51,271 nt of DNA from a virus. Positions 1-51,271 of the stretch are shown here, one piece after another. The notes under the pieces were generated by a model that was not told the DNA's origin, searched no databases, and was given only the letters and a program-made list of their open reading frames with translations. The stretch's first letter is position 1, and every line of letters begins with the position of its first letter. The stretch is taken from the IMG/VR virus record IMGVR_UViG_3300042325_000241, positions 1 through 51,271 of that record, one strand, 5' to 3'. Made by a program: the position numbers and the translations under genes.

Positions 1-230
1 TGTTGATTGTGATGCACTGCGTAGTACCGAGTGTGGGAAGAGGTAGTCCACTGAAATAGGGTCGATGGTGATCTGCTCATCCTTGTAGCCTAGCTTTTTG
101 AATATGGTTTTGAACAGTGTTTCCCAAGAGGAGCATGAGGGTAGTTGGAAGTCCCCGGTGGTGAAGTTTCTCCAGAAATACCGTGCATCGACTAGGGGTA
201 AAACCCAAATACCACTCAAATGGCTGTAAG
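1..230. repeat. left copy of 230-bp imperfect terminal repeat
   Basis: These bases match 51042..51271 without gaps, with nine substitutions by eye, most of them clustered around positions 77-113. The gene crossing the junction stays in frame, so this is the overlap of a circular or circularly permuted genome and not a second locus. The differences change residues (GYKDEQ here, GYTEAQ in the right copy), which suggests two strain alleles were assembled at the two ends. Confidence 0.9.
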
Positions 231-657
231 GAATTCGTGCTACATTTTCTGACATACCTGAGGGCACCCTACGCTGTTGAAACAGGGGCCTAGGTGGTAA
301 CATCCACAACTTAGCCTGGAGGGGTTTGTCACCTTCTACTAGGTCTAGGTTCTTAGCCTCGTATCGGTGCATATAGTTCACCGTGGAGCGTAAACCGCCC
401 ACGGTGTCCTCTGCATCATTTGCACCCGTAATATCATACTTGGGGAGCTTCTCCAGGAAGTCCGAACTAACTAGGAAGAAACCTGCACCAAACCTAGATG
501 CACCCGTAGGCCAGTACAGTTGCCCCAGTTGCAATTTGCTGTAGTGGGGTATTTCCTTGAAGTAGTCTTCAGGTAAAAACATACCATCAGTTTTTGCGTA
601 CTGGAGTACATCTTCGCTGGGGTGCAACAGTGGCGTTCCATCGTAGTAGGCTTGCAT
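1..657 (-). CDS. large tail protein, N-terminal 219 residues (continues at right end of window)
   Basis: The ATG at 657 overlaps the stop of the preceding gene (TAATG), a typical phage translational-coupling arrangement. The frame is open to base 1. Joined across the terminal repeat to 51041..49095, it makes one protein of about 867 residues. This N-terminal part begins MQAYYDGTPLLHPSEDVL and contains no motif I recognise. It lies between smaller tail proteins and the fibre genes, so a baseplate, tail-tip or hub role is inferred from position only. It is incomplete only because the circle was cut here. Confidence 0.8.
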   Translation of the reverse strand, partial: MQAYYDGTPLLHPSEDVLQYAKTDGMFLPEDYFKEIPHYSKLQLGQLYWPTGASRFGAGFFLVSSDFLEKLPKYDITGANDAEDTVGGLRSTVNYMHRYEAKNLDLVEGDKPLQAKLWMLPPRPLFQQRRVPSGMSENVARIPYSHLSGIWVLPLVDARYFWRNFTTGDFQLPSCSSWETLFKTIFKKLGYKDEQITIDPISVDYLFPHSVLRSASQST

Positions 658-2021
658 TAGGCTATTAAGCTATCCAATACGGTTGGGGTTGTAGAGTAGG
701 GTAGGGTGATGCCCTTTGCTGCGGTGGAGAACAGCCTATCAAACAACACTTGGAAGGTGTTATTGGTGTAGGTGCCTGAGCCATTGTCTAAAGTTTTTGT
801 GAGGGAAATGTTGACACGGTTACCTTTGTAAATAGGCTCTGAGTCTAGACCCAATAAGGAGATATAAGGTCCACCCGTGTATAATTGAGACATTTCAGAC
901 AGTACAAGACGGTTTAACTCAACGGTTACACCGTCTTGGTCTGTTCCGTTGCACATCACTCTAAGAAACACGGTGCTAGGTGTTTTAGAACCAACCACAA
1001 AGGTTGCATCAACATCCTGGTACACACCTAGGTTCCCTGCGGTTATGGAGTTGAATAGCTTACTCTTGGCTAGGTAGGCGTTGGAGTTATCTACCATGGT
1101 GTTCCCTGCGGAGTCCACTAGGTCCACGGTGATAGAACCACTGGATACTACGGTAGCGGAGTTGAGTTTAAACCTGAAGTGCAGGTGGTAGACCTTTTTT
1201 GCACTGATTGCGGATGCTGCACTTTGCTGGATGCGGATGTTAGACTTGTTCTGAAACTTCACGCCATTGGCAGATATCAGGTAATGGGTGCCAGGTGTGC
1301 CATAGGTGGCCACAGCATCCCAGTTAGACGGTATGGTGGGTGTTGCTGCGTCAAACAGGTCAAAGTTCCCATTGGTGACCGAGTTACCTTCAGAAGCACT
1401 AGCATTCATGTTCACCCTGGATACATTGATTGCAGAACCTGAACCTGCTGGGTAGTCGTACCCAAACGCACCGTTAGCCTTCTCCTTAGCAATTACATTG
1501 AATGTTTCATTCCCTGCACCTGCACCACCCGTGTAGGAGTCAGCACTAACCTCTAGCCTAAGGTTTTCTGCAAGTGTGTGCTGGTTAACACCACCGTCAG
1601 CGTTCACCATGGCAACATTCACGATGTTTAAATTGGAGTCATCTGAGACAGAGGCTACGGTGGTTAATAGGCGTTGTACCGTGATGTTATTGAGGTACAT
1701 CTGGGAAACTAGCTCTTGGAGACAGTCTGTAACCGTTGCGGGTATTAGTGGGTCGTGTGAGGTCACTGCGTCTATAAGCACACTCTCTGCAACATCGATA
1801 AACACATTAGGTACTAGGTTGCTTACAGTGCTAATTTGGCTATCAATAGCAGGGATATAACCCAGTACGATTTTAGTTTTTCCATTGGATGTGAACCTTG
1901 TGACAAGTGCGGGGGATTTTACATTTACCAGTGATTTCTGGAAGTCGTTGATGCTACTTACAAAACCCCCAATAAGGCCCAGCTTGGTGAATAAACCGTA
2001 GTTCCCTGTGAAATCTATCAT
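657..2021 (-). CDS. putative tail protein with carbohydrate-binding-like beta-sandwich
   Basis: This encodes 454 residues from the ATG at 2021, which follows AAGGGG with 8-nt spacing; a longer reading upstream has no such support and overlaps the previous gene. The middle, around NGNFDLFDAATPTIPSNW, resembles the start of carbohydrate-binding-module-like beta-sandwich domains (recognised by eye, not searched). Ser/Thr/Val-rich beta-type composition fits a virion surface protein. It lies in the tail operon with TAATG coupling to the next gene. A receptor-binding or adhesin role is inferred. Confidence 0.65.
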   Translation of the reverse strand: MIDFTGNYGLFTKLGLIGGFVSSINDFQKSLVNVKSPALVTRFTSNGKTKIVLGYIPAIDSQISTVSNLVPNVFIDVAESVLIDAVTSHDPLIPATVTDCLQELVSQMYLNNITVQRLLTTVASVSDDSNLNIVNVAMVNADGGVNQHTLAENLRLEVSADSYTGGAGAGNETFNVIAKEKANGAFGYDYPAGSGSAINVSRVNMNASASEGNSVTNGNFDLFDAATPTIPSNWDAVATYGTPGTHYLISANGVKFQNKSNIRIQQSAASAISAKKVYHLHFRFKLNSATVVSSGSITVDLVDSAGNTMVDNSNAYLAKSKLFNSITAGNLGVYQDVDATFVVGSKTPSTVFLRVMCNGTDQDGVTVELNRLVLSEMSQLYTGGPYISLLGLDSEPIYKGNRVNISLTKTLDNGSGTYTNNTFQVLFDRLFSTAAKGITLPYSTTPTVLDSLIA

Positions 2022-2031
2022 GTGTTTCCCC

Positions 2032-2571
2032 TTATGCTGTAGGTATTGTTGAGTACTCCATACCACCCATCCAGTCATAGATAAAAGAGGTCCAGTCCTC
2101 TGTGTTCTCCCCATTGAGGGAGGAAGTGTGCGCGAAGCTGTCACTTCCGTCAAATGGTCCCCTAGGGTAGAAAAACCGCTTAGATTTAAGACTATAAATA
2201 TCTGAATATTCTAACATGTAAACGGCTGAACCGCTACAAGAATATTCAGTAGTTGAGGTGCTTATTGAAACCTCAGGCGCGTCCATGGTTATGGTGTGGT
2301 TCAGTAGTATTCTCTTATTAAGCGATGTGTACTGGCTAAGGAAGGATGGGATATCGGGTGGCTTGTTTCTGCGTGAGAATGCAAAGACTAGGGTTTCTGT
2401 AGCTGTGGAGCCTAGTTCAAATATCTTAGAGCTAGACTGTAGGCCTAAAACAGAAGATTGAATAATATTATTGGTCGTACTGTAGGAGATAGATAGCCGT
2501 GCGGAGATGTAGGGGAACCTAACATGTCCAAGGGAGACTAGTACTTTTCGTACATCTGTGTTATCACTCAT
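2032..2571 (-). CDS. tail-region protein of unknown function (179 aa)
   Basis: The ATG at 2571 is chosen because AGGAAC lies 8 nt upstream; it overlaps the end of the preceding gene by a few bases. No family was recognised. The protein is Ser/Thr-rich with predicted beta character and no membrane segment. Its tight spacing between two tail-region genes argues for a minor tail or baseplate component. Confidence 0.6.
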   Translation of the reverse strand: MSDNTDVRKVLVSLGHVRFPYISARLSISYSTTNNIIQSSVLGLQSSSKIFELGSTATETLVFAFSRRNKPPDIPSFLSQYTSLNKRILLNHTITMDAPEVSISTSTTEYSCSGSAVYMLEYSDIYSLKSKRFFYPRGPFDGSDSFAHTSSLNGENTEDWTSFIYDWMGGMEYSTIPTA

Positions 2572-3109
2572 CGTATTGTTCCTCAATTTTGCGTAATAGT
2601 TCGGTTAGATGGAGTCCAGGCATGAACTGTGGGTCATGGTAACCACCGCTCATTAGCTTGTTAATAGCTAGCATCCAGAAGCTTGTTCCACCTAAAGCTG
2701 TAGAACGGTTACCCTGTGCAACTACATCGGATGTTTTGTACAGCTTGTACCAAGTGTTGTAGGACTCGAACCCGGTTTGCATTACATCGTCTTGCACTAG
2801 GTCCTGCTCGATCCAATACTCCCTAGGCTTCTTAGTTTTATCCCATGGGAAGTTTTTAAATATGAAGTTTGAAACCTGCGAATTTAGGATCTTATCAAAC
2901 TGTCTTTTACCCGCTGCACTCAACTCTGAACGCTTAGAGGTTTGCACCGTAGGTATGTCGTTTTTATGGTCTACTTGGAATAGGGGTTTCGGCTTGGGTA
3001 TCGGGGCCTCCCTGTAAAAGCGGATGCTTTTTCTAGGGTAGTCCCCGTTCTCAATATGCATGAAACCCTTTAGATTATTTTTTATTCTGACATAGTAGGG
3101 AGGGAGCAT
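2564..3109 (-). CDS. tail-region protein of unknown function (181 aa)
   Basis: The start at 3109 is preceded by AGGAG. The protein has a basic, Pro-containing N-terminal third and a C-terminal part ending GLHLTELLRKIEEQYDE. No family was recognised. It sits 3 nt after the 535-aa tail gene and overlaps the following one by 8 nt, so it is clearly in the tail operon. A small structural or assembly role is inferred. Confidence 0.6.
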   Translation of the reverse strand: MLPPYYVRIKNNLKGFMHIENGDYPRKSIRFYREAPIPKPKPLFQVDHKNDIPTVQTSKRSELSAAGKRQFDKILNSQVSNFIFKNFPWDKTKKPREYWIEQDLVQDDVMQTGFESYNTWYKLYKTSDVVAQGNRSTALGGTSFWMLAINKLMSGGYHDPQFMPGLHLTELLRKIEEQYDE

Positions 3110-3112
3110 TGT

Positions 3113-4720
3113 TTATTCTCCTAGGTGTTTTTCTGCTAGATTTGGATTTGGGCCATCCTGGTAATATTCGTGAGTGTTTTGGTGTGGGTCCATGGGGTAC
3201 TCTTTGGAGTCGGACCGTATACCCTCAACAAAGATCTGTTCCATGAATGAACCGCGCATCTGGTCTAGGTTTGTCCTAGCGGAGATGTGCGGGAAATCTG
3301 GATCTATTAGAATTGGGTTGATTTGCCCTTGGATGTAGGTCTTATGACAAACACCTTCAATAGACTCATCCACTATACCCATCGCATTTAAATCTGCAAA
3401 AAAGCTAGTGTTTCGCAATCGGTTCAGATTAAACTTGTCCCCTGATATTAGGACGGAGGCATCTAAAAACTTATTGTGTATTGCGTTGTTCTTCTGTTGA
3501 CCTGTTGCATAGGAGGAAAGTCCAGCAACTACGGTATTAGATGTAGTACCTCCTAAATTTACATCTAGGGGGCTACTTAGCCTACTTACTTGGATTCTGG
3601 CATAACTCCCCATAGAGTCGACCTCTAGCTTAAACTCGTACTTTCCTGCTGATCTGGAGTACGGTAGCTTCTTCTGCACAATGTAGTAGATCAGGTACTC
3701 TAGTTCGTGTTTATCAGAGAGGTTGTTTCCATAGACTTGGATATTAAGAGTTTCCACATTTACAGGTACGGTTGCACCAGCAACAGCAAACCCAAGTCCA
3801 GCTTTACCCGTTGTAGTGGGTTTGCCACCGTTATCTTTTTTATCTTTGGCGTACTCTTGAGCATTTGAGAATGCAGATTGTGCTACAGAGTAGGGTGTAG
3901 GACTCATGTTGGAAACACCCTGAGTTATCTCAAGGCGTGTGATGTTTTTCATGTTAGGTAAGAACACATCCCCTAGCATGGTCTTCTTGTCGTTAATTGA
4001 GCGTGTGTCTAAATGGAAGTGTGTCTCCCTATCTAGGAAGGAGTACTCCATTTTCATAGAACCTGGGTGAAGCCTACACTTGACTAGATCCCGCTTCATG
4101 GTTGGTGGTGTGGGGATATTGATTAGCTCTCTAAAATCGTCAGGTGATAGGTTCTCATTTAGCATCACATCGGTTCTAAAGTGGATCAGTCCTGAGACTT
4201 TTCGCGCAGTGTAATAGTCTTGGTCAATGATATGTTCCATGGTGTAACTGTTAGAGAGCACCGGGTACTTAGGTGCTCCAAACAGGTGTGATTCATTTAC
4301 ATCCGTGGAGATGGTGAAGGATACCTGGATACTGTTAATACCGTTAACTTTGTGGATGGTGTACCCTTTAGGTTTAGGCCCGTTGGTACAGTCCACTGGC
4401 GAATACACATCAGGTCTTTCTAATTCAGGGCTTTGCAATAGCACCGTATTACCTACCACATACTTTAAACCTTGGCGGGGTTGTGTTAGGAAGTGTTTAA
4501 TGATGACATCGACCTCGATGGCATCATCTGCAACTTTAAAGGTTTTAAGGTTTACCTCGTTGTCTTGTGCAATCACACCCTCAATACTCAGTGTGTGCCT
4601 AGTGTAGAGGTAGTGTGTTTGCTCTTTATCTGCGTACATAGGCTCGCGCTTGTACTCTTTTACATGCACTAAGTTAATTTTAATTGGACCGTATTCTAGA
4701 TAATTTGCAGAGTTACTCAT
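3113..4720 (-). CDS. putative tail/baseplate protein (535 aa)
   Basis: This gene starts in a TAATG overlap with the stop of the upstream gene. The protein is soluble, with mixed alpha/beta composition and no transmembrane segment. Its middle (about residues 285-315) has a low-complexity KDKKDNGGKPTTTGKAG linker, which suggests two domains. I do not recognise a family. Position downstream of the tail-tube-like genes and upstream of the large tail protein suggests a baseplate wedge, hub or tail-completion component. Confidence 0.65.
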   Translation of the reverse strand: MSNSANYLEYGPIKINLVHVKEYKREPMYADKEQTHYLYTRHTLSIEGVIAQDNEVNLKTFKVADDAIEVDVIIKHFLTQPRQGLKYVVGNTVLLQSPELERPDVYSPVDCTNGPKPKGYTIHKVNGINSIQVSFTISTDVNESHLFGAPKYPVLSNSYTMEHIIDQDYYTARKVSGLIHFRTDVMLNENLSPDDFRELINIPTPPTMKRDLVKCRLHPGSMKMEYSFLDRETHFHLDTRSINDKKTMLGDVFLPNMKNITRLEITQGVSNMSPTPYSVAQSAFSNAQEYAKDKKDNGGKPTTTGKAGLGFAVAGATVPVNVETLNIQVYGNNLSDKHELEYLIYYIVQKKLPYSRSAGKYEFKLEVDSMGSYARIQVSRLSSPLDVNLGGTTSNTVVAGLSSYATGQQKNNAIHNKFLDASVLISGDKFNLNRLRNTSFFADLNAMGIVDESIEGVCHKTYIQGQINPILIDPDFPHISARTNLDQMRGSFMEQIFVEGIRSDSKEYPMDPHQNTHEYYQDGPNPNLAEKHLGE

Positions 4721-5247
4721 TATGCAACATCCATTATGTATTTGACTTCAAAGTTTAAAAAGCTTCTAGCCATCTGGCGTTGGGCACTCTTATCCGAGTC
4801 TTCCTTGTTGTAATGTGCAATCTCACCCCATGCGCTGTTAGGCTCACTCAATCGCATAGGCTCAATAGAAATTGTGTCCCCTGCTGTGTTAGTCAAGAAC
4901 TTTAGGTGCAAACACTTTAGTATCTGCTCCTCTCGTAGAAGGTGACCAAACACCGGGTCTAGTAGTAGGCGTTCATCCGAGTCACTACGATCAACACCTA
5001 GCCTAGTGCGTATTACTATGGTAACGGTGCGTAGGACTACACTTGCGTTGCGTCCCGCACCCGATACAAAATCTTCCACTGGGAATGGGAGGTTAGCCTT
5101 GATCAGGATGTCAAAGTCTCCTGAGAAAACAGGTAGGTCCTCCCTAGCCACTATTTTTACAACGGTGTCGTTGGTGATGTTTAGGCTGGTTTTAATAGCT
5201 GTTTTAATGGACTTCAGGATATCTGCCACAGGGGACTTAACTTGCAT
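4720..5247 (-). CDS. tail-region protein, possible tail completion/terminator (175 aa)
   Basis: The start at 5247 lies immediately after the TAA of the Pro-rich gene. The N-terminal half (MQVKSPVADILKSIKTAIKT) is helical and is followed by beta-rich sequence. Size and position resemble phage tail-completion proteins, but I see no diagnostic motif. The function is inferred from context alone. Confidence 0.55.
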   Translation of the reverse strand: MQVKSPVADILKSIKTAIKTSLNITNDTVVKIVAREDLPVFSGDFDILIKANLPFPVEDFVSGAGRNASVVLRTVTIVIRTRLGVDRSDSDERLLLDPVFGHLLREEQILKCLHLKFLTNTAGDTISIEPMRLSEPNSAWGEIAHYNKEDSDKSAQRQMARSFLNFEVKYIMDVA

Positions 5248-7779
5248 TTAAAACCCCAGTTCGGTGTAGTAGTTAATCTCTAGGTGCGTCTTTTCAAAGC
5301 TTGGTGCACTGTGTGTGGGAATACCCGTGATCATACTAGGGAAGGATTGCACATTCCCTTGGGGCATCATTAGTGCGGGTATGTTCTGTGGTGAAGTAGG
5401 TTTAGGTTCTTTTTCCCCAGTCTCAACCTTTTTAGGAGGTGGTTCCTCGACTTGCTTTAGTTTAGTTTGAGTTTCTGTTTCAGTCTCTGTGTGAGGACCT
5501 TCTGACTTCTTATTCTCTGTTTCGGTCTTGCTAGTGGTATCTTCTTTAGGCTTAGGTTCTGGTTTAGGAATAGGGTCTGGTACTGGCACAGGCGGTACTG
5601 GTTCTGGTACTGGATCTACCCTTCTATCAGGTACTGTAGGTTTAGGGTGTACCCTTCTTGCAGGTTTAGGTGTTGTTGGTATGGTTGGTACAAATGGATT
5701 GGGTTCACTAGGTTCTGGTTCTTTAAATGGGTTTGGAACCTTTGGGGTCGGTTTATAACGGTTAGGGTTTGTTGGTGGAGGCTTTCTATGAGGGTTGGGA
5801 ACTGGTGGAACTTTAACCGGATCTGGTAGTGGTTTAGGCTCAACAGGTTTAGGTTCTTTTTCCTTGTCTTCTTTTTCCTTCCGCTCTTTTCTTTCCTTCT
5901 TCTCTTTCTTTATGCGTTCGTATGCATCTTTTTTAGGATTAGGAGCAGGTTCTACTGGAGTAGGTTTAACTGGAGTAGGTTCTACTGGGTCTACTGGTTT
6001 AGGTGGTACTTTAGCAGGTGGTGTTTTAACAGGGGGTGGATCTTTTTTTAACCACTTGTGCACTTGGGTTAGGAAGCTAGCTGCTGCAATTGCCCCACCT
6101 ATTGGACCGGGTCCACCTCGCATACCTCCAGGTGCTTCACCACCCATAATTAGCCCAGGTGCAGTTTTAGGTTCCCAATTTGGTCCATTACCTGCACGGT
6201 GTGAGTCATGGGACTCTTGGTTTACTCTAGAGTTTTGCCCCTTTATTGCATTCTTAAATATCTCTTGTGCAGGATTATCATCACCTATTAGGTTCTCACG
6301 CTCATCTAGTTTTTGTAGGTCTTCGTCCCTACCAGCTTCCAACTTAGCAATGTCTTCTTTACTCCAGTGGCTACCACCCATCTCCTCTGAGTCTTTTTCC
6401 TGTTGTTGTCTAATAGTTTTGTTAGCCTTGTCACGCAGTTCTGGGTTAGGGCTATAACCACCTAGTTTCATTAGCTGCTTGTGCAGATAGCTAGGCATTG
6501 CGCGTTGCGCTACTTCATTTTTAGAGTAGCCTTCTGCTTGGTGCATATCACCAGATGGTTTTGGGAACATTGGTTCCTTAGATGCCCTGTGCTCTTGAAC
6601 CACCTGAGCAGGTGTCTTAGGGGCTTCTACTTCTGTAGGACTAGGGCTAGGGGAAGGGCTAGGTGTATTCTCTGCGGACTCCTCAGCTTTAACCTGCTCT
6701 TTGGTTTTAACCACCTCCCCAGGTGTTAGCATGGCTAATTTTGAGTCCGTGTTCCCAAACCCAGGTACTTTTCCACCATCGTTCATCATTAGTGGTTTTG
6801 GCCCATCATCAGCCTTAACCACATTGTTTGAAACCTCAGTTAAGTATCTTTCAAAACTTTCAGGAGATGGGCTATTAGGATCTTTCTTATGATTAATTTT
6901 TAATTGATCTATTACACCTTGGAATCCTTGGACTTGAATAGGTGGTTTTTTTTGAGAACTCCCCCACTTCAACAAGGTTTTAGCATCCCCCTCAAAAGTC
7001 TTTCCCGTATCCCGGTAATAAGCTGACTTTAGGCCAGCTATGTGTGCTCCTACTTCAATAGGGTTTGAGTAGTAGTTGCTGCCTTCTGATTGTCTGTTAT
7101 CTGGGCTATTTTTTTGTAGTGACGCAGGGCCTTCAGATACTTGCCCTTCTTGAGATGTTACATTTTGTAATCCGTGGAAAAGTTCGTGTTGTAAAAGGTG
7201 GGGAACTTTGGCTACAGCGGGTTCCACAAAAACACCTGTGCCATCCCCAGGGGCAAATCCACCTACTTGTGAGTTTTTGTTACTCCCGTCTGTTACCGTT
7301 ATATTCTGACTTTCTGTTAGTTTTCTGAAGTTTGGCATGTGTCTGTAGAAGCGATCCCATATTCGCATATCTGCGCTAGGATTTTTCTTTGTTTCGTTCA
7401 TACTTATCTGTGCTTTGTTAAGCTTACCTTGCATTTCTTCCACAGGCATATTTTGGTAGGCGTTCTGAAGTGCTGTTGCATAGCTAGATGTCCCTGTTGA
7501 TCGCACATTGCCAATATCAAAATTCGGATTCCGTGTAATATTTTCGTTGTATTTTCGTCTTTGATAATTGAACATGTCCTCAGTTGCTTGCTTTTTTGCA
7601 CCGTCCACCGTTTTAAAATCTTTTGATTCTGGCGGGTATGGCACAACATCTGATGGGTATGTATGTTCACTTTTTTCCCCTTGTGTAGGGGGCGCAGGGC
7701 TAGATGGAACATTTAAGCCTAGGGGATTATCCCTAGGCTTATTGTGATCAATCGGAGTCAATTTAAAGGGTTCAGGCAT
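5248..7779 (-). CDS. Pro-rich virion protein with HExxH metallopeptidase motif
   Basis: This encodes 843 residues from the ATG at 7779, with AGAGG upstream; an earlier in-frame start overlaps the previous gene and lacks a site. Residues 198-202 read HELFH, inside KVPHLLQHELFHGLQN, with a candidate third zinc ligand at E242 in NPIEVGAHI. This matches the zincin/gluzincin pattern seen in virion-borne or host-targeted phage peptidases. About residues 600-800 are dominated by Pro, Lys and Glu (PKPVEPKP-type repeats and a KKEKKERKERKEKEDKEKE stretch). It occupies the slot after the tail-tube-like genes where siphophages carry the tape measure, yet it does not look like a long hydrophobic helical tape measure. 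Peptidase activity is inferred. Confidence 0.65.
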   Translation of the reverse strand: MPEPFKLTPIDHNKPRDNPLGLNVPSSPAPPTQGEKSEHTYPSDVVPYPPESKDFKTVDGAKKQATEDMFNYQRRKYNENITRNPNFDIGNVRSTGTSSYATALQNAYQNMPVEEMQGKLNKAQISMNETKKNPSADMRIWDRFYRHMPNFRKLTESQNITVTDGSNKNSQVGGFAPGDGTGVFVEPAVAKVPHLLQHELFHGLQNVTSQEGQVSEGPASLQKNSPDNRQSEGSNYYSNPIEVGAHIAGLKSAYYRDTGKTFEGDAKTLLKWGSSQKKPPIQVQGFQGVIDQLKINHKKDPNSPSPESFERYLTEVSNNVVKADDGPKPLMMNDGGKVPGFGNTDSKLAMLTPGEVVKTKEQVKAEESAENTPSPSPSPSPTEVEAPKTPAQVVQEHRASKEPMFPKPSGDMHQAEGYSKNEVAQRAMPSYLHKQLMKLGGYSPNPELRDKANKTIRQQQEKDSEEMGGSHWSKEDIAKLEAGRDEDLQKLDERENLIGDDNPAQEIFKNAIKGQNSRVNQESHDSHRAGNGPNWEPKTAPGLIMGGEAPGGMRGGPGPIGGAIAAASFLTQVHKWLKKDPPPVKTPPAKVPPKPVDPVEPTPVKPTPVEPAPNPKKDAYERIKKEKKERKERKEKEDKEKEPKPVEPKPLPDPVKVPPVPNPHRKPPPTNPNRYKPTPKVPNPFKEPEPSEPNPFVPTIPTTPKPARRVHPKPTVPDRRVDPVPEPVPPVPVPDPIPKPEPKPKEDTTSKTETENKKSEGPHTETETETQTKLKQVEEPPPKKVETGEKEPKPTSPQNIPALMMPQGNVQSFPSMITGIPTHSAPSFEKTHLEINYYTELGF

Positions 7780-7789
7780 GACATACCTC

Positions 7790-8482
7790 TTAATCAAAAG
7801 CTGGTAGTGCTGAGAAGTCGAACACGGTTGGGTCTGTGGAGTACAGGCGCAACACATAATCACCTAGCAACATACCCGCATTTGCACCACCCACCCCGGT
7901 AGCTCCAGGCTTCACCACACTAGCGTGTGCCTCAATACCCAGTGCAACCTTTTTGTTGTTGGTTCCTAGTGAACCATTTCCACCTGAGCTAGACTTTGCG
8001 CCCTGTGCATAGGAGAAGCTGCTAGGGAACACGGATGGGAAGAAGTAACCCTTGGGGATCAGTGGATCTATTGGGGTTGCGGTCATTCCAAATTCAAACA
8101 TTAAGGCTAGCCAATAACCTGAGTTAGCTACAGAGGAGTGCGAGTACTCAGAGAGTGAACCAATCTGACCACTGTCTGTAATACCAGGCTGATGTGCCAA
8201 ACCATGTCGTTTTGCCCTAGAGTTAGCATTCCCAACAAAGTTGAGTACATTAGCATCGTTGAACCTACTCAACAGGATATTCAGCTTAGAGGACATACCC
8301 TTGAAGATTAGGTCTATGGGTGCACTACCTGCAATGTCGTTGTTAATGTCACCCCACTTAAACTCTGTTTCAAAGTCTGGAGACTTCTCACAGGTGCCTA
8401 GGTAGAGGCCTTCTGCGGGTAGACTGAGTTTGTGCCCAACATACACATGCGCTGGTCCTGTTACATGAATTTTAGCTGGCAT
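7790..8482 (-). CDS. tail-tube-like structural protein, copy 2
   Basis: This encodes 230 residues starting MPAKIHVTGPAHVYVGHK. The first ~90 residues align by eye with the neighbouring upstream gene: TGPAHV(Y/F)(V/I)G, YLGTC(E/Q)KSP, and a (D/L)NDI.G..PI..... block. The two are therefore tandem paralogues. The 'LGTC.KSP' motif is typical of phage structural proteins I recall as tail-tube or capsid-associated. Co-location between connector and tail genes supports major tail/tube or decoration roles. Which of the two forms the tube cannot be told from sequence. Confidence 0.65.
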   Translation of the reverse strand: MPAKIHVTGPAHVYVGHKLSLPAEGLYLGTCEKSPDFETEFKWGDINNDIAGSAPIDLIFKGMSSKLNILLSRFNDANVLNFVGNANSRAKRHGLAHQPGITDSGQIGSLSEYSHSSVANSGYWLALMFEFGMTATPIDPLIPKGYFFPSVFPSSFSYAQGAKSSSGGNGSLGTNNKKVALGIEAHASVVKPGATGVGGANAGMLLGDYVLRLYSTDPTVFDFSALPAFD

Positions 8483-8484
8483 AG

Positions 8485-9132
8485 TTAGTTCACCTTTGCT
8501 TTAAGGATGGAGGATACGACCTTGATATGTTTGTACAATTCAAACTCACGGATAGCTATTGGCCCCAATGTTCCATTAGAGTCCGCATTAGTGGTACTCA
8601 TGTACATTTTGGGGATACACTTGAACTCAATTTCCAAGGTACGCGCCCTTGTTCCCATCTCTGAAAGGTTTTCCTTAACAGGTACCACAGAGTTAAAGTG
8701 AATACCTTCTGGGTGGGAGGTTGTGCTAGTTGGTGCCGTACTAGACGCTACGAATCCTTGGTGGAAGGGGAAGTAGAACAAGACATCAAAGTCGAACTGC
8801 ATACCCTGTGCAAGTGCTCCCATCTGCCCACGGGTGATTTCACCACGGTTTAAACCACTACCGTACAAACCTACTGCAATCTTTGCATATACCGACTCAT
8901 CATATCTGTTGAGCATTGTTTTGATAGAACCTATCTGACCTTGGTGCGCGAAGGATATCGGGGTATCACCACCGATATCATTAAGCACATCCTCCTTTAG
9001 TGTTTCAATAGAGATCTCAGGACTTTTTTGACATGTTCCCAAGTACTCCAAAGAATCTAAGGAAGCTAGTAAATCGGGTTCAATCCTACCAATGAAAATA
9101 TGGGCTGGTCCCGTTGTTAGTATCTGTGCCAT
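8485..9132 (-). CDS. tail-tube-like structural protein, copy 1
   Basis: This encodes 215 residues from the ATG at 9132, preceded by AAGGAGTTAAC. It begins MAQILTTGPAHIFIGRIEPD and carries YLGTCQKSPEISIE, both shared with the next gene downstream. The duplicate copies have diverged strongly outside the first third. A tube or head-tail role follows from position after the connector gene; this is inference from order and not from a recognised domain. Confidence 0.65.
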   Translation of the reverse strand: MAQILTTGPAHIFIGRIEPDLLASLDSLEYLGTCQKSPEISIETLKEDVLNDIGGDTPISFAHQGQIGSIKTMLNRYDESVYAKIAVGLYGSGLNRGEITRGQMGALAQGMQFDFDVLFYFPFHQGFVASSTAPTSTTSHPEGIHFNSVVPVKENLSEMGTRARTLEIEFKCIPKMYMSTTNADSNGTLGPIAIREFELYKHIKVVSSILKAKVN

Positions 9133-9133
9133 G

Positions 9134-9658
9134 TTAACTCCTTGGGTTAAATAGTTCGTTCGCTGTTGACTGGCGCATACCGAAGTATCTGTCTAGTTCG
9201 TTGGAGAACAGTGATATCTTTCGGCTAACCTGCGCTTGTTGTGGAAGTAAAGCCTGTTCATTTTTCTCAATGTCAAAAACACGATCACCGTTTCTAAACT
9301 GCTCTAGCGCAGCTTCTGATTCTTTTGCCCTAGATGTCATTGCGTCTAAGTCAGCACCACCGTACCCTCTGCGTGATATCAGTAGCCCGTACGCTATGTC
9401 ACAACAAATTCTGTTGAGGTAGGCCTTAGAGTCTGGTGCCATGTCTCGTAGGTCGGCAAGTAGATATCTCTCACCTGCAAGGATTGCACAATTGATCATA
9501 CCCGAAGCGTCAGAAAGGGCGGTCTGTACGACCACCCCCGCTAAACCATTTCCAGTTAGTTCGGCCTCCGTAGCCCGTTGATCAGTGTCTAGCACTAGAT
9601 CCCCAATTCTACGGAGGTCATACCTAGCCAGTAAATCAAGCACCGTTGCGTGTGCCAT
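9134..9658 (-). CDS. head-tail connector/adaptor, DUF1320-like
   Basis: This encodes 174 residues, its ATG overlapping the capsid gene stop (TAATG). It is a helical protein starting with LDLLARYDLRRIGDLVLD and continuing with INCAILAGERY and ICCDIAYGLLISRRGY. That layout (short N-terminal helix, 'D..RIGDL', helical bundle, 'DIA..LL..R') resembles the Mu gp36/DUF1320-type adaptors that follow the major capsid gene. The assignment is by memory of the family and by location directly after the capsid gene. Confidence 0.65.
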   Translation of the reverse strand: MAHATVLDLLARYDLRRIGDLVLDTDQRATEAELTGNGLAGVVVQTALSDASGMINCAILAGERYLLADLRDMAPDSKAYLNRICCDIAYGLLISRRGYGGADLDAMTSRAKESEAALEQFRNGDRVFDIEKNEQALLPQQAQVSRKISLFSNELDRYFGMRQSTANELFNPRS

Positions 9659-10758
9659 TACGACACCACATTGGTGAACTTGAACGCAGTGATAGGTGCA
9701 ACAACTTCAATACCGTAGTCTTCTACGATACGAGCATTGATGCGCCTGTTGTCTGGATCGTCCTTCTGTTCAACAGTCATTTCTTCGTATGCGAACAGGT
9801 GCACGGTGGAGAATGAAGGCGAACCTTCAAACCCAACTAGATCACCTGGTCGTGCAAGAATCCATGCCTCGTTGTCGCCCAACACATAGTCGGTTGCTCT
9901 GGTAGCACCCTTCTTGTTGGATACTTTTACAACATCTTCGATGATGATGTCATAACCGTACAACTTGTCAGGTAAACCATATTTACCATTCATGCTGTCG
10001 GAGTCTCCACGGATCTGAGCAAGTGCCACTGGGGACTCTTTCAGGTAGGTGTGGAGTTCTTTGGAACGGCTAAGTGCATCAGCAACGGTTGGGTTGATGA
10101 TCATGCACATTTCTTTAGGACCACAAGCACCCAGGGTGTCCTTGTTGATCTTTCTAGCCACTGCATTGAGTGCCTGTTTGATAACAGGCCCTTTAGATGT
10201 GCCTTGGTTAGTGTCACCGGAGTCACCACCTATTAGAGCGGTACCACCTGTGTAGGCGTTAGAAGCAGCAATACAGCTAATGGTGGAGATATCATTGATA
10301 CCTGAACCAACTGCGCCCTGCAATTTATCCCAGACTTTAACAACTCGCGCTGTCATAGCCTGTTGAGCATTGATTGCGCTGTAGGAAGCTACGATCTTCC
10401 AATCAGCCTGATCAACTGCTTTATAGCCCAGCCTGAATGGGAACACATACCGTTGGGTATTGAAGTTCAGCCACTCAAACTTTTCATTATTCCACTCCCC
10501 GTGTGGAGCATCATTACCGTCATGCCATACATGATCTTTAAGATCACTGTAAGCAACACGACCAGCTTGTTCTGCATTAAGTTTCAGGTAGTAGCCTGAA
10601 GACTTTTTAACAGGGGTGATGGTGATATACTTGTTCAACGCAAAGTCTTTAGGATTGCGACTGAACGATACCACAAGTTGACCAGTAGCGTCAAAGCTTG
10701 GGATATATGTGTTTGTTCCTGATGGAAACTGGGCATTACCCGATACGAAATCTGCCAT
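9658..10758 (-). CDS. major capsid protein, HK97-fold type
   Basis: This encodes 366 residues from an ATG preceded by AAGGAT. It has typical capsid features: an N-terminal arm, a long central segment with AINAQQAMTARVVKVWDKLQ (spine-helix-like), a P-domain-like region with MCMIINPTVADALSRS, and a late beta-rich VLGDNEAWILARPG segment. It contains no long N-terminal scaffold domain, which agrees with a separate scaffold/protease-like gene upstream. It assembles the icosahedral shell. The neighbours (decoration-like protein before, connector after) support the call. Confidence 0.85.
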   Translation of the reverse strand: MADFVSGNAQFPSGTNTYIPSFDATGQLVVSFSRNPKDFALNKYITITPVKKSSGYYLKLNAEQAGRVAYSDLKDHVWHDGNDAPHGEWNNEKFEWLNFNTQRYVFPFRLGYKAVDQADWKIVASYSAINAQQAMTARVVKVWDKLQGAVGSGINDISTISCIAASNAYTGGTALIGGDSGDTNQGTSKGPVIKQALNAVARKINKDTLGACGPKEMCMIINPTVADALSRSKELHTYLKESPVALAQIRGDSDSMNGKYGLPDKLYGYDIIIEDVVKVSNKKGATRATDYVLGDNEAWILARPGDLVGFEGSPSFSTVHLFAYEEMTVEQKDDPDNRRINARIVEDYGIEVVAPITAFKFTNVVS

Positions 10759-10785
10759 GATGTTTATCCTTAATTAGTTAATTTG

Positions 10786-11211
10786 TTAAGCAACAACCAC
10801 AACATGTGGGTTGACTTGGATAAGAACCTTTTCACCTGCATTAACGGTGTTGAGTGCGGTACCACCTACATTGTAAGTACCAGCAGTAACCCCAATGTTG
10901 ATAGCTTTGCCATCAGCATCGGACTTAACCTTAGTACCTGCGGTAACACCACCAGTACCTGCTACGATCATGCAAACATCGCCTAGGCCAAACACCTTAA
11001 GTGTTTTGCCCACACTAGCTGCTACACCACTCTCCGTGCCACCCAACAGGGTTGCAAGGTTAGGTGGTGCAAATGTGCCTTCTTGGGACACACCGATGAT
11101 GGACTGGGTGGAAGCGGAACACTGTGAAATAGTGAACTCGCCTGTGATTCGCACGAAACGCGCAGGGAAAATATCTCCACCTGCAATAAAAGCTGGATTG
11201 TACAAAGGCAT
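10786..11211 (-). CDS. head decoration/stabilisation-like protein (DUF2190-like)
   Basis: This encodes 141 residues from an ATG with AGGAG upstream. It is Gly/Ala/Thr/Val-rich with VTAGTKVKSDADGKAINIG, a pattern typical of small beta-barrel capsid proteins of the DUF2190/decoration type ('G..V..G..V..D..G.A'). It lies between the scaffold-like gene and the major capsid gene, where such proteins are usual. It would bind the outer capsid surface. The family call is from memory and not searched. Confidence 0.65.
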   Translation of the reverse strand: MPLYNPAFIAGGDIFPARFVRITGEFTISQCSASTQSIIGVSQEGTFAPPNLATLLGGTESGVAASVGKTLKVFGLGDVCMIVAGTGGVTAGTKVKSDADGKAINIGVTAGTYNVGGTALNTVNAGEKVLIQVNPHVVVVA

Positions 11212-11226
11212 GAATTAATCTCCTAG

Positions 11227-12381
11227 TTAAAGTACTTTTTCGGCATTCATTTTACCGAGTGCTTCTTGGTATGAAATGCCATTAGCAGTTGCGTATTCAA
11301 TAGCACTTGCCACTTCGTCCTTGGTTCGCCCACGAGGTCCACCTGAACGGGATTCTTGATAGTATGAGCTTCTTGCACCGAGTGGTGCACGCTGGTAACG
11401 CTTACGAATAATCTGGAGATGGGAACGGTAGGTTGTTTCTGGGAGTGATTGCACAAGTGCAAGCTCTTCACCACGATCCAACATATACCCTTCTGCTTCC
11501 AACTCAATTAGGTCCTTTTCGCGTTCTGCACGCTGGAACTTAATTTTGATAGTACGGATCTCCTTTTGAAGGAGTTGGTTTTCCTGTTCCACCCTGGAGA
11601 GTTTAATCCTGTCATACTTTCCACTACGGGATTGTCTGATAGGTTCTTCTTCTTCGGTGGATTCTTCTGGCATAGGTTCTTCACCACCCTCTTCAGGCAT
11701 TGGAGGTTGTTCACCACCCATGCTAGGGTCTTCCATGCCTTGCTCAGGCATAGGAGGTTGTTCACCGGGCATTCCTTCAGGAGGCATACCACCTTCTTCA
11801 GGTGCACCTTCTGCACCACCCTGTTGAGAGAGTTGGGTAAGAAATTGCCAAACATCCGTTTGTTGGAGTCCTGCTAAAACGCCTTCAATAATTCCTTGTT
11901 GATCATTCATTCCTATAGTCCTTTGATATTTTTTAACCCCGCCCTTAGATAAGCGGAGTAGGCCTAAGTCTCGTTCTGGAGTAGTTGCACCGAGCAAACT
12001 AATCGGGTCTATTTTGTAATCCGATAACCACAGTTCAATGGATCTCCTTGGGAAACCTCGAACCTTATCAGCAGCATGTTTGAAGAACTTGAAAGTTGCT
12101 GTGATGCACTTTCTACCAGTCTTGAAGAAGGGTTCCACCTTTAGGTTGGTTGCGTAACCAACTATCTCAGGCTGATCATCCTCACTAGCATCGTCCTTGG
12201 TGTGACCTATGACGAGTGGTATCTCATCACCAGTACTACCCATGCGCTTATTGTTGACACGAACTATCTCAGATAGCTTCTTCTGGTCGAGCCTAATCAC
12301 CACATTCCCCTTACCATCCTTAAGCTCATGCTCGTCCAGAATTGGTACATGGTGTTTTACAATCATCTCATTGTCTTCCAT
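11227..12381 (-). CDS. capsid scaffold / prohead-protease-like protein
   Basis: This encodes 384 residues from the ATG at 12381 with AGGAG 4 nt upstream. The N-terminal ~150 residues include PLVIGHTKDD, EIVGYATNL and FPRRSIELWLSDYKID followed by ISLLGATTPE. This pattern (GHT, VGY, P.RS.E, LLG...P) is characteristic of the Mu-gpI-like protease/scaffold group. Residues ~185-245 are an acidic Gly/Pro/Met/Glu linker, followed by a charged coiled-coil-like segment (SRVEQENQLLQKEIRTIKIK), as expected of a scaffold. Whether it retains protease activity cannot be judged. Confidence 0.7.
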   Translation of the reverse strand: MEDNEMIVKHHVPILDEHELKDGKGNVVIRLDQKKLSEIVRVNNKRMGSTGDEIPLVIGHTKDDASEDDQPEIVGYATNLKVEPFFKTGRKCITATFKFFKHAADKVRGFPRRSIELWLSDYKIDPISLLGATTPERDLGLLRLSKGGVKKYQRTIGMNDQQGIIEGVLAGLQQTDVWQFLTQLSQQGGAEGAPEEGGMPPEGMPGEQPPMPEQGMEDPSMGGEQPPMPEEGGEEPMPEESTEEEEPIRQSRSGKYDRIKLSRVEQENQLLQKEIRTIKIKFQRAEREKDLIELEAEGYMLDRGEELALVQSLPETTYRSHLQIIRKRYQRAPLGARSSYYQESRSGGPRGRTKDEVASAIEYATANGISYQEALGKMNAEKVL

Positions 12382-15300
12382 TAAACTCCTCGCAGTTTTT
12401 TAATCATATGTGTTAGGTTGGAGTCTTTTTCGAAGCGTTTTACACCATCGTCCTTAGGTGCAAACTGTCCCCCGTTGTACTGCGCTCCCCTGAAGTTCAC
12501 ACCGTGTTTACCTGCACGGTATTGGTCCTTAGCGTGTGCGGACTTCTTAGCAAACTTCTGTGGTTGTGGTGTTCTCATTTTGTCCCAAACCTTTCCTGCT
12601 TTGTTGTACTCCTTCTCTGCTGCCTTTGAGAAGGCGCGCAGTGAAGGTACTGCATGTTTTAGTTCTGCACTGATTGCTTCTAGGGAGAAGTAATCCCCAT
12701 CCTTAGCATCTTCGATCAGGTGTTGAGCATGTTCTGGTATCAACTGTTGCACTTGCAAACTGTCTATTAGCTTCTTTAGCCCACTGCTCTGGAGTACGGT
12801 CCTAGCGTGCTCCTTGCAGTACATTTCTCTTCGGTTAGATTCACTCGTCATATCGTCATAGAGGCTAGGGTCATTACTTAGGCTGTTAACTGCGCCCTCT
12901 ATGTCTTCCCACTTTGCATTTGGTACTAATTGTTGGTATTTAGATAAATGTTCCGGCTTTATGTTACTTAGGTCTTGTTGCAGTAAGTCCCCAACGGGTG
13001 GTAGTTCCTTGTTAGGTGTGTTGTGTTGTCGTAAGAATCCCTCAAGGATTCTTCGACTACGGTCAAATTTTATTTTGGCTTTGGTTGTGGTTTTGCGGGA
13101 GAGTTGCTGGGCTTTCCCTGCGCTTTGATTACCGGCTGGTACGGCATTATTATTGGCTTGGGGTTGGGGTTGACCACCCATCTGTGCATTTTCATATTCA
13201 CCTATTATATTTTGGTAAGCTTGTCTGGACTTTGGAAGTGCACCTGCACTGTTCCAATCTCCATTATGCCCGACAATTTCACCTTGTCCAGAATTTTCTT
13301 CTACATTTAAGTTATTTAATGTAGCAAATTGGGAAACGATGTTTCGCTTCTCCCTGTTTGGATCGAACACCATCACCTTGGTGGACTTCGCTCCAGGCAT
13401 TATTGTCTTGTAGTTTATACCCGCTAGGTCGAACTGTTCTTTAACCGCACCGACATCGGTGTTAGGGTGCTCGATGTGGTACATTGCGTCTGGACCGTTA
13501 GGGTTTGGTGTAAAGACTAGCATGGATTTCTTCTGTCCTGAGATACCGTGCCATGCTGCTAAGTACTTCAGCTTTTGTGCAAGTGTCCCAATAGGGGCCA
13601 TGTGCACGATGGATTCTTCTGACCCAACTGGACCATCATGGATCGCATTCTGAGCACTAGTCTCCACACCAGCCTTGGAGTTGATTTGGTTGCCTAGTGC
13701 GCCCTGGGCTAGGTTCTTGCCACCGGGAGAGCGTGCGATGGAGTTAGCAAAGGGCTTGTTGGTTCTGGTAGCTGCGGGTGTTCCCGTCATACCATTGGGG
13801 GTGGGGGTGAACTGTGCGAACTTGAGTAGTTTCCCAACCTTGCGTTGTTGCACCTTCTCACCTAAAACACCTGCTGCACTTTGCATAAAGGGTTTGCCAG
13901 TACCTGAACCATGGTTAACCGCCATAAGGTTTACAAAGGTTTCAGCGTGTTTGCGTAGTTGTTTGGGGATTAGGTCATAGATCCTAGTTTCTGGACTAAC
14001 CCCACCCCGTTTTATTCCTTCGATGAGTTCTTTAAGGCTCTTATGTGCACGACTCTGCGTGCTGCTAGCCTTAGAAGCATTCGGTGAATTTCCGTGTCTG
14101 GATTGGGTTTTTGCCATAAAGCTGGCAAGCTCTTGATCTTGGTCGGTAGTGCCATGTAAAATCTCCTTACCTATGTTTGAAAATTCTTCAACCTTGTCCA
14201 TGTCTCCCACAGTCATAGTGGTGAGTGCTCCCATCATGGTCATACCTTTGAATGCTGCGTATTCTGTTATTCCCTTTAGGCCACTCCAACCTGAGGCTTG
14301 TATATCTGCTGCTTCCCAGTTGTTTTTCTTTTCAGGGGTGTTGTAATAGCCCGAAGCTGGGTGTTGTTCGTTTACTTGTATCTTATTTAGGATTGCTGCT
14401 TGTTCTTCAAACCCCGCAGCAATGAATTTATAATCTGCATCCATTAGCAGGGTGTTATCTTTTTCATTCCATTTTTGACTAAACCTACCTTGGTTAACTC
14501 CGTGTCGGTACGACTCCCACACATCTAACACACCTTTGTCCATTACACCAAAGCACGCTAGTCGGAAGTTCTCTATTTTAGGTCCACCTTCAAATAATGG
14601 AGTGCTTAAGCCCAGTACCTTTTTATCATCCCCCGTGAGTGCACTAAGAATGGAAGCACCGTACACAGACTCTTTGTCCTTTTTTAGTTCAGGGTCTAGG
14701 AGTTCCTTCTGTTTTCTATCAGGGTCTTTTAACGCCATCCACTTGGCTAGTGGCTTTTTCATATTCCCGTCATCGTCCATACCATCTTCGTCATTGGAGG
14801 ACAGTAGCAAAGGTGCTGTTTTATTCTTCTCCACCCATTTTATAAGTGCAGCATAGTCCTTATGGTCAGCTTTAGGTTCTTTCTCTTTGTACTCTTCCCA
14901 CGCGTCCCATATATGTAACGCAATGACCATATTAGACTTCACTGAGATGCCTGGGGAGGTTGCTGCAAGTACCGCACAGAACCTAGCACTGTCTAAACCA
15001 TTCCTAAGGAAGGGTGTCATGTTTTTAGGGGTTGGGTGTTTCTCCCACCTAGTGTAAGCTTCTTTAACTTTATTTGTAATTGCTGTAGGGTTGTTTTCCT
15101 CATGGTCGGGGCCTTGTCGGTTTTCATGTAAACCAAACATACCGTGGAACAACTTGGCTGAATCGGTGTACCATTTCTTTTTGCTAACCCCAATTGCAGA
15201 AGCACCTGCCATGGTGTTGTTGCTTAGGGTACTGTTATACGCAGCTAGTCCATTCACTAGGGCGTTGTGAGTCACCTTCATGTCATCATTGCTGAAGATC

Positions 15301-16328
15301 TTGTGTGCAATGTGGTCCTCAGGTAGAACCTGTGCTAACTGTTGTCGGGTAATCCCAGTTTTTAAGTCTCCCCCAACATCCTGTAGTTGCTCTTCAAAGT
15401 TGGGGGGGTAAGTTTGGGGTGTTCTGCGTTCTGCAAGCGGGTGGGCTAGGTTTGCTTCTGCATCTATTGCATGTATTCGTGCTGCCTTACTAGGTCCTTT
15501 AGGCGTGTTCTTTATTTTAGAGTTGGCGTACTCCATTGCAGATTTTTTATCTTGGTGCAATGTGCCAGGTATGTTGTCACCCAGTGTGGTGGCTCTTCTA
15601 AACCCATTAGGATCTTGTTTGCGCCATAGGTCTAGTTCTTTTTGTGGAACATTTTGTCCAGACAAGTATTGTTTACCGTTGAGGGTGAACAATCCCGCAC
15701 CTACATAGTAACCGCTATCCCCTTTGACAAAGTCCTCAGGGGACTGTCCAAAGGTTTTTTGTTCCCCGTTGAGAAGTCCCTTATTGCCAGGTATATCATT
15801 TACCCTAGGAAGGCTAGGCACTACGCTTGAAGGTATATGTTGGGAGTAACCCTTCCTAATAGCAGCAGGGGAGAACGCGTACTCTTGGGTGAGTTGGTCT
15901 ATTACATCTTTTTCTTGTGCGCTTCTCTCAGCACCTGGCTTTATAATGTCTTTGAAAAACCTTTTCTCTTTTTTAGGTGAGTTAGCCTTAGTGCTCTTTG
16001 GAATCTGGGCTAACCTTCTATCCCCCTGTTCCATGATGTAGGCCCGTTCCTCTTTACCCAAACGCTTACCGTTAACCCCTACATGTTTAGGGTCGGTTAG
16101 TGCGTGTGCAATATTCCCCCTTAACCAACCTGCACGAAGGTTACCCTCATGGTCACCTAGAGGTTTCTTTTTTTCTAGGGGTTTAGTTTTATCCTTAGGT
16201 GTACCTAACTTAGGTGTATCCACCTTAGGCACAGCTAGTGTCTTAGCTGCAAACTTGAGCGGACGCGGAAAGTTTGCTAGCTTATTGAAGGTTATTACAC
16301 CCTTTAAATATCTTTGAATATTGGGCAT
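12381..16328 (-). CDS. very large virion/cargo ('polyvalent'-like) protein, 1315 aa
   Basis: The protein is basic and mainly soluble. A central block has FCAVLAATSPGISVKSNM, LFEGGPKIENF and WEAADIQASGW. I recognise this as like the DUF7178-type domain of phage polyvalent proteins (ATSP...N, 'EGG.K..NF', final 'AQ...W'). The C-terminus has GVNFRGAQYNGGQFAPKD, a short motif also familiar from such proteins. It occupies the place where Mu-like head modules have the MuF minor head gene. It probably enters the head and may be co-injected. The rest is Gln/Asn/Pro-rich and unassigned. Confidence 0.55.
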   Translation of the reverse strand: MPNIQRYLKGVITFNKLANFPRPLKFAAKTLAVPKVDTPKLGTPKDKTKPLEKKKPLGDHEGNLRAGWLRGNIAHALTDPKHVGVNGKRLGKEERAYIMEQGDRRLAQIPKSTKANSPKKEKRFFKDIIKPGAERSAQEKDVIDQLTQEYAFSPAAIRKGYSQHIPSSVVPSLPRVNDIPGNKGLLNGEQKTFGQSPEDFVKGDSGYYVGAGLFTLNGKQYLSGQNVPQKELDLWRKQDPNGFRRATTLGDNIPGTLHQDKKSAMEYANSKIKNTPKGPSKAARIHAIDAEANLAHPLAERRTPQTYPPNFEEQLQDVGGDLKTGITRQQLAQVLPEDHIAHKIFSNDDMKVTHNALVNGLAAYNSTLSNNTMAGASAIGVSKKKWYTDSAKLFHGMFGLHENRQGPDHEENNPTAITNKVKEAYTRWEKHPTPKNMTPFLRNGLDSARFCAVLAATSPGISVKSNMVIALHIWDAWEEYKEKEPKADHKDYAALIKWVEKNKTAPLLLSSNDEDGMDDDGNMKKPLAKWMALKDPDRKQKELLDPELKKDKESVYGASILSALTGDDKKVLGLSTPLFEGGPKIENFRLACFGVMDKGVLDVWESYRHGVNQGRFSQKWNEKDNTLLMDADYKFIAAGFEEQAAILNKIQVNEQHPASGYYNTPEKKNNWEAADIQASGWSGLKGITEYAAFKGMTMMGALTTMTVGDMDKVEEFSNIGKEILHGTTDQDQELASFMAKTQSRHGNSPNASKASSTQSRAHKSLKELIEGIKRGGVSPETRIYDLIPKQLRKHAETFVNLMAVNHGSGTGKPFMQSAAGVLGEKVQQRKVGKLLKFAQFTPTPNGMTGTPAATRTNKPFANSIARSPGGKNLAQGALGNQINSKAGVETSAQNAIHDGPVGSEESIVHMAPIGTLAQKLKYLAAWHGISGQKKSMLVFTPNPNGPDAMYHIEHPNTDVGAVKEQFDLAGINYKTIMPGAKSTKVMVFDPNREKRNIVSQFATLNNLNVEENSGQGEIVGHNGDWNSAGALPKSRQAYQNIIGEYENAQMGGQPQPQANNNAVPAGNQSAGKAQQLSRKTTTKAKIKFDRSRRILEGFLRQHNTPNKELPPVGDLLQQDLSNIKPEHLSKYQQLVPNAKWEDIEGAVNSLSNDPSLYDDMTSESNRREMYCKEHARTVLQSSGLKKLIDSLQVQQLIPEHAQHLIEDAKDGDYFSLEAISAELKHAVPSLRAFSKAAEKEYNKAGKVWDKMRTPQPQKFAKKSAHAKDQYRAGKHGVNFRGAQYNGGQFAPKDDGVKRFEKDSNLTHMIKKLRGV

Positions 16329-16329
16329 C

Positions 16330-17829
16330 TTATCTACGCCCTCGTAGTCGTGGAAATAGGGGCTTTCTTTGTGCAGGTGCCTGTTGTGTCGGTTTAGGGG
16401 TATCTACGACAGGAACGGGGTTATTAGAGGCCTTAATAGTATCTGCAATGGGATTAGACTTACTGATGGGGGGCATCTTGTTTACACCTATCTTAGGCGC
16501 AGGTTTTGCTCTACCCGAACCGAATCCACCAAAACTTGTGTCACCTACAGGACCCCCAATTGGAGCAGGGACTTGTGGTTTACTGGGTATTTGTGGTTTG
16601 CTAGGCACCTCTGGGTTTTCTGGAACCACTAGGTTCTGGTAAGTCTTTCCAGTTGGTTTTGGTGCAGGTGGTTTTTGTGGTACTGGTGGTTGTTGTGGTA
16701 CTACTGCCTTAGGTGGTACAGGTGGAACAATACCCGTCTGTTTAGGCAGCATAGGACGGTCATTCATGTCCTTATTGGGGTTCCTAGGGTTAGGTACCTG
16801 CCCAGTAGGTGGTCGAACAGGTCTTGGGATGTTTCCACGCTCCAGGTTGAAGTCGTGCACATACTTCTGCTCACCCGCACCTAGCTTGGTGTAATCGTCT
16901 GGTGGTCTAGTAGAACCTTCAGCCTTCATGCGTGCATTGTTCTGAGTTTGAAAAGTTGTCATAGCCGTGTTCTGCTCTGGGGATAGACCGCTCCCAGTTG
17001 GTGCAACTTTTGCAGGAGCTTGGTTGTTTAGAGATCCGTCAGGGCGTATTACACCTTGCTCCCGCATTTTTGCAAGGAAGGGATCACCTGAGCCTGGAGT
17101 ACCGTTCCACTGACCCGGTGCAAATGTTCCACCTTGTGGTACAGGGGGAGGCGTTGTCTTTGCAACAGGTGCAGGTGTTGGTGCTGCAAGTGGTGCTTGT
17201 GGAACCCCAGTAGGTCCGTTCTGTTTCACTAGTTGTGCGGATCGTTGTCCATTAGCAGCGTAGTTTGCACCACCTTGATCCATGGAACCCTTTTCCCAAC
17301 CGTTCTTAGCCTCTTCTCTCCTTCTATCACCACTGATGTCAACAGATCTAGAAGGGTTGATGGTGTTAACACGGGAGTTCTGGATACCACCGCTAGACTG
17401 TTCGCGTTTGATATCGGCCATCACACTATTGTGTTGTGAGTGTTGAGTAGATTCAGATCTAGTGTCCCTACTGTTAACACCTGGAGTGTTAGGTTTATAC
17501 CCGTTAGCATCAAGTAGACCCGCTCGTATCATTGCACTGCCAGTACCGGGTCCACCTCGGCCAATCTGTTCTTGATCAACAGCTACCTCAGTATCCTTCT
17601 GTAGCTTATTACCGTAGTTCACGCCTCCGTAAACTGTGTCAGTACTCTGTTGCGGAATAGGGTTGTTCTGGTTCCACTTGTGTTGTGCATCCATACCCGC
17701 TGGTGTGGTAGGGTTATTGTAGATCTGCTGACCCGCAGCATTTGCACCACGCTGTCTAACATTCTGCAATTGTTGTGCATTTGACGCAGATTCACCGGGA
17801 GTTCCTAAACCATTTTCTCTTGGTGGCAT
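16330..17829 (-). CDS. Pro/Gln/Asn-rich head-region protein (499 aa)
   Basis: The ATG at 17829 overlaps the end of the upstream gene and has AAGGAAA before it. The protein is low-complexity throughout, rich in Pro, Gln, Asn, Gly and Lys, with repeated PVPPK / PSKPQ(I/V)P blocks in the second half. It has no membrane segment and no recognised domain. It is probably largely disordered. It lies between the portal and the large cargo-like protein, so a virion-associated or assembly role is inferred. Confidence 0.6.
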   Translation of the reverse strand: MPPRENGLGTPGESASNAQQLQNVRQRGANAAGQQIYNNPTTPAGMDAQHKWNQNNPIPQQSTDTVYGGVNYGNKLQKDTEVAVDQEQIGRGGPGTGSAMIRAGLLDANGYKPNTPGVNSRDTRSESTQHSQHNSVMADIKREQSSGGIQNSRVNTINPSRSVDISGDRRREEAKNGWEKGSMDQGGANYAANGQRSAQLVKQNGPTGVPQAPLAAPTPAPVAKTTPPPVPQGGTFAPGQWNGTPGSGDPFLAKMREQGVIRPDGSLNNQAPAKVAPTGSGLSPEQNTAMTTFQTQNNARMKAEGSTRPPDDYTKLGAGEQKYVHDFNLERGNIPRPVRPPTGQVPNPRNPNKDMNDRPMLPKQTGIVPPVPPKAVVPQQPPVPQKPPAPKPTGKTYQNLVVPENPEVPSKPQIPSKPQVPAPIGGPVGDTSFGGFGSGRAKPAPKIGVNKMPPISKSNPIADTIKASNNPVPVVDTPKPTQQAPAQRKPLFPRLRGRR

Positions 17830-18020
17830 TATTTTTTCCTTAGTTTTGTAGGACCTATTGCGTAAGAACCATCTGGCCTACGCTCCATCCTGTTTGAATT
17901 AGGGTCCCATGGGAGGGGTATTAGTGGGGCCTTCTCAGTGGGTTTAATAGTAGGACCCCCACCTAATTTCGTAGGTGGTAGGGTTTTATTTAATTTTGGG
18001 TTGAGTGAGTCAATAGGCAT
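17829..18020 (-). CDS. small Pro-rich head-region protein (63 aa)
   Basis: The start at 18020 has AAGG upstream and the end overlaps the next gene. The composition is Pro/Lys-rich (LPPTKLGGGPTIKPTEKAP). It shares this low-complexity style with its neighbours. No function was recognised. Confidence 0.5.
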   Translation of the reverse strand: MPIDSLNPKLNKTLPPTKLGGGPTIKPTEKAPLIPLPWDPNSNRMERRPDGSYAIGPTKLRKK

Positions 18021-18035
18021 GGTAATGCACCTTAA

Positions 18036-18368
18036 TTAGCAGGGGCCTGATGAACCGTCTTTACGCTTACCCCAGTTGGGTAAATTGGTGTTAGTACCTG
18101 ATGGGATTGAACCACTACCAGCCTCTGCTTTATATTTTGGCGCAGTGGATTTAGGTCCAAACGCTCTTTGTGACTGGTTATCGGGCCTACCTTTTCCAGT
18201 CATGGCTTTGTAATCATTTCTAGCACGGGCTTGCGAGTTTTTGTTTGTGGTTCTTCGCACTTGATCTTTTACGGTATCCCCTATTTCAGGAGCATCTGTT
18301 TTTTTAGTCACCTTTGTGTCTTTTTTAGTTTGAAACTTTTTGTACTTGTCCTTCTTAGATTCTTCCAT
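18036..18368 (-). CDS. basic head-region protein (110 aa)
   Basis: A good ribosome site (AGGAG) precedes the ATG. The protein is highly charged (many Lys/Arg/Asp) and probably disordered, ending GTNTNLPNWGKRKDGSSGPC. No family was recognised. It lies just after the portal in the head operon. Confidence 0.55.
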   Translation of the reverse strand: MEESKKDKYKKFQTKKDTKVTKKTDAPEIGDTVKDQVRRTTNKNSQARARNDYKAMTGKGRPDNQSQRAFGPKSTAPKYKAEAGSGSIPSGTNTNLPNWGKRKDGSSGPC

Positions 18369-18433
18369 TGCAAAACTCCTAAGGTTGTAAATAGAACACG
18401 CAGTATTAATATTTCACACAAGGGCAGGGGGCA

Positions 18434-19906
18434 TTAAGCCCCCGCTCCTTGTGCCCCATCCATTGGAGGTTGAGCCGTTTCTGCACCTTGTTCAGGCATA
18501 GGCCCAGGTTGTCCCTGTTGGGGCACCCCTGTAGGCTGGCTACCCATTGTGGATGGGTTTAGTGGCATATTTTGTGCTAATATCGCGTGACCGGGTTGTG
18601 GTCGGCTCAAGCCTAGAATAGCCCTAAGTTCATCCTCGTCTAATGTCCCACCCATGTTGTAGAAGGCTTGTGCTGCCTCTAGTGTGTCCTTGGCATTAGG
18701 CTTGTCTATGTCGAACACAAACTTCATCTGGGGCATTCCAGGGAAGTTGTACTTCTGCAACACAGATACTATTTCGTGTGTAATGGTTTCGGCTAGGTTG
18801 TTCGCATCGTAGCGCACCATTCTGGAGTGCGTATCGCCTAGTGTATCTGCCTCACCACTAGTCATGTCATTGTCGTCAGCACCATGTATAAACCGTCTAA
18901 TCTGCTGGTCAAAGTACGCAGTGATTAGGTCGTATAGTAGTTGTGCTCCTGCGGGAGAAGGGTCGATTCTTTCGATCCCTGGACCCGCAGTAGAGTTATC
19001 TCTGTATCTAGGGAATAGGATGGTGTTGTTTCGCATCTGTTCTTCAGCGCACTGTTTAACTTCTGCTAGGGACTGTGGATTCCCAGCTTCGAAGTAGTAC
19101 ACTGTCAAACCACCTGCACCAATGCGCTCAAGGTAGTCCATGAGAAAGGTCAAAACTTGTGACCTTAGATACCACAACCAATAAATTTTACTGCGTATAC
19201 CCACACCATGAATGCCACCAGCTAGCTCACCCTCATAGAAGTCAGCATCTTCTGGTTCATGTTTGTGGATGACTATTTGTTCCCGTTCAGCAGGATCAAA
19301 GAAGTGCGCTCTACCACGATCTGTAATAGCCCAACTACCATCAAAGGTGGCGTGCACTAGGATTCCAGCCTGGCCCGAATACCTGAAGACTAGTTTGTCC
19401 CCGTTCACAGGCTTGAAATCCTTAATCAACATTCTGCGTTTTGCTGTGGAGTAGTCCCACTCGTAGTTTAATTGCACTGCGTACCTGCCATAGAACATGG
19501 CTTCTAGCAGGTGCATAAGCATTTGCTGCCATCTAGGTGTGGCCTTGAGTATGTCGGTTAGTTCTTTAGCAGCTTCTGTTTGTGCAGTGTCTTCTGGATT
19601 GGATGCGTCTAAATGCCATGAGAGTTGTGCAGTAGGCATCTGTCTAGACCTGATGGACTCCATAATTACTGGGTCCCTACGCATGGCTAATGTGTTTTTA
19701 GCACTATGGCGCAGTGCTTCATCAAAGGTGTATCTGTAGGTTCTAGATGCCCAGTTAACCACCTGGCTAAATGTCATAAAGTGTGGTAGAGGTTGTCCAC
19801 CATCACCAGGAACACGACCTTCTTTAATAGGTGCTTCTGGGAAGTCATACCCTTTTTCTTGGGGTATTTGTGCGAACGGGTCTGGGATTACATCCTCTTT
19901 AGCCAT
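18434..19906 (-). CDS. portal protein, Mu gp29-like (DUF935-like)
   Basis: This encodes 490 residues from the ATG at 19906; a GTG five codons earlier touches the ribosome site, so the ATG is preferred. Portal features include FMTFSQVVNWASRTYRYTFD near the start, MLMHLLEAMFYGRYAVQL, and GVGIRSKIYWLWYLRSQVLT followed by DYLERIGAGG. These match the DUF935/Mu gp29 pattern 'G.G..R..Y..W..R.......LE..G.'. The C-terminal 50 residues are Pro/Gln-rich. It forms the dodecameric DNA channel and terminase docking point. It is the first gene of the leftward virion operon. Confidence 0.8.
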   Translation of the reverse strand: MAKEDVIPDPFAQIPQEKGYDFPEAPIKEGRVPGDGGQPLPHFMTFSQVVNWASRTYRYTFDEALRHSAKNTLAMRRDPVIMESIRSRQMPTAQLSWHLDASNPEDTAQTEAAKELTDILKATPRWQQMLMHLLEAMFYGRYAVQLNYEWDYSTAKRRMLIKDFKPVNGDKLVFRYSGQAGILVHATFDGSWAITDRGRAHFFDPAEREQIVIHKHEPEDADFYEGELAGGIHGVGIRSKIYWLWYLRSQVLTFLMDYLERIGAGGLTVYYFEAGNPQSLAEVKQCAEEQMRNNTILFPRYRDNSTAGPGIERIDPSPAGAQLLYDLITAYFDQQIRRFIHGADDNDMTSGEADTLGDTHSRMVRYDANNLAETITHEIVSVLQKYNFPGMPQMKFVFDIDKPNAKDTLEAAQAFYNMGGTLDEDELRAILGLSRPQPGHAILAQNMPLNPSTMGSQPTGVPQQGQPGPMPEQGAETAQPPMDGAQGAGA

Positions 19907-19983
19907 AATGTGAACCCCCACCTTTTAAGTAGGGGTTATCTCTAGGTATACCTAAACCGGAAGGGTACAATAACCACCTATTA

Positions 19984-20011
19984 AGGATAACAGTAGTAAC
20001 AATATAGTCAA
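19984..20011 (-). promoter_or_regulatory. predicted leftward promoter of virion operon
   Basis: On the minus strand, -35 TTGACT (20011-20006) is separated by 16 nt from -10 TATCCT (19989-19984), upstream of the portal start. The same -35 context, TTGACTAT, occurs at two other leftward promoters. The overlapping ATAGTC-AA-GACTAT inverted repeat (20004-20017) covers the -35 and could be an operator. Confidence 0.5.
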
Positions 20012-20030
20012 GACTATTTTACGATTGTGC

Positions 20031-20060
20031 TTGTTTTCAACATGTAATTACTGATACAAT
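20031..20060 (+). promoter_or_regulatory. predicted rightward promoter of methyltransferase gene
   Basis: TTGTTT (20031-20036), an 18-nt spacer and TGATACAAT (extended -10, TACAAT at 20055-20060) precede the methyltransferase start by 32 nt. The match is good, but no start site is known. Confidence 0.5.
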
Positions 20061-20092
20061 GTATATCCTCTTTGCCTTTTATAGGGATATAC

Positions 20093-20995
20093 ATGAAGTA
20101 TTTATCAGTTTGCAGTGGGATTGAAGCAGCAACCTGCGCTTGGGAAAACCTAGGGTGGCAACCCGCTGGTTTTTCCGAGATAGAACCGTTCCCATGTGCA
20201 GTTTTAAAACACCACTACCCAACAGTAACTAACTACGGAGATATCAATGAGCACGCAAAATGGGATTTACCACCAATCGACCTTTTGGTCGGAGGCACAC
20301 CTTGCCAATCTTTCTCCATCGCAGGACTTAGAAAAGGACTCGAAGACCCTAGAGGTAACATCATGCTTACCTACCTTAGAATCCTTGAAAGTAGAAGGCC
20401 TAAGTGGACTATCTGGGAAAATGTCCCCGGTGTGTTGTCCTCTAACGGAGGAAGAGATTTTTCTACCTTTATCACATCGTTGGGGAACATGGGGTATGGG
20501 TGGGCGTACAGAGTGTTGGACGCTCAATGGTTCGGACTGGCCCAACGCCGTAAGCGTGTGTTTGTTGTCGGATGTCTTGGAGACAGAACAAGTGCATCAA
20601 AGGTATTATTTGAGTCCCAAAGCGTGCAAAGGAATCCTGCGCCGAGCAGATACACGGGGAAAACAACTACCAGAGATATTAAAGAGTGCACTACAGTATG
20701 GCGCGCTGGGGATAACACTAATTCTGAAACTTGTATCAACCATGCTGGAACTCTAAATTGCAACAAAGGGCAGCGTGGGGGAATAGTTGCTATGCAATCA
20801 ACAGCAGTGCGCCGATTAACCCCTACTGAGTGTGAACGACTACAAGGTTTCCCTGACGGTTACACAGCTATTGCATGGCGTAAGAAGCTAACTGCTGATT
20901 GTCCAGATGGGCCTAGATATAAAGCCTTAGGTAACTCAATGGCTGTTCCTGTTATGAAGTGGATTGGTGAAAGAATCAACAACCTAAAGGACTAA
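20093..20995 (+). CDS. DNA (cytosine-5) methyltransferase
   Basis: This encodes 300 residues from the ATG at 20093 (AGGGAT upstream). All core C5-methyltransferase motifs are visible: I (LSVCSGIEAATCAWENLGW, SAM binding), IV (GGTPCQSFSIAG, catalytic C71), VI (ENVPGVLS), VIII (QRRKRVFVV), IX (RLTPTECERLQGFPD) and X (YKALGNSMAVPVM). The target-recognition region between VIII and IX is short, about 70 residues, so recognition of a short site is likely. No cognate nuclease adjoins it, so it is an orphan enzyme, probably protecting phage DNA from restriction. It is one of very few genes read rightward, with its own promoter. Confidence 0.92.
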   Translation: MKYLSVCSGIEAATCAWENLGWQPAGFSEIEPFPCAVLKHHYPTVTNYGDINEHAKWDLPPIDLLVGGTPCQSFSIAGLRKGLEDPRGNIMLTYLRILESRRPKWTIWENVPGVLSSNGGRDFSTFITSLGNMGYGWAYRVLDAQWFGLAQRRKRVFVVGCLGDRTSASKVLFESQSVQRNPAPSRYTGKTTTRDIKECTTVWRAGDNTNSETCINHAGTLNCNKGQRGGIVAMQSTAVRRLTPTECERLQGFPDGYTAIAWRKKLTADCPDGPRYKALGNSMAVPVMKWIGERINNLKD

Positions 20996-20996
20996 C

Positions 20997-21140
20997 ATGG
21001 ACGATAAGCTAATGGAAGTCCTAGAACGCATTGAAACTGCGTTCAGGACTTCTAAACCATTTATACAACTACAAGATGCACTAGTGCTGTACAAATATAT
21101 ACTAGATCTACATGCAAATAGCAGAAAACCAAATAAGTAG
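20997..21140 (+). CDS. 47-aa helical protein after the methyltransferase
   Basis: The ATG follows AAAGGA, two bases after the methyltransferase stop, so the two are probably co-translated. The sequence begins MDDKLMEVLERIETAFRTSK and is predicted to be one or two amphipathic helices. No family was recognised. An accessory role with the methyltransferase is only suggested by coupling. Confidence 0.55.
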   Translation: MDDKLMEVLERIETAFRTSKPFIQLQDALVLYKYILDLHANSRKPNK

Positions 21141-21243
21141 GCTTGCCAATTTTTCCAATTTTTATAAGATGGAAATAAGTAGATGGGTCTAATTTTAATT
21201 TTTGTAAATTCTAGGTACCCCCCTTCGGTTCCCCCCTAGTCAG

Positions 21244-21273
21244 TTTTCGTCACTTTTCGTCACATTTCGCCGT
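21244..21273. repeat. tandem 10-bp TTTTCGTCAC repeat
   Basis: There are two exact copies (21244-21253, 21254-21263) and one degenerate copy (21264-21273). The T-tracts are spaced one helical turn apart, as in bent DNA. A related array lies at 26048-26077. Confidence 0.7.
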
Positions 21274-21382
21274 ACTCGTATATTAATACTAGATCTATCT
21301 CTAATAGGATAGTAAATAAAATAATAGTCTACTTAGCAGGGTGCTAATAGATGTATTTACATATAAATAATTAAAGATAAAG

Positions 21383-21428
21383 TTAGGTGCAATATAGCTA
21401 CAAATAATAATAAATATATTACACCTAA
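21383..21428. repeat. 14-bp inverted repeat
   Basis: The arms are TTAGGTGCAATATA (21383-21396) and TATATTACACCTAA (21415-21428), with one mismatch and an 18-nt AT-rich loop. It could form a hairpin or bind a protein. Confidence 0.6.
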
Positions 21429-21442
21429 GTTAGTCTCTAATG

Positions 21443-21519
21443 TGCGGGGATATCACCAAACACCTATAAACATAGGCTTTGGTGCATAATAATATATATA
21501 AAGACTAGTTATATCCGCA
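21443..21519. other. nested stem-loop just beyond the terminase gene end
   Basis: The outer stem is TGCGG..ATAT (21443-21453, with a GG bulge) with ATATCCGCA (21511-21519). The inner stems are CACCAAA/TTTGGTG (21454-21460 / 21478-21484) and CCTAT/ATAGG. There is no T-tract after the stem, so a simple Rho-independent terminator is unlikely; an RNA-processing, packaging or regulatory structure is possible. Confidence 0.5.
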
Positions 21520-21525
21520 ATTGCA

Positions 21526-23097
21526 TCACCCGAATATCTTGCGCACTGGTACAGATTGTTTTAAGTCCAGGCCAAACATGCCATTAAAATTAGTTTTACG
21601 AATTGAGTAGTCTACAAGCTCTGTCTTAATTAGCTCAGTTGGCTTCACCCATATTGGAGATATACTTTGTCCGGCTAATGTTACCAAGCACATTCCCATT
21701 GACACCGTGCGATCATCATGCAGCAGATATGTATGATCAAACCTATATGCACTCCCGCTTGTCTTAATTATGAGGGCAGCCAATTCATCTGGTAAACATT
21801 CACGCTTTTTGCCAACAACTAGAGGCGCAGGATTCTGATACCAGGCTAACAATCTATTCACTAATAATGATCGTAATAGCTCTGCCATCTCATAGTTTTT
21901 TTTACCTGATCTACCATCAAATCTTTCAACCCTAGATCTATTTTCAAACTTCTGGACGGTGCCCTCCATCTGCCATGGGTCGACAACTATTAGTGGGTTA
22001 TTGTAGTTGTTTATTACTGATTCTAACCAGTCTTCAACACTTGCTATACTTACAGGTCGATCAGGTGTACCCTGGATAATGTCCATTCTGTCAAGCACAT
22101 AAATACCGTCAGCATTGCGATGCATTACAGACATAACTGTACGGTCTTTTCGAGCACCATAATCAACACTGGCTACATACTCTATGCCATGCAGACCGGA
22201 TGTCGTGTATTGCAGGTTTAGTTCTTGCCCCAGTGTTGAACCGATTGCAATATCACTCCTAGTGAGATATCCTGATTCTTCTGAAGGATCAATCCACACA
22301 TTATCTATTACACGCCTAGCAACACCATTGGGTAGCAGTGCACGATCTCTTTGAATGGCTTCTTGATCCATCCAGCTAGTGAGTTGACCGGGTGCTTCAT
22401 ATACCGTCCATGTAGGATCTTCTTTAACTGTTTCTATGATCTCATGTTGCCAGCTTCCCAATGTACCTGCATTTGTAATCACAACAAATACTGCTCCAGG
22501 GCGTTTCTGTCTACCACTCCAAAGCGTGTCCCACAGATCGCGTTTTTTCCAATGTGTTACCTCATCGCAAACGACTAGATCACACCTAAGCCCAAAGCTT
22601 GTTGCACTGTCCGCAGTTAATATTTTTAAGATTCCACCAGGGCCTTTTATGCGCTTTGCACCATAGGTAATTCTTTTAGCTAGCCATGGATTTAGTCGAG
22701 CTTCTGCGCTCATTGATTCTACCAGCAGCGCAGCTTGATCGAAATCCGCTGCTGCTGCTACAATTTCTACAGGTTTGCGTGAGAAGGCTAGAACCCAATT
22801 ACACAATCTTGCAAGCCCAGTTGTTTTATCATGTCCCCTAGGCAGGGTTTCCCATGTGTTGCGTGGCCCATGATATTCAGGCCTTAAACCGCATAAAGCT
22901 TCTATTGGCGGTGTCATGTAGTCTAAGCGTTTCCATTGCCATGCATGTGCGATGTCTTTGAACCGTCTAGGTTCAGGGCGTGAATCTATTACCACAGAAT
23001 CTAAATAACCCTTGATTGATCGTGCACTTGCAACCTCTGCGATTGCATGTGCATTAGCCAGGCGTTGAATCATTTCTTTTCTTTTATCTACCTGCAT
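21526..23097 (-). CDS. terL: terminase large subunit
   Basis: This encodes 523 residues from the ATG at 23097; a TTG four codons earlier is possible and neither has a clear ribosome site. The ATPase domain has an atypical Walker A, LPRGHDKTTGLARL (GHDKTT at residues 88-93), and Walker B LVVCDEVTHW. The nuclease domain has acidic residues in VASVDYGARKDRTVMS and PLIVVDPWQ. It drives ATP-dependent packaging and cuts concatemers. It lies 3.6 kb from the small subunit in a separate transcription unit, with its promoter probably in the 70-bp divergent gap (CATAAT -10 with TTATCA -35). Confidence 0.88.
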   Translation of the reverse strand: MQVDKRKEMIQRLANAHAIAEVASARSIKGYLDSVVIDSRPEPRRFKDIAHAWQWKRLDYMTPPIEALCGLRPEYHGPRNTWETLPRGHDKTTGLARLCNWVLAFSRKPVEIVAAAADFDQAALLVESMSAEARLNPWLAKRITYGAKRIKGPGGILKILTADSATSFGLRCDLVVCDEVTHWKKRDLWDTLWSGRQKRPGAVFVVITNAGTLGSWQHEIIETVKEDPTWTVYEAPGQLTSWMDQEAIQRDRALLPNGVARRVIDNVWIDPSEESGYLTRSDIAIGSTLGQELNLQYTTSGLHGIEYVASVDYGARKDRTVMSVMHRNADGIYVLDRMDIIQGTPDRPVSIASVEDWLESVINNYNNPLIVVDPWQMEGTVQKFENRSRVERFDGRSGKKNYEMAELLRSLLVNRLLAWYQNPAPLVVGKKRECLPDELAALIIKTSGSAYRFDHTYLLHDDRTVSMGMCLVTLAGQSISPIWVKPTELIKTELVDYSIRKTNFNGMFGLDLKQSVPVRKIFG

Positions 23098-23167
23098 TGT
23101 GTGACCCAATAAATTATGCTACATTGTTTCAGTGTTGATAACTGTAACTAGTAACGGAGTGCGAAAC

Positions 23168-23422
23168 ATGAAACGAGATGGCAAAAAGGATACATACCGG
23201 ATAAACTGTATCTTTAATGATGGTACAGACTACCAGTGCGATTGGCAACTAAATAAGCTGAAGATGTATGCTTTTATAGCTAACATCAATCATCATAGGG
23301 GTGATTTATTGAAGTGGGTTATTGAATGTGGCGATGGCACAATAGTTGATTCAGGTTCAATGGAGCGGGGCACATTGCGATTTACTAAAAAGGTTTTGAA
23401 TGATCTTTGCTACGCAGGTTAA
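23168..23422 (+). CDS. 84-aa protein of unknown function, rightward
   Basis: The ATG at 23168 has GGAG 8 nt upstream. The gene is divergent from the terminase and followed by its own terminator, so it forms a single-gene unit. It starts MKRDGKKDTYRINCIFNDGT and is predicted alpha/beta. No family was recognised. Isolated, self-contained insertion of this kind (a 'moron') is often lysogenically expressed; that is inference. Confidence 0.6.
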   Translation: MKRDGKKDTYRINCIFNDGTDYQCDWQLNKLKMYAFIANINHHRGDLLKWVIECGDGTIVDSGSMERGTLRFTKKVLNDLCYAG

Positions 23423-23443
23423 TTGACTAGTGGTTAATAGAGA

Positions 23444-23480
23444 AGCCCAGGCAGCTTGATGCTGCTGGGCTTTTCTTTTT
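23444..23480 (+). terminator. Rho-independent terminator
   Basis: AGCCCAGGCAGC, loop TTGAT and GCTGCTGGGCT (one bulged G) are followed by TTTCTTTTT. It ends the 84-aa gene. Confidence 0.85.
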
Positions 23481-23511
23481 AATATCTATTCTAGTCTATG
23501 GTATATAACTA

Positions 23512-23554
23512 AAGAAAGAACCCCCTTCGCTTGATGCTCAGAGGGTTCTTTCTT
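23512..23554 (-). terminator. terminator of the small-gene operon
   Basis: Perfect 12-bp arms AAGAAAGAACCC (23512-23523) and GGGTTCTTTCTT (23543-23554) are flanked by A-rich and T-rich ends, so it can work in both directions. It lies 33 bp beyond the last small leftward gene. Confidence 0.8.
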
Positions 23555-23586
23555 ATTAACTAGTATAATTAAAGAGTTGGATGGTG

Positions 23587-23775
23587 TCAAACTAATTCTT
23601 CTGGTTTTGAGTAGGTGTAGGCTTTTGGGTACGCTCTACGGTTGAGATCGTATACCACCTTCCGCCTGTTCAGGTGGCAGGTTTTGCACCATTCTAACCG
23701 CACACCCTGAGAGTTGATTTCAACAACCCTTACATAAGTCCACGCACGATGCCCGCAGGATTTAATCTTGTCCAT
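23587..23775 (-). CDS. 62-aa Cys/His protein, possible zinc-binding
   Basis: The ATG at 23775 follows AGGAG. The sequence has CGH near the start and WCKTCHLNRR in the middle, giving two potential Cys/His pairs for a small zinc ribbon. It is basic and might bind nucleic acid. It is the last gene of the small-gene operon. Confidence 0.55.
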   Translation of the reverse strand: MDKIKSCGHRAWTYVRVVEINSQGVRLEWCKTCHLNRRKVVYDLNRRAYPKAYTYSKPEELV

Positions 23776-23789
23776 GTTCAGCACTCCTA

Positions 23790-24305
23790 TTAATTGTTAG
23801 AACTACACAAAATCATACTTTCAATAGCTGGGAGCAACCCTCTATCTGATAGCTGCTCTTGCTCCCTCATCCACGCATTAACCTGGCACCGTAGGTCGTG
23901 TTCATCTGGTTCAGGTTCTGTTGATGCAATAGCCTCATACAAATCAAAACCAAGTTTACCTGCTTTGGACATCCTCCAGGTGATAAACCTGCCATGGCAC
24001 ATACCATAAGGCCCACGCCTATCATTCCCACAAATATAGCTTATCTTTAGCTGTGGTGCAGGTATAATGCACCCAGCACGCAACATCCTAATCCAGTGGC
24101 TATTGGGTGCCTGTTGTTCCACCTCGATCCAATCCCGTATTGCAGATTCTAACTCACATTCATCAGGTAAGATACCTTGGTAGGCATCATCCTCCTCCAG
24201 GTAGAAATCTAACCTGCCTTCCTGAGATATCCAGTGGATGTTAACGCCCTTGCAATATCCATAAGGCCCATCAGCATCGATGCCCTTAATATAAGTAATC
24301 TTCAT
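23790..24305 (-). CDS. 171-aa protein made of two repeated domains
   Basis: The ATG at 24305 follows AGGAG. Residues 1-80 and about 88-165 are homologous: MKITYIKGIDADGPYGYCKG against LKISYICGNDRRGPYGMCHG, then (I/F)(H/T)W..S..G(R/K)L.F.L and an acidic helix ending 'DW..E/AWM.EQE'. The gene arose by internal duplication and fusion. No family was recognised. It sits in the block of small early genes and could act on host functions; this is only a suggestion from location. Confidence 0.65.
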   Translation of the reverse strand: MKITYIKGIDADGPYGYCKGVNIHWISQEGRLDFYLEEDDAYQGILPDECELESAIRDWIEVEQQAPNSHWIRMLRAGCIIPAPQLKISYICGNDRRGPYGMCHGRFITWRMSKAGKLGFDLYEAIASTEPEPDEHDLRCQVNAWMREQEQLSDRGLLPAIESMILCSSNN

Positions 24306-24306
24306 G

Positions 24307-24489
24307 TTATGCACTCCTAATAGGTAATTCTTGTAAAAGTCGTTCACATTCTAAAATATCCATACCCAACTTAAAATGCTTCCTTATAGCCAGGTTATTT
24401 TGTTCAAACCTTTTCTTGTTGGCAATGTTTTTTTCCTGGCAGGTTGCAATTAGCTGCAACCTGCGCTCCCTGAATTCTGCAATAGTCAT
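24307..24489 (-). CDS. 60-aa helical protein
   Basis: AGGAG precedes the ATG at 24489. The protein is helical and charged (MTIAEFRERRLQLIATCQEK). Its overall size and style match the next gene upstream (MTIEQMQ...), so they may be distant paralogues. No function was recognised. Confidence 0.55.
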   Translation of the reverse strand: MTIAEFRERRLQLIATCQEKNIANKKRFEQNNLAIRKHFKLGMDILECERLLQELPIRSA

Positions 24490-24665
24490 TACTTGACTCC
24501 TAAAATAAAGGCAGTCCGTACATTGAAAATAGCTTGCATCTTAGCTTCGTACACCAAACGCAGGTTGATGCGCTGTTGTATATAGATTTCTTCCATCCTT
24601 AGTTGCTCAGCGCAAAGCGCACTGGTGAGGGCAATACCTTCAGCTTGCATCTGTTCAATAGTCAT
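24489..24665 (-). CDS. 58-aa helical protein
   Basis: The ATG at 24665 follows GGAG, and its stop touches the next start. It is predicted all-helical (MTIEQMQAEGIALTSALCAE). It is the first gene after the promoter at 24706-24733. Function is unknown. Confidence 0.55.
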   Translation of the reverse strand: MTIEQMQAEGIALTSALCAEQLRMEEIYIQQRINLRLVYEAKMQAIFNVRTAFILGVK

Positions 24666-24705
24666 TGTCAGCACTCCATAAAAAGTTTTTAATCAACACA
24701 CTATT

Positions 24706-24733
24706 AGTATAGTCAGTGACTATACATAGTCAA
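24706..24733 (-). promoter_or_regulatory. predicted strong leftward promoter
   Basis: On the minus strand, TTGACT (24733-24728), a 16-nt spacer and TATACT (24711-24706) match consensus in five of six bases at each element. The -35 overlaps the stop codon of the upstream RHH gene. Confidence 0.65.
24707..24725. promoter_or_regulatory. 19-bp palindromic operator inside the promoter
   Basis: GTATAGTCA-G-TGACTATAC is a perfect palindrome covering the -10 and the spacer. A bound protein would block polymerase. The adjacent RHH gene is the obvious candidate binder. Confidence 0.65.
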
Positions 24734-24900
24734 GCCTTCTTGGTAGATTTATTTATTATTTTAACTACTGCGTTTAGACTGTATCTAATCGCAGCTACTT
24801 TGGTTGTTAGTCCGTATTCTTTTTGTATCTGTTCTATTTGTGCATCATCCTGGGGGGTTAACCTGAATGTTTGCATAGGTGTAGGTTTATTTGGTTGCAT
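24730..24900 (-). CDS. ribbon-helix-helix (Arc/CopG-like) DNA-binding protein, 56 aa
   Basis: The ATG at 24900 follows AAGGAT and overlaps the previous gene by 14 nt. Residues ~9-48 (MQTFRLTPQDDAQIEQIQKE, then YGLTTKVAAIRYSL) fit the RHH pattern: a short beta strand FRLT, a helix, 'G.T....A.R..L', and a second helix. RHH proteins dimerise and bind palindromic operators. Its stop codon lies in the -35 of the next promoter, 4 bp from a perfect palindrome, which suggests a repressor controlling the genes downstream. The gene was found by reading short frames. Confidence 0.65.
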   Translation of the reverse strand: MQPNKPTPMQTFRLTPQDDAQIEQIQKEYGLTTKVAAIRYSLNAVVKIINKSTKKA

Positions 24901-25168
24901 TTAACATATCCTTAAAATGAGTGAATATAAACACTGCGCCTGTCTCTACAAACGCACCAACCATGGTACCACCCCAACCCATGTTAGTTGCAAAGTTTTT
25001 TGCTGCCTGTTCGTAGTTTTCTGCGGTTCCAAGTTCATAATCCCAATGTTCAATATTAAAGGTGTGAACATCCCCAGATTTAAAAACTTTTATCCTGGTG
25101 CCCTTGCTGTCGGTGGGGGACATGAAACGACAGCTAATGCCTGTATGGTTGCTCATTGATACTTTCAT
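24887..25168 (-). CDS. 93-aa protein of unknown function
   Basis: The ATG at 25168 is chosen because AGGAG is 8 nt upstream; an ATG two codons earlier is too close. It is alpha/beta with a glycine-rich ATNMGWGGTMVGAF segment. No family was recognised. It overlaps the RHH gene start. Confidence 0.55.
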   Translation of the reverse strand: MKVSMSNHTGISCRFMSPTDSKGTRIKVFKSGDVHTFNIEHWDYELGTAENYEQAAKNFATNMGWGGTMVGAFVETGAVFIFTHFKDMLNATK

Positions 25169-25195
25169 TGTCATAACTCCTAAAAGGTTTAAAGA

Positions 25196-25441
25196 CTAGT
25201 ACTGAAGGTAAACACCACCAACCATGTTGCCATTGAAATCCATGCACCCAAACAGGCGTTGAGGCCCTGCGGGTAGTTCTGTTTCCCTGCGCACCTGGTC
25301 AACATCAGCTAGTCCTCTGCTAAATTGGATTTCAGCAGCTAGGGTGGTAGCTGGCAGGGTTGCCAGTATCCGGGTGATTTCTTCAACCGGATCTATTTCA
25401 AATGCTGCATTGTCGATATTGATTTCAATAAGAATTTTCAT
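25196..25441 (-). CDS. 81-aa protein of unknown function
   Basis: AGGAG precedes the ATG. It begins MKILIEINIDNAAFEIDPVEEITRI and ends with a Gly-containing beta segment (CMDFNGNMVGGVYLQY). The opening resembles small phage proteins of mobile accessory blocks, which I cannot name. Confidence 0.55.
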   Translation of the reverse strand: MKILIEINIDNAAFEIDPVEEITRILATLPATTLAAEIQFSRGLADVDQVRRETELPAGPQRLFGCMDFNGNMVGGVYLQY

Positions 25442-25442
25442 G

Positions 25443-25685
25443 TTAGCTCCTAAACATATTGGTGTTAGATAGATTCAAAGTGGGTACTAGGCCTGGTGCA
25501 TACCATGGCGTTTGGTAGGTCAGTGGCGCATCAGGATCATACGATCCGTGCAATTTTGAGTAAGCGTCCATCTGGGCATTAGCTTGCCTAATAGATAGGG
25601 TGTACACCCTGGGTGCAGGTACTGGGATTTTATCCGCAGTAGTAATGGTAAACCCGAACTTTTTAAACTGCTCGAAAAGATTCAT
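25443..25685 (-). CDS. 80-aa protein of unknown function, first gene of small-gene operon
   Basis: The ATG at 25685 follows AAAGGAGC. The sequence starts MNLFEQFKKFGFTITTADKI and the rest is Pro/Tyr-rich. It is the first gene after the promoter at 25728-25756. Confidence 0.55.
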   Translation of the reverse strand: MNLFEQFKKFGFTITTADKIPVPAPRVYTLSIRQANAQMDAYSKLHGSYDPDAPLTYQTPWYAPGLVPTLNLSNTNMFRS

Positions 25686-25702
25686 AACTTTGCTCCTTTG
25701 TA

Positions 25703-25726
25703 ACATTGTTGCGTTCTACACAATGT
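25703..25726. promoter_or_regulatory. inverted repeat ACATTGT-N10-ACAATGT downstream of the promoter
   Basis: Half-sites lie at 25703-25709 and 25720-25726, between the -10 and the first gene, where a repressor could act. Other ACATTGT copies occur by chance in a genome of this size, so this is a weak call. Confidence 0.3.
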
Positions 25727-25727
25727 A

Positions 25728-25756
25728 AAGATAGGATCGTGTATAGACATAGTCAA
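25728..25756 (-). promoter_or_regulatory. predicted leftward promoter
   Basis: On the minus strand, TTGACT (25756-25751), a 17-nt spacer and TATCTT (25733-25728) drive the small-gene block. The -35 region TTGACTATGT matches the promoter at 24706-24733. Confidence 0.55.
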
Positions 25757-26075
25757 TACCTTTTAAAAATAAATAACAAAATATATCTTTGCACATTGTG
25801 AAACCCTCTACACTATATGTAAGGCTACTGGAGATATGAACGCAGCAGCTTTCCATGTCTCCACCTGGGTGCAATATGGAATATCTCAAATGCGAATTTG
25901 GGCACATCTTGCACCGGGTTGATACCTAGCCTGTTTTTTTAAGATCATGCAATTTAGGCCCATCCTAGGACATGCACCAAAAAGGGTCGATTTATGGTAA
26001 TATGGGGGTTTCGAGGTGTTTTAGGGGGTCTAGGCCGCCTTCGTGGGTTTTCGCCACTTTTAGTCGGTTTTCCTA
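25757..26075. other. noncoding region upstream of small-gene operon
   Basis: About 320 bp have no convincing gene. The region contains GC-rich patches (GGGGGTTTCGAGG, GGGGGTCTAGGCCGCC) and the 10-bp-phased T-tract array at 26048-26077. A 28-codon frame at 25838 is too short to support. Confidence 0.5.
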
Positions 26076-26077
26076 CT
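26048..26077. repeat. 10-bp-phased TTTT array
   Basis: TTTTCGCCAC, TTTTAGTCGG and TTTTCCTACT follow one another at exactly 10-bp spacing, the first matching the 21244 repeat except for T to C. The last unit just enters the 82-aa gene. Confidence 0.55.
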
Positions 26078-26324
26078 AGTTATTCGTTCGGTCCCTGCGA
26101 TTATTGCCATTAATTAGGATAATTTCCTCAAGAAAATGTGCAGCGGTTCTTAGCCTATATCGTTTCCCAGTGTCGATGTCTTTTGCGTGGTACACGGTGC
26201 GCCATGCTACGCCCTTACGGCTAGGGAACACCGCTAGTTTGATCTGGGTGACACGCAGTAACATCTTTGCACCTTTGACTCTAGAATTATAAATAGTGCC
26301 AGGGATAATTTGGGGAGCGTGCAT
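26076..26324 (-). CDS. 82-aa basic protein of unknown function
   Basis: It starts MHAPQIIPGTIYNSRVKG, without a clear ribosome site. It is rich in Arg/Lys and beta-type residues (RTVYHAKDIDTGKRYRLRTA), a pattern of small nucleic-acid-binding beta-barrel proteins, but no family is recognised. It lies alone between a terminator and the promoter region. Confidence 0.5.
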   Translation of the reverse strand: MHAPQIIPGTIYNSRVKGAKMLLRVTQIKLAVFPSRKGVAWRTVYHAKDIDTGKRYRLRTAAHFLEEIILINGNNRRDRTNN

Positions 26325-26437
26325 GAATAATCCATTTTAGTTACAAAGTAATAATATTTATAATATTTCAAAGTAGACTAAAGTCTAGGTTAAATCTAAA
26401 ATTGATTTCTATTTTAAAATGAATAATAATTTAAATA
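26325..26437. other. short AT-rich gap with TAGACT-AA-AGTCTA inverted repeat
   Basis: No gene is present. The palindrome TAGACTAAAGTCTA lies near 26374-26387, upstream of the 82-aa gene, and may be an operator or part of its promoter. Confidence 0.35.
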
Positions 26438-26466
26438 AAAATACCCGCTTTTAGGGCGGGTATTTT
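26438..26466. terminator. bidirectional terminator closing the replication operon
   Basis: AAAATACCCGC (26438-26448), a 7-nt loop and GCGGGTATTTT (26456-26466) form a perfect 11-bp stem with A-rich and T-rich flanks. It lies 25 bp beyond the last gene of the leftward replication operon. Confidence 0.88.
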
Positions 26467-26490
26467 ATTGAATATTTAATTCAAAGTTAT

Positions 26491-26715
26491 CTAAAAGTTG
26501 AATCCATTTGCCTGGAGACACGCAACCACGATGGATATCTGTGTGTGGTCTAGTGTTAGACTGTCTTCTAATGTTTTAGTGTCAGTGTTATACAGCGCGA
26601 TGGTGCAACCATCATCTGTATATTTGACATCGACGGTCTTTATGTTTTCACCTGAGGTGTGTTCGACAACAAGTGTTGTGATTTTGCCAGGCATACTAAT
26701 TACTGAACAAGGCAT
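26491..26715 (-). CDS. 74-aa protein of unknown function
   Basis: It starts MPCSVISMPGKITTLVVEHT; the second Met (26694) is an alternative, and neither has a strong ribosome site. Beta-strand-rich with no recognised family. It is the last gene before the operon terminator. Confidence 0.5.
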   Translation of the reverse strand: MPCSVISMPGKITTLVVEHTSGENIKTVDVKYTDDGCTIALYNTDTKTLEDSLTLDHTQISIVVACLQANGFNF

Positions 26716-26759
26716 GAGCGATACTTTCTGTAAGTGTATAGAAACACCGGGCTATAAAA

Positions 26760-27257
26760 CTACCGTTCTGGGACATCAGGCTTAAGTTCTATCTGGTCAG
26801 GTGTGTAGGTTATACCCCACATTGATGCCTGTTGTGCTAGTTCTTGGTCTGACATATTCTGATAGGTGACCGTTGCTTCGGTCCGTTTTGGGGCTTCTAT
26901 TCCGAGTAATTTAACCTGCCTGTCGATAATTGCAAGCGCAGAATTTAAAGATTCTCGATTTCCTTTAACAGCCTCCTCATAGTACACCTTTAACAGTTCA
27001 TCAAATCTACTAAGAGTTAGGCTAAGTGCTTTCTCCGCTACTATGTTTCCTTCCTTCAGCATGGAGGTGAATTCGCGTTCAACATAGCTATAGGCAGCCT
27101 GTCGTGAAACCCCCATTTCTCGTCCTATTTCTGCATAAGTTAGACCTCTTTTACGCATGGAGATTGCCTGTAAGCGTCTCTCCTTTTTTACAATTTTGTG
27201 TGGCGACATCCGGTTCTTTTTCCCCGCATTGTTGTCCCCAGTAAAGTCGTCTTTCAT
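26760..27257 (-). CDS. terS: terminase small subunit-like HTH protein
   Basis: This encodes 165 residues, with AGGAGA upstream of the ATG. Residues about 27-62 hold a helix-turn-helix (AISMRKRGLTYAEIGREMGV then SRQAAYSYVERE). A helical oligomerisation-like part follows, with IIDRQVKLLGIEAPKRTE, a signature I associate with terminase small subunits ('...LLGLDAPKR'). It would recognise packaging sites. It overlaps the previous gene by 107 nt and belongs to the replication operon, far from terL. Another DNA-binding role cannot be excluded. Confidence 0.7.
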   Translation of the reverse strand: MKDDFTGDNNAGKKNRMSPHKIVKKERRLQAISMRKRGLTYAEIGREMGVSRQAAYSYVEREFTSMLKEGNIVAEKALSLTLSRFDELLKVYYEEAVKGNRESLNSALAIIDRQVKLLGIEAPKRTEATVTYQNMSDQELAQQASMWGITYTPDQIELKPDVPER

Positions 27258-27642
27258 AGTGTTCTCCTAGTTCAACGGGCAGGTTATTATTTTCTATTTC
27301 TTGCATCGTCCACATAGCTGACATCAGGTTCCAGCACGCTGCTGCTAGATGATCTTCGTCCTTGCGTCCCATACAATATTTTGTGATGTGCCTTATCGCA
27401 CTGTTGATATACCTGGAGACAGGTTGTCCCTTCTCCCAGTTTCTATCCCCATACTTCTTCGCACCGTGTTCGGTGTGGATTGCTATCCGTTCTAGTGCAC
27501 AGAAGGGAAGTAAATCGTATCTACCCTTATTCTCCTGCGTGTCTCGTACACTCCCACTGGCGAATGTTTGGCGTGCACCTGAATCAGGTAGGCACCATGC
27601 GTTTGGGTTGTTTTTAATAACATCTAGTTCTTTAGGGGTCAT
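27151..27642 (-). CDS. DUF5664-type dATP/dGTP diphosphohydrolase-like protein
   Basis: This encodes 163 residues. The conserved block reads TFASGSVRDTQENKGRYDLL, then HGAKKYGDRNWEKGQPVSRY and DEDHLAAACWNLMSAMWTM. This matches what I know as the dATP/dGTP diphosphohydrolase N-terminal family (DUF5664) with the E..AK.....NW and D..HLA..W signatures. It may clean or skew the dNTP pool during replication. It starts in an ATGA overlap with the polymerase gene. Its last 35 codons overlap the TerS gene in another frame and look unlike the family. Confidence 0.75.
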   Translation of the reverse strand: MTPKELDVIKNNPNAWCLPDSGARQTFASGSVRDTQENKGRYDLLPFCALERIAIHTEHGAKKYGDRNWEKGQPVSRYINSAIRHITKYCMGRKDEDHLAAACWNLMSAMWTMQEIENNNLPVELGEHYERRLYWGQQCGEKEPDVATQNCKKGETLTGNLHA

Positions 27643-29762
27643 GCCTTACTCCATGTTGCAGATAATTGGGCTTCCACTTTAGATCCAACAATACCAAATA
27701 GGACACGATCCATTTGTGTTTCCATCATTTTAACCACCCTATCCATATGAAGTCCCGCCCCTTCGGTAGGGACTTCAACCACCAACTCGTCATGTATGAA
27801 CGCAACCACTGGGTACACTTGTGATACCTCATACAAGGCTAGTTTTGCACCATCGCTAGCTAGTCCCTGGAACTGTGTGTTGCATGATTCTGTGTACTCT
27901 GCTGAACCGCGCACCCTACCTGTTAGTGTGACTACGGTAGAACCAAATAGTCTTCTGCGTAGGTTCTGACTACCTCGTCTAGATCGAATTAAGAAGTCTA
28001 ATCCGTTGTCCCTGTTAACAATGTCTAATGAGTCCCACACATACCTTCTGAAGGTGCTTTGGTAGGCCTTACCCTTAAAGTTCTCCTTCTTCCCCGCAAC
28101 AACATCAGCTATTGCAGAGAATGCAAATATACCTGCACCCTTAATACCAAAACTGTTGCAGATTTCCCCAGGTGTGGACTGAAGGTTGTACGCCATATTG
28201 TTGAGTGTTTGCTGCTCCAAGTACAAAGACAACTCTGGGTAGATCTCTGTGATCATCTTGTTCTTCCACTCTTTAGCCTGGTCTAGTGTCATCTCTACAC
28301 CGTATTGGGCTAGAGAGTAGGCCATGAGTGCCTTAGCTCCCAACCCACCCGGCACACCAAAATTAACTGCTTTAGCTGCCTGTCGGTACTTTGCAAACTT
28401 CTTAGGCTCAGTAGATTTTAACCCCATGAAGGTTTTAAACTCCATGTTTAACAAGCTAGCTGCTGTGTACGCATGTGGGTCAACACCCTCTGCAAAGGTT
28501 TCAGCTAGTCGGCTAAACCCGAACCTAGACTTGCATATTGCTGCTAGACATCGAAGCTCAATAGCGTTGTAATCCGCTATCACAAAGGTGGTGCCATCCC
28601 TAGGCACAAACAGCTTTCTAAACCATTCAGCCTTAGGCATCTGCTGTAGGTTGGGCTTAGAGCATGAGGTGCGCCCAGTACGAACTAATGCCTGGTACTT
28701 AGGGTTCACTGACCCAATCTTAATCTGGTCCACAAAGTTTAACAGGGTAGCTTTGTTAGTCATGTCCTGCCATGCCTGGATGAATGGATGCTTATGCTCA
28801 CTCCAGAAATCACCACTAGTAGTTATCTCCTGTGATTTATCCGTCATGGGAATAGACTTGTTTGGTAAGTTTAGTTCTGCTGCTACACTCAACAGGTAAA
28901 CACGCAGTGCTTTTGAATCTATAGAAGGTACACCTGTTATAGGGTTAACAATTAACTGACCCTTGCGCTTCTTAACCACATCCCGCTTAAACAGGCTAGG
29001 GTAGTGCTCAGTTAGCCAGTTAACCCGATCTTGTATCTGTAGTTTGATTTCAACACCAACTTCTTGCTGTGCTTTCTGGTCTACCTTAATACCAACCTTA
29101 CTACAGTCAGCTAGTGCAATCGCACCCTTGATTTGAGTATGGTGGGTTAGATACCCGAACTCCTCAATGACACAGTTATTATGGCTAGCTAAGTGTTTAG
29201 CCACCGGGTGTAGTTCGTTGTAGAGTTCCCTAGTTGCGCGAGCATCGTGCAGTGCATAGGCTAGGAACTCATCAGGCACTTCCTCTAGTGGTTTCTGGTA
29301 CCATTGGTACCACTCACACTGCAATGCTTTGCTGATGTCTGTGTTCAAGTAGTGTTTGCATAAGTCTAGTAGAGAGGATGGCCTTAATGGCCCATCCTCT
29401 TCTCCATTAGCCAGTCTAATGAGGAAGTCGAGAATCATGGTGTCCCACACACGGTTGTCCTCTACCATCTGTTTCCACACACGGATGTCTTCTACAAAGT
29501 CCAAAGCATGATGTACCACATGGTAATCGAATGCAAAGTTGTGGGCCACTAGGGGGCAACCACTAGCAGCTACCATCTGCACCCATTCAGGCAACTGGTC
29601 AGGGGACACAATGTATGCAGCATGATTAGTCGCAAAGGTGAGTACGATTAGTTCAGGTGTTACACCTGGCTCAATCAACGTGGTTTCAGTGTCGAACGCC
29701 ATTGCACCATCACATGGAACGGGTTGTCCCCTCCATTTATATTTTAGTAATAGTTTGTTCAA
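27639..29762 (-). CDS. polA: family A DNA polymerase with 3'-5' exonuclease
   Basis: This encodes 707 residues, starting at TTG 29762 with GGGGAGG 6 nt upstream. The exonuclease motifs are intact: I FDTET (D24, E26), II VAHNFAFDYH, III YALHDARATREL. Polymerase motifs: RTGRTSCSKPNLQQMPK, A FVIADYNAIELR, B KAVNFGVPGGLGAKAL, C AFIHDELVVEVP. There is no 5'-3' nuclease domain, as usual in phage enzymes. It replicates the genome with the adjoining primase-helicase. Confidence 0.95.
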   Translation of the reverse strand: MNKLLLKYKWRGQPVPCDGAMAFDTETTLIEPGVTPELIVLTFATNHAAYIVSPDQLPEWVQMVAASGCPLVAHNFAFDYHVVHHALDFVEDIRVWKQMVEDNRVWDTMILDFLIRLANGEEDGPLRPSSLLDLCKHYLNTDISKALQCEWYQWYQKPLEEVPDEFLAYALHDARATRELYNELHPVAKHLASHNNCVIEEFGYLTHHTQIKGAIALADCSKVGIKVDQKAQQEVGVEIKLQIQDRVNWLTEHYPSLFKRDVVKKRKGQLIVNPITGVPSIDSKALRVYLLSVAAELNLPNKSIPMTDKSQEITTSGDFWSEHKHPFIQAWQDMTNKATLLNFVDQIKIGSVNPKYQALVRTGRTSCSKPNLQQMPKAEWFRKLFVPRDGTTFVIADYNAIELRCLAAICKSRFGFSRLAETFAEGVDPHAYTAASLLNMEFKTFMGLKSTEPKKFAKYRQAAKAVNFGVPGGLGAKALMAYSLAQYGVEMTLDQAKEWKNKMITEIYPELSLYLEQQTLNNMAYNLQSTPGEICNSFGIKGAGIFAFSAIADVVAGKKENFKGKAYQSTFRRYVWDSLDIVNRDNGLDFLIRSRRGSQNLRRRLFGSTVVTLTGRVRGSAEYTESCNTQFQGLASDGAKLALYEVSQVYPVVAFIHDELVVEVPTEGAGLHMDRVVKMMETQMDRVLFGIVGSKVEAQLSATWSKA

Positions 29763-30087
29763 TGAACGCCTCCCCAGCTAGTTTCTCAACAATGCATGAC
29801 CACAACCACCAAGGTAGTACGACCATGGGATCTTTATTATCTGCCTGGATGTGCAGGATGTCGTTCTGTCCTAGCCAATCGTAAATCTGTTTAAACCCAG
29901 TGGACCTGCATTTCACTTCACCCGTCCACTCGTACACCCCAGCTTGTATTTTTAGATCACCCTTGTAGTTTGCATCAGCACCGCTCAGTGGTACACGGTG
30001 GCAGAATATACCGGGTATTTTCATGTAGCGATGCACAAACTCTCGTTCCCTACGCATACCCTTATCACGGCTAAATTTTCCACTCAT
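29737..30087 (-). CDS. PDDEXK-fold nuclease, Holliday-junction-resolvase-like
   Basis: The ATG at 30087 overlaps the stop of the primase gene (ATGA); an earlier TTG lacks a site. The 116 residues carry D44 (YKGDLKI), then E57 and K59 in WTGEVKCR, the D-Xn-E-X-K active site, after a basic N-terminal GMRREREFVHRY helix. Small stand-alone proteins with this pattern are typically junction resolvases or VRR-type nucleases of phage replication modules. Structure-specific cutting of recombination intermediates is inferred. Confidence 0.7.
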   Translation of the reverse strand: MSGKFSRDKGMRREREFVHRYMKIPGIFCHRVPLSGADANYKGDLKIQAGVYEWTGEVKCRSTGFKQIYDWLGQNDILHIQADNKDPMVVLPWWLWSCIVEKLAGEAFIEQTITKI

Positions 30088-31799
30088 AGTTCTGACCTGC
30101 CTTTCCAATGGAGTTTAGTGTCTTGCCAATCAGCACCTTCTAGAAACTCAAAAGCCCAGGATGATTGCTTAGGGGCTAGGTTGTTCTTAACCTGACCTAA
30201 TACACGATCACCACTGTCCTCATCGTGCACCATGTAGAGGCACACCCTAGCAGCAGCAACCACCGCGATGCTACCACCACCCTTGTACATCTGGGAAACT
30301 TGAGCACTACCCTTAGTCAGATGTCTAATCATCAACACCGTACAGTTGGTTCTCTCAGCCATCTTCTTTAATGGGGTTAGCATCTGTCTCATAGACTGGT
30401 CTTTGTAACTGTCCACCGTGTCATCTAGGAAGGCTAGTAGTGGGTCAAGTATCACTAGCACAATGCCTAGCTGCTCGATGATGCGCTCTAGTTCAGCTAT
30501 CTGTTTGGGGAATGTTGGGGAATGGTCCCAGAAGTACACCTTGTTTAAATCGGCACCAGCAGCTTTCATCCTAGGTACTGTAATAGAACCTGGGTCATCT
30601 TCTGCACTAAGGAACAACACAGAACCGCAAACAGGTTTATCCGATTCACCTGGGAACGGTGTGCAGGTGGTTAACCTCATGGCTATATCAGCGCACAGTG
30701 TTGACTTACCCAGTGAAGGATCTCCCTCCAACACTACTAGCATACCCTTAGGGAGCCAACCTCTCCACATCCACTCAACTTTTACGGGCTTATATTCAGT
30801 CGCAGGTCTTACATTTGGAATGGATTCATCACTAGGTATGGAACGCAATATTGATATTGGTGAACCCGCTGCAAGGGCATCATCAATGCCCTTATGCGCG
30901 GGGTCCCACACCTCTATTAGTGGTGTAATACCCTCATTCTTTAAAGCGTAGAATAGTTCGGTGAGTGCTGTTTTGACATTGGGGTTAGTCTTCCAGTCGA
31001 TGTCAAACGCAATGTAAACTTCTTTTAATTGGAGTGACCGGGTAACCGGGAGTGCTGACTGCCAGTTAGTAACGCCCGGTACTCCAATTGTTGTGGTGTC
31101 ATCATCTAGACAACACGCAATATCGGCCTTTAATACACCTTCAGTGATCCTAAGTTTCTCTCTACCCACAGCTTGCCATGGTACATGACAACTAACCTTA
31201 GCCTGGGTGTCCCCAGTGAACCAAAGGTATTTAGGATCTCCACCCGTCTTAATCTGGAACCCTGATACCTTACCCTCTAGGCTAACCACTGGCAACAGTA
31301 TTCCAGTTTGGGCCTTAATCCGATACTTACCACTCTTATTTGCAACAAACCCCGGCACACTACCAAGTAGATCCCCATGTTTCTCTTGGAGTTGTAATAC
31401 ACTGCGCTTAGTGGTGGGGTCATTTAAGGAACGGTACCCGCCCAGGTTAACCCACTCCTCACTCAGCCCCCTTGCAACAAGCAAGTTACTATCACTAAGC
31501 GACAGTTTTGATCCTTGTATCAGGTCCTTATATACCTCTCCCCACAGGTCCACATCATCCTCAATAAACAGATCTCTAAAATCTAGATCCATTGCGTGAA
31601 CAATTTCCAATGTCTTGCACCCAGCATGGCAGTGCAACAACACCTGGTTACCCGATTGCCTAATAGAGAGGCTAGGGGATCTGTCCTCATGTGCAGGGCA
31701 GAGGGACTTCCATTCAGTTCCACTGCTCGTCACCTGTTCTAGTTTTTCTAGAATCCCCGAGATGTTTTTTGTTCCACTGTCGTTGCTGTTCAAATACAT
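30084..31799 (-). CDS. primase-helicase (CHC2 zinc finger, TOPRIM, RecA-like ATPase)
   Basis: This encodes 571 residues, with GGGGAG 7 nt upstream of the start. A CHC2-like zinc finger uses C34, H37, C57 and C61 (LCPAH ... LHCHAGC). A TOPRIM-like part follows (LRITEGVLKADIACCLDDD and VYIAFDID). The C-terminal half is a RepA/DnaB-type ATPase with Walker A EGDPSLGKSTLC and Walker B LVILDPLLAF. It would prime and unwind for the adjacent polymerase. Domain order matches phage primase-helicase fusions. Confidence 0.88.
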   Translation of the reverse strand: MYLNSNDSGTKNISGILEKLEQVTSSGTEWKSLCPAHEDRSPSLSIRQSGNQVLLHCHAGCKTLEIVHAMDLDFRDLFIEDDVDLWGEVYKDLIQGSKLSLSDSNLLVARGLSEEWVNLGGYRSLNDPTTKRSVLQLQEKHGDLLGSVPGFVANKSGKYRIKAQTGILLPVVSLEGKVSGFQIKTGGDPKYLWFTGDTQAKVSCHVPWQAVGREKLRITEGVLKADIACCLDDDTTTIGVPGVTNWQSALPVTRSLQLKEVYIAFDIDWKTNPNVKTALTELFYALKNEGITPLIEVWDPAHKGIDDALAAGSPISILRSIPSDESIPNVRPATEYKPVKVEWMWRGWLPKGMLVVLEGDPSLGKSTLCADIAMRLTTCTPFPGESDKPVCGSVLFLSAEDDPGSITVPRMKAAGADLNKVYFWDHSPTFPKQIAELERIIEQLGIVLVILDPLLAFLDDTVDSYKDQSMRQMLTPLKKMAERTNCTVLMIRHLTKGSAQVSQMYKGGGSIAVVAAARVCLYMVHDEDSGDRVLGQVKNNLAPKQSSWAFEFLEGADWQDTKLHWKGRSEL

Positions 31800-32094
31800 C
31801 TGACATCTCCCCTAAATCTATTTGGTAGCCCGAATGCTTATTGCACTGCCGAGCTAGATGATCTGCTGTTTGTGATAAGTTGCTACTAATGCTGGCAATA
31901 GCCGACCAGTAGGTTACAGCATTCACCAGGAATATATCTGATTTAGCCTTGTCGTATTTTTTGGTGTTCATTCCAAGCTCCTTCTCTAGAGCAGCATAGG
32001 CCTCTAGAGAGTCGGCTTGAATTTTTTTAATACGCTGCGCCCACAATGTGAACGCAGCAGTAAAAACAGCGAACGCTTCCGTGCGATCATCCAT
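31714..32094 (-). CDS. 126-aa helical protein of the replication operon
   Basis: It starts in a TAATG overlap with the upstream gene and overlaps the primase-helicase start by 86 nt. Residues 1-90 are helical (MDDRTEAFAVFTAAFTLWAQ); the end is charged. No family was recognised. A replication accessory role is inferred from its place. Confidence 0.55.
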   Translation of the reverse strand: MDDRTEAFAVFTAAFTLWAQRIKKIQADSLEAYAALEKELGMNTKKYDKAKSDIFLVNAVTYWSAIASISSNLSQTADHLARQCNKHSGYQIDLGEMSDVFEQQRQWNKKHLGDSRKTRTGDEQWN

Positions 32095-32681
32095 TAGTAA
32101 GGTGACCTCTGGTAGGACTTCCCACCCTTAGGAGTTTTAGCAGAAGCAGCTACTTTTTTAGGCGTAGGCTTCGGCTCATCTTCCTCATCCTCATCCGCAA
32201 CCATCGAATTAGATACATTGTTAGCTTCCTCTTGAAGTTTTTGTTGCTCTTTCCTGAACAACAGTCCAAATGTGTGCATGTTCGCTTTGTCAAGTGGTGA
32301 CGCAGCAGGTGCAACTGGGAACATACCCAGTCTTTCACGCATAATACCCTTTTGATCCTCTGCATGTTTGCAACTGATTTTGACCTCAATACCAACTAGG
32401 CCAGATTCACCTTCTTGGTTCATACACAGTCCATCAATGTCATCTGATGTGTAACCTAGAGCAGCTAATGACTTCACTGAGTAGGGAAGAGCTTTCTCAC
32501 TCAGCCAATAAATCACACGCTTAATATCACCATCGCACTCCACTGCCTGACGGTCATTGTCAGTGCCCCTATGTAATCGCACATCTACGACTACTGCGGG
32601 TGTTTTTTTATCCCCAAACTGTGTGAGATCGTGTCCAACGATCTCACCAATGTAACTACCGACTGGAAGTAAACTAGACAT
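32094..32681 (-). CDS. possible ssDNA-binding/accessory recombination protein (195 aa)
   Basis: The ATG at 32681 follows AAAGGAGC. The N-terminal ~130 residues are beta-rich (SYIGEIVGHDLTQFGDKKTP, VGIEVKISCKHAEDQKG), like phage DUF669-type proteins paired with RecT. The C-terminus has an acidic patch (ADEDEEDEPKP) and then a basic tail. It follows RecT immediately. The single-strand-binding role is inferred from composition and neighbours. Confidence 0.5.
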   Translation of the reverse strand: MSSLLPVGSYIGEIVGHDLTQFGDKKTPAVVVDVRLHRGTDNDRQAVECDGDIKRVIYWLSEKALPYSVKSLAALGYTSDDIDGLCMNQEGESGLVGIEVKISCKHAEDQKGIMRERLGMFPVAPAASPLDKANMHTFGLLFRKEQQKLQEEANNVSNSMVADEDEEDEPKPTPKKVAASAKTPKGGKSYQRSPY

Positions 32682-32682
32682 A

Positions 32683-33411
32683 CTAAGCTCCTTTAGAAGA
32701 ATTGACAAATTGTAACGCTTTTCTAAACTCAACTTCGGTGATAGAATCTATCGATATAATACCCAGGTGCGAACAGAGCTTATTAATCTTGATACCTTTA
32801 TCGCCACACTGTTGAACAAGCTTATAGCGGTCTTCAATACTAACATCTGATGTTCCGCTAAAAGTTTTCTCCGCTGGGGATTCTTCATCTAAAATATCCT
32901 CATTAGAGATAGCTCCACCAAGCTCTTCGGTGGTGTAAAAAGGGAACGCAGTAAGATCTGGACAGTACACCCTTGCACCTGCTGTGATGCATCGTGCAAA
33001 AAGCATAGACTTAGGGTACTTCACCCATACATCCTTCTTCTCCAACCCTGCACGCTTGGCATCTTCCATGGTAAAGCTGTGGTTTCCCACGACCTCCCTA
33101 TCCTCGTAGAAGTCCACCGAACAAGCTAACTGGGTTAGTTCTTTGATGCGGTAGTTGTAACCTGGTCGCGCTTTTTTAATTAACGCAGCTACAAAGTTCG
33201 CACTAAAGGTTGGTGTACCTTGAATCAACTGGATAGCTTTTAGGCTAGCAGCAGCACCTAGACCCAACTCACGACCAACCTGGATACGCACCATGGCACT
33301 AGCAACATCTTTGATGTCCTTATATATGCCTGATTTTACAGCAGCAGTGGCGAATCTTTCCATATCGGAAACATTTGTAAACACCTCAGCTACGGGTAAC
33401 AAATTAGCCAT
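32683..33411 (-). CDS. recT: RecT-family single-strand annealing protein
   Basis: The ATG at 33411 has GAGGAGG upstream. The 242 residues begin MANLLPVAEVFTNVSDMERF and include IQVGRELGLGAAASLKAIQL and WVKYPKSMLFARCITAGARV followed by YCPDLTAFPFYTTEELGG. The 'YP..ML..R......r...pD....Y..EEL' run is what I associate with RecT-like annealing proteins. It would act with the YqaJ-type exonuclease at 36159-36761, which lies in a different operon. Confidence 0.72.
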   Translation of the reverse strand: MANLLPVAEVFTNVSDMERFATAAVKSGIYKDIKDVASAMVRIQVGRELGLGAAASLKAIQLIQGTPTFSANFVAALIKKARPGYNYRIKELTQLACSVDFYEDREVVGNHSFTMEDAKRAGLEKKDVWVKYPKSMLFARCITAGARVYCPDLTAFPFYTTEELGGAISNEDILDEESPAEKTFSGTSDVSIEDRYKLVQQCGDKGIKINKLCSHLGIISIDSITEVEFRKALQFVNSSKGA

Positions 33412-33706
33412 TATTAACCTCCTCAGTTCTAGGGGCTTCACCCTCTGAAATATACTCACACGAACTATAGTGCAGGAAAACGACCTGCATACTACCTGAC
33501 ACAGTTGAACCTTCTTGAGTTACCACTAGGGGCTGATCAAGTTTTACTAAGTACCCCATCGCGGTGGAGTCACCGTGGTAATAAGGGACTAGGGGTGAAC
33601 AGATCTGCCCGTGGAGAACACTGTCTGGGTGTTCCCCAGACAGTCCCCACACATGCACTTGCGAGTACAAAGGGTAAAACTCGCAGGTGTTCAGAGTCTC
33701 AGACAT
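33404..33706 (-). CDS. 100-aa protein of unknown function
   Basis: The ATG at 33706 follows GGGAGGA. The protein starts MSETLNTCEFYPLYSQVHVW and is beta-rich with no recognised family. It overlaps RecT by 8 nt and the previous gene by 8 nt. Confidence 0.55.
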   Translation of the reverse strand: MSETLNTCEFYPLYSQVHVWGLSGEHPDSVLHGQICSPLVPYYHGDSTAMGYLVKLDQPLVVTQEGSTVSGSMQVVFLHYSSCEYISEGEAPRTEEVNNG

Positions 33707-33863
33707 TTTTAAAGTCCTCCCATGTAAGACCATTTGCAGCGATTGCAATCCGTGCTAAAAAATCATCCAATTTTGCAGTTTCCTCAGTGGATAACGGTTC
33801 GTACTCAGGACCGTCATCTTTAAAATCACCCGTGTCAGGTATAGTCTCTTTAATCTTGCTCAT
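33699..33863 (-). CDS. 54-aa acidic protein
   Basis: It is too short for usual listings but has AAGGAGA upstream of the ATG at 33863, and its TGA overlaps the next start. The sequence is acidic and helical (MSKIKETIPDTGDFKDDGPE). It resembles no named family. It could be an early regulatory or inhibitor peptide; that is speculation. Confidence 0.55.
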   Translation of the reverse strand: MSKIKETIPDTGDFKDDGPEYEPLSTEETAKLDDFLARIAIAANGLTWEDFKNV

Positions 33864-34066
33864 TAATATTCTCCTTGAAAGTTGTCGTTGTCGTTTGGCG
33901 TATAGTCATCCTCATCCTCTGCGTAGGCATCAGATTTAGATTCTGCTTCCAGTGCATCTTCTGCACTGTCATCTTCAGATTGTTGATAATCTTTTTCGTC
34001 AGACTGATATGCATCCATATCATGGTCATCGTAGGGGTTTGGTTTTTTCCCGAATGGGTTAAACAT
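33863..34066 (-). CDS. 67-aa highly acidic protein
   Basis: AAGGAGA precedes the ATG. The composition is dominated by Asp, Glu, Ser and Tyr (KKPNPYDDHDMDAYQSDEKD), suggesting a disordered or DNA-mimic protein. It is the first gene of the replication operon. DNA mimicry is a suggestion from charge only. Confidence 0.55.
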   Translation of the reverse strand: MFNPFGKKPNPYDDHDMDAYQSDEKDYQQSEDDSAEDALEAESKSDAYAEDEDDYTPNDNDNFQGEY

Positions 34067-34096
34067 GCAGCACTCTCCTTGTTTATTGGGTCAACT

Positions 34097-34117
34097 GGTT
34101 ACAGTTACGATGTAACC
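34097..34117. promoter_or_regulatory. 7-bp inverted repeat in the divergent control region
   Basis: GGTTACA-N7-TGTAACC lies just after the predicted -10 of the leftward operon, a position fit for a repressor site. Confidence 0.4.
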
Positions 34118-34126
34118 ACATAGACA

Positions 34127-34155
34127 AATTTACAAATGTTGCCAGCAGACTGCAA
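34127..34155 (-). promoter_or_regulatory. possible leftward promoter of the replication operon
   Basis: On the minus strand, TTGCAG (34155-34150), a 17-nt spacer and TAAATT (34132-34127) form a modest match. A TTGACA at 34162-34167 on the plus strand is a possible -35 for the rightward gene but lacks a clear -10. Confidence 0.35.
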
Positions 34156-34265
34156 GCCCAATTGACAAATATTTTGCAAATAATTACCGAAAATACATAA
34201 ATACACTTGCAGACAAGGGGTTTTATTTCCTAGAATATTTTTGCTGACTGCCTAAAGGAGTTGAA

Positions 34266-34457
34266 ATGGCTGTTAAAAAGAATGACAATGCGGATGAATC
34301 TACTACCACCATGCGTGTAAGTCGTAAAACACTGAGAATGATACAAATTATCGCAGCATGGAAGGATTTGGGTATTAGTGAGTATGTGGACCACCTGGTT
34401 AAAACCCAAGGTGCAAAGGATCTGGACGATATGAAAAAGGGTATAACTAATCTCTAG
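34266..34457 (+). CDS. small RHH/CopG-like protein, possible excisionase or regulator
   Basis: This encodes 63 residues from an ATG with AAAGGAG upstream. TTTMRVSRKTLRMIQIIAAW then GISEYVDHLV fits a ribbon-helix-helix fold: strand TTTMRVS, helix, a 'G.s..eyvd.lv' turn and second helix. It is one of three rightward units, divergent from the replication operon and 0.2 kb from attP. A role in the lysis-lysogeny decision or in excision is a reasonable inference. Confidence 0.65.
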   Translation: MAVKKNDNADESTTTMRVSRKTLRMIQIIAAWKDLGISEYVDHLVKTQGAKDLDDMKKGITNL

Positions 34458-34465
34458 TATCTAAA

Positions 34466-34501
34466 CTAACTTATAAAAGTGTTTACACTTTTATAAGTTA
34501 G
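34466..34501. repeat. 36-bp near-perfect palindrome
   Basis: The 17-bp arms CTAACTTATAAAAGTGT and ACACTTTTATAAGTTAG enclose TT. It lies 8 bp after the RHH gene. It is AT-rich and could be a terminator, an operator, or an integrase/excisionase site. Confidence 0.75.
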
Positions 34502-34520
34502 TAGTCTATTTAATAGACTA
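34502..34520. repeat. 19-bp palindrome adjoining the 36-bp one
   Basis: TAGTCTATT-T-AATAGACTA is perfect. It abuts the preceding palindrome directly. Confidence 0.6.
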
Positions 34521-34565
34521 GTGTATATAGTATATTAGTATATATAATAACAAATACCGTGCCAA

Positions 34566-34587
34566 AGTATAGTAAATCCACTATACT
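34566..34587. repeat. inverted repeat left of attP core
   Basis: AGTATAGT-AAATCC-ACTATACT. The same arms recur at 34769-34790, so the tRNA-like core lies between two copies. Confidence 0.65.
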
Positions 34588-34667
34588 ATTTAAAATAGTC
34601 CTAAAAAGCATGTTTCCCTAACTACGGAAATGTGTGTTTTCTGGGGCTTTTCGTGCGGTTGTGGTTT

Positions 34668-34710
34668 GCGCTCGTAGCTCAGGGGATAGAGCATCGGTTT
34701 CCTAAATCGA
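34668..34710 (+). other. predicted attP core: 5' half of tRNA-Arg(CCU)
   Basis: The 43 nt read as tRNA positions 1-43: acceptor GCGCTCG, TA, D-arm GCTC-AGGGGATA-GAGC, then a perfect anticodon stem TCGGT/ATCGA with loop TTCCTAA (anticodon CCT). The remaining T-arm and 3' acceptor are absent, so it is not a working tRNA. It lies 37 bp from the integrase gene end, the usual place for attP. Integration probably targets the host tRNA-Arg(CCU) gene. Confidence 0.75.
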
Positions 34711-34726
34711 GGGTTATCCTCGATTT
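34704..34726. repeat. hairpin across the tRNA-like edge
   Basis: AAATCGAGG-GTTAT-CCTCGATTT is a perfect 9-bp stem reaching from the anticodon arm into phage-specific DNA. It is followed by TAT on the plus strand. Confidence 0.6.
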
Positions 34727-34746
34727 TATCCTATAAAACAAGCACT

Positions 34747-35754
34747 TTAGGCTTTTTTGATCTTAGAAAGTATAGTAAGAACACTATACTTTTTTGTAAC
34801 ACTATCGTCTAAAACATAGTGGTCGTAGATCTTTAGGGTGGTCGTTGCGTTAGTGTGGCCCATCCTAGCGGATACCATTCTCAGGTCCGAAGTGCTCCCC
34901 AGCAGGTGTGTTGCACAGGTGTGCCTGAGGTCGTGAATACGCAGTGGTATTTTAAATCTTTTGATAAGTGGTACCCACCACCTTCGCAGGTTGTTGCGTG
35001 CTACCCTAAACCCCAGTGGACTAGTAAATATTGGGGAATTGGGAGAACCCTTTAAACGGTCCAAAATTGCCACTAGGTGATCAGATAGGGTGATAGACCT
35101 GTTTCCCCTAGAAGTCTTAACTGGGACGATTTTAGGCCCCTTCAGTTGATCGTTGTACGCTTTGTTGATATGTACCTTAGGTGCGACATAGTCGGCCCAG
35201 GTTAAACCCAGGGCCTCACCTAGTCTTGCGCCTGTGTCCAGGAGGAATAGCAGTAGTGGTTGGTAGTGGCTACCGTTGTTTAACTCAATGAGTTTAAGTG
35301 TCTGTTCGGGTGTTAGTGCTACACCCCTAGCCCTGGTGATTTTGGGTACGATGCCATAGGGTACGGGAACACCTGCAATCTTGCAGATGGTGATTAAACG
35401 CTTAATTATGCGGTGGGATTTAGAGATGGGAAACATCTTGTTTATTCTAGATACGGTAAGTTGTATATTAGTCTCTGTCATACTGTCACCAGCTAGTGCT
35501 AGACGCAGTGAGTCGATTTCTTGTTTATATCTTCTGAGGCTAGACTCGCGCACATTTCTAGATGTTAAAAACTTGGACAGTGTGTCAGAAAAGAGATGTT
35601 GTTTTTCTGACACGGAGGTCTGAGGCTTCAGGGCCTCAGCCTCCTCCCTGGTGTTGTGGTAGGATCTCACAACCTTGGAGTTTACCTTGTGCTCATACAC
35701 CCATTTGCGTTTAGCCTTGACATAAAATATTGTAGCCATATGTTGGTCATACAA
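34747..35754 (-). CDS. int: tyrosine-family integrase
   Basis: This encodes 335 residues from TTG 35754 with AAAGG 6 nt upstream; ATG 35739 is the conservative alternative. An N-terminal arm-binding-like basic region and SAM-like domain precede the catalytic domain, which shows the Arg in LLDTGARLGEALGLTW, HxxR in LRIHDLRHTCATHLL and ARMGHTNATTTLKIYDHY (His and catalytic Tyr). It recombines attP with host attB. It sits beside the tRNA-like core. Confidence 0.92.
   Translation of the reverse strand: MYDQHMATIFYVKAKRKWVYEHKVNSKVVRSYHNTREEAEALKPQTSVSEKQHLFSDTLSKFLTSRNVRESSLRRYKQEIDSLRLALAGDSMTETNIQLTVSRINKMFPISKSHRIIKRLITICKIAGVPVPYGIVPKITRARGVALTPEQTLKLIELNNGSHYQPLLLFLLDTGARLGEALGLTWADYVAPKVHINKAYNDQLKGPKIVPVKTSRGNRSITLSDHLVAILDRLKGSPNSPIFTSPLGFRVARNNLRRWWVPLIKRFKIPLRIHDLRHTCATHLLGSTSDLRMVSARMGHTNATTTLKIYDHYVLDDSVTKKYSVLTILSKIKKA
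34767..34792. repeat. inverted repeat right of attP core, inside the integrase 3' end
   Basis: AAAGTATAGT-AAGAAC-ACTATACTTT has perfect 10-bp arms; the inner 8-bp arms equal those at 34566-34587. It is also followed by a T-run on the plus strand, so terminator function is possible. Confidence 0.6.
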
Positions 35755-35764
35755 TAACTGCCTT

Positions 35765-36199
35765 TCAGAGGTCAAGCCTCATTGTGGTTCCGTTTACATA
35801 GAAACCGAACCCACCATAATACTTTTCTAATGCGGGTGCACAGTCCAGGATGATTTTAAAACACCCCTTATTATGACAATAGTTTATTGCGTGCCTGACT
35901 AAATCTTTCCCTATGCCCTTCTTCCTAAACTCCTCAGCTACTATGAAATCATCTAGGAAGGCATAGGGTTGCCTATAGATCATTTTATCGACTAGCTGCA
36001 CTGTGATGCTGCCCAGTGGCCTACCACAATCACTGAGGTATAAAAAAGTAGGACAGGTCCCCGCAAAGGACCTGTCCAAGTAGCACCGTTTCATCTCTTC
36101 TAGAGTGGTAAAAACTGGTGCGAATTCATTCAGTAAATCCATGTAGTGTTGGTCTAGGTCATGTAGATCGAGCCTTCTGATTTTCGATGTCTTGGACAA
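35765..36199 (-). CDS. GNAT-family N-acetyltransferase
   Basis: This encodes 144 residues, starting at TTG 36199 with AAGGAG upstream. GNAT landmarks: GSITVQLVDK strand, AFLDDFIVAEEFRKKGIGKD (beta4 and acetyl-CoA pyrophosphate loop R-K-K-G-I-G-K), and EKYYGGFGFYVNG at the C-terminus (Y/F-x-x-x-G-F). The substrate is unknown; it could modify a host protein, an antibiotic-like amine or DNA. It overlaps the exonuclease gene by 41 nt, so it is co-transcribed. Confidence 0.82.
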   Translation of the reverse strand: MSKTSKIRRLDLHDLDQHYMDLLNEFAPVFTTLEEMKRCYLDRSFAGTCPTFLYLSDCGRPLGSITVQLVDKMIYRQPYAFLDDFIVAEEFRKKGIGKDLVRHAINYCHNKGCFKIILDCAPALEKYYGGFGFYVNGTTMRLDL

Positions 36200-36761
36200 A
36201 TGATTGCTCCTTCAAAAAAAGTTCTTTGATATAACCTTCATTTGGTAGCATTTCGACTATTGCCAATCGCTCATGGTGCTTGAATTTAGGCACATCACTG
36301 TAGGAAACATAGTGCGCTATCTTCGCCCCTGTTACACCCAGTTGGTGTTGGATCTGTGGGTAGTAATACTTAGGAATCCAACCCCTAAGGGCTTCTGCAT
36401 GAGCACGGTCATTAGGACACTTAATCTCTAAAATAACTTCTCCATCGTCAGTGATTCCGTCCAAGCTAGCCATAAACCATGGAAAGCTTTCATGCTCCAC
36501 ACAAGCGGGAGTCATTTTTAAACCTGTCAAGTCCTCGTACATTTCGCGCACTATTGGTTCTAGGCGTTTACCCCTAGCCATGCGCTCATTCTCGTACATT
36601 TCACTAGCTATACCCAACTTACGATCCCGTAGCTCTTCTGGTTTACACCATGGATTTGCACCCATGAGTACTGCACAATCAGAACCACCTACCCCGCCCT
36701 GTCTCCACTGTAACCACTCTGCACCGCTCTGATCGAGTGTCACAAACTTGCAATTTGACAT
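36159..36761 (-). CDS. YqaJ-type (lambda-exonuclease-like) recombination nuclease
   Basis: This encodes 200 residues from the ATG at 36761, with GAGG 9 nt upstream; an ATG five codons earlier lacks this. Motifs: VGGSDCAVLMGANPW, RGKRLEPIVREMYE (E68), ASLDGI (D101), VILEIKCPN (E112, K114) and YYPQIQHQLGV. All belong to the YqaJ PDDEXK exonuclease family. It resects 5' ends for the RecT-like protein. It is 2.7 kb and one operon away from recT. Confidence 0.87.
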   Translation of the reverse strand: MSNCKFVTLDQSGAEWLQWRQGGVGGSDCAVLMGANPWCKPEELRDRKLGIASEMYENERMARGKRLEPIVREMYEDLTGLKMTPACVEHESFPWFMASLDGITDDGEVILEIKCPNDRAHAEALRGWIPKYYYPQIQHQLGVTGAKIAHYVSYSDVPKFKHHERLAIVEMLPNEGYIKELFLKEQSFVQDIENQKARST

Positions 36762-36906
36762 GCTTAATATCCTCATTATGATGTAATGGCAACTCTAATT
36801 CAGCCCTAAGCTGCATAAGCAGAATCTTCTCAGGCGAGCCTGGAAGAAACTTAGTTGGCTGATCAGGTAACATTGTAACATCATATACAAGAGGATGTAT
36901 AGCCAA
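36679..36906 (-). CDS. 75-aa protein with PGSPEKI motif
   Basis: The start is TTG 36906 with AAAGGGG upstream; the ATG at 36873 has no site. It contains KFLPGSPEKILLMQLRAELE and LPLHHNED, a motif I have seen in many small phage/bacterial proteins of unknown role. The last 27 codons overlap the exonuclease gene in another frame. Function unknown. Confidence 0.5.
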   Translation of the reverse strand: MAIHPLVYDVTMLPDQPTKFLPGSPEKILLMQLRAELELPLHHNEDIKHVKLQVCDTRSERCRVVTVETGRGRWF

Positions 36907-36918
36907 TTTGCCCCTTTA

Positions 36919-37638
36919 TTACAGTGGATTACTAAAACACCAAGATCCATCCCTACGCCTAGACATTTTTACCTTGCTCTCTGGGGGTGGAATCAGTGAG
37001 TGTATGTGGTCAGCAATAGCCTTAGCCACAGTGGGGCGTGTACGCGATCTATCCGCTCCCCGTTGTGCAGATGGGGCTTCTTTGGGATACACTTTTCCAC
37101 TTTTACCGCGCATCTGATTGTTCCAAACCCCAGAGCTAGGCTTGCTAACTACTTGGGTTGGTTTCATAGGGGGCACATTGCGGGTGTGGAACATAGTCCT
37201 TTTAGACTCTTGCACACCGTGCTGGTAAGGTTGTAGGGAGAAGGTTGGTTTCTCACCTATTATTTTAGATGCGTGCCCATGCATAACCGGGTTCTCTATC
37301 ATCACCCTGGATGCGTGTGGGGTGTTCAACATGCGTTTGAAATCCTCAGCATCCCTTTGCATGTCTTGCATTCGTGTAGGGTAGGCTAGCGTGCCATCTA
37401 CCTTCTTCTGGGTTAGCCTACTCACCGAACTATTGGCCATGTTTGTACATGTTGGGTGGCCTAGAAGCAAATCCCAATGGTGCTTACCATCTAGTAAATC
37501 CCAATAGTTGCCCTGGTAATGATTTGTCTGGTCAACCTCGTTAGGTTTAAAATCAGCAGTAGTAACATGGTGTCCCAGCGTACGCAAGTGCGCTGCAACA
37601 CCATTGCTACATTCTCCAGCAATCAGTATTTTTCCCAT
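36919..37638 (-). CDS. DNA cytosine-methyltransferase-like phage protein
   Basis: This encodes 239 residues. MGKILIAGECSNGVAAHLRT resembles a SAM-binding start, followed by WDLLLGHPTCTNMANSS (motif-IV-like, C64; the usual PPC is HPTC here) and VMIENPVMHG (motif-VI-like E115-N116). Later text (KPTFSLQPYQHGVQESKRTM, MKPTQ) matches a phage family I know as methyltransferase-like. Whether it methylates DNA is unproven, and the changed motif IV is a reason for caution. It overlaps the small hydrophobic gene upstream by one base. Confidence 0.65.
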   Translation of the reverse strand: MGKILIAGECSNGVAAHLRTLGHHVTTADFKPNEVDQTNHYQGNYWDLLDGKHHWDLLLGHPTCTNMANSSVSRLTQKKVDGTLAYPTRMQDMQRDAEDFKRMLNTPHASRVMIENPVMHGHASKIIGEKPTFSLQPYQHGVQESKRTMFHTRNVPPMKPTQVVSKPSSGVWNNQMRGKSGKVYPKEAPSAQRGADRSRTRPTVAKAIADHIHSLIPPPESKVKMSRRRDGSWCFSNPL

Positions 37639-37790
37639 TACGCTACATTCTTTAATGCATTGCGTAGTCCATAGGCAGCTAGGGCAGCTAGAAACGACTG
37701 TCCAGCTTGCTCAAAGTGTCCTTCTGAAAGTTGGAATAGTGCTAACCCAAGTAACCCTGCACAAGCTAAATAAGTTTTATACCCTTCCAT
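37638..37790 (-). CDS. 50-aa small hydrophobic protein, holin-like candidate
   Basis: It is too short for usual listings. The ATG at 37790 follows AGGAGTC, and TAATG couples it to the next gene. MEGYKTYLACAGLLGLALFQ then AGQSFLAALAAYGL gives two short hydrophobic helices. I recall similar small phage membrane proteins, often listed as holin-like. Function is inferred. Confidence 0.55.
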   Translation of the reverse strand: MEGYKTYLACAGLLGLALFQLSEGHFEQAGQSFLAALAAYGLRNALKNVA

Positions 37791-37792
37791 AA

Positions 37793-37975
37793 TTAGACTC
37801 CTTTAAGTTTTTTGAGTTCTTCTTCAACATCAATCACCTTAGACTCCTTAGCTTTTTGGGCTAAGAGTTTGCGTACACCATCAATAATTGGGTGGTCTTT
37901 TGGACGGCAGGTTTCCCGTGCAATCCATCCACCTGCAAAACATACTGCGCCAATAACCAAAGTAATTAAGCTCAT
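37793..37975 (-). CDS. 60-aa protein with N-terminal membrane helix
   Basis: MSLITLVIGAVCFAGGWIAR is one transmembrane segment, followed by a charged helix ending EEELKKLKGV. This layout (N-in anchor plus coiled-coil-like tail) occurs in i-spanins and in lysis accessory proteins, but no pair is proven. It overlaps the previous gene's stop. Confidence 0.55.
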   Translation of the reverse strand: MSLITLVIGAVCFAGGWIARETCRPKDHPIIDGVRKLLAQKAKESKVIDVEEELKKLKGV

Positions 37976-38700
37976 TATTCAGTCCTCCTAAAAAAGTATG
38001 CGGAAAGACACAGTGTCACAATTGCAATAAACACTAACAGAGATCCATTAAGGGTATCTCTGAGATCTGGATCACCCCCCCTCCGGTAGTTAGGGTCAAC
38101 TTTTCGCAGTGCTGCTGCTAGACCTGGTGCACCATCCTTGTAATCGTTTTGTTTATGAAGCACTGTTCCATCTGGAGATTGCACATAGATTGCCACCTCG
38201 CCCGTAAGCTCAAAGCCTACCCCAGTGACCGACCAGTGGTTAGAAGGGTAGTCCTGCACCACCGTGATGGTTTTAAAGTCCTTGAGTTCTGGCGCATTTA
38301 GTAAGTCATCCCTGATCTGTTTTCTAAGTGCATCTGGGCCAATGATAGTGAGTCTTAGGAACTCACTATCATCCGGTATACCCGTGTTTCCCATGAGTTG
38401 GAGCGCACTCTCCTTAGTAATCGCCCTTCCATTGTGGTAATAGGACTCTGGCCTACCCTTCATCTCAGATAGATCAATACCATAATTAGCGATCTTTTTT
38501 ATAGGAAATAATTCCAAATATTTTTCTGGGATGGGGGTTGGCAACTCAGATGTTTTAAAATCACCTGTTGGGGTCATCTCCAGATACACCCTCTCAGGTA
38601 TTTTAAAAACACCTACCTGCACAGTGTCCTGGTATAGTGCCACCTGACGCGAATCGTCAGTGGGCACCCAACTAAATATGAAATAGGCGAATAACAGCAT
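37975..38700 (-). CDS. membrane protein with N- and C-terminal hydrophobic segments (241 aa)
   Basis: The ATG at 38700 follows AGGAG; a longer reading overlaps the previous gene. An N-terminal segment MLLFAYFIFSW, a soluble 190-residue part and a C-terminal LLVFIAIVTLCLSAYFF anchor followed by RRTE. The central part is probably on the outer side of the membrane. No family was recognised. It belongs to the run of membrane genes. Confidence 0.6.
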   Translation of the reverse strand: MLLFAYFIFSWVPTDDSRQVALYQDTVQVGVFKIPERVYLEMTPTGDFKTSELPTPIPEKYLELFPIKKIANYGIDLSEMKGRPESYYHNGRAITKESALQLMGNTGIPDDSEFLRLTIIGPDALRKQIRDDLLNAPELKDFKTITVVQDYPSNHWSVTGVGFELTGEVAIYVQSPDGTVLHKQNDYKDGAPGLAAALRKVDPNYRRGGDPDLRDTLNGSLLVFIAIVTLCLSAYFFRRTE

Positions 38701-38708
38701 GGGAACTC

Positions 38709-39473
38709 CTAGCGTGGTACGGGTGGTGGTGGTGGTGCGAGCCATACGAAGGCCCATCCATTAGAATCATTAGTCCATCTAACCTTAAACTCTTCTGGTG
38801 TCATCCAAATCAACTCTCCAGCAGTGCCGTTATTGTCCCATATAGCTGCCCATTTATCGTCTAGGTGGGCTAGGCATACCATGTGCGCAATGGTGCCAGA
38901 ATAGCGCACCTTGTCGCGTCCTGCGTAGGTAACTGCTGGCATACGACCAGTCTTCAAAGCTAGCCTTAGGAGGTCTAGTTCCTTACCCTCGTACTGCACA
39001 TACTCTGGGGTATTTATTGAGATAGACTGGGAGTATTCTTTGAGTTGTTTATCAACCTTACTGGGGTAACCGCCTCCAGGCTTATTTGCACACCAACTGC
39101 GTAGGCCTCTAACCGTCTCCAGGTTAGACCACCTAGCTGCCATTTCAATAGAGGACATTACACACATACCCGCACCATCCACCCTAGACCCAATATTGGG
39201 AAGGTGCTGTGAGAGTGGGTAGTCAATTTGCAATGGTGTGGAACCGTCTGGAGCGATAGAACCACCTAGGCTAATAGACTCAACTGAGTCCTCTAGGTCT
39301 GTGCCCCATGGTCGTTTGGGTTTAGGCTCATCCGGTTTAATTGGCAGTGGTGCTGGTGGCGTAATCTTTGGCCTAAGCAGTGGAATAGGGTCAAACTTCA
39401 GTGTGCCAAAATAGACCTCGTTGGCTAGAACTAGGCCTACCACAATAACTAGCATTCCCATAACTTTGTTCAT
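38709..39473 (-). CDS. membrane-anchored papain/C39-like cysteine peptidase
   Basis: This encodes 254 residues. Residues 1-22 are a membrane anchor or signal (GMLVIVVGLVLANEVYFG), followed by a Pro-rich linker. The papain-like core has catalytic C104 in GAGMCVMSSIEMAARW, GGGYPSKVD, His197 in TIAHMVCLAHLDDKW and DNN (213-215). It starts in an ATGA overlap with the preceding small membrane gene. As no amidase or lysozyme is visible elsewhere, it is the best endolysin candidate; cell-surface or virion processing is an alternative. Confidence 0.65.
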   Translation of the reverse strand: MNKVMGMLVIVVGLVLANEVYFGTLKFDPIPLLRPKITPPAPLPIKPDEPKPKRPWGTDLEDSVESISLGGSIAPDGSTPLQIDYPLSQHLPNIGSRVDGAGMCVMSSIEMAARWSNLETVRGLRSWCANKPGGGYPSKVDKQLKEYSQSISINTPEYVQYEGKELDLLRLALKTGRMPAVTYAGRDKVRYSGTIAHMVCLAHLDDKWAAIWDNNGTAGELIWMTPEEFKVRWTNDSNGWAFVWLAPPPPPVPR

Positions 39474-39634
39474 GCGGATCTCCTATTGGTTAGAAGGAAC
39501 AAAACAAAGAACGCAATACCTCCCATAGTCACTCCGTCCTTAAATCCCCACCAATATATTCTATCAATAGTCCACTTTAAAGGTAGCAAAATATCCTCTA
39601 ATAACTCAATTGGGGGTAGATCCTGAGGTGTCAT
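39470..39634 (-). CDS. 54-aa membrane protein, holin candidate
   Basis: It is too short for usual listings. The ATG at 39634 has GGAG 5 nt upstream, and its TGA overlaps the peptidase start. An amphipathic N-terminal half (MTPQDLPPIELLEDILLPLK) is followed by one hydrophobic helix GGIAFFVLFLL ending NRRSA. Position directly before the peptidase suits a holin. Confidence 0.55.
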   Translation of the reverse strand: MTPQDLPPIELLEDILLPLKWTIDRIYWWGFKDGVTMGGIAFFVLFLLTNRRSA

Positions 39635-40004
39635 GTTCACTCCATTTCCCCAGCGGACACTTTTCAGTGGTCCAACTGGACTTGGTGTTTAAAAAACAAC
39701 CACAAACTCCACATTTATCTTCTTTTTTAAATTCACAGGCATCACACACACTTAGGCGCGATTCAACCACGGTCATGGGAACCCGTGTGCAACCTGCGAA
39801 TCCCCATTTCACAATGGAGGATATGAGAGATCCGGTTTGCTCTAGCATAGGTGGTACGACTATTGGCTCATCATCATCCCATGCCCGCCTGATGCGGTCA
39901 TTGTGGTGATAATGCCAACACATCTGACACTGGGAGATGTCGTACACAGAGTCGGGTATCACATTATTACAAGTACATGGTCTTGCCATTTTTAGCTCAT
40001 CCAT
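39606..40004 (-). CDS. Cys-rich zinc-binding-like protein (132 aa)
   Basis: The start is ATG 40004 overlapping the fibre gene, or ATG 39989 just after its stop. It has two Cys/His clusters: CTCNNVIPDS...CQMCWHYHH near the start, and CDACEFKKEDKCGVCGCFLN with TEKCPLGKW at the end. The C-terminal motif resembles phage proteins found after tail-fibre genes. It probably binds two zinc ions; its role is unknown. Confidence 0.6.
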   Translation of the reverse strand: MDELKMARPCTCNNVIPDSVYDISQCQMCWHYHHNDRIRRAWDDDEPIVVPPMLEQTGSLISSIVKWGFAGCTRVPMTVVESRLSVCDACEFKKEDKCGVCGCFLNTKSSWTTEKCPLGKWSEHDTSGSTPN

Positions 40005-43000
40005 AATGAGAAGGAATTGTAGCCCATACTAGACCCAACAAAGGTTACTGTCACTGTCTGACCTGCGGTAAGTGCGGTAGTTCCAGTATCTGGCATACTG
40101 GTGGTAGCGGTTTTTATAACGGTTGTATCGACCTTTAAGCTGATGCTAACTTCAGACCCGCCCATCATGTCGTACGCATACATGGAGTAGTTAAGGGTCC
40201 CTGTATTTCCTGCGGTGAATACCAGTGTTTCGGGTGATCCATAGGAATACATTTGGCCTGTTAGTTGGCTTCCTGAGTTGTCACCGCTACCACTGTAGCT
40301 AGCACTGTTAGAATTGCTAACCAAGTTGAATGGTACAGAAGGATGCAATATAACACTAGCTGTAGCACCTGCACCGTTTGATGTTATAGCTCGTATTAGG
40401 ACGGTGTTATCTGACCCAACGGTCATACTGTACACAGAGATTGTGCCGGGTGAGGAACTGTAGGTACTCTGCCATGATCCACCGTTCACATTGTATTCGT
40501 AATCTGTAATATACGAACCACCATCAGAGATAGGTGCACTAAAAGTAACTGTCCCAGGCATCATGGAACCATCCCCAGATGTACTAGCTGTGATAACAGG
40601 TGCGGATGGGGTTGAGGATGGTGCGTTGTAGGTGAACAGTGTGTTAGCTGCGTTGGTACCACTGGGTGTGGTAACTAGAACACTAGTTGCACCAGCGGTT
40701 CCAGCAGGTGATGTTGCGGTAATGGTGGTTTCATTTACCACGGTTACACTTGTTGCTGCAACCCCGCCTATGGTAACCGCAGTAGCTCCGGTTAGGTTAG
40801 TTCCAGTAATAGTCACGGTGGTGGCACCTGCTGTAGAACCTCCTGATGGGGAGATACTAGTCACAGTAGGTGCTGGTGGTAATGGTAGAGAAGTAGCACT
40901 CACCTGTGCTGTACCATTGGCGTACCCGGTGCGTGTGGTGTTCACTGTCACGGTGGAGGAGGTGTTAGCTGCAACCCCTGTTACCGTGATCTTCCCAGTA
41001 CTGTTAATAGTAGCAGTGCCCACAGACGCAGATGGGGTGTACACGCTAATACCGTTGTAGCTGGTCACTTGCACCGTGAACCCGGTGGTGGTTGGAGTTG
41101 GTGTGCCAAAGGTTATTGCATCGTCTGTTAATGGGGTCGGTACGGCACTTCCCCAAGTAATGGTAGCCGTGTAATCTACATTGTTAGTTGTAAAGGTGTA
41201 AGTGTTAGTGCCGTTAGGTGTGATTTCCCCGGCTATTAAAGGTATAGAAGTACTCACAATTCCTCTGATACTGAATCCCCAACTAACAGTCCCATTTATA
41301 TTTCGATACACCATCAACATTCTATCCGCATTTCTCCAGTCCAGAGTGTGGTATCCGTTAGTCACATAGGAAAGAACCCAATTACCTGGGTTTCCGTTGG
41401 ACAGTGTATCTTCAAATACCAAGTTGTAGGTGTTGCCAGAATAGCTAAGTGTTCCCGTGAGAGGCACACACATTGTGAGACTTGTAGAAGGAACCCGTGT
41501 AGGAGTTGTAGGAGTTGTCGGGGAGCAATACCTGTGCCATGCAAAACTGTTCCAGAACCATGCCCTACCTGCAAAGGAGTAGATCTCATTTAGAATAGGG
41601 GATAGTGGGAACTCAAAGGGGTTAGAGTTGGTATTGGGTGGTGCCAAACAGGTCCCTGTTTGCACCCCACTAGGTGTGGGTGTGGTAGATGTGTTAGTGC
41701 AACCTAGCACGAGGACCCTCCTCCCCATTCTATCAAATTTACTTACAACAAAGTAACTGCCGTTATTGTTGTATTGTGGTCTATCCCAGTTCACAATACT
41801 AATCATCTCACCTATGGCAGGGTTTAAATCCGCACTGTTGTAATTAAAGATGTCTAAAATTGTAAATGTTAGCGTAAAATTTACTTTGTCCAACTCCCAA
41901 GCATGTATATAGGGCGCAAGGAACAATGTGCCACCTTGGGTGGTTATCCCTGGGCCAGTTGGTCCAGCTATATCTGAATCCAAACTTCCAAAGTCCCACC
42001 CTGCTCTACAATCGGTGGTAAGTACCGGGGTTGTTGGTACCACTGGAAAAGTTGTATTTGTAGGGGGTACATAGGGTGGTGGGTACACGGCTTCAGGTGG
42101 ATAACAGTACAGACTACTGTTGCTCAAGCGTATCGCGTAGCCCGCAGGACCTGTTGGGGTCTTAATATATATGTCTTGGCCAGCTATGTCGGTTTGTGCA
42201 GGGACTGTAATAACAGCCTGTGTGTCGGATGTAACTGAAATAGTCAACCCTGGAATACTGGTGGTGGTTACCCCTGTGAAGTTAAACCCGGTAAGGGTAA
42301 TGGTTCCACCATTGTCGTATATGCAGGGTGATGTCTGAACATTAGAAACCGTAGGCATAGGCTCAGGAAACTTCTCTAGTGTCACTGAGATGTACGCAGT
42401 GGTTTTAATCATTGCGGTTGGTGCAGGTGTCCACCAGCTATCCTTCCCATAGGGGTTATTCCCACCTGTTGCACACTGACCCCCATAGGTAGAGTTCAAT
42501 TTATAAACTTGAGCCGGTGGCCACACATACTTTCCTGCCAATAAGTCAAAGTCATATCCAAGATAAATACTATACTTAGGCCAAAATGATTGACATGCAC
42601 GGGTCATCTGCCCAGCACTGTTGTACTGTGCCGATATGTACTCTTGCCCATGTTGAGCGTAGGTGGGGTTTTGTGCAGTTACATATACCGATTCATAGCC
42701 ACCAAGACCCATAACCTCAGGGCTTAAAGTGAAGGATGGTCTAGCTGCCTTAATCGCTGTGAATGTATCCTTCCGTGACAAGCTTATATTTAAGCTGTCT
42801 ACACCATCTGCGTTATTGTACTCGCCAATTACAAAATTAGGTCGGCTAGAGTAAGCTTCCCCTGCGGATGTCTTGTAGTCAAAGGTGACAGGGTAGTTCA
42901 AGTACCTAGCCCCACCACGCCAACTTCCACCCCCCATATTTAGACCAGAGACATCACTTATCTTAATACCACGGGACCCCCAAACTTGATTACTTGCACT

Positions 43001-43504
43001 GTTCCCGTTTACGGTTAGTGCTGAAACATAATCGGTACTGATTGTGTACCACATGTACCCTTTGAAACCAGCAGGAGGTGCAAAGCTGACAGAAGCTGTT
43101 CCGTCCTCTCCATCGCCTACAGTTTCAACAACTGCATTAAACTGCTGGACTAGTCCGTCCCCTGACCATGAAATGGCTAGACCCCCACTCGCACTAGCAC
43201 TTACGGTGGGTTGTGGTGGATCTTCCCCAGTTATAAGCCTACCAATTTCTATGGTGATGAATAAAGCTCCAGGCCCTGTGTTACCCGCATCCTTCTCCCA
43301 TGTTTGTGATATGTTGTTGGATACACCGTAGGAGAAGTTACTGTTGTTCGATCCAACTGGGTACGAGGTTGCAGTACCACCGCTAGGAGCACCATTGATG
43401 TTGTTGGATACCCAGTGGTATCCAGCAGGTGCATTGACTGCCCCAATAGTGACGGTTCTGCCACCACCACCAACGGGTATATAAGGGGGATTAAGTGTTG
43501 GCAT
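39992..43504 (-). CDS. giant multidomain tail fibre/adhesin, 1170 aa
   Basis: All-beta, Ser/Thr/Gly-rich. It contains at least two IPT/TIG-like domains: residues around 396-460 (MPTVSNVQTSPCIYDNGGTI, LTGFNFTG) and ~895-975 (VTSISPSGGSTAGATTVTIT, then GVAATSVTVVNETTITATSP). A fibronectin-III-like segment follows (PSAPVITASTSGDGSMMPGT). The C-terminal ~100 residues end in MGYNSFSLWMS. Multidomain Ig-like proteins of this type sit at the virion surface and bind host glycans. It is the last of the fibre genes. Confidence 0.75.
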   Translation of the reverse strand: MPTLNPPYIPVGGGGRTVTIGAVNAPAGYHWVSNNINGAPSGGTATSYPVGSNNSNFSYGVSNNISQTWEKDAGNTGPGALFITIEIGRLITGEDPPQPTVSASASGGLAISWSGDGLVQQFNAVVETVGDGEDGTASVSFAPPAGFKGYMWYTISTDYVSALTVNGNSASNQVWGSRGIKISDVSGLNMGGGSWRGGARYLNYPVTFDYKTSAGEAYSSRPNFVIGEYNNADGVDSLNISLSRKDTFTAIKAARPSFTLSPEVMGLGGYESVYVTAQNPTYAQHGQEYISAQYNSAGQMTRACQSFWPKYSIYLGYDFDLLAGKYVWPPAQVYKLNSTYGGQCATGGNNPYGKDSWWTPAPTAMIKTTAYISVTLEKFPEPMPTVSNVQTSPCIYDNGGTITLTGFNFTGVTTTSIPGLTISVTSDTQAVITVPAQTDIAGQDIYIKTPTGPAGYAIRLSNSSLYCYPPEAVYPPPYVPPTNTTFPVVPTTPVLTTDCRAGWDFGSLDSDIAGPTGPGITTQGGTLFLAPYIHAWELDKVNFTLTFTILDIFNYNSADLNPAIGEMISIVNWDRPQYNNNGSYFVVSKFDRMGRRVLVLGCTNTSTTPTPSGVQTGTCLAPPNTNSNPFEFPLSPILNEIYSFAGRAWFWNSFAWHRYCSPTTPTTPTRVPSTSLTMCVPLTGTLSYSGNTYNLVFEDTLSNGNPGNWVLSYVTNGYHTLDWRNADRMLMVYRNINGTVSWGFSIRGIVSTSIPLIAGEITPNGTNTYTFTTNNVDYTATITWGSAVPTPLTDDAITFGTPTPTTTGFTVQVTSYNGISVYTPSASVGTATINSTGKITVTGVAANTSSTVTVNTTRTGYANGTAQVSATSLPLPPAPTVTSISPSGGSTAGATTVTITGTNLTGATAVTIGGVAATSVTVVNETTITATSPAGTAGATSVLVTTPSGTNAANTLFTYNAPSSTPSAPVITASTSGDGSMMPGTVTFSAPISDGGSYITDYEYNVNGGSWQSTYSSSPGTISVYSMTVGSDNTVLIRAITSNGAGATASVILHPSVPFNLVSNSNSASYSGSGDNSGSQLTGQMYSYGSPETLVFTAGNTGTLNYSMYAYDMMGGSEVSISLKVDTTVIKTATTSMPDTGTTALTAGQTVTVTFVGSSMGYNSFSLWMS

Positions 43505-43512
43505 GATATCTC

Positions 43513-44844
43513 CTAGGTATTAAATTGCACCCATGCGCTGCCGTAGTAGGTGTAGAGTATTGCGTCCGTAGTATTAACCCATCTGTCACCCTGTCCTGGG
43601 GAAGTTGGTGCTGTTGAACCCGTGTTAAACAATGTTCCTGATCCACCCCCACTACTTCCTGTAGCGTCTGTAGCATTAATCCACTTGCTGGTGGCGGTGT
43701 CATATTTTAAAACTTGTCCGTTGGTGGGTGTTGTAACCACCACATCTGTTAGACCAGTTAATACGGTTGATCCTCCACCGCTGCCTGTTGCATCGGTGTC
43801 GTTAATCCATTTACTAGTGGAGGCGTTGTATTTTAGAACCTGTCCGTTAGCAGGTGTGGTAAGCACCACATCCGTAAGTCCAAGTAGTGCCGTAGCCCCA
43901 CTACTACCAGTTGCATCCGTATCATTAACCCATTTACTAGTTGATGTGTTGTACTTTAAAACCTGCCCGTTAGATGGTGTTGTGATAACAACATCAGTTA
44001 AGGCTACTAGGGTGCTAGACCCACCACCAACCAATGCATCACCGTCCACAATAAGAATAGGTGTCCCAGTTTGGTCAGCGCACCATAGTTGTTTATCTGG
44101 AATATTTATGCAGATCTCAAATGGTACTAGATCCGTGGATAGGGGAACCTTACCCGCAACAATACTGCGTCTAGGTTTAATAATGTCTGTGTAGGACAGG
44201 TCTAGCTCTAGTATGGCTGGTATAAGCCCAGGTGCGCCAAAGCTGATGAGCACATGTGCCCCTGACGAGAATGTCAGGGCACTGAATATCACATAACCAC
44301 TGGCGTTAGTAACTAGGGTGGTGGTACCACTGACATTTGCACCAGATGCGGTTGCAACTATGCTCACACCGTCTAATGGTATGGAGTTATTGGAGGAGTC
44401 TTTTAGTTGCAGCTTAATAGGTATCTGGAGGGTTCTATTGATGATCGCAGTGGTAGGTATAGGCGTTGATGTGATAACTAACTTAGATGCGTTCGATATT
44501 GAAAATGTGATTGAGGATATTACATTCAAATTAGTCGTGGTAAACGACAGTGATGCTGGTGCAATGTCTAGGGTGCTATTAGACGAGTCCGGCACAAAGC
44601 CCAAGTTGGTGAATGCTGCAACACCGCTTACAAACGGTATGGACAGTGTACCGCTTAGGTTATATCCTGCATTACCCACACCCTCAACGACTAGGACCGT
44701 ACCAACAAAACCCGCATCTACCGTGAACGCATTAGTAACCGTGTCCAGGTTGCCAACTTGGATAACAGGTTGGGTGCTAAGGGTAGCGTTGTACCGTGCG
44801 CCCTGTGGCTGAGTTAGTATTTTTAGTGCTTTGATAATAGCCAT
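43513..44844 (-). CDS. tail fibre with Ig-like domain and three tandem repeats, 443 aa
   Basis: The N-terminal half has an invasin/Big_1-like domain (LQIPIKLQLKDSSNNSIPLD then GYVIFSALTFSSGAHV). Residues ~290-415 hold three repeats of about 43 residues: LTDVVITTPSNGQVLKYNTS..KWVNDTDATGS, each with 'GQVLKY' and 'SKW(I/V)N'. The same short unit occurs in the two preceding genes. The C-terminus (WVNTTDAILYTYYGSAWVQF) is the usual fibre-tip element. It likely trimerises. Confidence 0.72.
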   Translation of the reverse strand: MAIIKALKILTQPQGARYNATLSTQPVIQVGNLDTVTNAFTVDAGFVGTVLVVEGVGNAGYNLSGTLSIPFVSGVAAFTNLGFVPDSSNSTLDIAPASLSFTTTNLNVISSITFSISNASKLVITSTPIPTTAIINRTLQIPIKLQLKDSSNNSIPLDGVSIVATASGANVSGTTTLVTNASGYVIFSALTFSSGAHVLISFGAPGLIPAILELDLSYTDIIKPRRSIVAGKVPLSTDLVPFEICINIPDKQLWCADQTGTPILIVDGDALVGGGSSTLVALTDVVITTPSNGQVLKYNTSTSKWVNDTDATGSSGATALLGLTDVVLTTPANGQVLKYNASTSKWINDTDATGSGGGSTVLTGLTDVVVTTPTNGQVLKYDTATSKWINATDATGSSGGGSGTLFNTGSTAPTSPGQGDRWVNTTDAILYTYYGSAWVQFNT

Positions 44845-46046
44845 TAGTAGGAGTCTCCATCAATTACCAGACCTGCGGAACCTGTAGAGGGTGCTCCGGT
44901 GGTACCGGGTTGCCAACGACTATTTGTTGCGCTCCAGACTAGGGACTGTCCGTCCACCGCACCATTACGCCCAATTAGGAGTTTTAATGTGCTCATATTG
45001 TACTCTAGCGGATAGGTTGGTGTCAACACTTCCATATTATCTTGGGGTCGCCATTCTAATGCGACACTGTCCCAACCTAGTACCTGTCTGTCCGTAGCAC
45101 CGGATTGTGCAATTTTGAGTACGCTTCCTGCGGGTGTGTAGGTCAGTGGCAGTACAGGGTTTATCCCTAGTCCTGCCCCACCGTTGGATACAGAGGTTGC
45201 CATGTAGGACGCTAAGTAGTTATCAATGTTTTGGAATGTTCCTGAGTCACTCCACCAGCTTTGGTTTGGTGCAAGCTCGCCATCAAACATATATCCTTGT
45301 AGGTCGGTGGAGCTTGGTGGTCCAAACCCTAATTTTATACGCACTGTTTTTGAACTGGAGTTATAAACACAAATTTGCTTGATTACGGTGGCTATGAAAC
45401 CACCTGCTATAGGCAGCTTATAGATAGAGCTTACGCCTGTGCCGTTAGTGATCTTTTGAGCGATCTGTTCATCAATTCCCCAGGTTGTTTGCCCGGTCAC
45501 ACCGTGCGACATGGTCACATGCACATGGTCATCAGCCGTGAGTGTTTGCACCCCGGTTGGTGCAACGACTATAGAAATCTCCTCGATGTTTTCACTGTCT
45601 AGAACTATTACAGAAGGGTAGCTTAACAAGAAAGCTTCTGAGAATCTCCACACCTTTAATGAGGGTATGTCCATGTCAATCATACAGGTGTCGATGTAGT
45701 TGAGTGGATCATCTAGCTTACCCGCATCCGTGCCTGGTAATAGGGTGATGTTGGTGTAGGTTCTAATCCGAAGACTGTAGGTCTGTGCGGTGATTGCGTT
45801 ATTATAAAGGTAGATTTCCTTGACCACACGCTTACCTTCGGTGGCGTACTCCACCAAGGTATTCACACTGTTTGTTGAAGGAACACTGTAGAAAATACGC
45901 TCGTAGTTCTCCTCACCACCACCGTCTGGATAGTTGTTGGAGTCGGTAGTAAACTCCATTAAATGGGTCGTTGCGGTTACATTACACGCAACACCTTGGG
46001 ATTTAATATATAACCTTGTTTTTGGGCCTAGTATTAGAGTTTTCAT
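44844..46046 (-). CDS. tail fibre/appendage protein, 400 aa
   Basis: A beta-rich protein (MKTLILGPKTRLYIKSQGVA) with two copies of the short fibre unit near the C-terminus (DRQVLGWDSVALEWRPQDN and DGQSLVWSATNSRWQPG). The start overlaps the end of the collagen-like gene by 4 nt. It lies between two fibre genes and is probably part of the same structure. No further domain was recognised. Confidence 0.65.
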   Translation of the reverse strand: MKTLILGPKTRLYIKSQGVACNVTATTHLMEFTTDSNNYPDGGGEENYERIFYSVPSTNSVNTLVEYATEGKRVVKEIYLYNNAITAQTYSLRIRTYTNITLLPGTDAGKLDDPLNYIDTCMIDMDIPSLKVWRFSEAFLLSYPSVIVLDSENIEEISIVVAPTGVQTLTADDHVHVTMSHGVTGQTTWGIDEQIAQKITNGTGVSSIYKLPIAGGFIATVIKQICVYNSSSKTVRIKLGFGPPSSTDLQGYMFDGELAPNQSWWSDSGTFQNIDNYLASYMATSVSNGGAGLGINPVLPLTYTPAGSVLKIAQSGATDRQVLGWDSVALEWRPQDNMEVLTPTYPLEYNMSTLKLLIGRNGAVDGQSLVWSATNSRWQPGTTGAPSTGSAGLVIDGDSY

Positions 46047-49000
46047 AGTCCAAAAAAGCTCCTTCTTTGGGCCGAGTTGTTAGGCCTTGGTTTTAGGGTT
46101 AGTGCGTTACCGTTCATATAAAAGAGTCCGTTTGTGCCTAGTTCGAGTGCAAGGTAGGGGTTTGCAGAATTTGCAATACTTTTGAGAACTAGGCCTGTGC
46201 CTGTAATAGTCCTTACAGCTAGTGCGGGGTTCTGTGTGGTGCCCGTGTTGAATAGACCACCCGTAATATCTGCTGTGGTTGGGTTTACAGTTGGTCCAGC
46301 GGGACCGACTGCCCCGCTAGCCCCAGTTGGACCACTTGCTCCCCTAAGATTTACAGGTGTTCCCCAAGGATCTGTTCCTGAAGTGGTTTTTGGACCAAAC
46401 AAATAACTACCAACATACTCACCGCTGGAGGTATTAAGTATTGTAATGTGGAGATCACCAACAGCACCTAGGGAGGAGGACGGATCGTCTGGAATAGCTG
46501 TATTTGCATTGATTGTTGCGTAGTGGATCATCTGACCCGACTGAGGCCCAGCCACACCTTGGATACCTTGGATTCCTTGTACCCCTTCTGTTCCTTTTAG
46601 CTCAATGTAGGTGCTAGTAGGCCATGCGTTGTTAGCCTTTGGACCGTACCACCGTACTGAGTAGCTAGAGTTTAATAGTAGGAAGTCCCCGTTGTTTCCA
46701 ATGTAGTTGTAGTTGGTATTTGGAGGCATGGTGGTGACATCACCAACATGATCTATTTTGCGAATTAGGTTGGATGTTGATAAACCCTGTGCGCCCGTAT
46801 TTCCCATTACACCCTGAACACCTTGTACGCCTTGTATTCCAGCAGCCCCAGTATTTCCAATAGGCCCAACTAAATTTACAGGTGCTTGGATGCTTGTCCA
46901 TTTGTTGTTCAAACAACCACTACACTTAGGCCCATACAGATAGTGTCCGATGGTGTCGATGTAGAAGTCACCAGAGTGCCCTAGTCCTTGCGGTGGTACA
47001 CCCTCACCCCATAGGATAGTAGGCCTAGAGTGGTCATGTGGAACACCTGCAACCCAGTTAACACCATCAAAAACTAAAACCTCACCAGCATTGGCATCTA
47101 TACCAAAGGCTAGAACCTGTGCGACAGAATCCCAGTATAAGGGGGTGTTTGCAGTGATTTTTGCGCTGGGTAAATCCGACACATTCCACGCCTTAGTGGT
47201 TTGGTTCCATAGGAGGGTTTGGTTGGTTTTTGTACCGTCCCCGATTTTAAGTGTGGATGTGCCACTCGTCCAGTTGAGTGGTGATGTTGCGTTTAATTCT
47301 TTTACCGTGTTGGAGTTAGCCCAGTTTACACCGTTGAATACTAGTGCTTGTCCGTTGACAGGTGCGGTGATGACCACATCAGATAGGGAGTCTATGGTGA
47401 TTTCACCATTGATCCACTTGGTGCCGTTGTAGGTTAGTACCTCACCCGTTTTAGAGGAGGCTAGTGTGACATCCGTGAGTCCTGAGAGTACTGCGTTAGG
47501 TGTGATAAACTCCCACGCCTTACTAGTGTTGTTCCAGGTCATTACCTGACCTGTCACACTCCCACTAGACAGTGCGATGGTGATACTACCCGCAGTGGTT
47601 ACACTTACTGGGTAGGTTCCGACTAGATTTGCTGGTTCACCCTGTTCACCCTTAGCAACTAGTAGATCCCAGTTAAGAGTCGTGTTTGGTGTGATGTTTA
47701 GGGTGTTGTTGATTTCACAAATATAAATACCACCCAGGTAGTACACCACCGCGCCCTTGGAGTAGTTTACTAGGCTGCTCCATGTTCCATTCCATTCCAT
47801 CCCTGCGGTGCCATCAGCACCAGCAGGACCACCTATTCCATTTTGTCCAGAAGCCCCTAGAAGGGACACACCTGAACCCCATGCACCACTTACCTTAGGC
47901 CCAAACAACTTGGGTGCACCAGTACCCGCCATCTGCATATAGAAGTCACCGTCCACACCATTTTCAACTATAGGTGCACCCGTACCAGAGAGTATGGACT
48001 TCGCTGCTACGCTAGTGCTAGCTACCCAGTTAGTGCCGTTGTAGGTGAGCACATTGCCTGTTACCGCATCTGGAACACTAAATGAGATTGTGGATGTTGC
48101 AGAGTTCCAATTGATGGGAGAATCTGCAATTATGTTAGCCACACCGCTACCGGAACCGCCAGAACCCTTGAGTGCAACGAGTCCCCAGTCAGCAGCATTT
48201 GAGGGGCTATTGGAAGTGGATTTTAGTGAGACATAGCTCGAACCACCGGACTCTACCACTGAGCCAATGGGGTAGGTGGTACCTGATGCCCAGGTTCCCT
48301 TCCACTCTAGTCCGGCTGTTCCAGAAGGGCCACTAGGACCGACTGGACCAGCTAAACCCAATAGACTTACACCTGCTCCCCATCCTTGTGAGGTGGTATA
48401 ACCACCGTACAATCTACCTGTGAGGAGGTTGATGTAGAAGTCTCCTTCCCTGCGCTCTAATGAGCTAGGGAAGAGGCTAGTTGGTGCTTCATTACCATAA
48501 AATATTTTTGAACCTGCGGGTCCAACCGTACCAACACCGGGAATACCCTGAGCACCAATGTCCCCTGTTTCACCCTTGAGGCTAATTGCACCACCCCAAC
48601 TAGAAACACCCCCAGTGGTCGTTCTAGGCCCATATAAGCTCTTGGTAGTAGTATGTAGGTAATAGTCCCCATCGTTTGCTGTAGTGCTACTGGTGGGCAC
48701 ACTAGAACCGGATAGGAAGGATGCACCGCGCACGCCCTGGGTTCCACTAGGCCCAATCGGACCTGCAACTCCAACCCCACCACTAGGCCCAGCGGGTCCA
48801 ATTGCTCCACCGGATAGGACTCGCACCCATGCACCTACACCACCTGCATATTTCCAGATGTGTAGATAACTGTTGAGTGTGTCAAACCAAAATGCCTTTG
48901 CTGTGGTTGGGTTAACAGGATCTGCGGGTTGTGTGTTCTGGATGATGTAATCAGCACCCGTGGACAACAACACACCCCCAATATAGAGGTTGTTGGTGTT

Positions 49001-49093
49001 GGTGGAATAAGCTGGTTCACCTACTAAATAAGCACCCGCTAGTGAGTTGGCTTCAACGACAGAACTTGGTCCATTTTTAAATTGGATATTCAT
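46043..49093 (-). CDS. collagen-like tail fibre, 1016 aa
   Basis: There are six modules of the type '(G)DFYIN...LYGPK...W...LKG' (for example DGDYYLHTTTKSLYGPRTTT), each joined to collagen-type Gly-X-Y triplets (GPAGPSGGVGVAGPIGPSG; GIQGVQGVQGVMGNTGAQG). Between them are at least six 'G.VL.(Y/W/F)(N/D)...W' units (TGEVLTYNGTKW, NGQALVFNGVNW). Collagen-like triplets form trimeric rods in phage fibres. The last residues (PNNSAQRRSFFGL) are a short tail. It likely makes the long shaft. Confidence 0.8.
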   Translation of the reverse strand: MNIQFKNGPSSVVEANSLAGAYLVGEPAYSTNTNNLYIGGVLLSTGADYIIQNTQPADPVNPTTAKAFWFDTLNSYLHIWKYAGGVGAWVRVLSGGAIGPAGPSGGVGVAGPIGPSGTQGVRGASFLSGSSVPTSSTTANDGDYYLHTTTKSLYGPRTTTGGVSSWGGAISLKGETGDIGAQGIPGVGTVGPAGSKIFYGNEAPTSLFPSSLERREGDFYINLLTGRLYGGYTTSQGWGAGVSLLGLAGPVGPSGPSGTAGLEWKGTWASGTTYPIGSVVESGGSSYVSLKSTSNSPSNAADWGLVALKGSGGSGSGVANIIADSPINWNSATSTISFSVPDAVTGNVLTYNGTNWVASTSVAAKSILSGTGAPIVENGVDGDFYMQMAGTGAPKLFGPKVSGAWGSGVSLLGASGQNGIGGPAGADGTAGMEWNGTWSSLVNYSKGAVVYYLGGIYICEINNTLNITPNTTLNWDLLVAKGEQGEPANLVGTYPVSVTTAGSITIALSSGSVTGQVMTWNNTSKAWEFITPNAVLSGLTDVTLASSKTGEVLTYNGTKWINGEITIDSLSDVVITAPVNGQALVFNGVNWANSNTVKELNATSPLNWTSGTSTLKIGDGTKTNQTLLWNQTTKAWNVSDLPSAKITANTPLYWDSVAQVLAFGIDANAGEVLVFDGVNWVAGVPHDHSRPTILWGEGVPPQGLGHSGDFYIDTIGHYLYGPKCSGCLNNKWTSIQAPVNLVGPIGNTGAAGIQGVQGVQGVMGNTGAQGLSTSNLIRKIDHVGDVTTMPPNTNYNYIGNNGDFLLLNSSYSVRWYGPKANNAWPTSTYIELKGTEGVQGIQGIQGVAGPQSGQMIHYATINANTAIPDDPSSSLGAVGDLHITILNTSSGEYVGSYLFGPKTTSGTDPWGTPVNLRGASGPTGASGAVGPAGPTVNPTTADITGGLFNTGTTQNPALAVRTITGTGLVLKSIANSANPYLALELGTNGLFYMNGNALTLKPRPNNSAQRRSFFGL

Positions 49094-49094
49094 T

Positions 49095-51271
49095 TTAAGC
49101 CTCTTTAATGACTATTTTGGTGGAGGAACCGGAGCACGCAAGAGGGTCTAGATTTCCATCTGCAAATACTATTTTAAAAGGTGTGCAAACACAGGTCATC
49201 CCGGTGACAAGGTGCACCTCTGGTTTTGCAACATTCACAATGTCTTTAATAATCAAGTTGAAACTGTTGTTTGCACTGGTGGTTAGCTTGACCTGCACAA
49301 TATCTTTAGTGGGTCCAAACTGGTCGTGAATACCTGCCCAACCACCATCAAAGGCTGACTGCTGTAGTGGGATCACCACATCCTTTAAGTATTTGCAAGA
49401 ATCGGGAGGTGTCTCAAAGGTTAGGACTAGGTTTGCGGGTATGTTGCAGAGTGTGCCACCGCAATCAAAGGTTGCATCCACTGCGTCACTGATACATACA
49501 GCGGTGTTTGGTATTAGTCCACCACTTGTACCGGGTATATTGATGGGAATACTGGTAAACATCCCCAGGGTGAAGATACCACCAACCTCGTCTAGCTTCT
49601 GATCGCACGCCACTGCCCTAGGTGCAGGGTAGGGTTGGGAGTCCACACACCTCATATTCATGTACCAGTTTTGGTTCTGGAGTAGCTGTTCATCGGAGTC
49701 GTAGGAGTTTACCTTCTCTACGATCACGGTGGCGTACGCAGGGCTTTTTGCAGTTTTTGCAAAGGTTAGTCTTCCCCAACACTGCGCGCAACCTTGGCAG
49801 GTGAAAGACTTCCCACCGTTGATCTGTCTAGATGTTACCTTGCTACCGTTCCAATACACCGTGACCATAGCTTGTGTTTGGAAGTGGTAATCGAGCGCAA
49901 CATTTCCCACCGCATTACCTAGGCAGAATTTGACCACATAGGGTGGCTTGTGGTAGTTCGGGTAATCGGCTGGGATTGCATTAGAGGGTAGGGTGGTGCT
50001 CTGTGTTTGCACCGCAGAGTAGGGGAGGAACATGCTAGAGTTTCCAAACCCATACAGTTGGGATGTCACACTACCAGCTTGCATACCCTTGCACTGACCA
50101 CATGGGGCAGCATCTGCATCACAACCGGATTCATCACCTAGGTAGGACTCAATAAATATGTCTTGTGGTTGCTCGTTGTACGGTGCCCTAGCCACCTTAG
50201 TAGCTATGTTAGCTATGTCGTACATCACATAATCGAACATGCCCGTAGGATCTACCTGCTCAATACCATTGAGGATCAGATTAACATCAGACATCTGGTA
50301 CAGAATCCAGTCGTTCTTATACACCTCTATGTAGTTCTTTATCTGGAGTTGGCTAAACTCCTTGTCCGTCTTATTAGAGGGTTTTTTGGCATAGTCAGGG
50401 CACTGGTTGACCTTAGTCTTGTAGCTCGATGCATTCACCTTCAAGTACTTGGATGGTAGGCTTTCCCCAGAGGAGGGTTCACCCCAGGTAGTGGTGTAGG
50501 GGTAGAGTAGTCTCTTCCTAAGGTCGTAGGCGTAATCACCGGAAACAGGTGTAATGGGTTCTTCGGTTGTACCACCTACATTGCGTGTGAATGCGGGTGG
50601 TGTAAGGTCCTCATCCGTGGAGGTGAAGTAGTACACTTGCCCACCACCCATGAGTGCGGAGAAGGTGTTGTCATCACCTTCGTCCGTAACTGGGGTAATA
50701 CCGTCTGTGGTTACCGTAGCGTACACGGTGCCTGATACTAGGAAGCTCAACGACCTGGGTATTACACCAGCAGTATCGCGCATGATAGACTTTAGCTTTT
50801 TAAACTCTGTCTCACTCTTGGTGATATCCGCAGCAGTGGAGTAGTTATTCCCAATGTTGGTTTTAGAGGTGGAGATAAGGCTACCGAAACCACCTGCTTT
50901 TTGGGTGTTGCTAGTGGAGTAGCGTGTAGAGTCCTCCTCAAAGGACTTTGTTGCGTTCATTACCCTTACTGTGCCATCGTAGTTTAGGATCACCCTGGTA
51001 CCGCATGAGTGCGCGATGGTGTCTAGCAGGGCCGGAACCTCTGTTGATTGTGATGCACTGCGTAGTACCGAGTGTGGGAAGAGGTAGTCCACCGAAATAG
51101 GGTCGATGGTGATCTGTGCTTCTGTGTACCCCAGCTTTTTGAAGATGGTTTTGAACAGTGTTTCCCAAGAGGAGCATGAGGGTAGTTGGAAGTCCCCGGT
51201 GGTGAAGTTTCTCCAGAAATACCGTGCATCGACTAGGGGTAAAACCCAAATACCACTCAAATGGCTGTAAG
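49095..51271 (-). CDS. large tail protein, C-terminal part (continues at left end of window)
   Basis: The frame is open to the right end, and the N-terminus is at 657..1 after circular joining. A TTG at 51260 is not the true start, because homologous codons run past it in the left copy. It contains Cys-rich short segments (SGCDADAAPCGQCKGMQAGS and SFTCQGCAQCWGRL), suggesting metal sites, and ends ACSGSSTKIVIKEA. The full protein would be about 867 residues. A baseplate/tail-tip role is inferred from its place before the fibre genes. Confidence 0.8.
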   Translation of the reverse strand, partial: YSHLSGIWVLPLVDARYFWRNFTTGDFQLPSCSSWETLFKTIFKKLGYTEAQITIDPISVDYLFPHSVLRSASQSTEVPALLDTIAHSCGTRVILNYDGTVRVMNATKSFEEDSTRYSTSNTQKAGGFGSLISTSKTNIGNNYSTAADITKSETEFKKLKSIMRDTAGVIPRSLSFLVSGTVYATVTTDGITPVTDEGDDNTFSALMGGGQVYYFTSTDEDLTPPAFTRNVGGTTEEPITPVSGDYAYDLRKRLLYPYTTTWGEPSSGESLPSKYLKVNASSYKTKVNQCPDYAKKPSNKTDKEFSQLQIKNYIEVYKNDWILYQMSDVNLILNGIEQVDPTGMFDYVMYDIANIATKVARAPYNEQPQDIFIESYLGDESGCDADAAPCGQCKGMQAGSVTSQLYGFGNSSMFLPYSAVQTQSTTLPSNAIPADYPNYHKPPYVVKFCLGNAVGNVALDYHFQTQAMVTVYWNGSKVTSRQINGGKSFTCQGCAQCWGRLTFAKTAKSPAYATVIVEKVNSYDSDEQLLQNQNWYMNMRCVDSQPYPAPRAVACDQKLDEVGGIFTLGMFTSIPINIPGTSGGLIPNTAVCISDAVDATFDCGGTLCNIPANLVLTFETPPDSCKYLKDVVIPLQQSAFDGGWAGIHDQFGPTKDIVQVKLTTSANNSFNLIIKDIVNVAKPEVHLVTGMTCVCTPFKIVFADGNLDPLACSGSSTKIVIKEA
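51042..51271. repeat. right copy of 230-bp imperfect terminal repeat
   Basis: This matches bases 1-230 without gaps, with nine substitutions. It marks the overlap of a circular or circularly permuted genome. Confidence 0.9.

Follow-up and report, generated by a model that had tools for sequence, protein, structure and literature searches.

A 56-residue probable ribbon-helix-helix protein and the 19-bp dyad in the promoter at the end of its gene: a candidate accessory repressor-operator pair of a viral genome

The DNA analysed here, referred to as the window, is a stretch of 51,271 nucleotides of viral origin. On a slim balance of probability, a 56-residue protein of the ribbon-helix-helix (RHH) type, encoded on its minus strand by the last gene of a small operon with promoter P2, represses an internal promoter, P1, by way of a 19-bp dyad at 24707-24725. 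The gene, the promoter and the dyad, together with their arrangement, are kept in two viral lineages, as the sequences make plain. The elements around P1 are as follows:

24730-24900, minus strand: gene of the 56-aa probable RHH DNA-binding protein, ATG start, TGA stop
24728-24733, minus strand: -35 box of P1, TTGACT, within which the RHH gene's stop codon, TGA, lies; same arrangement in the relatives L003/L004
24706-24711, minus strand: -10 box of P1, TATACT, after a spacer of 16 bp; transcription from P1 runs leftward into 24674-24307
24707-24725, no strand: perfect 19-bp palindrome (9+1+9), GTATAGTCA-G-TGACTATAC, the proposed P1 operator
24489-24674, minus strand: 61-aa gene, the first downstream of P1
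24307-24489, minus strand: 60-aa gene, the second downstream of P1; in L003/L004 the gene that comes first after P1 encodes a similar protein

The initial annotation had read the 56-aa ORF as a gene ending in the -35 box of the next promoter, and both its coordinates and this reading are right. The RHH gene and P1 share a strand, and the gene ends on the TGA within TTGACT (24733-24728). At its other end, the ATG overlaps the stop codon of the upstream 95-aa gene (ATGTTAAATGCAACCAAATAA). Between the window and the L003/L004 lineage, 13 codons differ synonymously and 9 by replacement, corresponding to a dN/dS of 0.15, a pattern that marks the ORF as a real, if small, gene subject to purifying selection.

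The assignment of the protein to the RHH class rests on several lines of evidence, each of them weak, which nevertheless converge, and we regard it as quite probable. Two homologues sharing 51% identity had no Pfam matches at E≤1 other than VapB_antitoxin (0.072 and 0.055) and the NikA-like family (0.078), both of which we take to be RHH families. The matches of the 56-aa protein all lie below the curated cut-offs (for VapB, 13.4 against a required 23.4 bits), such that no RHH family in Pfam is reached at its own threshold. The top profile match in the PDB was the antitoxin VapB11 (E 0.029), over the motif GLTTK..A. In the AlphaFold model (pLDDT 81), an extended N-terminus is followed by helices spanning residues 16-29 and 32-55, and the beta strand is not formed in the monomer; the helix layout is as an RHH monomer would be expected to look. 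A Foldseek comparison of this model with the PDB and with viral models gave no match, and neither did a scan of the genome collection with the RHH alignment. Matches of the RHH profile to planctomycete genomes were weak and partial, and were set aside; the best of them has an internal stop and overlaps other ORFs.

With VapB and NikA-like as its nearest profiles, the protein might instead be an orphan antitoxin of the VapB-like kind or an RHH protein with some auxiliary function, in either case without acting at P1; the dyad would then belong to the promoter alone. The more distant relative L157, which has the gene without P1 or the dyad, is in keeping with this. Yet among the neighbouring genes scanned in the window and in L157 there was no match to a PIN-domain or any other toxin, and we consider this explanation distinctly unlikely.

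P1 matches the sigma-70 consensus at 10 of 12 positions. As had been claimed, a perfect 19-bp palindrome (on the minus strand, GTATAGTCA-C-TGACTATAC) lies over its spacer and -10 box, covering 14 of the 16 spacer bases and five of the -10 bases; a two-fold, operator-like site thus overlaps a promoter beside the RHH gene. The full sequence occurs once in the window. Its length by itself is not significant, because shuffling of the whole window gave an expectation of 0.4 perfect palindromes of this size in 51 kb, where two were observed. The possibility that the palindrome arose by chance is nonetheless very small: when the local 200 bp were shuffled 2000 times, a perfect palindrome arose only three times (a local probability of about 0.0015), the site is placed exactly within a strong promoter, and in a relative this place still holds a dyad, with a different core. 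Apart from two dyads beside attP, described below, P1 holds the only two-fold copy of the half-site in the window and in the examined part of the relative. Single copies of the half-site TATAGTCA are found at 33901, within a coding sequence that is also present in the relative, and at 20003, which is intergenic. A relaxed form of the promoter-dyad pattern was found in 96 viral contigs, but these were mostly coding coincidences, in an apparent T4-type DNA polymerase gene (...LDLYKKFTYTN...), and only the known relatives were relevant.

The L002 viral contig is identical to the window over the RHH gene region. L003 and L004, which together represent one diverged lineage, encode an RHH protein 84% identical to that of the window; its stop again lies inside TTGACT, with a spacer of 17 bp, and the dyad is found at the same place as GTATACAC-TCG-GTGTATAC, likewise 19 bp long. 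The outer GTATA...TATAC is identical in the two lineages, whereas six of the nine inner bases differ. Of the four inner pairs, three are still complementary in L003/L004, two having changed on both sides (G-C to C-G and T-A to A-T), and one is broken in L003. The flanks of the dyad are nearly identical, with one difference in the 25 bases from the -10 box onward. Resting as they do on two lineages, these symmetric changes favour a functional dyad. The pattern would fit a two-fold protein site of altered specificity, and an RNA hairpin would be compatible with it too.

Such a hairpin would form in read-through transcripts from P2, after the stop codon of the RHH gene, where it might serve as a stabiliser, a processing site or an attenuator. 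Both lineages allow the same stem of 8 bp, capped by a loop of 3 nt, and the two compensatory pair changes would preserve it. However, the dyad coincides exactly with the spacer and -10 box of a promoter that matches consensus at 10 of 12 positions, folding is only modestly better than that of shuffled sequences (z -2.0 and -1.3), and no U-tract follows the dyad, so that it is not a standard terminator. A role as RNA is therefore judged improbable.

In L157, a 72-aa homologue that is 51% identical to the RHH protein occupies the same position in the gene order, behind P2, a homologue of the 87-aa gene and a PHROG 3199 gene. Neither P1 nor the dyad is present there, and the next gene overlaps the stop of the RHH homologue. 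As L157 keeps the gene and its neighbours without P1 or the dyad, the protein must have another role in that virus. The other relatives, which were found via the terminase, have different genes in this stretch, and no RHH homologue was detected in them by tblastn. With most relatives lacking the gene, and L157 lacking P1 and the dyad, the distribution marks the unit as accessory, its promoter-operator part being either younger or more easily lost.

The RHH gene is preceded by three small genes and their probable promoter:

25728-25756, minus strand: promoter P2, TTGACT-17-TATCTT, about 0.85 kb upstream of the RHH gene start
25443-25706, minus strand: 87-aa gene, the first of the P2 operon, with an 82% homologue in L157
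25196-25441, minus strand: 81-aa gene of the P2 operon
24887-25174, minus strand: 95-aa gene, PHROG 3199, directly upstream of the RHH gene and overlapping it; a similar neighbour in L157

P2 is conserved in all three lineages that hold this stretch (the window, L003/L004 and L157), and is most likely the promoter of a small-gene operon of which the RHH gene is the last. P1, by comparison, fires leftward from the end of the RHH gene and away from it. Hence the negative feedback that had been proposed on the basis of this layout does not operate through P1: the operator-bearing promoter of an autoregulated repressor transcribes the repressor gene, and P1 does not. Two similarities between the promoters are suggestive only of some additional control of P2, namely a 10-mer, TTGACTATGT, which they have in common and which has only these two exact copies in the window, and a one-mismatch half-site, GTATAGACA, within P2 at 25741-25749.

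The favoured mechanism, in which we infer the RHH fold as well as binding, repression and timing, is as follows. The repressor would be made leftward from P2, as the product of the last gene of an early operon, and a pair of RHH dimers would occupy the two half-sites of the dyad. Since the dyad takes up the spacer and the greater part of the -10 box, bound protein would keep RNA polymerase off P1, which would serve the genes at 24674-24307, and perhaps others beyond, only when the level of repressor is low; read-through from P2 would continue while P1 is closed. The protein may also contact the half-site in P2. Under this mechanism, it would be an accessory repressor with one operator, acting downstream of its own gene, rather than through self-feedback via P1 or as a proven repressor of lysogeny.

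The beta ribbon of RHH dimers enters the major groove of DNA, and in Arc and ArtA the N-terminal arm makes a contribution to binding (PMC3325190). The presumed beta strand, QTFRLT, is identical in the proteins of the window and of L003/L004, and most of their differences fall in the N-terminal arm (at residues 2, 5, 6, 7 and 9). A tentative extension of the mechanism, which we hold to be less than likely, is that the pair constitutes a fast-evolving private lock, in which the operator core has been re-coded symmetrically while the arm changed and the strand was kept, the arm setting the specificity. If this were true, the repressor of each virus would ignore the operator of the other. In any event, the two lineages form a natural pair in which both the operator core and the protein arm have changed, and which would offer a direct test of specificity change in RHH proteins.

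The remaining copies of the dyad motif lie near the integrase gene:

34266-34457, plus strand: 63-aa RHH-like ORF, near attP and integrase
34566-34587 and 34767-34792: inverted repeats AGTATAGT-N6-ACTATACT flanking the attP core
34665-34735: attP core resembling the 5' part of tRNA-Arg(CCT) through the anticodon loop
34747-35775: integrase gene

The integrase and the tRNA-Arg(CCT)-like attP core together indicate a temperate virus. GTATAGT-N5/6-ACTATAC occurs exactly three times in the window, once at P1 and once to either side of attP (34567-34586 and 34770-34789), and in none of 100 shuffles, from which it might be supposed that the dyad is read by another protein, either a recombination factor of the phage or a regulator of the host. 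In three related viruses, though, the dyads flanking attP are replaced by other pairs; in the virus of L003 they read CTGTACC...GGTACAG, while its P1 dyad reads GTATACAC...GTGTATAC. Furthermore, the versions of the 63-aa protein encoded near attP by the window and by the virus of L003 are 98% identical, and this protein is thus unlikely to have caused the change in the P1 core. Another reader accordingly seems a poor prospect, and a common reader for the P1 and attP dyads was set aside, as the relative shows no joint change in the two kinds of site. In two further viruses the attP dyads differ again, along with the integrase. Variation in the attP-flanking repeats seems to follow that of the integrase, whose arm-type sites they resemble; because they diverge from the P1 dyad in the relative and vary in this way, they are treated as recombination sites. 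The integrase of the virus of L003 (L123:1501-2472) has an in-frame TAG within the match.

The 63-aa ORF also bears on the suggestion that the 56-aa protein is a key regulator of the virus. Of 17 related viral records, 6 carry it; it is more widespread than the 56-aa gene and at least as good a candidate for a core regulator. It gave no family match, and no profile match to RHH proteins, the likeness consisting of a residue pattern and a low-confidence two-helix model, and profile comparison found no relation between the 56-aa and 63-aa proteins. Given this second, more widespread RHH-like ORF at the integrase, the accessory nature of the 56-aa gene and the absence of P1 and the dyad from L157, the role of key regulator is unsupported. 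Opposite the 63-aa ORF, the minus strand carries at 34465-34565 an 18-bp perfect hairpin with a 19-bp palindrome next to it, as well as a promoter of the form TTGGCA...TATACT; the hairpin and promoter recur in related attP regions and perhaps belong to a short antisense RNA.

In genomes covering 84,980 species, a 42-nt form of the attP core, as found in two related viruses, is present on only three contigs, each from Planctomycetota, and related terminases (30-36% identity) occur in three genomes of the same group. The host is therefore probably a planctomycete, and genome titles suggest a freshwater setting. The terminase region has sites of its own. A strong promoter, TTGACA-17-TATACT, stands before the large terminase gene of the window (23590-23562, minus strand); related viruses have TTGACA-18-TATAAT before theirs, with a dyad, ATACCTGATAGGTAT, over the -10 box in L009, L010 and L014. 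In the more distant relative L018, TTAGTGCACTTAGTGCACTAA (7717-7737) and TATTAGTGCACTAATA (10006-10021) flank the terminase gene and are possibly the sites of another regulator.

What was initially described as an RHH repressor gene packed with its operator and promoter into a compact switch is thus a genuine gene, of RHH type on weak but convergent evidence, whose adjoining dyad is kept in a relative with symmetric changes. The layout is real and is kept in one relative, but it does not look like a self-regulating master switch. As a regulatory circuit the unit is ordinary. Its value lies in providing a candidate repressor and operator that form a self-contained unit of very small size, from what is probably a temperate phage of planctomycetes, a host phylum in which phage regulation has been little studied.

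Comparison with known systems places the pair more closely. Like Arc and Mnt of phage P22, the 56-aa protein is a small, probably RHH-type protein of a temperate phage with a variable N-terminal arm, and its proposed operator has two half-sites and overlaps a promoter. Unlike in the P22 system, the controlled promoter lies downstream of the gene and points away from it, the gene is accessory and absent from most relatives, and the searches made detected no sequence relation to Arc or Mnt. With the VapB antitoxins (PF09957; VapB11, PDB 6a7v) it shares GLTTK..A(I/V) of the RHH core, at residues 18-46; it differs in scoring below the Pfam cut-off and in having no detected toxin partner, as the scan of neighbouring genes in the window and L157 turned up none of the PIN-domain toxin genes that stand beside vapB in VapBC systems. 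The operator of the RHH protein AmrZ is about 18 bp long with two half-sites (PMC3325190), and the 19-bp dyad resembles such operators of AmrZ- and MobC-like regulators. AmrZ and MobC both repress their own promoters, whereas the adjacent P1 is not that of the RHH gene. Seen beside these systems, the RHH protein and the P1 dyad look like an ordinary, accessory kind of phage repressor-operator pair.
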